Assembly (NCBI GenBank): GCA_016286345.1
Contig: JAEESL010000007.1
Location: 1 to 46,720, forward strand
Reading direction: 5' to 3'
DNA: 46,720 nt
DNA from: Dehalococcoidales bacterium
GTDB lineage: Bacteria; Chloroflexota; Dehalococcoidia; Dehalococcoidales; UBA1222
Positions 1 to 46,720 of the stretch are shown piece after piece; the first letter of the stretch is position 1; each line of letters opens with the position of its first letter. The notes below the pieces were generated by a model. The model was not told the DNA's origin. It ran no database searches and saw only the letters and a program-made list of their open reading frames with translations. Both the position numbers and the translations under genes were made by a program.

Positions 1-273
1 TGCGACTGCCCCAACCGTATCTGTATCATCCCCTAAGTTAACTGCTTTAAGCAGGCAGTCTTTATATGAATCCGTCGTCAAAAGGCACCAAACAGCCGCC
101 TCCAGCGTGTCTATAACATATCCCGTCGACCGGATCTTCTCTACGGGCGTATCCTTAAACTCACGAATATCAGCCAGTCTACCTACATGAGCAAGTTCAG
201 TCAGGTTGGCAATATCCTTACCATACAGTTTTAATCCTTTATCTATCGCATCCTGAAGAATGTCCTCTACCAT
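1..273 (-). pseudogene. ADP-ribosylglycohydrolase (DraG/ARH family), C-terminal part only; runs off the left edge
   Basis: Minus-strand translation gives MVEDILQDAIDKGLKLYGKDIANLTELAHVGRLADIREFKDTPVEKIRSTGYVIDTLEAAVWCLLTTDSYKDCLLKAVNLGDDTDTVGAVA. GDDTDTVGAVAG is the C-terminal DraG signature. There is no room upstream for the N-terminal GDALG half. Confidence 0.62.
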
Positions 274-368
274 CCCCTTAAAAATGAACATAAAAAAAGA
301 AAGCATATTTCATCTTTCCAATTCATATAACAGGGCAGTTTTCAGACATACCCAGGTCTTCGTCATTA

Positions 369-494
369 TTAATGACACTTTGCTTTGTGATTTGCTAATG
401 TTGTGCCTGCCTTACTCTTTGCTGGTTTAGAAGATGACTTCGTTGCAAGAGTTTTGCCAGCTTTTCCGACTTTTCCGCCGTGATGTACTGCCAT
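369..494 (-). CDS. Small lysine-rich basic protein, 41 aa (MAVHHGGKVGKAGKTLATKSSSKPAKSKAGTTLANHKAKCH)
   Basis: Start moved to the internal ATG at 494, which has a strong AAAGGAGGT ribosome site 8 nt upstream. The longer 60-aa ORF start has none. Confidence 0.55.
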   Translation of the reverse strand: MAVHHGGKVGKAGKTLATKSSSKPAKSKAGTTLANHKAKCH

Positions 495-646
495 AGCATT
501 GTACCTCCTTTGCATAATCTCCTTGCAAATGATGGCACCCTTTGGTATCATTATTTTGCTAAGAATAATGTTGAAGGGTTAACCTTTAACAAGGGAATTG
601 TCAGGGCCTAAGCTCTGACTTTTTCTATGTTATAAACACTTCTGTT

Positions 647-1651
647 TTAACAAGCTAATTGACTCTGAATATACTTCTTTAATCCCTCCTCAGATTTGAG
701 ATCAAAATCCTGCGATATCGACTTAAAGTATTCTCTGATAGCCTCTTTTGTAATAGGTTCATTTGTATATCCACAAACATTATCACCATCATAAGCATCA
801 GCCCAAGGCGATTCTTTATGAGTAATTCTTTCCAATGTTTTACCACTATACATTCCAAATGAGTTAAGAACCATATCTATTACTTCCTTCTCCTCATCTG
901 TGAGCATCTGAAATCTATCTTTGAAAATCACAAATCTTTTGTCTTCAATTGGATTATACTTAAATCCTTTGAACATATCGTACACTTCTTCATACACAGG
1001 ACCATGCACCCAAGCCTTACATTCCTCACTGAATAGCGGTCTGTCATAATTAACCATAAAAATCCCCTGTATATAGTAAAGAATCTTCTGTAAAGCAAGT
1101 GGAGTTATTTCTCCTGTCTTTTCAAAGATATATGAAATTGTAATAAGCATCTTCTCAGATACAGAATCCACAAGTTCCTTCAATTTCATTGCTGCACTCC
1201 ATGACTTTCTGAATGCAGTATCGCCCACTTTTGCTTTATTCTCCTCGAGACAATCCATCATAAAATCAGCATCAGATAATGCCTTTCGAATAATCCTAGA
1301 GTATTCAACTGATGGATACTGTCCCTGAAGATATCTAGTAATTGTGATTTCACCAAATCCTAATGCCAATGATAACGGAGCTTTTCCTATGTTATAAACC
1401 TCCATTAATGTATAAATATCCTCAACTGATACAAGATTTTCTATATTTCTGTACTGTTCATCAATTAATTTAGCATTACTATCCATTAACCCTGGTAAGT
1501 TAACTTCCTCACCACATTCTTCACATACAGCTTTTAATACATTAAAGGTATATTCCTGTCCTTTAATGCAATGTGTACACTGTTCTCTTCTGATCTCATA
1601 TCCAGTTTCTTTTCTGCATTCTATACAAAACTGTGTCCTCTCCTTTGCCAT
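647..1651 (-). CDS. Putative antitoxin: MqsA/YgiT-type zinc finger + HTH + Panacea/SocA-like (DUF4065) domain
   Basis: N-terminal CxxC...CxxC...CxxC zinc motifs, a central HTH (GKAPLSLALGFGEITITRYLQGQYPS), and C-terminal LQKILYYIQGIFMVNYDRPLFSEECKAWVHGPVYEEVYD typical of Panacea/SocA proteins. Confidence 0.8.
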   Translation of the reverse strand: MAKERTQFCIECRKETGYEIRREQCTHCIKGQEYTFNVLKAVCEECGEEVNLPGLMDSNAKLIDEQYRNIENLVSVEDIYTLMEVYNIGKAPLSLALGFGEITITRYLQGQYPSVEYSRIIRKALSDADFMMDCLEENKAKVGDTAFRKSWSAAMKLKELVDSVSEKMLITISYIFEKTGEITPLALQKILYYIQGIFMVNYDRPLFSEECKAWVHGPVYEEVYDMFKGFKYNPIEDKRFVIFKDRFQMLTDEEKEVIDMVLNSFGMYSGKTLERITHKESPWADAYDGDNVCGYTNEPITKEAIREYFKSISQDFDLKSEEGLKKYIQSQLAC

Positions 1652-1701
1652 GTCATTGTCCTCCGTTTTTTCCTTATTCTATTTTCCTTATTTTTCTGTT
1701 C

Positions 1702-2079
1702 TTACTTAAACTTATAAGTTAGCGGATAATCCTGCTTGTGGAAAGATATTACAATTACATAAAGGTTAGTCAGCTTATTAAACTTGATATACAATGCAAC
1801 TGTTTCTTCGTCACCCCCGTGTTTTGGTAATAACGATACTTCCTTGCCAAATATATAAAGAACCTCCTCTGGATGCTGCGGGTGATCATTTTGTACTGCA
1901 TCAGAAAAATCATCAACCTCCAAATCCAGTAGAATTTCCTTACATCGTTTTTCTGAAAAAACATAATCTATATATAAACTTTGATTCTTTGTTCTAGGCG
2001 ATATCTGATAACGGCCATCATTAACAGATTTTTTTACTTCACTTAGATAGTCTCTTACTTCATCTCTAGTAACATCCAA
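1702..2079 (-). CDS. Putative MqsR-like toxin, 125 aa
   Basis: Directly upstream of the antitoxin-like gene. Pattern VNDGRY...FSEKRCKEILLDLEVDDFSDAV...VALYIKF..NLYVIVISFH resembles MqsR/RelE-fold toxins. Confidence 0.62.
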   Translation of the reverse strand: MDVTRDEVRDYLSEVKKSVNDGRYQISPRTKNQSLYIDYVFSEKRCKEILLDLEVDDFSDAVQNDHPQHPEEVLYIFGKEVSLLPKHGGDEETVALYIKFNKLTNLYVIVISFHKQDYPLTYKFK

Positions 2080-2096
2080 ATAATTGTGCTCCTTTC

Positions 2097-2152
2097 ATGA
2101 TAGACTTTTTATATATTGCTATCATGATACTCCAATGATAGATTTTTGTCAA
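2097..2152 (-). promoter_or_regulatory. Promoter/operator of the toxin-antitoxin pair
   Basis: Minus strand: TTGACA (2152-2147), 17-nt spacer, TATCAT (2129-2124). Three CTATCAT motifs (2141-2135, the palindrome TATCATGATA at 2120-2129, and 2103-2097) overlap the promoter and the region just before the RBS. Confidence 0.65.
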
Positions 2153-2190
2153 TATCCTATCACATTTCAAATAGTTTTGAGTTTGGATTC

Positions 2191-2246
2191 ATATCCATAA
2201 GAGCCCAGACAGTAGATTGCACTACCACCTGGGCTCTTATGGATAT
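2191..2246. repeat. Perfect 18-bp inverted repeat with 20-nt loop
   Basis: ATATCCATAAGAGCCCAG (2191-2208) and its exact reverse complement CTGGGCTCTTATGGATAT (2229-2246). The loop contains a further GTAG...CTAC pairing. Confidence 0.85.
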
Positions 2247-2256
2247 TATTGAATTG

Positions 2257-2366
2257 TTATTTGCAAAGTTCCTTAAATGCTTTCTTTACCGTGTCCGACA
2301 TCCCATCATTAAATAAAACGAATGAACTCCTTTTGCAGTTGGTTTACAGTAAATTGTAGTCTTCAT
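2257..2366 (-). pseudogene. Frameshifted remnant of a short ORF (MKTTIYCKPTAKGVHSFYL / DGMSDTVKKAFKELCK*)
   Basis: An RBS (GGAGAGG) and start are present. The reading frame shifts around TTATTTAATGATGG and then continues to a stop in the neighbouring frame. Confidence 0.35.
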
Positions 2367-2450
2367 CTTCATACCTCTCCATACGGTGTTTTTTGCTTCT
2401 ACCTACATATAGAGGCATATTTTCAACTACTTAACATTTTTTGAAAAAAA

Positions 2451-2657
2451 TTATCTTTTCTTGTATTGAAGTTCTATATCATATCCCAATTCTTCCATAA
2501 TTGAGATATACGTTTTGTTCAATATCTTATCCTGATGATTGATCAATCTGCTGACATATTGCGCCGATGTTCCTATGGACTCAGCAATTTTCGCCTGTGT
2601 TTTCCCCTCTTCGATGCATTTTACCTTAACATCGATCTCTATATTGTTGCGTAGCAT
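2451..2657 (-). CDS. Small XRE-like HTH protein
   Basis: 68 aa with helix-turn-helix pattern TQAKIAESIGTSAQYVSRLINHQ. Confidence 0.65.
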   Translation of the reverse strand: MLRNNIEIDVKVKCIEEGKTQAKIAESIGTSAQYVSRLINHQDKILNKTYISIMEELGYDIELQYKKR

Positions 2658-2695
2658 CTATTCCCTTTCAAGTTTCCGGGATGATATCTTTGCCT

Positions 2696-3253
2696 TCACC
2701 TGCAGTAAAGATCATATTCCTCAGGAGTATTGATATTAAGAAGATTCTTTATTTCTTCGAAGTCCGTTATTTGAAGATATTTCACATTTAGATTCTTTAA
2801 AGACCGGGAAACGGAATAGAGACCTTTATTAAGTGCTTCTTCAAATACAGGAAGACAGTTTTTTGTATAAACAGCACACAGAGGATGATATCCGTCATCA
2901 GTCTCGGGAATAACTGCATCGTATTTACCGATGGAACTGACAAGTTTGTCAGCAAATTCTGAAGTAAAGAACGGAAGATCACACGGAACTGTAAGCACCA
3001 GATCATCTCCATTCGCCTTCAAAACCGCGTGAAGTCCTGACATCGGTCCGCAGTCAGGATAAATATCCTTCACTACAGGAAGTCCGAATTTTTTAAACTT
3101 CTCTTCATCATTTGAAGAGATAAGGACATTACCGAATCCCTTCAGTTCATCAATGGTATGCTCAATAAAGCTTTTTCCGTTTACTGAAAGAAAAGCTTTA
3201 TCCTTCCCCATTCTTCTGTTTTTTCCGCCTGCAAGGATCGCTGCTGATATCAT
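2696..3253 (-). CDS. mobA: Molybdenum cofactor guanylyltransferase
   Basis: N-terminal ILAGGKNRRMGKDKAFL nucleotidyltransferase motif, VPCDLPF, YHPLCAVY. Adjacent to a molybdopterin oxidoreductase. Confidence 0.85.
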   Translation of the reverse strand: MISAAILAGGKNRRMGKDKAFLSVNGKSFIEHTIDELKGFGNVLISSNDEEKFKKFGLPVVKDIYPDCGPMSGLHAVLKANGDDLVLTVPCDLPFFTSEFADKLVSSIGKYDAVIPETDDGYHPLCAVYTKNCLPVFEEALNKGLYSVSRSLKNLNVKYLQITDFEEIKNLLNINTPEEYDLYCR

Positions 3254-3254
3254 C

Positions 3255-5375
3255 TCAATTCTTTTTTCTGTAGTATTTTTCGATACGGCACGGAATATCC
3301 TTTATGATCGGGAAACCCGATATATAGTCCCGGTATCTGAGACTGCACAGATCGTTCACATTGCCTCTTGCCCAGTAACCTGACATGAACCTGCTTCCTC
3401 CGCCGTAAGGTATATGTATCGAACCCGGAGTTATTTCAGTTATCCTGGCATAGAATACTTTGCTTCCGAACGGTGAAACGACCCTTATCCTTTCTCCGTC
3501 TTTTATTCCGTATGCTGATGCATCCTCAGTGCTTATATCCGCCATGGGTCTGACTGCTTCCTTTGCAGCCATTTCGGGTATGTTCTGTCCGAAGGAACCG
3601 ATCCTGACCATTGTCCTGGCTCCGCTCGTCATTGTAAGAGGATATTCCTTATTCAGATCCTTATCTTTAATGGTCTCACGCATGTCACGGTAATCCGGAA
3701 TACCTTTATAACCGTACTTTTCAAGAACAGTTGATTTAATTTCGATCTTTCCCGAAGGAGTCGGAAAGCCGGGTTTTCCGTCTTTTCTGACAAGACCTTT
3801 TTTATACTTTTCATATACTACAGGCGCTTTCTCCCTACGGACCGTCAGATCATCTGATTTTCTCAGTTTCCTGTACAGTGCATCATCCTCAAGATACCAC
3901 CTCTGGAGTTTTTCATTTGTATCGGGAAGCCTGTCCCCGAATCCCATGCGCTCGGCAAGTTTCTGAAGGACAAAAATATCATTCATGGTCCCGCCTACCG
4001 GTTCAATTAACGGATCTCTCAGCTGAACCATACCTCCGAGATCGAGGACCGAAGCCGTTTCATATCTCGTCGAAACGGGAAGGATAACATCGGCATAACA
4101 GGCATCTTCCGTCATATATCTGTCCAGGACTACCATGAAATCAAGCTTTTTATATGTTTTTGCCCATGTACGGCTCTCGGGAAATGTAACCATGGGCGAA
4201 CCGCCGACCATCAGCAATCCCCTCACCGGATACGGATCATTCTTCAGTACAGCATCAGGAAGATCAGACATCAGCCCTGTTTTGGTATAGGCAGTGAAAA
4301 CAGGATATTTATCTGCACCGAGCGGAAGGTTGTCCTTATCCGGAACATAGAGTTTATGCTCTGACAGTCCGGTCTTACTGATATACATTCCGCCTTCAAC
4401 ATCAAGTTTTCCGGTTAATGCCCAGAGAAGATATATCATTCTGGTTGCCTGTACGGCAGCAGGCTGATATTCCACTCCAGTGAATGTTATGAATGACGCT
4501 TTTGTCGTTGAACAGAAGAGATCTGTCAGTTCTCTCAGCATTTTCTCACTGATACCGCAGTATTTCAGAAGTTTGGAGAGTTTCTGTTTTTTCAGGTACT
4601 GTCTGAATTCATCAAAACCGAGTGTGAAATCCTCTGCAATCGATTTATCATAACGTTCTTCTTCGATTATGATCTTGAGCATGGCAAGAGTCAGTGCTCC
4701 GTCACTTCCGGGCATGAGAGGGATCCAGATGTCCGCCTTTGAATTCATGGCTTCTCTTCGCGGATCGATGAGAACCAGCTTTCCTCCGCGCTTCTGCATT
4801 TCGCGTATCCTTGAATACATTCGTGCCGGTCCGTCATCCGTATATGAATTCTTGCCCCATGAAAAAACAATTTCGCTGTGTTCGATATCAGGAACAGTTG
4901 CATCCATTCCCATGCCGATCGTCAGCATCGGAGCAATAATCCTGGAAGCATTAAAGCATATCGATCCTCTGTCAAGATCATTCGGAGAACCGAGATTTGC
5001 AAAGAAACTGTCACCGGCTTTATCAATGGTGGCTTCAAGTACTCCCTGTCCGAAGTATGAGGCAAGGGCCCTGGGACCGTACTTTTCCTTAACAGCCAGG
5101 AATCCTTTTGCGGCGATATCGAGTGCTTCATCCCATGTAGCTTCCCTGAACTGTCCGCTGCCTTTTTTTCCTGTCCTTACAAGAGGTTTGAGCAGCCTGG
5201 CACGGCCGTAGATCACAGCAGGAGCGAGTTTGCCTCTGGGACAGAGGTATCCTCTTGGAGAATCAGGATCAGCAGCAACGGAGACGATTTTTCCGTCATT
5301 TATCGTTGCCTCGATCGCACACTGGCTGCGGCACATACCGCATAATCCCTTCTTAACTGCAGTGTTCTTATTCAT
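3255..5375 (-). CDS. Molybdopterin-dependent oxidoreductase (DMSO reductase superfamily)
   Basis: N-terminal [4Fe-4S] motif CGMCRSQC...YLCPRG, a cysteine at the expected metal-ligand region (RGSICFNASRI), SWGKNSYTDDGP, C-terminal molydopterin dinucleotide-binding region. Start placed at MNKNTAVKKG (RBS GAGGAGAAG). Confidence 0.85.
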   Translation of the reverse strand: MNKNTAVKKGLCGMCRSQCAIEATINDGKIVSVAADPDSPRGYLCPRGKLAPAVIYGRARLLKPLVRTGKKGSGQFREATWDEALDIAAKGFLAVKEKYGPRALASYFGQGVLEATIDKAGDSFFANLGSPNDLDRGSICFNASRIIAPMLTIGMGMDATVPDIEHSEIVFSWGKNSYTDDGPARMYSRIREMQKRGGKLVLIDPRREAMNSKADIWIPLMPGSDGALTLAMLKIIIEEERYDKSIAEDFTLGFDEFRQYLKKQKLSKLLKYCGISEKMLRELTDLFCSTTKASFITFTGVEYQPAAVQATRMIYLLWALTGKLDVEGGMYISKTGLSEHKLYVPDKDNLPLGADKYPVFTAYTKTGLMSDLPDAVLKNDPYPVRGLLMVGGSPMVTFPESRTWAKTYKKLDFMVVLDRYMTEDACYADVILPVSTRYETASVLDLGGMVQLRDPLIEPVGGTMNDIFVLQKLAERMGFGDRLPDTNEKLQRWYLEDDALYRKLRKSDDLTVRREKAPVVYEKYKKGLVRKDGKPGFPTPSGKIEIKSTVLEKYGYKGIPDYRDMRETIKDKDLNKEYPLTMTSGARTMVRIGSFGQNIPEMAAKEAVRPMADISTEDASAYGIKDGERIRVVSPFGSKVFYARITEITPGSIHIPYGGGSRFMSGYWARGNVNDLCSLRYRDYISGFPIIKDIPCRIEKYYRKKN

Positions 5376-5573
5376 AATCTTCTCCTCACTGATCTCTGTA
5401 TGCTGTTTTTCAGCATAACAATAGCATATTTTCCCTTTATCCGAGCCACACATTCAATAAAAACAATTTAATGTGATTATAAATATTATAAATCGATTAA
5501 AACTGGTTTTGTGTATAATAGCTTCAGCAGGATACAATGAACCTGTCTGATACAAGACTGACGGAGAAAAAAA

Positions 5574-6269
5574 ATGAATGACGAATGCCTGATCTGCGGG
5601 GAACTGCTTGAGTATCTCAATAATGACGAAGAAATGACCTGTGTCCTATGCCATAAGACAGAACCAAGCAAGACAAGATGCATAAAAGGCCATTATGTAT
5701 GCAGTGAATGTCATACCCAGGGTCTGGATGTCATCTGGAATATATGTCTTACGGAAAGATCAAAGAATCCCATCGAAATAATGAATAAGATGATGCATGA
5801 ATCCTTCTGCCATATGCATGGGCCTGAACACCATATCATGACAGGAGCTGCTCTGATCACAGCATATAAAAATGCAGGCGGAGATGTAGATCTCGAAAAA
5901 GCACTTACAGAGATACGCAACAGAGGCAAACAGGTACCCGGAGGCTCATGCGGTTTCTGGGGAGCATGCGGAGCCGCTTTAAGTTCAGGTATGTTTATAT
6001 CAATCGTGACCGGATCAACTCCTCTTTCCAATGAGAACTTCGGCTTGTCCAATCAGATGACATCTCGTTCACTCGGAAAGATCGGAGAGATTGGCGGTCC
6101 GAGATGCTGCAAAAGAGATTCCTATACATCTATTCTTCAGGCAATCGATTTTGCCGGGGAAAAACTTGGAATCGAGATGGAATCAGAAGACATCGTCTGC
6201 GACTGGTCTTCACAGAACAACCAGTGTATCGGAAAACGCTGTCCTTTCAACAAGGCAAATCACGCTTAA
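5574..6269 (+). CDS. DUF5714-like cysteine-rich protein
   Basis: CLICG, CVLCHKTE, C..GHYVCSECH, PGGSCGFWGACGAA, GPRCCKRDS, CIGKRCPF. Divergent from the molybdopterin oxidoreductase. Confidence 0.65.
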   Translation: MNDECLICGELLEYLNNDEEMTCVLCHKTEPSKTRCIKGHYVCSECHTQGLDVIWNICLTERSKNPIEIMNKMMHESFCHMHGPEHHIMTGAALITAYKNAGGDVDLEKALTEIRNRGKQVPGGSCGFWGACGAALSSGMFISIVTGSTPLSNENFGLSNQMTSRSLGKIGEIGGPRCCKRDSYTSILQAIDFAGEKLGIEMESEDIVCDWSSQNNQCIGKRCPFNKANHA

Positions 6270-6295
6270 TGACTCAGGACGGCTAGAGAACTTGA

Positions 6296-6769
6296 TCAGT
6301 TTTCCCTGACCTTTTTACCGGTCATGTGTTCTATGCAGAGATCCAGCATTAAAACCCGGTCCGCACTGGAACCTGACATTTCCTTTTCAAGATACTCAGC
6401 AGTCGGAAAATATTTTGCTCCGAGCAGACGGAGTTTGTTTCTTCTTTCCGTGTCGTCCTCTATTACTCTGATCTTTCCGAAGGCTACGACACTGGTGAAA
6501 TGGAACCACCAGTCATTTTCCTCCTGGACTCCATCAGACAACACGCAGAAAGAGACCTTATCATTTTTTCTGATCGAATCAAGCTTATGACCGGAAGCGG
6601 CGCTATGGAAATAAATATGTCCGTCTTCGTATACGAAATCCATCGGGACAGTATAGGGATATCCTTCATCACCTAGAACCGCCAGTATTCCCCGTTTTCC
6701 TTTTTCAAGAATACTTATGCATTCTTCATCGGTTACCTGCTGTTTGAAACGTCTCATTTCACGGAACAT
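6296..6769 (-). CDS. Pyridoxamine 5'-phosphate oxidase-like flavin-binding protein (NimA-like)
   Basis: RRFKQQVTDEECISILEKGKRGILAVLGDEGYPYTVPMDFVYEDGHIYFHSAASGHKLDSIRKNDKVSFCV pattern. Confidence 0.8.
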   Translation of the reverse strand: MFREMRRFKQQVTDEECISILEKGKRGILAVLGDEGYPYTVPMDFVYEDGHIYFHSAASGHKLDSIRKNDKVSFCVLSDGVQEENDWWFHFTSVVAFGKIRVIEDDTERRNKLRLLGAKYFPTAEYLEKEMSGSSADRVLMLDLCIEHMTGKKVREN

Positions 6770-6849
6770 ACTATTTACCTCTTTCGTATCAGAATGATCC
6801 CTTCACTGCTATAATTATAGACAATATCAGTATCAGAGGTCAGAAGCCT

Positions 6850-7197
6850 ATGAAAAGATATCTCACGATATTATCTGTTTGTTTTTCTCTGCTGATCCTG
6901 GCATCAGTATTCATGACAGGCTGTAACAGCAAACCTGACAATGCAACGATCGAACAGGTAATAAAGGAATATGCCGCATCTTATACAGCAGATCTTCCTG
7001 ATCTTGATTACACTTCTATGACGGTTCCTCACAGATGGAACAACAAAGCAGATGCAGTCATTATGTCTGCAGACGGAAATTATCAGGTGAATTTCAGCAT
7101 CACCTATGACAGGAACAAAAAGAAATACACAGTATCGGAATGCTTTTACATGGGTCCCGGCATTGATCAGCCGAGGTACCCTATCGTAAGTAATTAA
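6850..7197 (+). CDS. Small lipoprotein of unknown function
   Basis: Signal peptide and lipobox (LILASVFMTGCNSK). Confidence 0.6.
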   Translation: MKRYLTILSVCFSLLILASVFMTGCNSKPDNATIEQVIKEYAASYTADLPDLDYTSMTVPHRWNNKADAVIMSADGNYQVNFSITYDRNKKKYTVSECFYMGPGIDQPRYPIVSN

Positions 7198-7210
7198 GGA
7201 GAGTTCAAGT

Positions 7211-7870
7211 ATGGAAAAAACAATCACAGTGAAAGGAACCGGAAAAGCAACAGCAAAACCTGATCTGGTCGTTCTTTCAATGAATCTGGAATCACGGGAC
7301 AGGGAATACAAAAAGGCCATGGATATGGCTTCGGACAATATCGGTCATCTCAACAAGACTCTTGAAAAAGCAGGCTTTGAAAAGGATTCGGTCATTACCA
7401 CCGATTTCAATGTCCATACTGAATATGAGAATATCCGTGATAAAGACGGAAGCTACAAAAACATCTTCAAGGGCTATGTTGTAATGCACAGTCTCAAGAC
7501 CGAATTCGACTTCGATTCCGAACTTCTCACCAGGGCTCTTTCTGCCATCGGAACATGTCTTGCACATCCCCAGCTCTCTATCGCATTCACGATAAAGGAT
7601 CCGACAGAAATCAATGAAGAGCTGCTCAGATCGGCATCGGAAAACGCAAAACGCAGAGCCGAGGTACTCAGCGAAGCTTCCGGAGTGAAACTCGGAGAGC
7701 TTGTTGCGATCGATTACAACATGGGAAAACCGAATGTCTACTCAAACACCCGTTATAATGTTGCCGATGAAGCACTGGGGGCTCCCATGCTGATGGCAAA
7801 ATCCATTTCCATCCAGCCGGATGATATCAAACTTACCGACACCGTCACCTTTGTCTGGAAGATCGAATGA
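7211..7870 (+). CDS. SIMPL domain (DUF541) protein
   Basis: ITVKGTGKATAKPDLVVLSMNLE...NKTLEKAGFEKDSVITTDFNV; no signal peptide. Overlaps the next gene by ATGA. Confidence 0.8.
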   Translation: MEKTITVKGTGKATAKPDLVVLSMNLESRDREYKKAMDMASDNIGHLNKTLEKAGFEKDSVITTDFNVHTEYENIRDKDGSYKNIFKGYVVMHSLKTEFDFDSELLTRALSAIGTCLAHPQLSIAFTIKDPTEINEELLRSASENAKRRAEVLSEASGVKLGELVAIDYNMGKPNVYSNTRYNVADEALGAPMLMAKSISIQPDDIKLTDTVTFVWKIE

Positions 7871-8478
7871 ACAGAATCATTACAATAGCAAGGGAATTCG
7901 GAAGCGGAGGGCGTGAACTCGGCGTACTCCTGGCTGAAAAGCTGGGTTATGCCTACTATGACAAAGAGATCATTTCCGAGATCGCAAAGAGGACCGAACT
8001 CTCCGAGGAATATGTTTCCGCCATTGTTGAAAACCGCACCCATAAAATGTTCCCTATCACGATCGGACGAAGTATTGCCATGATAAGCAACAGTACCCTT
8101 CTCCAGCAGGATATTTCCATTTACAGGGAACAGAGCAGGATCATACGGGAAATGGCCGAGAAATCGGATTGTGTGATCGTAGGTAGATGTGCTGACTTTC
8201 TTCTCAAAGACCAAAATGCCTTCCGTATCTTTGTATATTCCGACATGCAGAGCAGAATAAAGCGATGCCGTGAAAAAGGCTATGAAGGGTCAGACCTTTC
8301 GGATAAAGAGATACAGAAAAAAATATCCGAGATCGATAAAAGCCGTGCGGATTATTACAAAAACTACACAGATCAGGAATGGGGCAAAAAAGAAAACTAT
8401 GATCTGATGGTCAATACAACAGACTGCAGCATGGAAGAGCTGGCAGAAAAACTGAAAGCCTACATCACATCAGAATAA
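7867..8478 (+). CDS. Cytidylate kinase-like family protein
   Basis: ITIAREFGSGGRELGVLLAEKLGYAYYDKEII and VGRCADFLL motifs. Confidence 0.85.
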   Translation: MNRIITIAREFGSGGRELGVLLAEKLGYAYYDKEIISEIAKRTELSEEYVSAIVENRTHKMFPITIGRSIAMISNSTLLQQDISIYREQSRIIREMAEKSDCVIVGRCADFLLKDQNAFRIFVYSDMQSRIKRCREKGYEGSDLSDKEIQKKISEIDKSRADYYKNYTDQEWGKKENYDLMVNTTDCSMEELAEKLKAYITSE

Positions 8479-8497
8479 TTCAGATATGCTTAAACAT

Positions 8498-8531
8498 AAA
8501 AAGACCGGAACGCTGAATTCTGGTCTTTTTG
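8498..8531 (+). terminator. Rho-independent terminator
   Basis: AAAAAGACCGGAACGCTGAATTCTGGTCTTTTT hairpin just after the kinase-like gene. Confidence 0.7.
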
Positions 8532-8577
8532 GTTTTTCATTTGATCTGGAGGGTCAGATCACATCAATATTCATTTT

Positions 8578-9093
8578 TTAGATAATGCAGGCTCGTTCTT
8601 CAAATTTCTTCTTCTCGGAAGGAACAGGTTCCTTCTCAGGAACACCGACCGGGATGATGGTCTTGACGATGGATTCATCCTCGATTCCAAGGATCTTCTT
8701 GATCTTATCGGCATTATCACCTGCCTTGGTCATACCGTCCATCCAGACACCTGCATAACCGAGAGCTGTAATTGCCAGCCAGACATTTTCAGTTGCGGCT
8801 CCATAATCTTCAACGTTGAAGGACATACCGTAGACCAGCGGACCTGAAAGTTTCTGAGTTATCACAACGATAAGAGGTGCAGTCTGAGTTGCAGGGGTTG
8901 AAATAACTTCACTTATCTTCTTCAGGACTTCGGGATCCTTGACCCCAATGAATGAAACTCCCTGGAAATTCATGCCTGACGGAGCATCGATACCTGCCTG
9001 AAGGATCTTTCTGATATCCTCATCAGGTACTTTCTGATCCTTATACGGACCTCTGTAGCTTGCTCTCTTTTTTACCACCTCGAAAAAATCCAT
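8578..9093 (-). CDS. Nitroreductase family protein
   Basis: MDFFEVVKKRASYRGPYKDQKVPDEDIRKILQAGIDAPSGMNFQGVSFI...ENVWLAITALGYAGVWMDG. Confidence 0.85.
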   Translation of the reverse strand: MDFFEVVKKRASYRGPYKDQKVPDEDIRKILQAGIDAPSGMNFQGVSFIGVKDPEVLKKISEVISTPATQTAPLIVVITQKLSGPLVYGMSFNVEDYGAATENVWLAITALGYAGVWMDGMTKAGDNADKIKKILGIEDESIVKTIIPVGVPEKEPVPSEKKKFEERACII

Positions 9094-9582
9094 TTATATC
9101 TCCTTTAAAATAAAATAATATGGGCATATGTTCTCGTAGCTGCCATCCTTCATTCTGAACCCGCCGGGAATAACTCCAAGCTGGATAAATCCCAGTCTTT
9201 CATACAGATGTCTGGCATGTATATTGGATTCGACCACTGCATTGAACTGCAGTATTCCGAATCCTTTTTCCCTTCCGCGGACAATACAGTCCTTCACAAG
9301 CATTTCACCGATGTGCTTTCCCCGGCTTTCCCTGCTGACCGCATAGCTGGCATTGCAGATATGTCCGCATCTGCCGACATTATTCGGATGAAGGATATAC
9401 AGACCGTATATTCTTCCTTCATCTTCTGCTACGGCACAGTAGGTCTGGGATCCGAAGAACTTCCTGCCTGTTTCAGCATCAAGTTCTTCTTCCTGCGGAA
9501 AGGCTGTTCCTTCTTCAACAACCTCATTCCAGATCCTGATCATTTCTGTCAGGTCTTTCTCATTATACTCTCTTATCTTCAT
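9094..9582 (-). CDS. GNAT family N-acetyltransferase
   Basis: MKIREYNEKDLTEMIRIWNEVVEEG...YAVSRESRGKHIGEMLV...HARHLYERLGFIQLG. Confidence 0.88.
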   Translation of the reverse strand: MKIREYNEKDLTEMIRIWNEVVEEGTAFPQEEELDAETGRKFFGSQTYCAVAEDEGRIYGLYILHPNNVGRCGHICNASYAVSRESRGKHIGEMLVKDCIVRGREKGFGILQFNAVVESNIHARHLYERLGFIQLGVIPGGFRMKDGSYENICPYYFILKEI

Positions 9583-10268
9583 CCTATTTTTCCTGTCAGA
9601 AACGCAAATACCTTTTCATTGAACTCTTCCGGATTGTTCCTGGCAATATAGTGATTTCCTTTTACAAACACCAATTCTGAATCCGGAATGGATGCTGAAA
9701 TCAATTCCGTATGCTTTCTTTTTATCAGATCACGTGTTCCCGCCATCACAAGAGTCTTAACAGTAATCTTTGACAGCTCTGAAGGATCGATATTCGGTGA
9801 ATCGACCATGAGGCCGAGCATTTCCATTTTTGCTTTTGCCTTCGGATCATTCTTTGCCCTGGCTTTATTGATCCTGTATCCGATCTCGATCGGAAGCTGG
9901 GTGGTAAGCTTAACTCCTGATGTGTTGAGATTTGCTCCGTCAACGATCAGTCTGATCAGCATATCGGAATGTCTGATGGCAAACAGAAGAGCAATATTGC
10001 CTCCGTCTGAAAAACCAAGCAGATTGGCTTTGCTGATACCGCGATGCTTCATGAATTCATAGAGGTCATCTGCAAATTGTGAAATGGTAAACGGCTCTTC
10101 TCCTCTGGGAGTCCTCCCATGTCCGCGGGTATCTATGGCATAAACATGAAAGTATTTTGAAAACAGATCGATCTGTCCGGCAAAGTAATCACTGTTCTCA
10201 TCGTTGCCGTGCAGCAGGATGAGTTTTTCTCCATGCCCTTTCTCAATACAGTAATGCTTTATATCCAT
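9579..10268 (-). CDS. Alpha/beta hydrolase
   Basis: LILLHGNDENSDYFAGQIDLFSKYFHVYAIDTRGHGRT...NLLGFSDGGNIAL; 4-nt overlap with the GNAT gene. Confidence 0.88.
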   Translation of the reverse strand: MDIKHYCIEKGHGEKLILLHGNDENSDYFAGQIDLFSKYFHVYAIDTRGHGRTPRGEEPFTISQFADDLYEFMKHRGISKANLLGFSDGGNIALLFAIRHSDMLIRLIVDGANLNTSGVKLTTQLPIEIGYRINKARAKNDPKAKAKMEMLGLMVDSPNIDPSELSKITVKTLVMAGTRDLIKRKHTELISASIPDSELVFVKGNHYIARNNPEEFNEKVFAFLTGKIG

Positions 10269-10392
10269 GCATATATCATAGCTTTTTTACCATCAAAGAA
10301 AAGATTTTTTTTGAGATCCGGTCATTTTTGAAAAATTTGTCCACATGTGTGCAGTATTATGAAATTGTCATTTTGGAACTCCTTCTTGAATA

Positions 10393-10437
10393 CGGGAACA
10401 GCTGAAGTCGCATAAGCTGTTCCCGAACTTCTTTTTC
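10393..10437 (+). terminator. Strong GC-rich hairpin followed by a T-rich run; possible terminator
   Basis: CGGGAACAGCT...AGCTGTTCCCG, then AACTTCTTTTT. Confidence 0.5.
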
Positions 10438-10529
10438 AGGACTTTTTTATCCGGATTGCTGTAAAATACCTTGCAGTGATAATCTTTTAACTTGGTAACA
10501 CTTATTATCCTGAAAGAGGGTTATTGAAT

Positions 10530-10877
10530 ATGATCGCTTTGCTGATGAATCTATTTCTTGTCATGTCAGGTGTTCTTCTGCTCATTTATGACAGGAAATA
10601 TAAGACTACGACCGGAAAAGTGATCAGCAGCGGAAAAGGCGGAGAAACAAAATACCAGTCAGTCGTTGAATACGATGCCGATGGAAAAACTCTGCACTGC
10701 AAGATCGATCATTCAAAGGAAGCACTCACCAGGGAAGGAGCAGCCGTAAAGCTCAAATATGATCCCGAAGATCCTGTTTCGGCGACCAATGAAATGATCG
10801 ATGTCACAGCTCTTCTGCTTATCGGTATCTGTTCTTTCAATATAGTTCTGGTTATCATCAGCTTTATCGCTTCTTGA
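10530..10877 (+). CDS. DUF3592-like small membrane protein
   Basis: Two TM segments flank TTGKVISSGKGGETKYQSVVEYDADGKTL...LKYDPEDP, a DUF3592-like pattern. Confidence 0.55.
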   Translation: MIALLMNLFLVMSGVLLLIYDRKYKTTTGKVISSGKGGETKYQSVVEYDADGKTLHCKIDHSKEALTREGAAVKLKYDPEDPVSATNEMIDVTALLLIGICSFNIVLVIISFIAS

Positions 10878-10957
10878 TTTTCCTCGGAATTGCTGTTAAT
10901 AATCATGCAGATGATCTGCGTGTTAAAAATAAAAGATTCATGCTCAGGAGATATTCT

Positions 10958-11509
10958 ATGAACAGCAGCCAGGCATTATCCAAACTCATGGAAGGAAACA
11001 ACAGATATGTTGAAACCGGAAGGAACGATTCTGTATTCGGAAAGGAATACCTGAAGGACCTTGCGGAAAACGGACAGCATCCCTTTGCCTGTGTTATCTG
11101 CTGTGCCGATTCAAGAGTGGTTCCCGAGAATATTTTCTCCGTCAATATCGGCGAGATATTCACGATAAGAAACGCCGGAAATGTCATAGACAATGCCGAG
11201 GTCGGATCTGCGGAATATGCCGCACTTCATCTTCATGTTCCTCTGATCCTGGTACTGGGACATACAAAATGCGGAGCGGTACAGGCAGCACTGTCCGGAA
11301 ATGATGAAGGAAATATCGGATATATTGCATCACGCATAAAGAAAGAGCTCGGAGGCGAGACCGATCCCCGAATCTGTTCAGCAAGAAATGCAGTGCACGG
11401 AGCAAATACCCTGAAGGAAAGCCCCATCCTTTCAAAACTCATCAGCGAAGAAAAGCTAAGAATAGCCGTAGCACTCTATGATGTAGATACCGGAAAGGTC
11501 AGTTTCTAG
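10958..11509 (+). CDS. Beta-class carbonic anhydrase
   Basis: CCADSRV...RNAGN...LGHTKCGAVQAAL. Start set at MNSSQALSKLMEGN with RBS CAGGAGA; the longer TTG ORF start is unlikely. Confidence 0.88.
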   Translation: MNSSQALSKLMEGNNRYVETGRNDSVFGKEYLKDLAENGQHPFACVICCADSRVVPENIFSVNIGEIFTIRNAGNVIDNAEVGSAEYAALHLHVPLILVLGHTKCGAVQAALSGNDEGNIGYIASRIKKELGGETDPRICSARNAVHGANTLKESPILSKLISEEKLRIAVALYDVDTGKVSF

Positions 11510-11640
11510 TTAAAACATATCTTTCCGTAGCAATTGCCATGGCTGATTAATTCCCCATACCCACCCTGGGATCGTAAGTACATGGTAGTAAATATTCAAT
11601 ATAAAGATGCATTTGTAAGGATGCTGGGCAAAAGTGTAAA

Positions 11641-11720
11641 AAAGGATTCGAACCTTGATGACGCCCCTGTCAACACCATACAATGGGCACATACTCTGCC
11701 CTGGAGTTGTACTCTCCCGA
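11641..11720 (-). other. tRNA-like debris (T-arm and possible D-arm motif), probably a degenerate tRNA
   Basis: Minus-strand AAGGTTCGAATCCTT T-arm plus GTCGGGAGAGTAC, which resembles a D-arm. Spacing and acceptor stem do not form a canonical tRNA. Confidence 0.3.
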
Positions 11721-11737
11721 CCCGTTAACCTTAAAAG

Positions 11738-12196
11738 CTATTGTTCTATAAGATCAGTCGTCCAGTTGAGTCCCTGAATCCTGGTCTCAAGCTCTCTCAA
11801 TTTCTTTGCTTCTTCATCAATGCGCTTCTGAAGAGCTCTTACGTTCATGGTGCTCTTGATTACGATCTCTGACCCTCTGGATCTGTACACTTTCTCGCTG
11901 GATTTAGTGACAAAAGAGCGGAGGATATCAATGTGAAGTATCATTGCATCACGTTTTGAGATAAGAGCAGTAATGGTTTCACTGCCGTCTTTAACGGCTG
12001 CGTTCGTCAGATTGATTGCTGTGACCAGTTCTGTCAGTCTGTCTGTCATTCTGTCCAGCTGTGCAAGGAGTTCTTCAGGATCCTCGGAAGGATTCTCACC
12101 TTCCTGGACCAGAGCGTTGTTGGAAAGTCTTTCTCTGATCTGTGCGATTCGTTTCTGAAGATCGCTTCTTTCTGATAATGCTTCTGCAATTTTCAT
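11738..12196 (-). CDS. DIP1984 family protein
   Basis: MKIAEALSERSDLQKRIAQIRERLSNNALVQEGENPSEDPEELLAQLDR...ELETRIQGLNWTTDL. Confidence 0.8.
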   Translation of the reverse strand: MKIAEALSERSDLQKRIAQIRERLSNNALVQEGENPSEDPEELLAQLDRMTDRLTELVTAINLTNAAVKDGSETITALISKRDAMILHIDILRSFVTKSSEKVYRSRGSEIVIKSTMNVRALQKRIDEEAKKLRELETRIQGLNWTTDLIEQ

Positions 12197-12279
12197 ATCT
12201 TTCTCCTATAAAACATGCAGCCGGCAAAGGATGAAGATCAATCACCGGCCATGATATCAATCTGTATCGAAAACGGTTT

Positions 12280-14223
12280 TTACTGTTTGTCGTTGACCTT
12301 CTTAATAAAAGCAATAAATTCATCGGACGGAACAGGAGTTGAGAAATAAAATCCCTGAAGATAGTCACAATTCATTTCTTCAAGCATTGCCATCTGCTCA
12401 GGTGTCTCAACACCCTCAGTCACAACTTTGATGCCGAGTTCATGCGCCATTCTGATGGTGTTATCAAGGATCACATATGCATTTCTGACTTCTCTGGATT
12501 TCCACATGATCGATCTGTCTATCTTTACTAAATCGAATGGTATATCAAAGAAATAAGACAGATTCGAATAGCCTGTACCGTAATCATCCATGGAAAAACC
12601 GCATCCTGCTTTCTTGATGCTATTTATTGATTTTCTCAGAGCCTTTGAATCCATGGACATCTGTGATTCGGTGATCTCAAAATTGATGTGTGAAGTATCG
12701 ATACCTGATTTTTCGATCATTTCCAGAAGGTCCTTAATAGCTGTACTGTTCATGCACTGTATCATTGACAGGTTCACTTCCATGCACTTGAATCCGTGCT
12801 GGAGAATTTCGGAATTATTCATCATGTCCAGTACATTTCTCAGGACTATCTTTCCGATCTCTATTATCCTACCCTTCTTCTCTGCAATGGGGATGAATTC
12901 ATCAGGAGGAATAAACCCGAGATCGGGATCCTTCAGTCTGAGCAGGGCCTCCGCTGTGGAAACCGCCTTTGCCTCTGTATCCCAGATGGGCTGGTAATAT
13001 ACCTCAAAACCATTGTCCAAGATAGCTTTGTATATGGCATCTTCAACTGCACTCTGACGGTTGAATCTTTCGATAAGAGTGGTTATCTTACCTTTATTCT
13101 GATATCCGTTGTCATTAGAACTTTCAGAGTAATTTTCTCTGACATTGTCTATGACAAGGAGAAGATGTTCAAGATTATTGATCTCTTCAGGGACTTTGAT
13201 CGTTGAAATGACTGTGTCAAGCTTGCAGCTTACGGTTTTCTCGACCCATTCATTACTGAATCTTTCTTCAGCCTGACGAATTGCGTCTTCAATATTATCC
13301 ATGTGAGTACTTAGAAGGACAAAGTATCCTTTGTCCAGATAATAAACGGTTATTTCTTTTCTGATGTTTCTGAGAAATTCACCAACCAAGGCCATGATGC
13401 CTGTCATACGGTCGATCCCCAATTTCAGATTGGCATTCTCATAATTGGTGATATCGACAGTTGCCATCGAGTATGACGATCTGTTGATAAAATAGTTTCT
13501 GTTGTCTTCGATAAATGCCCTCTTGTTGTAGCAGCCAGTAGTAAAATCGGATATTTCTTCCCAGTTATCCATAACGAGAAGTATTCCCATCATAACGATG
13601 GTTTCTATAAAACATGAAATAAGGATATCTGGAATAAAAGCCTGGACAGCTTCTGCAACTATTGAAGAGAAAATAAAGAAGAACCCCATCAGCTTCTTTG
13701 AATATGTAAGACCTCGTCCGTATTTGAACAGATACACAGTTGAAAGAACGAGATACAAAAGATCAACTGCATACAGGACATAGAATGCCGGACCATGCGT
13801 GTACATTCCGGCGGAATCGTAATAAAAGACCCAGTTGAAAAAAGGATTGAGGAGAAAACAAAGAAGAACAATCACGACCGGAATAGTCAGGGAAAAAACT
13901 TTTATACGTGATGCCCTTGTTGTAAATGTTTTATCCACACCTGTCTGGAAAAGAATATAAACGAAGAAAATGAAAGGCATTAAGTTCTGGCAGATAAGAT
14001 AACCGTAATTGGAAAAGTCTCTCAGCCCTTTTGAATACTGATCGGGATAAGAATTCGGAAAACAGGTCAAAATATCGAAGAAACATGTCAGAGCGCTGAA
14101 AATGGCAAGAACAAAGATCGCCTTGTTTACCGGTCTTTCAAGTTTCTTCTTCCAGAGAATAAAAATGACCGCGATAACCGACATCACAAAGCCGACTATA
14201 TCAAAATCGTAGTTATACAGCAT
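12280..14223 (-). CDS. Membrane-anchored EAL phosphodiesterase with degenerate GGDEF domain
   Basis: N-terminal multi-TM region. GGDEF position reads DKGYF. EAL domain intact (AEALLRL, EITESQM, MDDYGTGYSNL, VKIDRSI, VTEGVET). Confidence 0.9.
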   Translation of the reverse strand: MLYNYDFDIVGFVMSVIAVIFILWKKKLERPVNKAIFVLAIFSALTCFFDILTCFPNSYPDQYSKGLRDFSNYGYLICQNLMPFIFFVYILFQTGVDKTFTTRASRIKVFSLTIPVVIVLLCFLLNPFFNWVFYYDSAGMYTHGPAFYVLYAVDLLYLVLSTVYLFKYGRGLTYSKKLMGFFFIFSSIVAEAVQAFIPDILISCFIETIVMMGILLVMDNWEEISDFTTGCYNKRAFIEDNRNYFINRSSYSMATVDITNYENANLKLGIDRMTGIMALVGEFLRNIRKEITVYYLDKGYFVLLSTHMDNIEDAIRQAEERFSNEWVEKTVSCKLDTVISTIKVPEEINNLEHLLLVIDNVRENYSESSNDNGYQNKGKITTLIERFNRQSAVEDAIYKAILDNGFEVYYQPIWDTEAKAVSTAEALLRLKDPDLGFIPPDEFIPIAEKKGRIIEIGKIVLRNVLDMMNNSEILQHGFKCMEVNLSMIQCMNSTAIKDLLEMIEKSGIDTSHINFEITESQMSMDSKALRKSINSIKKAGCGFSMDDYGTGYSNLSYFFDIPFDLVKIDRSIMWKSREVRNAYVILDNTIRMAHELGIKVVTEGVETPEQMAMLEEMNCDYLQGFYFSTPVPSDEFIAFIKKVNDKQ

Positions 14224-14444
14224 TTTCCTGTTTTATTCTCCGGACAAACTCTCAGTTTTAATATGTAATGTCTAATTATACCAAAATACTGTATGTACAC
14301 ATATAGTTACGAGTCTTATATTCCTCAAAGAGCAGCATACACTAAAAACTGTTTGCATAGATAAAGGTCGCATGTTAGAATTTTTGTGCCTAAAAGCATG
14401 GTTTCCCCGACTTTATGTAAAGGATTAAAAGTAGTGGTTTTGCT

Positions 14445-16523
14445 ATGAAACTGGAATCTTTCTTTAACCCTAAAAGCATCGCCGTTGTCGGCGTATCCGA
14501 TAACCCCACCAAGCTGGGAGCTGTAGTTTTCAATAACATTCTCACAGCAGATTTTAAAGGCGATCTGTTTGCAGTAAACCCCAAATGCGACGGGCAGACG
14601 CTGTACGGCAAACCATGTGTGGCAAGCGTGGCCCAGCTTCCCGAACCTATCGATCTGGTAGTAATCCTGGTGCCTGCCAAAGTAACAGAATCCGTTATCG
14701 ATGACTGCATCGCAAACGGCACCAAGAATATTTCCATCATCACGGCAGGCTTCGGTGAAGTCGGTGAAAAAGACCTGGAAAAACGCATTGCCCAGAAATG
14801 TCTCGACAACGGCATCAATCTTCTCGGTCCCAACTGTCTCGGACACATTGCCACTTTCAATAACGTAAACGCATCCTTCGGCGGCATTCCTACACGCGGA
14901 AATGTCGCTTTTATTTCCCAGTCAGGCGCATACTGTTCAGCCATCATGGACTGGGCTGAAGAAAAAGGCATCGGTTTCTCCCATTTCATTTCGATCGGCA
15001 ACAAGGCACTTATGGGAGAGGATACGCTGCTTGATGCCCTTCAGGATGATCCCAACACAAAGGCTTTCGTTTTCTATCTCGAATCGATGAAAAACGGCAA
15101 GGCTTTCCTTAAGGTACTCAAGAAAGTATCCGATACCAAACCATGCGTGATCATGGAACCGGGCAAGAGTTCAAAGGCACAGGCTGCTTCTCTGTCCCAT
15201 ACCGGTTCACTAGCTCCCAATTACCGTGTACTGGAGATAGCTCTTCAGGAAGCAGGCGCAATCCAAGCTTACAATGACCGTGAATTGTTCGGTCTGCTTG
15301 AGATCCTTGAATATGCCAATCATAACGAATTTGACGGAAAGGTCGCAGTCCTTACAAATGCAGGCGGTGTCGGCGTGCTTACATCAGACCTCTGTGAGGA
15401 AGCAGGACTCGATCTTGCCAGACCAAGCGATGAAACAGTCGAAAAACTGCGTGCAGCCCTGACTCCCGAAGCATCCGTCGGCAATCCTATCGACGTGATC
15501 GGAGATGCCAAGGCTGACAGATATGAAAACGCTCTCCGTATTTTGTGTGAGAGCGGAGAATACAAGAACATCCTGGTTCTGCTCACACCCCAGCGTGTGA
15601 CCGACCCTGTCGGAACAGCTGAAGCTATTGTCCGTGTCGCACCTGAATACAAAAACGTCAATATCTACTGCGTATTCGTCGGCGGAACAAAGGTTGCAGA
15701 AGGTCTTCAGATACTCAGTGCAAACCGCATTCTCAATTATGAATATCCCAACGATGTTGTCAGACTCCTGGGCCTTCTCAAGGCACAGATGCCGTACCGC
15801 GGAAAGAAACTTCCCACGGCTCAAGTCAACGAAGTTCCCGAAAATATCAAAAAAGCAGTTGCTGATGCCAAAGAAGCAGGACTTGCCTCCCTGCCCCAGC
15901 AGACAGTGAACATGATAATGGATCACTACGGCATCGATTATCCCAAGAGCGGAAACTTCACTGACAAGAATGAAGCTCTGGCATTCTGCAGGAATATCTT
16001 CCCCAAGTCAGTCGTCCTCAAATTGTCTGCACCTGATGCCCTTCACAAGACGGAAATGAAAGGTATTTACCTTAACATCTGCGATGATGCATCCTTCAAT
16101 GAGGCCTGGGACGGACTCTGGGGTTCCATTGAGAAATTCCAGCTGAAAGGCGCATCTGTTCTTATCCAGGAAATGATAACCAAGGCAAGCGAAACTATCA
16201 TCGGAGTAAATTCCGACAAAAACTTCGGAAGAGTGATGGTATTCGGTACCGGCGGTATCTATACTGAAGTCATGAGAGATACAGCAATGAGAATCCTCCC
16301 TGCTGATGACTTTGATGCAATGATCAAGGAAACCAAGATCGGAACTATCATCAACGGTGTCAGAGGCGAAGCACCCAAAGCTGTAGGTCCTCTTATCGAA
16401 TGTCTGAAAAAGGTTCAGCAGCTCGTACTTGAAATTCCTGAAATCACATCTATCGACGGCAACCCTGTTCTTGTCACTTCAGACAGAGCAGTGGTCGTTG
16501 ACTTCAAGATGCTTCTCAAATAA
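14445..16523 (+). CDS. ADP-forming acetate/acyl-CoA ligase, fused alpha and beta subunits
   Basis: N-terminal CoA-binding (FFNPKSIAVVGVSDNPTKLG), FISQSGAY..., C-terminal ATP-grasp (IIGVNSDKNFGRVMVFGTGGIYTEVMRD). Confidence 0.9.
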   Translation: MKLESFFNPKSIAVVGVSDNPTKLGAVVFNNILTADFKGDLFAVNPKCDGQTLYGKPCVASVAQLPEPIDLVVILVPAKVTESVIDDCIANGTKNISIITAGFGEVGEKDLEKRIAQKCLDNGINLLGPNCLGHIATFNNVNASFGGIPTRGNVAFISQSGAYCSAIMDWAEEKGIGFSHFISIGNKALMGEDTLLDALQDDPNTKAFVFYLESMKNGKAFLKVLKKVSDTKPCVIMEPGKSSKAQAASLSHTGSLAPNYRVLEIALQEAGAIQAYNDRELFGLLEILEYANHNEFDGKVAVLTNAGGVGVLTSDLCEEAGLDLARPSDETVEKLRAALTPEASVGNPIDVIGDAKADRYENALRILCESGEYKNILVLLTPQRVTDPVGTAEAIVRVAPEYKNVNIYCVFVGGTKVAEGLQILSANRILNYEYPNDVVRLLGLLKAQMPYRGKKLPTAQVNEVPENIKKAVADAKEAGLASLPQQTVNMIMDHYGIDYPKSGNFTDKNEALAFCRNIFPKSVVLKLSAPDALHKTEMKGIYLNICDDASFNEAWDGLWGSIEKFQLKGASVLIQEMITKASETIIGVNSDKNFGRVMVFGTGGIYTEVMRDTAMRILPADDFDAMIKETKIGTIINGVRGEAPKAVGPLIECLKKVQQLVLEIPEITSIDGNPVLVTSDRAVVVDFKMLLK

Positions 16524-16541
16524 TTGATTCTTTATCGTATC

Positions 16542-16576
16542 AGACCCGTCATACTGTTCATATGACGGGTTTTTTT
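16542..16576 (+). terminator. Rho-independent terminator
   Basis: GACCCGTCATACTGTTCATATGACGGGTTTTTTT. Confidence 0.85.
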
Positions 16577-16657
16577 ATTTATGAAAATAAATTTTTTCCA
16601 AAACAGTTATCATATATGTAGTGGATTACTCATAAGAGAGTTTCAGGAGGACGATGA

Positions 16658-17365
16658 ATGGAAAATACAAAACCGACCAGCCTGGAAGAGAATGAAGCCC
16701 GGGGCATCGCCGAAATCCTCAGCCGCGGAGCAGCCAATCCGTCAGAATTCGAAAGATACTTCCGGCAGATCAATGAACTGATGTGCTACTACCAGTGTGC
16801 GATCATGGAAGTCGAAACAAAATTCCGCGTTCTTGAGAAACAGCTTTCCATGCATCATGACAAAAGTCCCATCGATTCAATCCAGACCAGACTTAAATCC
16901 ACAGCCAGCATCATGGAAAAGATCCAGCGCAGAAACCTGGACGTAACATCGATCGAAACAATAGAAAAGAATATCCACGACATAGCAGGAGTACGGGTGA
17001 TATGCTCCTTCATTGATGACGTATATGAACTTGCAAAGTCCTTTGCAGATCAGGATGACATCACAGTCCTGGAAGTAAAAGACTATATTAAAAACCCGAA
17101 ACCCAACGGTTACAGAAGTCTGCATATCATTGTCGAGGTCCCGATCTTCCTGAAGGACGAGAAACGTATGATGAAAGTCGAGGTGCAGATGCGCACCATC
17201 GCCATGGAATTCTGGTCCAACCTTGAACACAAGATGAGATATAAGAAAAGCATGTCGGAAAAGGTCAGACGTGAAACAGAGGACGAACTGTTTGCATGCG
17301 CGGAATTATCGGCCGAACTGGACAGAAGAATGCAGGAAGTTTTCTACATAATAGAAAATGACTGA
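16658..17365 (+). CDS. Small alarmone synthetase (GTP pyrophosphokinase family)
   Basis: HDIAGVRVICSFIDDVYELA...YIKNPKPNGYRSLHIIVEVPIFL...VEVQMRTIAMEFWSNLEHKMRYKK. Confidence 0.9.
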   Translation: MENTKPTSLEENEARGIAEILSRGAANPSEFERYFRQINELMCYYQCAIMEVETKFRVLEKQLSMHHDKSPIDSIQTRLKSTASIMEKIQRRNLDVTSIETIEKNIHDIAGVRVICSFIDDVYELAKSFADQDDITVLEVKDYIKNPKPNGYRSLHIIVEVPIFLKDEKRMMKVEVQMRTIAMEFWSNLEHKMRYKKSMSEKVRRETEDELFACAELSAELDRRMQEVFYIIEND

Positions 17366-17511
17366 CAAAGATATTGAAGATGCATTTAATGACGGCAGAA
17401 AATAAGGTATAATGAGCTTTAATCTGAAAGAATAAACGGGTGGTTTTTCAGCCTGAAAACATACCTGAACGGTTTGCTGTCAGGTTCCCATCTTAAACAA
17501 GGAGAAAGACT

Positions 17512-18759
17512 ATGCTTGATATAAAGTTTATAAGAGAAAACCCTGACAAGGTAAGGGAAGCTCTCTACTGGAGAAATGATCACAAGGCTCCCCTGGATAA
17601 GTTACTGAAGGCTGATGAAGAACACCGTGTTGTTCTCACAGAACTTGAAGATCTCCGACGACAGCGAAAGGATATCTCAAAACTGGGCAAGGATGCTGCG
17701 GAAGCAGGACGAAAACTCCGTGACCAGATCAAGGAAGTCGAGGAAAAGGAATCTGCATTAAGCGAGCAGATCCGTACCATGATTCTTCAGTTCCCCAACA
17801 TTCCCCAGGATACTGTTCCCAAGGGACTTTCAGAAGACGATTTTGTAATTGAAAGATACAGCGGAGAAGTTAAGGAGCTCGGTTTTGAAGCTCTGCCCCA
17901 CTGGGATCTTGCCGAAAAACTCGGAATCATTGATTTTGAACGGGGCGTCAAGCTTTCCGGTACCCGTTTCTATATACTTAAGGGCCTCGGTGCCAGACTT
18001 CAGCGAGCCGTTATCTGGCTGATGCTTGACAGACACACCAACAGACACGGATACACTGAGATCTATCCTCCCTACATGGTCAAGAGAGACATAATGACCG
18101 CATCCGGCAACCTGCCTAAATTTGCAGACAACCTTTACCACGATGATGAAGACGATATGTGGTTTGTTCCTACTGCAGAAGTACCTCTGACCAGTCTCCA
18201 TGCAGATGAGATACTCAGTGCAGAAGATCTCCCTATCCACTATGCCGCATACACTGCCTGTTTCAGACGTGAAAAGATGTCAGCAGGCAAAGATACCAGA
18301 GGTATCAAGAGAGGCCACCAGTTTGACAAGGTGGAGCTTTACAAGCTCTGCAAGCCGGAGACTTCAAATGATGAGCTCTTCTCTATGATCAAGGATGTCA
18401 CCGATATTCTTGATGACCTCGGTCTGGTATACAGACTGAAGGCTCTGTCAACAGCCGATATCAGCTTCTCATCATCAAAGACCTATGATATCGAAGTCTG
18501 GGCTCCCGGCTGCAAGGAATGGCTCGAAGTCAGTTCATGTTCAAACTGCCGTGATTTCCAGGCAAGACGAGCAAATATAAGATTCAGACCGACTCCTGAC
18601 TCAAAGCCTGAATTTGTCCATACATTAAACGGATCAGGTTTGGCCCTGCCACGTGTTATGATAGCTATAATGGAGAATTATCAGACCAAGGACGGCGGCA
18701 TCAGAATTCCTGAAGCTTTACAGCAGTTCATGTGCACTGATGAAATAAGACCTAAATAA
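17512..18759 (+). CDS. serS: Seryl-tRNA synthetase
   Basis: MLDIKFIRENPDKVREAL coiled-coil N-terminus, class II motifs TAEVPLTSLHADEIL, CFRREKMSAGKDTRGIKRGHQFDKVE, LNGSGLALPRVMIAIMENYQ. Confidence 0.97.
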   Translation: MLDIKFIRENPDKVREALYWRNDHKAPLDKLLKADEEHRVVLTELEDLRRQRKDISKLGKDAAEAGRKLRDQIKEVEEKESALSEQIRTMILQFPNIPQDTVPKGLSEDDFVIERYSGEVKELGFEALPHWDLAEKLGIIDFERGVKLSGTRFYILKGLGARLQRAVIWLMLDRHTNRHGYTEIYPPYMVKRDIMTASGNLPKFADNLYHDDEDDMWFVPTAEVPLTSLHADEILSAEDLPIHYAAYTACFRREKMSAGKDTRGIKRGHQFDKVELYKLCKPETSNDELFSMIKDVTDILDDLGLVYRLKALSTADISFSSSKTYDIEVWAPGCKEWLEVSSCSNCRDFQARRANIRFRPTPDSKPEFVHTLNGSGLALPRVMIAIMENYQTKDGGIRIPEALQQFMCTDEIRPK

Positions 18760-18773
18760 CGGATGGATTGTTA

Positions 18774-19337
18774 ATGTCAAAACGAAAACGACAGCTTTTC
18801 TTCGCCAAATGGGGTGGGTTGATCATAAGCGCCGCCTTCGTTTTGATATTTTCTGCTGTCGGGGGTCTTTATTTACATGCCAACGGAGAAGTCAGCAACA
18901 CTCTTGCCTGGGTCTCCAGAGGTGCCACATTCGAAACCATAGAGCCCTGGCTGCGCGATGATGTGAATCAGATAGCAAAATACAAGGTTACCGTCAGAAT
19001 AGATAACCTTGACAGCGGACAGGCAGATTTTTCAATGGCCAACCCTGTCATAGTTATGGGAGGATATGAACTTCCCATTCAGAATACTGAGATCCTGACG
19101 ACTGCTGAAGACGGCAGCATCAGCATCAACGGACATATTGACGGTCATAAATATGTCAGGATTCCTATGATCATTGCACCGACATACAGAATGCTTGAGG
19201 ATATGTCCAAAAAAGACTCTGTCGAACTGAGATTTTCCTTCAATAATACTGTCAAGGCTAAATACAGTTTCTTCACAAAAGATATATCCGTGCCGGTCAC
19301 TATCTCTACAATGCTTCAGATCAAATACGAAACCTAG
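18774..19337 (+). CDS. Membrane-anchored protein of unknown function
   Basis: N-terminal TM segment then extracytoplasmic domain; ATG start chosen over the TTG at 18768. Confidence 0.55.
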   Translation: MSKRKRQLFFAKWGGLIISAAFVLIFSAVGGLYLHANGEVSNTLAWVSRGATFETIEPWLRDDVNQIAKYKVTVRIDNLDSGQADFSMANPVIVMGGYELPIQNTEILTTAEDGSISINGHIDGHKYVRIPMIIAPTYRMLEDMSKKDSVELRFSFNNTVKAKYSFFTKDISVPVTISTMLQIKYET

Positions 19338-19357
19338 TGGTTTTGGAATACCGCCGC

Positions 19358-19402
19358 CGGTAAGATTTGGAGTCCCGTCCTCTTAAACTCCAAATATTAC
19401 CG
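19358..19402. repeat. Intergenic inverted repeat, 15-16 bp stem with one mismatch
   Basis: GGTAAGATTTGGAGT (19359-19373) vs ACTCCAAATATTACC (19387-19401), between convergent genes, no U-tract. Confidence 0.6.
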
Positions 19403-19547
19403 CCTGCAGTCTGTAGATCCCCTGTTATCCAATCTCTCAATCCCTTTTTATATTTGAAAGATCAGTATTTGTTCATAATCGGAGTATGATACTAACAGAT
19501 TAGCACCGGAAAACAGTTGATATAAGCCCCGAGGGGGTTATTTTTGG

Positions 19548-19934
19548 CTATCTGTACATTGCCAGTTCAATGCTGTCCAGATACTGGCACATTGAAAGGT
19601 TGAAACTCTTGTAATCAGCCTTGTTGAATTCAACTGAAGACATTGAAACATCTACATCGACATCTTTAACCTGATTGTACATGGTTATTGAAATCGGAAC
19701 ACCGATTATGGTCGATTTACCGCGGAAGGTAATATTGGCAGCCTCTTCGATCTTCATGATATCTCTCTTGTTGAATATCTCAACAAGATGATTGTCTACG
19801 AGGATCTCAAGACTTCCGTAATACTCATATACGGAACTGAGAGCATTGAGGATTCCGTTCCAACCGGCAGGATATGTTAGTTCCCAACGTGATGTAAGCC
19901 ATGCACCATCCTGTTTTACTCCGATCAGAAGCAT
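19548..19934 (-). CDS. Conserved-looking hypothetical protein, 128 aa
   Basis: Start at MLLIGVKQDGAW with RBS GAGGAGGG; no recognisable family. Confidence 0.5.
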   Translation of the reverse strand: MLLIGVKQDGAWLTSRWELTYPAGWNGILNALSSVYEYYGSLEILVDNHLVEIFNKRDIMKIEEAANITFRGKSTIIGVPISITMYNQVKDVDVDVSMSSVEFNKADYKSFNLSMCQYLDSIELAMYR

Positions 19935-20071
19935 CTGTCCCTCCTCAGCATTTACCCGTATATTTAAGGTTAACACAAAAAAATATCGTTTTTGAATACC
20001 ATTCAAAAAATATTTGGAATAAATTATTTTTATTACAGAAACAGACATTTAAAATGCTAGAATTGAACTGT

Positions 20072-20887
20072 ATGACAGAGAAAAAGAAAGACAACTGGTT
20101 TTTATTCGGAGATATCCACTGCAAGGCCGGACCTCTGAAAAAGTTTTATGAGGAAAACAAAGAGCGTTTATCTCTGGATGAATGCAGTAATAAGATTATC
20201 CTTCTCGGAGACGTCGGATTAAACTTCCATACCAGACGTCCGGGAGATGATGAATTCAGAGCTGAACTGTCATCTCTGCCCTTCACTTATATCTGTCTGC
20301 GCGGAAATCATGAAGCACGTATTTCCTTTGCAAGGGCAGATCATCCCGATGAATGGACTGACATGGAAAAATACGGCGGAACCATAACAGTCGAGAAAAA
20401 ATATCCTCATATTGAATACCTTTCAGACGGACCTGCAGTTTATGAATTCAACGGATATAAGACTCTGAGCCTTCCGGGTGCTTACAGCGTGAGAAGAGGC
20501 TGCAGACATCATGATGACCCGAGCCTGGTCATACATGATGAACTGCTCAGACCGGATGAAATGGATTGCGGTCGGGAGATCATCAAAAACAATAATTCCT
20601 TTGATCTTGTCATTTCACATACATGCCCTCTTAAATATGAACCGAGAGATCTTTTCAGATATGACATTGACCAGACGAAAGTCGATAAAAGCGTTGAAGA
20701 ATTCCTGGATGAAATAGAAGAAAACATCTCCTACAAAAGATGGGCGTTCGGACATTTTCATGCTGAAAGACTGTATCCTGAAAACGATGGAAGAAGACTT
20801 CTGCTGCTGTTTCAGGACAAAGTTGCAGACCTCGGTAAATTCATGAATGCAAGAGCAGATCAGTCCTTTTCAGATATAACCGCCTGA
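20072..20887 (+). CDS. Metallophosphoesterase (calcineurin-like)
   Basis: WFLFGDIHCKAG...ILLGDVGLN...LRGNHEAR...SHTCPLKY...FGHFH metal-binding motifs. Confidence 0.8.
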   Translation: MTEKKKDNWFLFGDIHCKAGPLKKFYEENKERLSLDECSNKIILLGDVGLNFHTRRPGDDEFRAELSSLPFTYICLRGNHEARISFARADHPDEWTDMEKYGGTITVEKKYPHIEYLSDGPAVYEFNGYKTLSLPGAYSVRRGCRHHDDPSLVIHDELLRPDEMDCGREIIKNNNSFDLVISHTCPLKYEPRDLFRYDIDQTKVDKSVEEFLDEIEENISYKRWAFGHFHAERLYPENDGRRLLLLFQDKVADLGKFMNARADQSFSDITA

Positions 20888-20896
20888 CGGATTCGA

Positions 20897-21184
20897 TCAG
20901 TAGGCTCTTCTTCTGATCTGTTTGTCGAATACCTGGCTTTCCACATATGACATCATTTTGTTGTGGACATATGCATACAGAATGGCAGTCAGCACAGGTG
21001 AAGAAACCAGGAGCACCATACCGATCATCTTTTCTCTGAGAAATATACCCGCAACAACGAAACCAACTATCAGGATCAATGACAGAGAAAGAAGCAGTAT
21101 ATTGGACTTTAACCACTCCTTTTTGTAAAAGGAGATCTGCTCTTTGATTTCCTTGAGCGTCATATTGTTGCTTGACTGTCCCAT
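20897..21184 (-). CDS. Small membrane protein, two TM segments
   Basis: MGQSSNNMTLKEIKEQISFYKKEWLKSNILLLSLSLILIVGFVVAGIFL...; start moved to MGQSS (RBS AAAGGGAA). Confidence 0.55.
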   Translation of the reverse strand: MGQSSNNMTLKEIKEQISFYKKEWLKSNILLLSLSLILIVGFVVAGIFLREKMIGMVLLVSSPVLTAILYAYVHNKMMSYVESQVFDKQIRRRAY

Positions 21185-21195
21185 TTCAGTTCCCT

Positions 21196-22722
21196 TTATA
21201 AACTCTTCTTTTTGCTTTTTCTTGTAACAATAAGAAGTATTATGAGCAGAAGCAGGAAAACTCCGAATACTCCTATCAGCAGAAGCGTAGTTGTGTCGTC
21301 CCACCAGTTATGGACAATTGTGAATGAAGTATCGGCATGACCGTCCTGATAGTAGATCCTGACGGAATGGTTCCCTGCAGTCATATTCTTCAGATCATCA
21401 GCGCTGATCTTCACTGTGGTCGAGTCAGTTCCAGTTACTGATGCGGCATTGATTTCTATACCATCGATCACTGTTTTCAGATATTTGGATACATTGCCGT
21501 TTGCAAAAATAACTATACCGTCTTCAGACCCTTTCTTCCATGATCTTACAGAATCATTTTCATTGACCGCATATCCGGGCTGCTCGAATGAAATAATGAC
21601 TGTCCCTGTATAGTTATTAAGGAAATCGACCGTTGCAGTACCAAACGGTGATTCCGGATTCAATGCATATGAAATGCTGTAATCTGTGCCTTTCTGAAGA
21701 GTCCTGTTGCCGACTTTTACTGTTTCAGCAGGAATTGTCTCTGAAGATGATGGTAAACATGCACCAAAAGTTATCTCATAATCAGTCGGAGCAGCAGGCA
21801 TAATAGTGAACGTTCCGTCATACTCACCCTGATAATCACCGATGGCATGAACAGCAACTCTTGCAGTACCGGCATTGATGTTGTCAGATATTTCGACCTC
21901 GTAATCCTTGCCTTCAGTAAGGATAGTGCCTGTCATATTGGCAGTGACATTCAGCCTGGGGATTATCTCAGATCCGGTATAAGAATAGCTTCCTTCTATG
22001 CGGACATTAATATAATCCTTTATTTCCGGCCTGTCCGCTATTTCAAAAGGATAGGAGCCCGTTGTTGTTATATATCCGTATGCAATGACTCTGTAGTAGA
22101 TGGTATGAAGTCCTATCTCAGTGAACTTGGGCGGAGCAGCAAGAGTATAGTTATCCATTTCAGTTCCGTAACGGACCAAGGCTCCTTCAGCGGGATCATC
22201 CACAGTGATTCTTTTAGGCGTCTTGGCAGTTCCGTTATAGTAAACAGTCTCACAGTCAGGAGGCGTGATCTTCATCATTTTGCCGCCATTGGAATTACGC
22301 TGTGATACAACATTCATCCTGTACATGGCAGTCCCTGAATAATACGTATCGGTCTCACTCCCTGTGACAGTGATGATCGCAGTGCCTTCAGATACGGCAG
22401 TAACAACGACTTTTCTTCCTTCAATGGTGACCTTTGCAATGGTATCATCGGAAGACACGGCTGTGACGACAGTATCCTCACCTGCATGTGTCTTATAAGT
22501 CATTTCAACACTGTCACCTACAGGAACAGTGCTCGGAGCATATGTCAGATAAGCATTCTGAAAAGATTTATCAGCCTGAAGTTCGATGCCGGACGTTCCG
22601 GGAACAGTTTCAAAAGTGGCAGGATTATCAGCTGAAACAGCAACAGGTAATAATCCTGCAAATACGAAGATCAGAGAAGTGGAGATCGGTAGAATTAGAC
22701 TCTTAATTATCTTTCCTGACAT
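21196..22722 (-). CDS. Secreted Ig-like/MBG-like repeat protein with C-terminal TM anchor
   Basis: Signal peptide, BIG2-like region (KVTIEGRKVVVTAVSEGTAIITVTG), YNGTAKTPK/YSYTGSEIIPRLNV repeats, C-terminal TM and KKSKKKSL. Confidence 0.7.
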   Translation of the reverse strand: MSGKIIKSLILPISTSLIFVFAGLLPVAVSADNPATFETVPGTSGIELQADKSFQNAYLTYAPSTVPVGDSVEMTYKTHAGEDTVVTAVSSDDTIAKVTIEGRKVVVTAVSEGTAIITVTGSETDTYYSGTAMYRMNVVSQRNSNGGKMMKITPPDCETVYYNGTAKTPKRITVDDPAEGALVRYGTEMDNYTLAAPPKFTEIGLHTIYYRVIAYGYITTTGSYPFEIADRPEIKDYINVRIEGSYSYTGSEIIPRLNVTANMTGTILTEGKDYEVEISDNINAGTARVAVHAIGDYQGEYDGTFTIMPAAPTDYEITFGACLPSSSETIPAETVKVGNRTLQKGTDYSISYALNPESPFGTATVDFLNNYTGTVIISFEQPGYAVNENDSVRSWKKGSEDGIVIFANGNVSKYLKTVIDGIEINAASVTGTDSTTVKISADDLKNMTAGNHSVRIYYQDGHADTSFTIVHNWWDDTTTLLLIGVFGVFLLLLIILLIVTRKSKKKSL

Positions 22723-22860
22723 AGAACTGCTCCTGACAACACTTGATTAATGAAAATGACTATATGTTAATAATAGCCCTTTATTCATTATCAAATAAAG
22801 AACACGAATAATTATACAAAAGATTAAACTCAGTTTTGGAAATCTTTGAAAAAAAAGAAA

Positions 22861-22951
22861 TGGCGGAGGGAGTGGGATTCGAACCCACGGATGCCTATAA
22901 GACATCTACGGTTTTCAAGACCGGCGCCATCGGCCACTCGGCCATCCCTCC
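22861..22951 (-). tRNA. tRNA-Ser (anticodon TGA)
   Basis: GGAGGGATGGCCGAGTGG...CTTGAAAACCG...long variable arm...GTGGGTTCGAATCCCACTCCCTCCGCCA; CCA encoded. Confidence 0.95.
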
Positions 22952-23055
22952 GGACACAAAAGATATTATAAACTATCTATTATCATTTTGTCATATATTT
23001 ATTATCAGGCATAGAAGTCATAAACATCTGTCCTTCTCTGTGATATTATTTAGTT

Positions 23056-24720
23056 ATGCTGTTCGGTAAAAAAAATAAAAAAGAAGATACACCTAAAGTA
23101 TGCATCGTCACACTCAGGTACAAGGACAATGCAATTGAGGAATATACTGTTCCCTACGGAACAAAACTGGACAGCGTCCTGGACGGACATACCACGATAG
23201 AAACACATTGCATCCGCAATATAGATATCGACAGGACCCGTCCTCCCAGATTCAATCAGCCTATCATAGACGCACATAACAACTGCAAAGTCGAAGTTTA
23301 CGGTGAGGTATCTCCTCCTTCCAAATCGGAACAGGAAATACTTCTTAAGGACAAATCCAATATCAGGCTTGCATGTCAGGCAGTCGTTAAGGGCAACTGC
23401 GAAGTAAGACTTCCGCATGAGCAGCTGTGGAGACCGACCAATGAAAAACTCTTTGATATGAAAGGCAATGAACTTAAATTCAACCAGCCTGAATATACGG
23501 AATCATTTGCCAGGACCAAACAGGTAAACAGCACCGGAGATCTCTGCATTGCATATGAAATAGGTATGTGCACACTGAGGGCCGCGTTGTTTGATACTGA
23601 AACAGGAACCAAGCTGGGGGCACTTTCCTGTCTGAATCCCCAGTACGAGTTTGCCCATACCATTGAAGACCGCATGGAATACATCAGACAAGGCGGAGCG
23701 GCAAAACTCTGGGATGTACTTGTAATAGGGCTTAACAAACTGACCGCTGATCTGATCGAAATGCATAATATCAGCCCGGATAAGATAGTCCGTGCCTCGA
23801 TTGTCGGAGATACTCAGCTTATGGAGCATTATCTCGGACCAAACAAAAGTGTTCTCAAGGAAATTCCGCGTGCTGCGCCGGAGACAAGCCACTTCCCTGC
23901 CAAATTCCTTGGTCTGGAGATCGGTGAGAATACAGAATTATTCGTGATTCCCGCTATTGATAATGTCTCATCAAGCAGCGTGATAGCAGGACTGGGAACA
24001 ATTCTCCATAAGGGAGATTACGTACATAATCCACTGCTTCTTATCACTCTTGAAAGCACATCTTCGGTCTGCCTCGTATACAATGGTGTCGCATCCGTTA
24101 TGAATGTTGATACCGGCTGCATCTTCGGAGGAAGCGCTCTTGAATGCGGAGCTCCGTATATCGAAGGCGCAGTGGACCACGTGGGTTTCAACAACGGATA
24201 TCCTTCCATGACGACTCTCTTTGACAAACCTTCTGTCGGCATTGCCGGTACTGCTCTTGTGGATATAGTTGCAGGTCTCATTGATAATAAACTCATCAAA
24301 CGCAACGGTGAACTGGAAAATGGTTATTCATTCTATCAGCTTCCCGAAGAACTTTATATTACAGTCGATGAAATACAGCAGCTGAGAAAAGCCAAGATGC
24401 TGATCAGAACTGCAGTCGATACACTATGCTACAGTCACGGAATCGAATTGAATCAGATCGATGAGGTACATGTATGCGGCGGGTTCGGAACGACATATAA
24501 TCTCGACAGTCTCATAACAGTAGGTCTCCTGCCAAAGTTCCTTGAAATGCATTCATCTGCAATCGGTGATCTTGCCCTTAAAGGCGCAGGGTATTCCGTT
24601 CTCAATTCCACAAATATGCTCAGAATAATGAATGCATACAGAACCGTGAGAACGATCGACACCACTAAGAATCCAAGGTATTCTATGATTTTGACAAGAT
24701 ATCAGAACTTCACAGTATAA
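23056..24720 (+). CDS. RACo-like ASKHA (DUF4445-type) protein with degenerate N-terminal ferredoxin domain
   Basis: Linker NCKVEVYGEVSPPSKSE...NIRLACQAVVKGNCEVRLP, then ASKHA domain IAYEIGMCTLRAALFDTETG...LNPQ..., HVCGGFGTTYNLDSLITVGLLP. The expected CxxxxCGxCxxC cluster ligands are missing. Confidence 0.75.
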   Translation: MLFGKKNKKEDTPKVCIVTLRYKDNAIEEYTVPYGTKLDSVLDGHTTIETHCIRNIDIDRTRPPRFNQPIIDAHNNCKVEVYGEVSPPSKSEQEILLKDKSNIRLACQAVVKGNCEVRLPHEQLWRPTNEKLFDMKGNELKFNQPEYTESFARTKQVNSTGDLCIAYEIGMCTLRAALFDTETGTKLGALSCLNPQYEFAHTIEDRMEYIRQGGAAKLWDVLVIGLNKLTADLIEMHNISPDKIVRASIVGDTQLMEHYLGPNKSVLKEIPRAAPETSHFPAKFLGLEIGENTELFVIPAIDNVSSSSVIAGLGTILHKGDYVHNPLLLITLESTSSVCLVYNGVASVMNVDTGCIFGGSALECGAPYIEGAVDHVGFNNGYPSMTTLFDKPSVGIAGTALVDIVAGLIDNKLIKRNGELENGYSFYQLPEELYITVDEIQQLRKAKMLIRTAVDTLCYSHGIELNQIDEVHVCGGFGTTYNLDSLITVGLLPKFLEMHSSAIGDLALKGAGYSVLNSTNMLRIMNAYRTVRTIDTTKNPRYSMILTRYQNFTV

Positions 24721-24729
24721 GAGGCACAT

Positions 24730-25233
24730 ATGAAAAAGATCATTTCAGTATTATTGGCATCATTATTTATCATCTCATGTTTGACTGGATGTCAGAATAA
24801 TAATAACAACAATCTCCCAAATCCTATATCAGATTCATCCTATGATGAAATAAAATCAGACTACGGGATCAATCTGTCGATACCTGATGATGCGTCAGAT
24901 GCATATTATTCAATAATCAGCAGAGACTCTAAGACATTGCTGATATGTCAGGTCGGATTCAAATACGACAAAGGAAAATACAATTACAGAGGATCAAAAG
25001 TCGTAGACAATGATAATCAGCTGTCAGGTGTTTACTATGATTTCCCAAGAGAGGATGATTTCATCGTTTCCGGGATAAAAGCCGAGATCGAATACGGGGT
25101 CAAAAACGCTGGCATTCTTGCCAAATGGGATATCAGAGACATTCATTATTCACTCTATGCCGAAAATCTTGACGAATCCTCTCTCAAAAACTTCAAGGTT
25201 TTATTGAGTACTCTCATAGAATCAAACGCATAG
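24730..25233 (+). CDS. Lipoprotein of unknown function
   Basis: Signal peptide plus lipobox (FIISCLTGCQNN) and an Asn run. Confidence 0.6.
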   Translation: MKKIISVLLASLFIISCLTGCQNNNNNNLPNPISDSSYDEIKSDYGINLSIPDDASDAYYSIISRDSKTLLICQVGFKYDKGKYNYRGSKVVDNDNQLSGVYYDFPREDDFIVSGIKAEIEYGVKNAGILAKWDIRDIHYSLYAENLDESSLKNFKVLLSTLIESNA

Positions 25234-25234
25234 T

Positions 25235-25897
25235 ATGAAATCCAAGTTTTATGCAGTTAAAAACGGCAGGCAATGCGGGCTTTTCTATACCTGGGATGAT
25301 TGTCTTGCCCAGGTAAAAGGTTTCAAAGGCGCAGAATACAAAAGCTTTGCAACCAGACAGGAAGCCCTGGCTTATCTTCAGGAAACCGATACCGAACAGT
25401 CTTCAATATCCAAGTGGCTTGAAGAAGGCTGGCTTGTAGCCTTCTGTGACGGCAGTTTCGAGGAAAACATTAATCGTTTTTCCTATGGTGTTGTCATCGT
25501 CAATAAGGACGAATCAACAACAGAACTCTCAGGATGTTCAGACAATGAACAGTACATGGCACACAGGAATATCAGCGGAGAGATCCTCGGTGCCGTTCAC
25601 TCCATGAAATATGCTCTTGATAACGGATATTCCAGGCTGGTAATTTTCCATGATCTTCAGGGACTCAGCAAATGGGCGGATCTTGAATGGAAAGCAGATT
25701 CCCCCATCACAAAAAAATATGCTGACGTTGTTAACAATTTCTATAAACTTCAGATAAAAATCAAATTTGAAAAAGTCACCGGGCACAGCAACAATAAATA
25801 CAATGATATGGCTGACCGGCTGGCAAAGAATGCTCTTCATAATAAAGAAATGGACGATCTTTCGATTCTTGAACGCCCTTCCCTGTTTAGCTTCTGA
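25235..25897 (+). CDS. Ribonuclease H with N-terminal viroplasmin (RNHB) domain
   Basis: MKSKFYAVKNGRQCGLFYTWDDCLAQVKGFKGAEYKSFATRQEALAYL; catalytic AFCDGSFE, ISGEILGAVHSM, FHDLQGLSKWAD, VTGHSNNKYNDMADRLAKNA. Confidence 0.92.
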   Translation: MKSKFYAVKNGRQCGLFYTWDDCLAQVKGFKGAEYKSFATRQEALAYLQETDTEQSSISKWLEEGWLVAFCDGSFEENINRFSYGVVIVNKDESTTELSGCSDNEQYMAHRNISGEILGAVHSMKYALDNGYSRLVIFHDLQGLSKWADLEWKADSPITKKYADVVNNFYKLQIKIKFEKVTGHSNNKYNDMADRLAKNALHNKEMDDLSILERPSLFSF

Positions 25898-25909
25898 TTA
25901 CTGTTTCCC

Positions 25910-25936
25910 GCGCACCTGAATGGGATTCAGGTAGTC
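25910..25936 (+). other. tRNA-Pro(GGG) anticodon-arm fragment (relic)
   Basis: GCGCACCTGAATGGGATTCAGGTAGTC matches 31080-31106 of the intact tRNA-Pro at 25 of 27 positions; no D-arm, T-arm or acceptor around it. Confidence 0.7.
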
Positions 25937-26339
25937 ATCCCCTGATAAACGAGAGTCGGTTTTTTATCAGTAACTCGTGCTTGGCCGATATACTTGCCCT
26001 GCCACCGACCGCAACATCGGCCTCCGTCAAAAGGAAGAACGAATAATTGACCCCAGCGTAGCTCGAATTGATGATCCATGTAACGGAATCACCTCGTGCG
26101 ATAGTGCCGGCTTCAAACGGCACTTTAGTGAAACCCGTAAAAAATCATCTGCTGATGCGGGAATGCTAATTAGAGAAACATAAAACAACGCAATAATAAG
26201 ATCTGTGATCAAGGTCTTAAATACCTATATTAAGTTTCACAAAACCCTTCTAAGAATGCTTGTTTCCCTCTATCACAGACTGATGTATCTTTTATGTCTG
26301 TGAATCGTCAAATTGGATCCAAAGCTAAGCGGAGGAAGA

Positions 26340-27083
26340 TCAAACGTTTAAGTTGGTATGGCGAAGGAATTCGCGTGTTCCTTCGTATTGGGGATTGGTG
26401 AAGATCTGGGCAGGTGCGCCCTCTTCAGCAATGATGCCGTTCTCGAGATAGAAGATCCTGTCGGCCACATCTCTGGCAAAACCCATCTCATGGGTCACTA
26501 CGATCATGGTCATGCCGTCCTGGGCAAGCTTCTTCATGATCTGCAGGACTTCGCCAGTCATCTTGGGATCGAGAGCGGAAGTGGGCTCATCGAAGAGCAT
26601 GAGTTTAGGATTCATAGCAAGGGAACGTGCGATGGCCACACGCTGCTGCTGGCCGCCGGACAACTGTCTGGGATAGACATCCTTCTTATCCAGGAGACCC
26701 ACCATCTTCAGCAGTTCGATGGCTTTCTTCTCAGCTTCTTCTTTGGTCATCCTCTTACGGTCGACCGGTGCCATCATGATGTTCTTCTTGACGGTCAGGT
26801 GCTGGAAGAGATTGAACTGCTGGAACACCATACCCATCTCTTCTCGCATGAGATTGAGATCGGTCTTGGGGTCTTCAAGATCCACTCCGTCGACGATGAT
26901 ATCGCCGGACGTGGGAGTCTCCAAATGATTGACACATCGAATCAGAGTGGACTTACCTGAACCGGAAGCACCGATCAGGCATACAACTTCGCCCTCGTTC
27001 ACTGTAAGGTCGATGCCTTTGAGCACCTCCACATCACCGAAAGATTTATGCAGTCTTTTGATTTGTACTATTGGCTTGCTCAC
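26340..27083 (-). CDS. Polar amino-acid ABC transporter ATP-binding protein (GlnQ-like)
   Basis: [66 protein letters not shown]. Confidence 0.95.
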
Positions 27084-27744
27084 GCTGCTGTTTCCTTTCG
27101 ATGCGTTTGATGAAGAATGAGAGTATTGTAATGATGACTAAATACCAGACACCGACATATACATAAGAACCAAAACTCAGGAAAGTGTTTCCCACATATA
27201 TCTTGGCCTGCTGGAACATCTCAGGGAGGCCGATGACCTGCGCAAGAGATGAATCTTTGATGGTAATGATGAACTGATTGGCGAGAGTCGGAATACTGAT
27301 CTTTAGTGCCTGCGGGAGGATGACTTTGATCATAGCTCTGGTACGTGAAAGGCCAAGTGAACGGGCTGCTTCCATCTGCCCCGGATCGACCGCTTGAATG
27401 GCGCCGCGGAAGATCTCTGACATATAAGCACCTGCATTGAGGCTCAGCGTCGCGATTGCAGCTGTGACAATACCGACCTTGAAATCCTCATATACCATCT
27501 GACCCAACTGGGGAACGCCGTACTTGATAATGAACAGCTGAACGATGAAAGGAGTGCCTCTCATGATCCAGACATAGAATCTAGAAATAAGCTGAAGTGG
27601 TTTAATCCTGGAGATACCAAAAAGGCATGAGATCAAACCTAGGAAGAAGGCAATAACAATAGAAACAAGACTGACCCAAATGGTCATCCACAACCCTTGG
27701 AACAAAAACGGGGTTAATTCTGTTACTACTCTGCCTAATTCCAT
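27046..27744 (-). CDS. Polar amino-acid ABC transporter permease
   Basis: [20 protein letters not shown]...[44 protein letters not shown]. Confidence 0.93.
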
Positions 27745-27807
27745 TGTCGAATACTCTTAATCAATGTGCGGGATGATGGGTATCACCCCGCACATATGGG
27801 TTCAAAA

Positions 27808-28566
27808 CTAGACAGCCTTGATGTATTTATCAAGGATAGCCTGATAAGTGCCGTTAGCTTTGATGTTGGCAAAGCCTTTATTGAACATCTCAAGCAGTTT
27901 GGCATTCTTGCCCTTCTTGACGGCGAAGCCGTAGGAGGAACCTTTGACCAAATCGGTGATCATGTGGAAACCGTTGCCCTGGGCGATACCATAACCCATT
28001 ACAGGATAGTCTTCGAAACAGGCATCAGCATCGCCGACTTTGACAGCTTCATACATATAGGCAGAATCATCGTAGACGACAACACTCTTGAAACCATACT
28101 GGTCTTTGATGGAATTAGCATAAGTAAGACCTTCGGTGCTGGCTTTAGCGGCTACTGTTTTTCCTTTGAGGTCTTCAAGTTTGGTGATGCCGGGATCCAT
28201 AACTGCACAGCAAACACCACTGTCGAAGTAAGGGGTGGAGAAATCATAGATCTCTTCACGATCAGGTCGGATGGACATACCGGCGATCATACCGTCGATC
28301 TCCCCAGCCTGGACTGCAGTCAGACAAGCATCGAAACCGAGAGCCTGGAGCTCATATGCAAAACCCTGATCGCGGGCGACTGCATCTAAGATCTCGATAT
28401 CGATACCGATATAATTACCACTAGCATCTTTCATTTCAAACGGAGCAAAGACGGTATCAGTACCGATGATGTACTTATCCTTCTTGCTTCCACAACCAGT
28501 AACGAGACATGAACCAATGATGGTGATTGCCAATACTAAGGCAACAACTTTAGAAAGACTCTTCAT
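27808..28566 (-). CDS. Amino-acid ABC transporter substrate-binding lipoprotein
   Basis: SCLVTGCGSKKDKYIIGTDTVFAPFEMKDASGNYIGIDIEILDAVARDQGF...; SBP family 3 pattern. Confidence 0.93.
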   Translation of the reverse strand: MKSLSKVVALVLAITIIGSCLVTGCGSKKDKYIIGTDTVFAPFEMKDASGNYIGIDIEILDAVARDQGFAYELQALGFDACLTAVQAGEIDGMIAGMSIRPDREEIYDFSTPYFDSGVCCAVMDPGITKLEDLKGKTVAAKASTEGLTYANSIKDQYGFKSVVVYDDSAYMYEAVKVGDADACFEDYPVMGYGIAQGNGFHMITDLVKGSSYGFAVKKGKNAKLLEMFNKGFANIKANGTYQAILDKYIKAV

Positions 28567-28691
28567 TGTATTTCCCTTCTCTTTATATTCATATTCGAAA
28601 GCGCCGTTTCAGATACATGTTGTCATTCTAACACAGAATAACCTCGTATGCACCCTTCTCAAACCTTAATAATAAATGAACCTTTGCTTTC

Positions 28692-28820
28692 CTAGAGGAT
28701 TTCTTCTACTGGTATATGGGTGGAATTAAAAACAGTAGCCATAAAGAGTCTGAATGTTTCATCGTAAATCATTATTGTCTTTTCTTCTCTTCCATAGGTG
28801 CGTTTTTCATCAGAATCCCT
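28692..28820 (-). pseudogene. Start-less C-terminal gene fragment (...TYGREEKTIMIYDETFRLFMATVFNSTHIPVEEIL*)
   Basis: Uninterrupted 40+ codon minus-strand frame ending in TAG, with an in-frame stop upstream and no plausible start. Confidence 0.4.
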
Positions 28821-28887
28821 GAATCAATTCGTCAGCGTAATGTGTAGTTCTCATGTTGATAATGCTTTGGTGATACATAATAATTCC

Positions 28888-28923
28888 CTACTGATTCCGA
28901 GCCCAGTTGACGCCCTGAATCCC
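28888..28923 (-). pseudogene. Possible tail fragment of a second DIP1984-like gene
   Basis: Minus-strand GIQGVNWARNQ* resembles ...RIQGLNWTTDLIEQ* of the intact gene at 11738-12196; CAGTTGACGCCCTGAATCC vs CAGTTGAGTCCCTGAATCC. Confidence 0.4.
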
Positions 28924-28954
28924 TTATTTCGTCTAAAAATCAGGTGGTCTATTT

Positions 28955-28993
28955 GATTCCATTCTTGAAAGGCCGTCCCTGTTCAGTTTCTGA
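28955..28993 (+). pseudogene. C-terminal tail of a second RNase H gene
   Basis: Plus-strand DSILERPSLFSF*. ILERPSLFSF* is identical in protein to the end of the intact RNase H at 25235-25897 but carries several synonymous differences. Confidence 0.75.
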
Positions 28994-28998
28994 TTTAT

Positions 28999-30939
28999 CT
29001 ATGCTTTTCTCAGGATCTTCTTATATGCATTTAGCGAGAGCGGCATATCACTGATCGGTTTTGAGAACACACTGACCACAGTCACTTCCTGTTCTACACC
29101 TCTGGCCTCAACGATGACCTTATCCCCTTTCTCAAGTTTGAGGTCACCGCATAGATACGTATATTCGACTTCACTGTTATCAAACAGGACATTCACAAAT
29201 TTGTGATTACGTTTACCAGGCTCCTTTGCAGGAACGATTCTATGAAAGAATGTATCTGAGTGGACTGTAGCGACTTTGTCTCCATGATGGGTAAAGGTAA
29301 GAAGTTGTTCTTTAGAATCATATCTGACATTGTCAGCAATAAAGGATTTCTGGTAGTTAATGATATTGTAATCCTTAACTTTTTCAGCAGTCTCCGTAAC
29401 AGCCTTTGTCAATTCACAGGTCCTCTGGTCAGGATGACAGATGATCACCATCTCCACCAATCTAAGGTTTGGCTTCTTTATCCTCTCAGCCTTTATTTCC
29501 AGATCTCCGTCTTTGGCTTCAAACGTTACTTTGCATGAATATCCATCATGGAATATCTGTTGCAGCAGAAACGGCTCATCCTCTTTGAACACAGTTGTAT
29601 CATCAAGAGGATATCTTTCATACATCTTTTCCAGTTCTTTCTGGATACTGATGAATACGTTATTGTCTCCGTAATAGTCTTTTTTCATCCTTCGGCGTAT
29701 GGCAAAATCCGCAACAGTATAGTAATAATATGCAATACGCATATTTCTTTCTTCGGAATCTGTATCATCTGCCAAAAGACCTTTGCGGTAATAAGTACCC
29801 AGTCTGAGAGCACAGTCTGCCAGTTTACTGCTATCATTTCCGATGCAGAATTGTTCAAATGCCTTTTCGTAAACTTTGTAAATCAATTCAGTGGCAATAT
29901 AAGTATTTTTTGTTGTCCCATAGCCATTCAGATACATATCAGCAAGTTTATAGATGGATTCATGATTGCCTCCCAGAGCACCGATCGTAAAATACTTTAG
30001 TGCCGGTTCGTATTCAGGCACCATATTATTGCATCTGCCGTAGTAATAAATATATCCGAGTGTATTTGCATAATCGCATTTATTACTGTCATCAACATTG
30101 TCCATGTCCATCAGTCTGAGGAAACAGTCACGTGATTTTACCCAGTCACAATCATAGAGCGGACCTCCGCCATAATAGGAATACCCCATCTTTTCAATTG
30201 CGAATGGATAACCTTCAGCAGTTTTTTTTTCAAGAATATCCCTGGTCATCTGAAGCATATCCTCGTCGAATTTCTTCATTTCCTTTTCATGAACTTTGAA
30301 AATAAATGAATGTTCTTGTATTCCTGACCAGAGCCACGGGAATACCTTCCTTCCTGATTTGAAGTTATCTATATCATTTACAATGCGGTTGAAATCAAGA
30401 TTCTGCGGATTTTCATCATCACCGTCAAAGCTGAAATAGTAATCACGCAACGATATGACTATCCAAGACAGCATCAATTCTTCTGTTTCGGGATATTTGA
30501 AATATTGTTTGTCTTCTATAGCACCTCTGAAAGAACAATCGTAATAATCATCAAGAATGTAATAAATGAGATCAAGCCAGGCATACACATCGTTATACGT
30601 CGACTGATCTTTGATTATATTATTGAAAGCAACCTGAAAATCATCCAGAGTGACCGAATATTCTTCGTCGGCTATAATTTCACCGGGATAATCATCCAGG
30701 CTTTTCAGATCATTGCTGCTTTTTTCAAATCTAATAATTGCAGAAAGATCATCTTTGGAAAGTACAATTGGTGGAATATACTCCATATCCTCAATACGGC
30801 AATAGATCTCTTCGCCGTCCGGCAGTTCAACAACTGCAAAATCACCATCAATTTTCTGAATGGTACCTGATACTTTTTCATCACTTCCGTCGGGAGAAGG
30901 AATAAAAACATAATCATATTCTTCAAATTCATGTTCCAT
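28999..30939 (-). CDS. Sel1/TPR-like repeat protein, 646 aa
   Basis: CDYANTLGYIYYYGRCN...ALKYFTIGALGGNHESIYKLADMYLNGYGTTKN repeat pattern; small beta-barrel-like N-terminus. Confidence 0.65.
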   Translation of the reverse strand: MEHEFEEYDYVFIPSPDGSDEKVSGTIQKIDGDFAVVELPDGEEIYCRIEDMEYIPPIVLSKDDLSAIIRFEKSSNDLKSLDDYPGEIIADEEYSVTLDDFQVAFNNIIKDQSTYNDVYAWLDLIYYILDDYYDCSFRGAIEDKQYFKYPETEELMLSWIVISLRDYYFSFDGDDENPQNLDFNRIVNDIDNFKSGRKVFPWLWSGIQEHSFIFKVHEKEMKKFDEDMLQMTRDILEKKTAEGYPFAIEKMGYSYYGGGPLYDCDWVKSRDCFLRLMDMDNVDDSNKCDYANTLGYIYYYGRCNNMVPEYEPALKYFTIGALGGNHESIYKLADMYLNGYGTTKNTYIATELIYKVYEKAFEQFCIGNDSSKLADCALRLGTYYRKGLLADDTDSEERNMRIAYYYYTVADFAIRRRMKKDYYGDNNVFISIQKELEKMYERYPLDDTTVFKEDEPFLLQQIFHDGYSCKVTFEAKDGDLEIKAERIKKPNLRLVEMVIICHPDQRTCELTKAVTETAEKVKDYNIINYQKSFIADNVRYDSKEQLLTFTHHGDKVATVHSDTFFHRIVPAKEPGKRNHKFVNVLFDNSEVEYTYLCGDLKLEKGDKVIVEARGVEQEVTVVSVFSKPISDMPLSLNAYKKILRKA

Positions 30940-31057
30940 TTGTTTATCTCCTGCAGATTAAGTCAATTGATTATTTATTTCATTATATAGTCCCAAACTG
31001 CCAAATAATCCTGATTTGAATGAATGGTATGGTTTGTGGTATATTTCTATTTTGTCG

Positions 31058-31134
31058 CGGGGTGTAGCGCAGTCTGGTAGCGCACCTGAATGGGGTTCAG
31101 GTGGTCGACGGTTCGAATCCGTCCACCCCGACCA
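31058..31134 (+). tRNA. tRNA-Pro (anticodon GGG)
   Basis: CGGGGTGTAGCGCAGTCTGGTAGCGCACCTGAATGGGGTTCAGGTGGTCGACGGTTCGAATCCGTCCACCCCGACCA. Confidence 0.96.
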
Positions 31135-31221
31135 TTTTTTTGTCACAATTCAAATTCCTTCACTGTAAATTATCTTTTTTCGTTATTGCCGTTTTTACCC
31201 CTTGTTAAGTGCTGTTGTAAA

Positions 31222-31238
31222 CAGTTAATATTTAACTG
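31222..31238. promoter_or_regulatory. 17-bp palindrome upstream of rubrerythrin
   Basis: CAGTTAA-TAT-TTAACTG, immediately before the RBS GGAGGG. Confidence 0.45.
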
Positions 31239-31255
31239 AAGGAGGGTAATAATAT

Positions 31256-31792
31256 ATGACAAAATACGCAGGCACACAGACAGAGAAAAATCTCCAGGCA
31301 GCTTTTGCCGGTGAATCACAGGCCCGTAATAAATATACTTATTTCGCTTCTGTAGCAAAAAAAGAAGGTTTCGAACAGATATCCGCAATTTTCCTCAGCA
31401 CCGCGGCTAATGAAAAGGAACACGCAGAATTATGGTTTAAAGAACTTGACGGAATCGGCACCACAGCTGAGAATCTCAAAGCTGCAGCAGACGGTGAAAA
31501 TTTTGAATGGACCGACATGTATGCTGAATTTGCCGATACTGCTGAAAAAGAAGGCTTTGCTGAATTAGCAGCTAAATTCCGTGCAGTTGCAGAAATTGAA
31601 AAACATCACGAGGAAAGATATCGAGCTCTTCTTCGAAACGTTGAAACTAATCAAGTCTTTGAAAAAAGCGAAATTAAAATTTGGGAATGCCGCAACTGCG
31701 GCCATATCATCGTAGGAACAAAAGCACCAGAGGTTTGTCCAGTCTGTGCTCATGCAAGATCGTACTTTGAGTTAAGAGCTGAAAATTATTAA
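31256..31792 (+). CDS. Rubrerythrin
   Basis: Diiron motifs ([31 protein letters not shown]) and C-terminal rubredoxin CRNCG...CPVCAH. Confidence 0.95.
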
Positions 31793-31827
31793 TCAGTTCT
31801 CCAGCCTAAGGAAAATCTAGAATTAAC

Positions 31828-31860
31828 GGAGCTGACCTGGTGAGTCAGCTCCTTTTTTTT
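31828..31860 (+). terminator. Rho-independent terminator
   Basis: GGAGCTGACCTGGTGAGTCAGCTCCTTTTTTTT. Confidence 0.9.
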
Positions 31861-31931
31861 TATCCGGACTATTTCTTTTACAGTGCATTCATAGACTATA
31901 ATTAAAGATATAGTTTTTAACGGAGATAGTC

Positions 31932-32615
31932 ATGGATATTTATGAAGCAATTCTCGCGAGACACTCAGTCCGTCAGTATATAGACAAAAAACTTCCCACT
32001 GAAGTTATTTATGCCCTTCAGGCTGAATGCGAAGGCATCAATGAGGAAAGCGGACTGCATATACAGCTTGCCACTGATGAGGAAAAAGCATTCAAGGGTT
32101 TCCTTCCGAAATACGGCAAATTCAGCGGTGTACAGAACTACGTTGCACTGGTAGGTCCGAAAGGCCCGGATTTTGATGAGATGACCGGTTATTACGGGGA
32201 ACGTATCGTACTTAAAGCCCAGATGCTCGGACTTAACACCTGCTGGGTGGCACTGACCGTCAATAAGATGAAAGTCAAATGCGAAATTGCAGAAAAGGAA
32301 AAGCTGGGATGCATCATTGCATTAGGTTATGGTGCAAACCAGGGCGTTCAGCACAAGATGCGAAAGATTGAAGATCTCTGCGAAGTTAAGATGCATATGC
32401 CCAAATGGTTTGAACAGGGAATGAATGCAGTTTTGCTCGCTCCTTCCGCTGTAAACCAGCAGCACTATAAATTCATACTCAAGGCAAACGATACTGTTGA
32501 AGCTGTATCAACAGGCGGAGCATATTCAAAAGTTGATCTCGGTATTGCAGAATACCATTTCGAGATCGGTGCCGGAAACTATCCTTTCAAATGGGCAGAT
32601 AAACCTTCCGATTAA
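31932..32615 (+). CDS. Nitroreductase family protein (TM1586-like)
   Basis: MDIYEAILARHSVRQYIDKKLP...GERIVLKAQMLGLNTCWVALT...NAVLLAPSAVNQQHYKF. Confidence 0.82.
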   Translation: MDIYEAILARHSVRQYIDKKLPTEVIYALQAECEGINEESGLHIQLATDEEKAFKGFLPKYGKFSGVQNYVALVGPKGPDFDEMTGYYGERIVLKAQMLGLNTCWVALTVNKMKVKCEIAEKEKLGCIIALGYGANQGVQHKMRKIEDLCEVKMHMPKWFEQGMNAVLLAPSAVNQQHYKFILKANDTVEAVSTGGAYSKVDLGIAEYHFEIGAGNYPFKWADKPSD

Positions 32616-34219
32616 TCCGCAAAGATATCATCGGTGTTATCTGTGGTATAGGCATCTTCCGAAGTAAAGATCTTATCGTCATACGTGCGCGGTTTGAATG
32701 AAATCGGCATCGGTACTGCATGTCCGAAGATAAGAGCCTGCTGCTTTGATGCCAGCTTTGCAAGAACTCCTCTCAGTGCGGATTTTCCGCTGGTACCGGC
32801 CAGTACCGCATCTATATCTTTATCATTATCCATAAGGAATGTCACTTTTGTACCCATCTGGGAAAGGATCTCTTCCTGAATTCCGGAAGGTCTCTGATCG
32901 ATCACAAGAAGAGTTACATTGTACTTTCTCATTTCCCTGGCGATAATTCCAAAAATAGAATTCTGGGCAAGAGATTCATCCAGGAAGTTGTGTGCTTCCT
33001 CGATCGTTATCACAAGAGGTGTCGGTTTTGCGGTCTTATTATTGATCGCGTCTTCAGTCCTCTGCTGATACTCTTTATAAATACGTCTTGCGAGAAGATT
33101 CGAAACAAGCATATATGTAAGCAGATCATTGTATCTTCCGAATTCAATTATGACATTCTTGTTTCCAAGCAACCGGGACATTATCGAATTGACAGCATCG
33201 GTCTTGGCCTCTGTTTTATTGACATACTGCATTCTGTAAATACGGTTAAGGCCACGCATCAGGTTATCAAATGTGGCATCATGGATATGAAGTTCGGCCA
33301 GGATATCCCTGATCCCGTGTTCGGTGCCGTCATCTTTATCTGATGCAATGTCATTCTGATCTATCAGTTTTTTGAACCAGTTTCTGCCGAATCTTCGTTT
33401 GAAAGCATAGGTGGCATCTATTGCTGCATCAGTCAGATTCAATGTATTCCTGAGGATGCTGAGATCTTCCGGTTCGATATCCTCAAGATCTATTTTGATC
33501 ACCCCGTCCACATTGGTTGTGGTGCTTCCGCCTTCCAGAACAAAAGTGGTAACAACATCAGGGAAGAATTGCTTTAATCCCTTGACCTGTCCTTTTTCCT
33601 CACTTGTACCGGCATGTCCGTATTCACTGTGCATATCGAATACAAGATTGACTGCCTTGCTCTTCTGGATCATTGCACCGAGCAGCATTCTGGTAAAGAA
33701 TGTTTTTCCTGTACCGCTTTTACCGAAAACGCCATTGGACCGTTCAACAAATTTGGGAATATCAAGACAGAGCTTATATTCCATATCGAGAGGATTACCG
33801 ATCACAAAATTCTGTTCCTCATCCTCTTTGCCGAATACGAACTGGAATTCTGCATCGCTTGACAGTGAAACCTTTGAAAAATGTGACGGAATTGTTTTGA
33901 CTGATTCAGGTTCGGTGAGTTCATTCTGCTTATCGCTGATAATAAGATACGGAGTAATGCTCACCTGTCCGTATGCTCCTATACCGCTGAGAATCCTGGA
34001 CGAAAACGTATCATCAGCATTGGGAGGAGTCAGAGCGATCTGGGGATCTGATACCTGAAGACTAACATCCGTGACCATTCCCATGAAGCGTTTCTGACTG
34101 CCTTCAATAGTTACATACCTTCCGACATTGATATCTTCAACAGAGAAAGATGAATCGAGCTTTGCAACAAGTCCTCCGTTAAGAGAACCGCCTACTACTA
34201 TACCGATAGAATTATCCAT
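32612..34219 (-). CDS. herA: HerA-like ATPase with N-terminal barrel domain
   Basis: GVFGKSGTGKTFFTRMLLGAM Walker A, VFDMHSEYG, LVITIEEAHNFL Walker B, REMRKYNVTLLVIDQRPSGI. Confidence 0.85.
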   Translation of the reverse strand: MDNSIGIVVGGSLNGGLVAKLDSSFSVEDINVGRYVTIEGSQKRFMGMVTDVSLQVSDPQIALTPPNADDTFSSRILSGIGAYGQVSITPYLIISDKQNELTEPESVKTIPSHFSKVSLSSDAEFQFVFGKEDEEQNFVIGNPLDMEYKLCLDIPKFVERSNGVFGKSGTGKTFFTRMLLGAMIQKSKAVNLVFDMHSEYGHAGTSEEKGQVKGLKQFFPDVVTTFVLEGGSTTTNVDGVIKIDLEDIEPEDLSILRNTLNLTDAAIDATYAFKRRFGRNWFKKLIDQNDIASDKDDGTEHGIRDILAELHIHDATFDNLMRGLNRIYRMQYVNKTEAKTDAVNSIMSRLLGNKNVIIEFGRYNDLLTYMLVSNLLARRIYKEYQQRTEDAINNKTAKPTPLVITIEEAHNFLDESLAQNSIFGIIAREMRKYNVTLLVIDQRPSGIQEEILSQMGTKVTFLMDNDKDIDAVLAGTSGKSALRGVLAKLASKQQALIFGHAVPMPISFKPRTYDDKIFTSEDAYTTDNTDDIFAD

Positions 34220-34824
34220 TATTCAGCCTCCACGGGACGGATCATATCAAGAATCAGCCTCAGTTTCTGGTAATCCTTGTTAAGCAGTCTTGCCAGTTCC
34301 TGGCCTGCCCTCTCAAGGAATGCCAGCTTATTTTCCTGTGCATCGGCACACTGTCTGATAACTGCCGAAATTAGTTCTTCGGATGATACATCAGTATTAT
34401 AATTAAGCAGCATGCTTAAAAACGCCAGGTCCTCAGAGAAAGCCTTAATCTCATCATTTGAGCAATTGCTCACAGAATAATGAATTCGGGCTGGTTTCGG
34501 GGATAAATGGCGGAAAATCATATTGTTTTCCTTATATCCGACAACGATTGCATTGAACTCACTTCTGAACAGTTTTTCCAGCTGGGGATTGGATTTGAAG
34601 ATATCTTCATCCTCTTCCTCGTCATTGCCTCTGGCGACAGGATGCCGTCCCGGATCAATGCTTGATGTAGTGGCATAATTCACTACGGCATAAAGCTCCC
34701 GGCTGCCTTCCTTTGTCTTAACAAAACTCCCCAGTGCAGGTATTTCGTTCAGCTTCACACATTCCGCCAGGAATGAAGTGGTATTTACATCTATGATTTC
34801 ACCGATTTTATCTGCATTTGCCAT
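34219..34824 (-). CDS. HAS-barrel-like protein of the HerA/NurA operon
   Basis: GEIIDVNTTSFLAECVKLNEIPALGSFVKTKEGSRELYAVVNYATTSSIDPGRHPVARG; TAATG coupling to the HerA gene. Confidence 0.65.
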   Translation of the reverse strand: MANADKIGEIIDVNTTSFLAECVKLNEIPALGSFVKTKEGSRELYAVVNYATTSSIDPGRHPVARGNDEEEDEDIFKSNPQLEKLFRSEFNAIVVGYKENNMIFRHLSPKPARIHYSVSNCSNDEIKAFSEDLAFLSMLLNYNTDVSSEELISAVIRQCADAQENKLAFLERAGQELARLLNKDYQKLRLILDMIRPVEAE

Positions 34825-34835
34825 ATTCTTCTCCG

Positions 34836-36035
34836 TTACAATTCTCTGCGATACTTACTCATACTTTTTGCAGACTGTTTATATTCTATTCCATGTCTGA
34901 TAAGTTCATTTCTCATGAAGTCTCTGATCAATTCAGTTTCTCTGTATGTCACGACTGCTGCTTCATGTGCTTCGGTTAAACTGACGGGATATCCCCTGCC
35001 TTTTTTACTCTGATTAAGAATGATCGCATGAAGTTTATCAATGCTTTCTTCGTCTTCCGCTATCCACCTGGGGAATTCAACTCTGCCTATCTCATCCCCC
35101 ACCTTAACATAGAAGAAACATATCTTATGCTCTCCGTATCTGGATAAGATAGATGATGTGGATTCGAATACTGCCGATCTCTGACCTTCCTCAAGCAGAG
35201 CATTAAATAATCGTCTGTCAGTTACACTTTTAAGCTTTGCACATGGTTTTTCTCGTTCCACCGGACAATGCTGGTTGCAGTTGACCGGATCATACGGGCA
35301 CATCAGCAGACGCAGTATATTGACTACATCGCTGGAACCCGGCATCGAGATATAACTGGCAGTTATGGTTTTCTTTTCGTCATGAAGCTTTTTCAGACGA
35401 TCCATGTATTTAAGATATTTTTCATCCAGCAGAGCTGTTACGACCCAGTCCTCAAGATCCTTGTTTGCAAGTGTCCACATAATAAGTGTTCCGTCAGACA
35501 AAGCAACAGTCTGATCCTGTCTGTCCGACTTTTCTGCAAGTTCGGTAAGGACTCTCATCTCCTCTACACTTCTCATGATTGCAAGAAGAGGAGAATTGAT
35601 AGGTTTCTCATTTGTTCCATCCTGCAGAACCATGTTCGATGCGGAGACGTTGAGAACACATTCCGAATCGATATCGGCACCGTAATCATCACCATATGAA
35701 AGACGGATTTTACTGATATTGAGAAGATAATGAGGAACGGACTGGTTGCGGTCAACATCGATCTGCGATCCGTCAGTTGCATAGACAGTATAGTTATCCG
35801 GGCACTGGGGAGCTGAAACGATCTGATCCATTTCAGATCTGGGAACACCGACAAGAAAAGTTGATTTGGCATCCACGATTCTTTTAATGACTTTATTTAT
35901 GTCTTTGGCATCATTCATGAAAAGGATGAGTGCTTTCTGAAATGCTTCATAAGCCTCGTCTTCATCCTGTTTGATCTGACCGATCGAGCTTTCAAGCTGT
36001 TTAGCAAACTCATTGAAATCTAAATTCAGTGCCAT
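34836..36035 (-). CDS. nurA: NurA-domain nuclease
   Basis: YTVYATDGSQIDVDR (NurA DGS motif), VALSDGTLIMW, C-terminal VSLTEAHEAAVVTYRETELIRDFMRNEL; operonic with the HerA-like ATPase. Confidence 0.8.
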   Translation of the reverse strand: MALNLDFNEFAKQLESSIGQIKQDEDEAYEAFQKALILFMNDAKDINKVIKRIVDAKSTFLVGVPRSEMDQIVSAPQCPDNYTVYATDGSQIDVDRNQSVPHYLLNISKIRLSYGDDYGADIDSECVLNVSASNMVLQDGTNEKPINSPLLAIMRSVEEMRVLTELAEKSDRQDQTVALSDGTLIMWTLANKDLEDWVVTALLDEKYLKYMDRLKKLHDEKKTITASYISMPGSSDVVNILRLLMCPYDPVNCNQHCPVEREKPCAKLKSVTDRRLFNALLEEGQRSAVFESTSSILSRYGEHKICFFYVKVGDEIGRVEFPRWIAEDEESIDKLHAIILNQSKKGRGYPVSLTEAHEAAVVTYRETELIRDFMRNELIRHGIEYKQSAKSMSKYRREL

Positions 36036-36087
36036 AATACGGTAATTTTAACATATGCAACAGACATTTTTCGGGCTCTGAAAACAC

Positions 36088-36114
36088 AAAAGCAGGCTTT
36101 AAAGCCTGCTTTTT
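36088..36114 (-). terminator. Rho-independent terminator
   Basis: AAAAGCAGGCTTTAAAGCCTGCTTTTTG; follows the 36134-38284 gene on the minus strand. Confidence 0.85.
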
Positions 36115-36133
36115 GTCACTCATTCATTTTAAC

Positions 36134-38284
36134 TTAGAACGATCTGTAAGCCATCTTTCTGCCGACGATAATACCAAGCAGAACTATAACAACTACTCCG
36201 AGACCGCCGATCACGAACCAGAGCCACTTAGGCATCTTGCTGATGATCGTTCCGGGAACAGTAGTATTGGTTGCAGGATTGGTCGGATCAGTCTGGGTAG
36301 GAGGAGTTGTGATTCCATGCTTATCCATTGTGATTGAATATGCTGTTGACCATGCACTGTAATTGCCGTAGCTGTCAAATGATCTTACTCTCCAGTAATA
36401 GCTGCCATTATTAGTCAGTATGGGAAGATTATCAGCAGTATAGGATTGTCCCTGGAATACCACTACAGTACTGCTTGTAAATTGAACTGAAGGATTCTCA
36501 AAAACACCGGTAATGAGAACATTGGAGAATGTCATGTCCGCACCAAACTGGAATTCGTACTTGACACCTGACGGATCAGTAACAGGTGACCAGGTAAAGC
36601 TCAAAGGCTGGTATAAGACCTGCTGATCTGCAGGAGCAGTCAAGGCAGGAACCGGAGGTGCAGTATTATCAAGATAAATAAGCTCTTTGCCGGTATGAAC
36701 AGGGTTACCGTTTGCATCAAGATCCGATACGATCAAAACTTTATCTCCGCCTGTCAGAGGCACTGAATTAACAGTTGCCGGCAGCTTGAATGAAACAGCG
36801 AATAAACCATGTGAATCGATCTTGAAATCAGCAAGTTTGACATCTGTTCTGAGATCAGTGGGTGATGCTTTATCAGCCAATGCATCCCTTAATATCACGG
36901 TTGCATTGGCATTGGGAGTAAAACCGCTTCCACTGAATACGACCGTATCGTTAACATTAAGTCTGTGATCATTGTCAGACTTGGTCTGAAATTCAACCTT
37001 GGCAAGGACTTCAAATGTAATATCTGCCTTGTGTCTCGGATTTTCTGTTCTCGTATCGGTAATACGCAGTTCGTATATGCCGGCAACTATCTCCGGGACA
37101 GTTATTGTTGTACCCTCGGGAATATTGCCGAATTCATCGGTCTTCATTGCGGGGAGATCTAACTGATGATCATATTTGCCATCAACTTTCTGCAGGATAT
37201 ATAAGACTTTATCAGGAGTAAAGCCTGAACCGCTCAATTCGATTATATCGCCTGCATATCCTTTGGTGATACTCATCGATGCCTGGAATTTGATCTGGAC
37301 CTGATGAGTAAGAGTTTTTGATCCGCACTTAATGGTTACAACATATGTATTTGCTGCCATCTGCGGAACTGTGATCTCACCGCTGAATGCACCGTTTTCA
37401 TCGGTATTTAAAGTACCCAGCATTGTGGGATTTGAAGGATTGTCATTAATGAAGAATGAAATTTCCTTTGATGCTTCAAAACCTACACCTGACACAGCGA
37501 TCTTCTCACCGCCAAAAGCAGCAGAAGTTGCAAAAGTCAGTTTGGGTTCGACTTCAAAAGTTTTGGTCGTACTGCCGTTTCCATAGACAGCCTTAATCGT
37601 ATAAGTACCGGTTGTCAGGGAAGGAACAGTATATTTATGTGTAAAAGTACCATCGGCACCAGGAGTAATATCGGCAATTTTAATTGTTCCGTCAGTACCC
37701 AGATAAAGGGACACTTTTTGGTTATTGGAAAGACCTTTGAAATTTTTGCCTTTAATCTCAAGCTCTTCACCGGGAGCCACTGTACCATCGGTGAAAGACA
37801 AACCGTTTGCAATAAGCTGATCAACAGTCTGGATTGTCAATTGACCACTAATAGATGTGAAGTAACCGTTCGTACCATTGGTAACAGTAACAGTGTATGT
37901 ACCAGCTTTAGTGTTCTCAGGAATATCGATATCTGTTACCCAATTTGAAGTTGTTTTATATTCAACAGACTTAGAAATATCCTTTGTGGTTCTTCCATCA
38001 GTCCAGTCAATCCATTTAATGGTTACACTGGCAGTATTAAGAGTGTTATCGCGAAGTTTATACTGGACAGCGGCTTTGAAATCCAACGCATTACCGTTCA
38101 AACCTGAATCTGTACCGGTTACAGTAATAGAAACCTTTGAATTCTCCCCGACAAGAACCGGAGTTGGATCGAATTGAAGGCTGTACCCATTATCAGCATG
38201 GACAGGTATTGCTAAACTGATAGCGCTGGAAAAAAACAAAACTATACTAAAGGCTAAAGCCCTGATCTTATTATGTAAATTCAC
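36134..38284 (-). CDS. Secreted IPT/TIG-like multi-domain surface protein with C-terminal TM anchor
   Basis: Signal peptide, repeated [I/V]SG.GF.......I.FF... (IPT-like) and FN3-like WSPVTDPSGVKYEFQ modules, Thr/Pro linker, TM, basic tail. Confidence 0.7.
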   Translation of the reverse strand: MNLHNKIRALAFSIVLFFSSAISLAIPVHADNGYSLQFDPTPVLVGENSKVSITVTGTDSGLNGNALDFKAAVQYKLRDNTLNTASVTIKWIDWTDGRTTKDISKSVEYKTTSNWVTDIDIPENTKAGTYTVTVTNGTNGYFTSISGQLTIQTVDQLIANGLSFTDGTVAPGEELEIKGKNFKGLSNNQKVSLYLGTDGTIKIADITPGADGTFTHKYTVPSLTTGTYTIKAVYGNGSTTKTFEVEPKLTFATSAAFGGEKIAVSGVGFEASKEISFFINDNPSNPTMLGTLNTDENGAFSGEITVPQMAANTYVVTIKCGSKTLTHQVQIKFQASMSITKGYAGDIIELSGSGFTPDKVLYILQKVDGKYDHQLDLPAMKTDEFGNIPEGTTITVPEIVAGIYELRITDTRTENPRHKADITFEVLAKVEFQTKSDNDHRLNVNDTVVFSGSGFTPNANATVILRDALADKASPTDLRTDVKLADFKIDSHGLFAVSFKLPATVNSVPLTGGDKVLIVSDLDANGNPVHTGKELIYLDNTAPPVPALTAPADQQVLYQPLSFTWSPVTDPSGVKYEFQFGADMTFSNVLITGVFENPSVQFTSSTVVVFQGQSYTADNLPILTNNGSYYWRVRSFDSYGNYSAWSTAYSITMDKHGITTPPTQTDPTNPATNTTVPGTIISKMPKWLWFVIGGLGVVVIVLLGIIVGRKMAYRSF

Positions 38285-38511
38285 GAATAAAACTCCAATG
38301 AATGTAAATTTCTCTCTATTTAAGATTAAATGTAACGTGTGCGCAATTTAATGTCAAATAGAGCTAGCTTTGGAGCCGGTTATTATTCGTGGAAATGAGT
38401 TTAATCCCTGGATATCTTTCTCAATTTTCCTTATTAATCAAAGACCTGTCAGCATCGTTTAATGCCGACAGGTCACAGCGTATCCGTGTCTTCAATAAAA
38501 GCCGTAAATGT

Positions 38512-39975
38512 CTAATGAATGATCAGACGGTCACCGGCTGTTCTGTCAAGATGCTGATGGGTTGACAGATATTCTTCAATAATTTCACAGCAAGATGTTG
38601 CGATTGCCCTGGGTTTGCGGTTGGCTTCAATATCTTCTCTCTTGACATTGAATGTTTCATCATAAAGTCTGTAATGGAAGCCCTGAAGACCGACCGAGTA
38701 AACCTGTTCTTCTTCGATAGGTTTACCATCAAAATCAAAGGCATAATACTGGTGGGTCTTTCTGTCATATTCCACATGAAGTCCCTTGGATAACTGATAG
38801 AACTCACAATGGATTCCTTCCCAGACTTCATCTCTCATCATGTATCTAAGCATCTGCTTAAACTGTTTGCCCTTTACATAGATGCAGTAGACTTCATCAT
38901 CATACGGGAATGCTTCCTTAAGACTCTGAAGCGTAACGATCGGACCAAGGGATTCTGTTCTGATACTGCCTGAACCGAGCAGGAATATATCAGTACCGAG
39001 TGATTCCTTCATTGCATCGGCCAGAAGACCGCCAAGCTCTGTTTCCATGGTTCGTGAAGGGTGAGTGAGTTTTCTGTTGAATCTTGTGATCACTCTTCCG
39101 TACTTGGCATCGGTCTGACCTTTGAATGACTCAAGCAGGGCCTCAATATCATGATCTACCGGACAATGTGAAGTATCAATAGGAATGCTTCTCCAGGTAT
39201 AACTGTCAACACAGTTTTCATCCGTATTGATCATAATGTCGAATCTTCCTATCTGATCGGTTCCTGTACCGGCCTGGGCAATAAGGATATCGTTGACTAC
39301 TGCAGGCTGATCAATGAAAGTATGGGAGTGACCGCCGATGATCACATCCACGCCCAAAGAGGGATCAAGCAATGCTGCAAGTTTTTTGTCTTCTTCAAAA
39401 CCGATATGTGTAAGAAGCACTGTAAAGTCAATGTCAACCGAATGATAGGCATTGCAGATCTTGGCGACTTCATTGGCAGCTGCCTCAACGTTGACCATTG
39501 TACCGACGATACCCTCGCCCTTTGTCTGGGCCATAACCTCTTCGGTAAGGATACCGATGAAAAGGACTTTCATGCCGTCAAGTTCAATGATCTTGTACGG
39601 ATTGAAAAGTCTGGCATGATTCGTCTTAATGTACATATTGGCGTTAATGATAGGAAATTTTGCACACTTTTCAAGGAACAGAAGATGTGTAACACCATAG
39701 TCAGTCTCATGATTTCCAAGTGTGACAACATCAGGAGAAATCATGTTCATGATTTCAATTGTTGAAACACCTTTGAATTCAGAATCTATAATAGATCCCC
39801 TGAACATATCACCTGCAATGCAGTATATAACGTTTTTCTCTTCTTCTCTGACCTGGTTGATGTAACCGGAGAGCAATGAAACACCGCCGACCAGTTTTTC
39901 CTGCTGATCTTCGGCAAGAAAATCTCCATGCATATCATTTGAATGCAGAATGACAAGTTTCTTGAGATTAGGCAT
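38512..39975 (-). CDS. 5'-nucleotidase/2',3'-cyclic phosphodiesterase-like protein, no signal peptide
   Basis: ILHSNDMHGDF, GDMFRG, LGNHETDYG, LLTHIGFEEDKKLA, IIGGHSHTF and C-terminal 5'-nucleotidase domain. Confidence 0.88.
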   Translation of the reverse strand: MPNLKKLVILHSNDMHGDFLAEDQQEKLVGGVSLLSGYINQVREEEKNVIYCIAGDMFRGSIIDSEFKGVSTIEIMNMISPDVVTLGNHETDYGVTHLLFLEKCAKFPIINANMYIKTNHARLFNPYKIIELDGMKVLFIGILTEEVMAQTKGEGIVGTMVNVEAAANEVAKICNAYHSVDIDFTVLLTHIGFEEDKKLAALLDPSLGVDVIIGGHSHTFIDQPAVVNDILIAQAGTGTDQIGRFDIMINTDENCVDSYTWRSIPIDTSHCPVDHDIEALLESFKGQTDAKYGRVITRFNRKLTHPSRTMETELGGLLADAMKESLGTDIFLLGSGSIRTESLGPIVTLQSLKEAFPYDDEVYCIYVKGKQFKQMLRYMMRDEVWEGIHCEFYQLSKGLHVEYDRKTHQYYAFDFDGKPIEEEQVYSVGLQGFHYRLYDETFNVKREDIEANRKPRAIATSCCEIIEEYLSTHQHLDRTAGDRLIIH

Positions 39976-40036
39976 AAGAATAAACCTCCTATCAGTAATA
40001 AGCGTATTTTACCATACTGATATTTTGCTTAACTAC

Positions 40037-40070
40037 AAAAAAAGGAAGCTGTCGTCTGACAGCTTCCTTC
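40037..40070 (-). terminator. Rho-independent terminator
   Basis: Minus strand GAAGGAAGCTGTCAGACGACAGCTTCCTTTTTTT. Confidence 0.9.
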
Positions 40071-40095
40071 AATGTCACGATAAAGAAACGGTGAA

Positions 40096-41589
40096 TTAGT
40101 CGCCTTCTTCAGCCAATGCTTTTTCCTGCATTTCCTGGATTTCAGGGAAGGCAGAGAGCATGGGCTTCTCGTTTACGCCTTTGATAACACGATTCTTGTA
40201 GTTCTTTGTGACAGCAGCAACGATACCGCTGAGGCAGATAACACCGATAAGGTTCGGGATGGCCATCAAAGCGTTGAAGATATCACTGATATCGATTGCC
40301 ATGCTGACATCAGCAGCACTGCCGAGAATAACTGCTACTACGAAGAGTATCTTGTAGAGCAATGTGGCTTTAGTGCCGAAGAGATATTCCCAAGCCTTGG
40401 TGCCATAGTGGCTCCAGCCAAGGATGGTTGTGAATGCAAAGAGAACAAGAGCAATAGCCAGGAAGACACCGCCGACAGTACCAAGGTGAAGAGTGAATGC
40501 TTCTGAAGCAAGACCCATCTTGGTATAACCGGATGATGCACCGGTTTCGAGATCAACAAGACCTGAAGTGAGGATGACCAGAGCGGTCATTGTACAAACA
40601 ATCATGGTATCGAAGAATACTTCGAAGATACCCCACATACCCTGGACTACAGGTTCTTTAACGTTGGATGATGAGTGGACCATAACTGAGGAACCGAGAC
40701 CGGCTTCGTTGGAGAAGATACCTCGTTTGAAACCCATCTTGATTGCCTGGGCGATGATGGCACCGCCGATACCGCCGGCAGCGGCTGCGGTGTTGAATGC
40801 ACCCTTGAAAATAGCTGCAAAAGCAGGACCAATGTTACCGGCATTCATAATGATGATGATAAGAGCGCCGATTACATAGAAAACACTCATGAAAGGAACG
40901 ATGACTTCAGCAACCTTGGAGATTCTCTTGATACCACCGATGATAACAAGGAAGACCATGATTGCAACAAAGATACCGACGATCAAAGGAAGATTGATAG
41001 TGGTTTCACCGATTACGCCGGCAATACCTTCGGAGATTGAGATGACCTGTCCCATATTACCGATACCGAAGGAAGCAACGATAGCGAAAATAGCGAATAA
41101 AACACCGAGGATAGGACCAACGGCCTTACCATATTTCATTTTTCCTACGCCGTCACGTAAGAAGTACATGGAACCGCCGGACCATTCGCCGTTTGCATTT
41201 TTACGACGGAAGAAAATACCGAGTAAGTTTTCTGAATAGTTGGTCATCTGACCGAAGAAGGCAGCGAGCCACATCCAGAAGATTGCGCCAGGACCACCAA
41301 CAATGATGGCATAGGAAATACCTGTGATATTACCGGTACCGATAGTAGCTGACATAGCGGTACAAAGAGACTGCCACTGAGAAATGGCGTGTTTATCAGA
41401 AGTGTCTCTGATGTCTTTTCGAGTGAATGCAGAGAAAATTGTTCTCTGGAACCAATGCTTGATGTGTGCGATCTGGAAGACACCGGTTCGGATGGTGACC
41501 AGGATACCAGTACCAAGAATCAGGATAATGGTAGGCCAACTCCACACGAAATCATCAACTGCGGTAACAATGTTTTGTAATGTTTCCAT
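40096..41589 (-). CDS. Alanine/glycine:cation symporter (AGCS family)
   Basis: GTGILVTIRTGVFQIAHIKHWF, MSATIGTGNITGISYAIIVGGPGAIFWMWLAAFFGQMTNYSENLLG, GIFSNEAGLGSSVMVHSS. Confidence 0.95.
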   Translation of the reverse strand: METLQNIVTAVDDFVWSWPTIILILGTGILVTIRTGVFQIAHIKHWFQRTIFSAFTRKDIRDTSDKHAISQWQSLCTAMSATIGTGNITGISYAIIVGGPGAIFWMWLAAFFGQMTNYSENLLGIFFRRKNANGEWSGGSMYFLRDGVGKMKYGKAVGPILGVLFAIFAIVASFGIGNMGQVISISEGIAGVIGETTINLPLIVGIFVAIMVFLVIIGGIKRISKVAEVIVPFMSVFYVIGALIIIIMNAGNIGPAFAAIFKGAFNTAAAAGGIGGAIIAQAIKMGFKRGIFSNEAGLGSSVMVHSSSNVKEPVVQGMWGIFEVFFDTMIVCTMTALVILTSGLVDLETGASSGYTKMGLASEAFTLHLGTVGGVFLAIALVLFAFTTILGWSHYGTKAWEYLFGTKATLLYKILFVVAVILGSAADVSMAIDISDIFNALMAIPNLIGVICLSGIVAAVTKNYKNRVIKGVNEKPMLSAFPEIQEMQEKALAEEGD

Positions 41590-41645
41590 AGAATGATTTA
41601 CCCCTCCTTTAATTTTAAACTTGGGATAAAAATGAGGAATTTCCG

Positions 41646-41700
41646 GAAAAGAACAGAGGATAAATTGTTATTTATTAACAATAAACAAGATATCCTCCGT
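41646..41700 (-). terminator. Candidate expression-platform terminator of the glycine riboswitch
   Basis: Minus strand ACGGAGGATA...TATCCTCTGT hairpin with AT-rich inner stem, then TCTTTTCC. Confidence 0.6.
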
Positions 41701-41850
41701 CCTTTTGCCTGAGAGATTACTCATTTGCCCCTTCGGCATCCAATTTAATGGACTTCTCCAGAGTGTCATCAACAGACAGTCTCGCATAAAATATGCACCT
41801 GAGAGTGTCACCCCTTCGGTCAGCTGTTACAGCTATCTCCTGCCTGTATC
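41697..41850 (-). ncRNA. Tandem glycine riboswitch (two aptamers)
   Basis: Minus strand: GGAGATAG...ACCGAAGGGGTGACACTCTCAGGTGCATATTTTATGCGAGACTGTC (aptamer 1), then TCTGGAGAAGTCC...GCCGAAGGGGCAAATGAGTAATCTCTCAGGCAAAAGGACGG (aptamer 2), upstream of an AGCS symporter. Confidence 0.93.
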
Positions 41851-41982
41851 ACTTGACTTATCTTTAGTTTAATGGAGAGATTTTACATATATCAGATAAA
41901 GCTGTCAACTTTATTCCGTTATTAATTTAATGTGATAAAGTATCAGGCATGTTTCAGGTAAAAAATAACCCTTCTGCAGAAC

Positions 41983-42019
41983 AAAAAAAATATCCACACT
42001 ATTCATAGCATGGATATCT
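41983..42019 (-). terminator. Rho-independent terminator of the lip/ccdA operon
   Basis: Minus strand GATATCCATGCTATGAATAGTGTGGATATTTTTTTT, after the last gene of the operon. Confidence 0.85.
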
Positions 42020-42056
42020 TTTGGTAAATCAATTAAAGAGCTTCAGTAGGAGAGAA

Positions 42057-42815
42057 CTAAATCAGCCTGTAATCCTTGAAACCGTCCTCATCAGAACTGC
42101 CGGTCCAGATATAATCTGCCGGAACCTGCAATGCTCCGTAATTATATGGAACAAGCAGATCATTCAGCTGCTCAGGATGATCCATTTCAAGTTTTAAAAT
42201 CCAGCCATCTGTATAGGCAAATCCCATCACCAGGTTTGAATTGAATAAAACAGCAGTATTGATTTCCAAAACCTTGCCGGAAACAGGCATGAGGAACTCA
42301 ACATTCATTTTAAAGCCGTTAACGTTGCAGAATATCATGTCCTGCTGGAGATGATCTCCCACCGCACATGGAATCGTCATTAAATGACTTGTATCATAGC
42401 CTCCGATCAGCAAAGTTGCCTTCTCAGTTATACCCATAAGGACATTGTTGCCTTCAAGTTTTTTGACCCATACATGATCATAGGAATAGAGACGGTCCAT
42501 AGCAATATGAGATGTACAGCCCGGGATCAGAAACTTGTCGTAATTATCACCGGAACCGACTGTACCGGTGACCGGAACAACTGTAACGGGATCAGCTGTT
42601 GTTGAAGTAGTTGTTATTGATGTGGTCGGATTTGTAACACCGGTTGAATTCGTCGGAGGCATATCAGTTCCGGTTTTAGTTGTTGTTCCGTTTTCTCCGC
42701 ATGACATCAGAGACATTGCCATTATTCCGCCGACAAGCGCACCTGTTCCCTTCAGAAAATTCCTTCTGTTCACAACTTTTTTGTTTGAAAAAGCAAATAG
42801 ATCCTTGTTATCCAT
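42057..42815 (-). CDS. Exported GcvH-like (lipoyl-carrier) lipoprotein with twin-arginine signal
   Basis: NRRNFLKGTGALVGGIMAMSLMSCG (Tat motif + lipobox, Cys39), Thr-rich linker, then YSYDHVWVKKLEGNNVLMGITEKATLL...NVNGFKMNVEFLMPVSGKVLEIN...YTDGWILKLEMDHPEQLNDLL aligned with GcvH. Lys169 falls at the lipoyl-Lys position. RBS AAAGGAG. Confidence 0.8.
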   Translation of the reverse strand: MDNKDLFAFSNKKVVNRRNFLKGTGALVGGIMAMSLMSCGENGTTTKTGTDMPPTNSTGVTNPTTSITTTSTTADPVTVVPVTGTVGSGDNYDKFLIPGCTSHIAMDRLYSYDHVWVKKLEGNNVLMGITEKATLLIGGYDTSHLMTIPCAVGDHLQQDMIFCNVNGFKMNVEFLMPVSGKVLEINTAVLFNSNLVMGFAYTDGWILKLEMDHPEQLNDLLVPYNYGALQVPADYIWTGSSDEDGFKDYRLI

Positions 42816-42828
42816 ACCCCGGCTCCTT

Positions 42829-43719
42829 TTATATTGTCTTACTTTGATTATTTGAACTGCTGATACTTTTCATCGTTTCAGCATAGAAATATTCCGCTTT
42901 AAATGAGCTTCTCATCAGCGGGAATGAGGCCACACCATGAAAGCCCATGTCCTGCCCGATATACAGATATTCCTCAAACTCTTCAGGCGTAACATATCTG
43001 ACTACGTCATGCGCTCCTGCTTCAGGCTGCAGATACTGCCCCAGTGTAAACATGTCACATCCGGCATCTTTTATATCCTGCATGGTCTCGATAACTTCTT
43101 CTTTTGTCTCACCCAATCCAAGCATGATTCCACTCTTTGTCAGCATTTTCCCGTTCAGTTTTTTTGCATTCCTGAGAACATCCAGAGATCTCAGATACGA
43201 AGCCTGCGGACGCATTTCCCTGTACAGCCTTGGAACTGTTTCAATGTTGTGTCCAAGAACACACGGTGATGCATCTATTACTGTCTTCAGTGCATTAATA
43301 TCACCTTTGAAATCCGGTATAAGAACTTCAACATTGATCGAAGGGACATTCTCATGCAGAAGATTGATGGTTTCAGCATAATGAGAAGCTCCTCCGTCAG
43401 GAAGATCATCTCTGGTGACAGAAGTTAAAAACATATATGTCAGACTCAGCCGTTTTGCCACTTCCACCATTTTCATCGGTTCGTCAGGATCAAGTGGTTC
43501 AGGGTTGTGATGATTGACTGAACAAAACGTGCATGCTCTGGTGCAGTGATTTCCCATAAGAAGGAAAGCCATATCGTGGGGAACACAGTCAACTCTGTTG
43601 GGACAGTTTCCGCTGTCACATATGGTGTGAAGCTTAAGACTGCTCAAAATAACTTCTGATTCCCGGAACTGACCGGATCTGGGTATAGGTTTGTTGAACC
43701 ACTCAGGCATTTTTTCCAC
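42829..43719 (-). CDS. lipA: Lipoyl synthase (radical SAM)
   Basis: Auxiliary cluster CDSGNCPNRVDC, radical-SAM CTRACTFC, C-terminal MRSSF. Start placed at GTG 43719 (RBS GGGAGGC); the longer ORF to 43764 is possible. Confidence 0.93.
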   Translation of the reverse strand: MEKMPEWFNKPIPRSGQFRESEVILSSLKLHTICDSGNCPNRVDCVPHDMAFLLMGNHCTRACTFCSVNHHNPEPLDPDEPMKMVEVAKRLSLTYMFLTSVTRDDLPDGGASHYAETINLLHENVPSINVEVLIPDFKGDINALKTVIDASPCVLGHNIETVPRLYREMRPQASYLRSLDVLRNAKKLNGKMLTKSGIMLGLGETKEEVIETMQDIKDAGCDMFTLGQYLQPEAGAHDVVRYVTPEEFEEYLYIGQDMGFHGVASFPLMRSSFKAEYFYAETMKSISSSNNQSKTI

Positions 43720-44395
43720 GGCATGCCTCCCGGATCTGATCAGACGATATTTCTTCGAGTTCAAGATCGAATATTGTTTTTAATTCGTTTGCCAGAGCAT
43801 TCTTCACATCTATCATGTCCACTTCTTTATCTAATTCCTTTTCCATGGATGTAGCCCTGACACCTTTCAACCCGCATGGATTGATACTGTCAAACAGTTC
43901 AAGATCAGGCTTTACATTTAATGATATACCGTGCGATGTCACACTCTGCCTTAAATGCATTCCTATCGCACTTATCTGCCTGTCATCTTTGAATACACCC
44001 GGATGACTGTCCTTTCTGACGGTATCTAAACCAAAGTTCGCAAGAGTGTTGATCACACTGGTCTCAAGCTCTTTTACCAGATCACGTACGATTCCCTTTC
44101 TGTAATCAAGCTTGAAAATCATATAAGCCACCAGCTGCCCGGGACAATGAAGTGTTACATCTCCGCCACGGTCGGAATCGATAACTTCAATCCCGTGTTT
44201 TTTTATTTCCGATTCACTCCACAGGATATTATTTTTATCGGATGTACTTCCGCATGTTATGACAGGTTTATGTTCGGTGAAGAGTATCACACTGTCGATT
44301 GCTTCCTCACGTCTTAAATCGCCAAGTCTGTTCTGAAGCATCCATGCATCTTCATATTCAGTTAATCCGATATCACATATCCAACAATGCTGCAT
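43703..44395 (-). CDS. lipB: Lipoyl(octanoyl) transferase-like protein
   Basis: SDRGGDVTLHCPGQLVAYMIF, SAIGMHLRQSVTSHGISLNV, INPCGLKGV. The residue usually Lys before IxxIG is Gln140. Confidence 0.88.
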   Translation of the reverse strand: MQHCWICDIGLTEYEDAWMLQNRLGDLRREEAIDSVILFTEHKPVITCGSTSDKNNILWSESEIKKHGIEVIDSDRGGDVTLHCPGQLVAYMIFKLDYRKGIVRDLVKELETSVINTLANFGLDTVRKDSHPGVFKDDRQISAIGMHLRQSVTSHGISLNVKPDLELFDSINPCGLKGVRATSMEKELDKEVDMIDVKNALANELKTIFDLELEEISSDQIREACRGKNA

Positions 44396-44405
44396 TAATT
44401 CAGTC

Positions 44406-45116
44406 CTAAAAATTCTGTATTATGATATAAATACCCACAATAATAAATACGATCGACATCGCAATCTTGATGTATTTGTTAAATTTGGTGATGTTATTGA
44501 TCCATCTGCCCACAAACTGGAATCCAAGAGCTATCAGTGCCCCGAAGACAACCACCGGAAGAGCCGTTCCAACAGCATAGAATACCGGAAGCACAACACC
44601 TCCTGATGTAGCGAATGCCATCGGAAGCAGCGCCATGAAGAAAAGAATAGCGCTGTATGGACAAAACGTGATACCCATGAACAATCCCATAATAAGCGAT
44701 CCGATGTATCCCTTATCTTTGACTTTATCGATAACTTTATATGTGGTACCGCCTGAACCTAAGCTCAGTTTGTCAATAATAAGAAGCAGAATACCGGCTA
44801 TGATGAAAACCGGACCCAGAATATATGTGCCGACAGTCTGAAGAAAATTCTGTATAGCAGGAGTGTCTAGTCCCAGCAAAATGATGATTCCGCCAAGTAA
44901 TGACAGTGCTATAACACTTCCCAGCATATAGATCAGAGATGAAAACAGAGCTGCGCCTTTTTTAGTCGCATCACGACTGATATATGCCAGAGCAGCAACA
45001 TTTGATGCCATGGTACACGGTCCCAATGCGGCAAGCAATCCGAAGCAAATTGCCGAAACAATCGGAAATGTGCTGTTAATTGCTATCATATGAAAGAAAT
45101 CAGATAAGGCAGTCAT
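44406..45116 (-). CDS. CcdA/DsbD-like transmembrane thiol-disulfide protein
   Basis: LAALGPCTMASNVAALAYISR and GITFCPYSAILFFMALLP paired membrane cysteines; six-TM pattern. Confidence 0.85.
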   Translation of the reverse strand: MTALSDFFHMIAINSTFPIVSAICFGLLAALGPCTMASNVAALAYISRDATKKGAALFSSLIYMLGSVIALSLLGGIIILLGLDTPAIQNFLQTVGTYILGPVFIIAGILLLIIDKLSLGSGGTTYKVIDKVKDKGYIGSLIMGLFMGITFCPYSAILFFMALLPMAFATSGGVVLPVFYAVGTALPVVVFGALIALGFQFVGRWINNITKFNKYIKIAMSIVFIIVGIYIIIQNF

Positions 45117-45127
45117 TTGATTTATCC

Positions 45128-45607
45128 TTAGATCGCATTCAACGCATTATCAATTTCTCTATGCAGTGTATTGAAAAATTTCTGTTTTAACACTTCATTC
45201 TTGCCGGTTGTATCCGTATACATCCAGATTGTATTAACAGCTTTCCTGTTGCTTACACCATCTTTCCAGGTTGTAATGTAGAAAGAGTAAGCCGGGGAAT
45301 CATATTCAGCCTGAATAGCAGAATTAGCAGAATCGGTAGTGTCATATTTTGCGAATGTAATTGTTCCGTCTGCAAGATATTTTTCGTAATCATTCATGAT
45401 AGTGTCAATCCACTGTGATGCCAGATTAAGACAGAAACAGGCATCAGATTCATAGAAATATGTGATTTCAACACAATTATCCTTAGTGCCTGTAATGCCT
45501 GAAGCAGTATTGGTAGCTGTATTTGTTTGTGTTTTTGATGATGAACAGCCGACAACACATGACAAAACAGATATCAAAGCAATAAATACTACAAACAGCC
45601 TTTTCAT
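45128..45607 (-). CDS. Lipoprotein with thioredoxin-like fold and CFC motif
   Basis: Lipobox LSCVVGCSSS; VEITYFYESDACFCLNLASQWIDTIMNDYEKYLADGTITFAKYDTT resembles Trx-like CxxC/CxC proteins found with CcdA. Confidence 0.65.
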   Translation of the reverse strand: MKRLFVVFIALISVLSCVVGCSSSKTQTNTATNTASGITGTKDNCVEITYFYESDACFCLNLASQWIDTIMNDYEKYLADGTITFAKYDTTDSANSAIQAEYDSPAYSFYITTWKDGVSNRKAVNTIWMYTDTTGKNEVLKQKFFNTLHREIDNALNAI

Positions 45608-45855
45608 GCCTCTATCCCCTCCGCTTTTCTGATGTATTTCAGTATTTCTTCTTTAGATGGCACTTTGCCATATGAAACAACTTTTTCATCGATAACCAGT
45701 GCAGGTGTACCAAGTACGGGATATGCCATGATCAATGACATATCACTGATGTGCGTCACCTGTGCATCAATGTTGTTTTCCTCAATTACTTCACTGACCA
45801 AACCGAAAAGTTTATTACATTTCGGACAACCGGTACCCAATACTTTAATGAACAT
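45604..45855 (-). CDS. Small thioredoxin-like protein (TM0996/MTH895-type)
   Basis: IKVLGTGCPKCNKLFGLVSEVIEEN...LGTPALVIDEKVVSYGKVPSKEEI. Confidence 0.9.
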   Translation of the reverse strand: MFIKVLGTGCPKCNKLFGLVSEVIEENNIDAQVTHISDMSLIMAYPVLGTPALVIDEKVVSYGKVPSKEEILKYIRKAEGIEA

Positions 45856-45861
45856 AGATAA

Positions 45862-46720
45862 TCACCTCACAAAAGATCCGAATAACAGACCTGATATAGT
45901 TCCGAACAGCGCCACGATACATACGTAAGACCAGGTACGTTTCCATCCCAGAACCTGTTTAATACCGAGAATACTTGGAAGAGAGAGCGACGGACCGGCC
46001 AAAAGAACTGCAACAACAGGACCGGCTGCCATACCCAGATCCATAAAGGCCTTGATAATAGGAACCTCAGTAAGAGTAGAGGTATAAAGGAATACTCCCG
46101 CAACACTTGCAATGAAATTAGCCGGGATCGTGTTGCTCCCGACCAGTGTCGAGACCCACTGCTCAGGAATAATGACTTTCAGCATACCGGCCAGGAAGAC
46201 ACCCAGGATCAACAACGGGAATATCCTTTTAACAAATCCCCATGTTTCCAGCATCCATGCCCTTAAATCTTCACGGTTGAACTTCATGACGAGAATGATC
46301 AGCAATACAGCAAATGAAATACCGAGAACGATCCACCATTTCTGAGTTGCTGAAATCAGAATGGCAAACAAAGATCCTAAAAGGCAAATGACAACTCCGC
46401 TTGATTTAACAGTGGGTGCTTCATCATAGTTATTAAACATAGATTCGTCTCTCATGACATCATCCTTACGGAATATCACTGACATAATCCAGCCGATAAG
46501 AATAGAACCAATAATTGCACCGACAGCTCTCACAGCACCGATATCATATCCAAGAAGGCGTGCAGAATACACAACAGCCATAACATTGATAGCCGGTCCG
46601 GAATACAGAAATGTAGTTGCAGGACCTATTCCGGCGCCTCTTTTATAGATACCTGCAAAAATGGGAAGAATCGTACATGAACAAACAGCTAATATGAACC
46701 CGCCGACGGAAGCTGCAAAA
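45862..46720 (-). CDS. DUF318/YraQ/ArsP-like permease (N-terminus beyond the window)
   Basis: Frame stays open past the annotated Met to the window end: FAASVGGFILAVCSCTILPIFAGIYKRGAGIGPATTFLYSGPAINVMAVVYSARLLGYD...; CSC and SGPAIN are typical of the family. Confidence 0.85.
   Translation of the reverse strand, partial: FAASVGGFILAVCSCTILPIFAGIYKRGAGIGPATTFLYSGPAINVMAVVYSARLLGYDIGAVRAVGAIIGSILIGWIMSVIFRKDDVMRDESMFNNYDEAPTVKSSGVVICLLGSLFAILISATQKWWIVLGISFAVLLIILVMKFNREDLRAWMLETWGFVKRIFPLLILGVFLAGMLKVIIPEQWVSTLVGSNTIPANFIASVAGVFLYTSTLTEVPIIKAFMDLGMAAGPVVAVLLAGPSLSLPSILGIKQVLGWKRTWSYVCIVALFGTISGLLFGSFVR

Follow-up and report, generated by a model that had tools for sequence, protein, structure and literature searches.

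Lipoic acid serves on 2-oxoacid dehydrogenases, in glycine cleavage and in the oxidation of sulfur, and it is not known to work outside the cytoplasm or the interior of an organelle. LbpA of the Hdr-like sulfur-oxidation pathway is an H-like lipoyl protein that acts outside glycine metabolism; lipoylation genes are linked to it, and it has a conserved Cys near its N-terminus (PMC6067878). It shows that lipoyl proteins of the H-like kind are not confined to central metabolism (PMC6067878). A term search of the LbpA paper found no mention of a signal peptide or lipoprotein (PMC6067878), and no report of an exported or periplasmic lipoyl protein was found in the open-access literature that we searched, subscription journals being outside the scope. 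On a Prevotella plasmid, ArsF, ArsG, a thioredoxin, a permease, ArsC and ACR3 are found together; PMC2963123 contains no lipo- term in the lipoyl sense.

Here we analysed a 46,720-nucleotide stretch of DNA (the window) from a bacterium of the Dehalococcoidales (Chloroflexota), in which a gene for a GcvH-like protein shares an operon with lipB, lipA and ars genes. The protein has the fold, the hairpin lysine and the PVSG, GW and LL..Y motifs in common with GcvH. It differs from GcvH in a predicted Tat signal, a lipobox, a linker, an extra Cys and an AxDR motif, and its genome family is without GcvT or over-cut-off GcvP. LbpA is linked to hdr-like genes and has conserved N- and C-terminal Cys residues, whereas the protein described here is linked to ars genes and has the N-terminal Cys only. 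The lipoylation genes differ as well; sLpl(AB) and LipS1/S2 are of the LbpA type (PMC10332631), whereas canonical LipA and LipB are encoded here. As in known arsEFG-type operons, ArsE, an ArsF-like protein, ArsG and ArsP are encoded in one operon. The Prevotella operon, in contrast, is without lipA, lipB and gcvH, and the window operon has altered cysteine motifs in ArsG and ArsF. The locus also resembles a CcdA/DsbD conduit, with a DsbD_2 domain, two membrane cysteines and adjoining genes for a cytoplasmic thioredoxin and an outer thiol protein, although here a lipoyl arm is proposed as acceptor, either in place of a protein CxxC or in addition to one.

A GcvH-like protein with a predicted export signal

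The gene of the GcvH-like protein lies at 42057..42815 on the minus strand, begins with ATG and encodes 252 amino acids. The N-terminus has RRNFLK at residues 17-22 (twin arginine at 17-18) and the lipobox LMSC with Cys39. A Thr/Pro-rich linker follows from residue 40 to about residue 95, and then come the conserved Cys100, AxDR (residues 105-108) and the GcvH fold, residues 109-226 of which match the Pfam GCV_H domain (E 1.2e-14, 54.7 bits against a cut-off of 22.2). The predicted lipoylation site is Lys169, 8 residues ahead of Pro177, and its codon AAA is at 42309..42311 on the minus strand (read 42311-42309). A spurious or chance ORF was ruled out by conservation.

A profile built from 30 mature domains had E. 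coli GcvH (3a8i) as its best PDB match (E 2.5e-38), and in this alignment Lys169 stands opposite the lipoyl lysine of AESVKAASD. The AlphaFold2 model of the mature domain has a mean pLDDT of 90.1 and a pTM of 0.86, and it places Lys169 (model residue 83) in the hairpin turn between strands 75-81 and 85-89. The top 22 structural matches in Foldseek were H proteins only, some of them complexed with human lipoyl synthase or E. coli T protein. The best match was 1onl (E 8.5e-12, TM 0.87 by target), and the lipoylated E. coli H protein 3ab9 was also matched (TM 0.90 by target length). The protein scored 47.7 bits with the GcvH equivalog TIGR00527, under the cut-off of 115.85, and only 25.4 bits with the GcvH-related NCBIfam NF045810 (cut-off 150); GcvH models gave the best scores.

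The Tat signal was slightly short of the cut-off in the Pfam TAT_signal model (20.1 vs 22.7) and barely above it in TIGR01409 (17.5 vs 16.7). An SRRxFLK-type motif, a hydrophobic stretch, a lipobox Cys and TatC, TatA and Lgt in the genome together meet what is expected of a Tat-exported lipoprotein, and from these the location is inferred. Export is very likely, although it is inferred and not shown. Lipoylation is likely; it too is inferred, and indirectly, from the conserved lysine and from lipB and lipA in the operon.

The first-pass annotation, which was made from sequence alone, had described the coordinates of this ORF, RRNFLK, LMSC with Cys39, the Thr/Pro linker and the H-protein fold, and all of these held upon ORF reading, Pfam search and modelling. 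Its placement of Lys169 (AAA at 42311-42309) at the -8 position of the lipoyl Lys of E. coli GcvH also held in the alignment with 3a8i. It had pointed out that the lysine context is GFKMN rather than of the ESVKA type; this difference is confirmed and might matter for recognition. It had further proposed Tat export of the folded, lipoylated protein, a reading that would fall if the genome lacked Tat or if Lys169 lay off the hairpin turn. Neither is the case, since TatC and two TatA/B-type genes were found and the AlphaFold2 model puts Lys169 in the turn. This interpretation is therefore supported, with modification and location still inferred.

Lipoylation and ars genes in one operon

Seven genes are encoded on one strand in the order ArsP, ArsE, ArsF-like, ArsG, LipB, LipA and GcvH-like, with overlaps or gaps of at most 13 bases, and are followed by a hairpin. 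The first-pass annotation had not noticed the arsP-arsE-arsF-arsG-lipB-lipA part, which hints at function. ArsP is an ArsP_1 permease whose gene is truncated at the end of the contig (45862..46720, minus strand, as are all the following features). ArsE (45604..45855) is a cytoplasmic thioredoxin of the ArsE family with CPKC (TIGR00412, 99.3 bits, cut-off 62). The ArsF-like lipoprotein (45128..45607) has a Sec-type signal and a CFC motif. ArsG (44406..45116) is a CcdA/DsbD_2-type membrane protein with cysteines in GPCT and FCPYS (NF040495, 213.5 bits, cut-off 200). LipB, the octanoyltransferase, is at 43703..44395 (TIGR00214, 151 bits, cut-off 83.6), and LipA, the lipoyl synthase, is at 42829..43764 (TIGR00510 above cut-off), with its true start probably at an ATG near 43710. 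A terminator-like hairpin of 17 pairs with a T run (41985..42022) lies directly 3' of the GcvH-like gene and is therefore the probable end of the operon.

Among the arsEFG families of the locus, ArsE and ArsG exceed their cut-offs, whereas the ArsF-like protein reaches 30.8 bits with NF040494, below the cut-off of 60. The model of the ArsF-like protein (pLDDT 82) is thioredoxin-like, and its best PDB matches are PDIs and thioredoxins with E from 2.5e-3, which is suggestive only. ArsG matches Pfam DsbD_2 and has two membrane cysteines; its NCBIfam name is that of an efflux permease, not of an electron conduit.

Downstream of the operon, a glycine riboswitch (41687-41771, minus strand) precedes a gene of the Na:alanine symporter family (40096-41589, minus strand), in a genome without GcvT or over-cut-off GcvP. 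We considered the GcvH-like gene as part of this riboswitch unit and ruled it out because a promoter-like site (TTGACA, 17, TAAAAT) and the terminator-like hairpin separate the two.

Conservation of the motifs and comparison with other ArsG loci

The main clade of exported proteins has 22 lysine-bearing copies, of which 20 have an intact N-terminus, the copy of the window included. The RR motif and the lipobox Cys were present in all 20 intact copies. A deep-branching copy in genome G027 is the 21st intact lysine copy and has the RR motif, the lipobox and the lysine, so that the RR motif is found in 21/21. A Cys is located 3 or 5 residues ahead of AxDR in each of the 22 main-clade lysine copies; the G027 copy is without it. 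In the L041 copy, the lysine, the RR motif and the Cys are all missing, and a Sec-type lipoprotein start is kept. This joint loss, although a single case, fits a need for Tat in exporting a folded, lipoylated protein. The first reading had missed this joint retention or loss of twin-arginine motif and lysine. The ArsF-like lipoproteins have Sec-type signals, and they need no cytoplasmic cofactor.

Twelve ArsG loci of the order are without the exported protein. They contain ArsR, ArsP, ArsE, ArsF-like and ArsG with varying completeness, some being cut by contig ends, and no LipA, LipB or GcvH was found near any of them. Several have an SBF-family protein after ArsG, the start of which resembles the annotated ACR3 of the Prevotella plasmid (Pfam was run on L106 only). 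The first membrane cysteine motif of ArsG is GPCT in all 9 linked-type loci and SPCP in all 12 others; L119 was counted as linked type by its GPCT, though the contig end hides its neighbours. In ArsF, the motif is CxC in the linked type and CxxC in the others. Therefore, the lipoyl module accompanies an altered redox pair. The PCT/PCP and CxC/CxxC splits track phylogeny and are not independent events.

Tat, lipoate genes and lipoyl users in the genome

The host genome has one TatC gene on contig C102, two adjoining TatA/B-type genes, and Lgt. It has two LipA genes, one in the operon described here (contig C61) and the other on C86, and two LipB genes, one in this operon and the other on C102 downstream of tatC. 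In the stretch L094:2251-6711 (genome G000), the second lipB is on the same strand as two tatA/B-type genes and tatC and lies slightly downstream of them. A separate lineage for the operon LipA was considered and not supported, as the second LipA of G000 and G003 fell within the operon clade.

Genome-level absences rest on gene-family searches and sequence stretches. Neither GcvT nor the E2 of a 2-oxoacid dehydrogenase was found in 10 genomes of the family, and no GcvP in them passed the cut-off; control genomes were positive. The claim of the first-pass annotation that no gcvT or gcvP is in the window thus held and is widened to the genome and the family. A role in glycine cleavage is ruled out because the family is without GcvT or over-cut-off GcvP, and a lipoyl supply to 2-oxoacid dehydrogenase is ruled out because there is no E2. 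The sole other lipoyl candidate found in the host genome is a cytoplasmic GcvH on C59. LipA was not found in G001 (95% complete), which bears both an exported and a cytoplasmic GcvH (L035, L044); it is possible that G001 salvages lipoate.

The cytoplasmic GcvH adjoins genes for a dihydrolipoamide dehydrogenase-like protein, YedE, YedF and Se/S-carriers (L031:6777-11983 on C59 of G000, and also L042-L047), in genomes without glycine cleavage.

Distribution and forms of the operon

About 37 families were sampled, and exported copies were found in three families of one order of Dehalococcoidia. None was found outside the order in the class and phylum samples by profile scan (E 1e-36). A narrow contig search gave a match in KR_bin-3015, an uncultured Dehalococcoidia bacterium, and nothing outside that class; among plasmid relatives, only ordinary GcvH was seen. 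The exported domains group in a single clade, apart from the cytoplasmic domains (100/100). The G027 copy (L142) branches at the base of this clade and adjoins ArsP, and an ArsF-ArsG-LipB-LipA set is on a different contig of the same genome.

Two kinds of ars operon hold 14/20 loci. The form ArsR-ArsP-ArsE-ArsF-ArsG-GcvH-LipB-LipA was found, whole or partial, at 8 loci. The other form (6 loci) has ArsR, ArsD, ArsA, a membrane-anchored ORF, a DsbD-like protein, GcvH, LipB and LipA, although the order varies and not all are in each. The other 6/20 loci are outside recognised ars operons; at one of them, L085, which has no ars genes, the exported GcvH is accompanied by a DsbD_2 protein and LipA, and G002 and G001 have solo exported copies. 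LipA is in the operon at 13/20 loci. The most constant neighbour is a CcdA/DsbD-like protein, present as ArsG at 8 loci, in the 6 loci of the ArsD/ArsA form, and at L085.

Proposed mechanism and alternatives

We propose a Tat-exported lipoyl carrier, fed by a CcdA-like protein, for thiol or arsenic chemistry outside the cytoplasm. The sequence itself shows the operon and its motifs, their conservation, a predicted fold, and Tat and Lgt in the genome. We infer the lipoylation, the export, the flow of electrons and a role with arsenic, and we favour the whole scheme by a modest margin. The GcvH-like protein would be made in the cytoplasm, where Lys169 would be lipoylated by LipB and LipA of the neighbouring genes. 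It would then fold, leave via Tat and be lipid-anchored through Cys39 on the outer face of the membrane, and its outward lipoyl arm would be a dithiol/disulfide carrier. The electron source would most likely be the cytoplasmic thioredoxin ArsE, via the CcdA/DsbD-like ArsG, which may pass electrons to the lipoyl arm either directly or by way of ArsF, a thioredoxin-like lipoprotein. Arsenic detoxification would be the most probable client; an exported arsenical may be reduced by the lipoyl arm, or trivalent arsenic may be bound by both sulfurs of the lipoyl group together with Cys100, which is conserved.

The CcdA-fed relay, in which electron transfer is inferred, is the safer part of this scheme because a CcdA-like neighbour accompanies the protein more consistently than ars genes do, and the balance of evidence leans slightly towards it. 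For arsenic as the client, with its binding or action inferred, the case is evenly poised. Matches to ArsP, ArsE, ArsG, ArsD, ArsA and ArsR among the neighbours are in favour of the arsenic link, and LipA in the operon at 13 of the 20 loci, despite a further LipA (C86) and LipB in the genome of the window itself, is in favour of the scheme. Several points are against the scheme. The Gly-Phe-Lys-Met context, as opposed to the usual Glu-Ser-x-Lys-Ala, could possibly affect recognition. The G027 copy is without the Cys, six loci are beyond recognised ars operons, and G001 is without a detected LipA. In addition, NCBIfam calls ArsG an efflux permease, and the ArsF-like score is below the cut-off. 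A bolder reading, that this is the first extracytoplasmic lipoyl system, with dedicated LipB/LipA, Tat export on an H protein and CcdA-like reduction, for the detoxification of arsenic outside the cell, is one that we are inclined to doubt slightly more than to believe.

Trivalent arsenic classically attacks vicinal dithiols, lipoic acid foremost among them. It is possible that the protein is an arsenic-trapping lipoprotein and not an electron carrier, in which a dihydrolipoyl arm and Cys100 would make a three-sulfur site that binds trivalent arsenic outside the membrane after its export by ArsP. The Cys before AxDR, which is invariant in the 22 main-clade lysine copies and lost with the lysine in L041, supports this, as do ArsP, ArsD and ArsA as neighbours. 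However, trapping alone needs no CcdA-like protein, yet this is the most constant neighbour, and the Cys is missing in G027; there are no binding data, and the distance between Cys100 and Lys169 is unmeasured. It is unlikely that the protein is an exported relative of LbpA whose task is to carry sulfane sulfur, or to handle selenium, instead of arsenic. A conserved Cys in the N-terminal region is also present in LbpA and absent from GcvH (PMC6067878), and the cytoplasmic GcvH of these genomes sits among YedE, YedF and Se/S-carrier genes. On the other hand, the neighbours here are ars and not hdr or sox genes, the second, C-terminal Cys of LbpA is missing, and NF045810 falls far below its cut-off, with GcvH models scoring best.

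Through a CcdA-type relay, the protein might instead serve the reduction of disulfides outside the cytoplasm in general, or the quality control of proteins, with the ars linkage as mere genomic company. L085, which pairs the exported protein with a DsbD_2 protein and LipA in the absence of ars genes, and the solo copies in G002 and G001 are consistent with this. We regard it as unlikely, because ars operons of two different kinds contain 14 of the 20 loci. Least plausible, and very unlikely in our view, is a degenerate H protein that is a plain lipoprotein, unlipoylated or unexported. The lysine context unlike that of GcvH and the Pfam TAT_signal score slightly below its cut-off would agree with degeneration, but the lysine is invariant across a diverse clade, the hairpin is intact in the model, and the lysine and RR are lost together.

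If the scheme of a Tat-exported lipoyl carrier is true, an outward lipoyl arm would extend lipoate chemistry to the cell surface, and lipoate would gain a role in resistance to arsenic, a poison that classically attacks lipoate. It would also help to explain lipoate genes in small Dehalococcoidia genomes without a known lipoyl enzyme.

Two further loci were observed. At L081:2636-5720, a Tat-type [2Fe-2S] protein and a molybdopterin hydroxylase subunit are encoded near an exported GcvH and LipB-LipA. In G074, a cytoplasmic fusion of DGC and GcvH domains (L141:125-973) keeps the lipoyl lysine. The other genes of its operon (L141:987-4842) are for two additional DGC proteins, for a lipoprotein that is thioredoxin-like, for a DsbD protein and for a pump of the SBF/ACR3-like kind, and this is a further tie of a lipoyl domain to arsenic-type genes.
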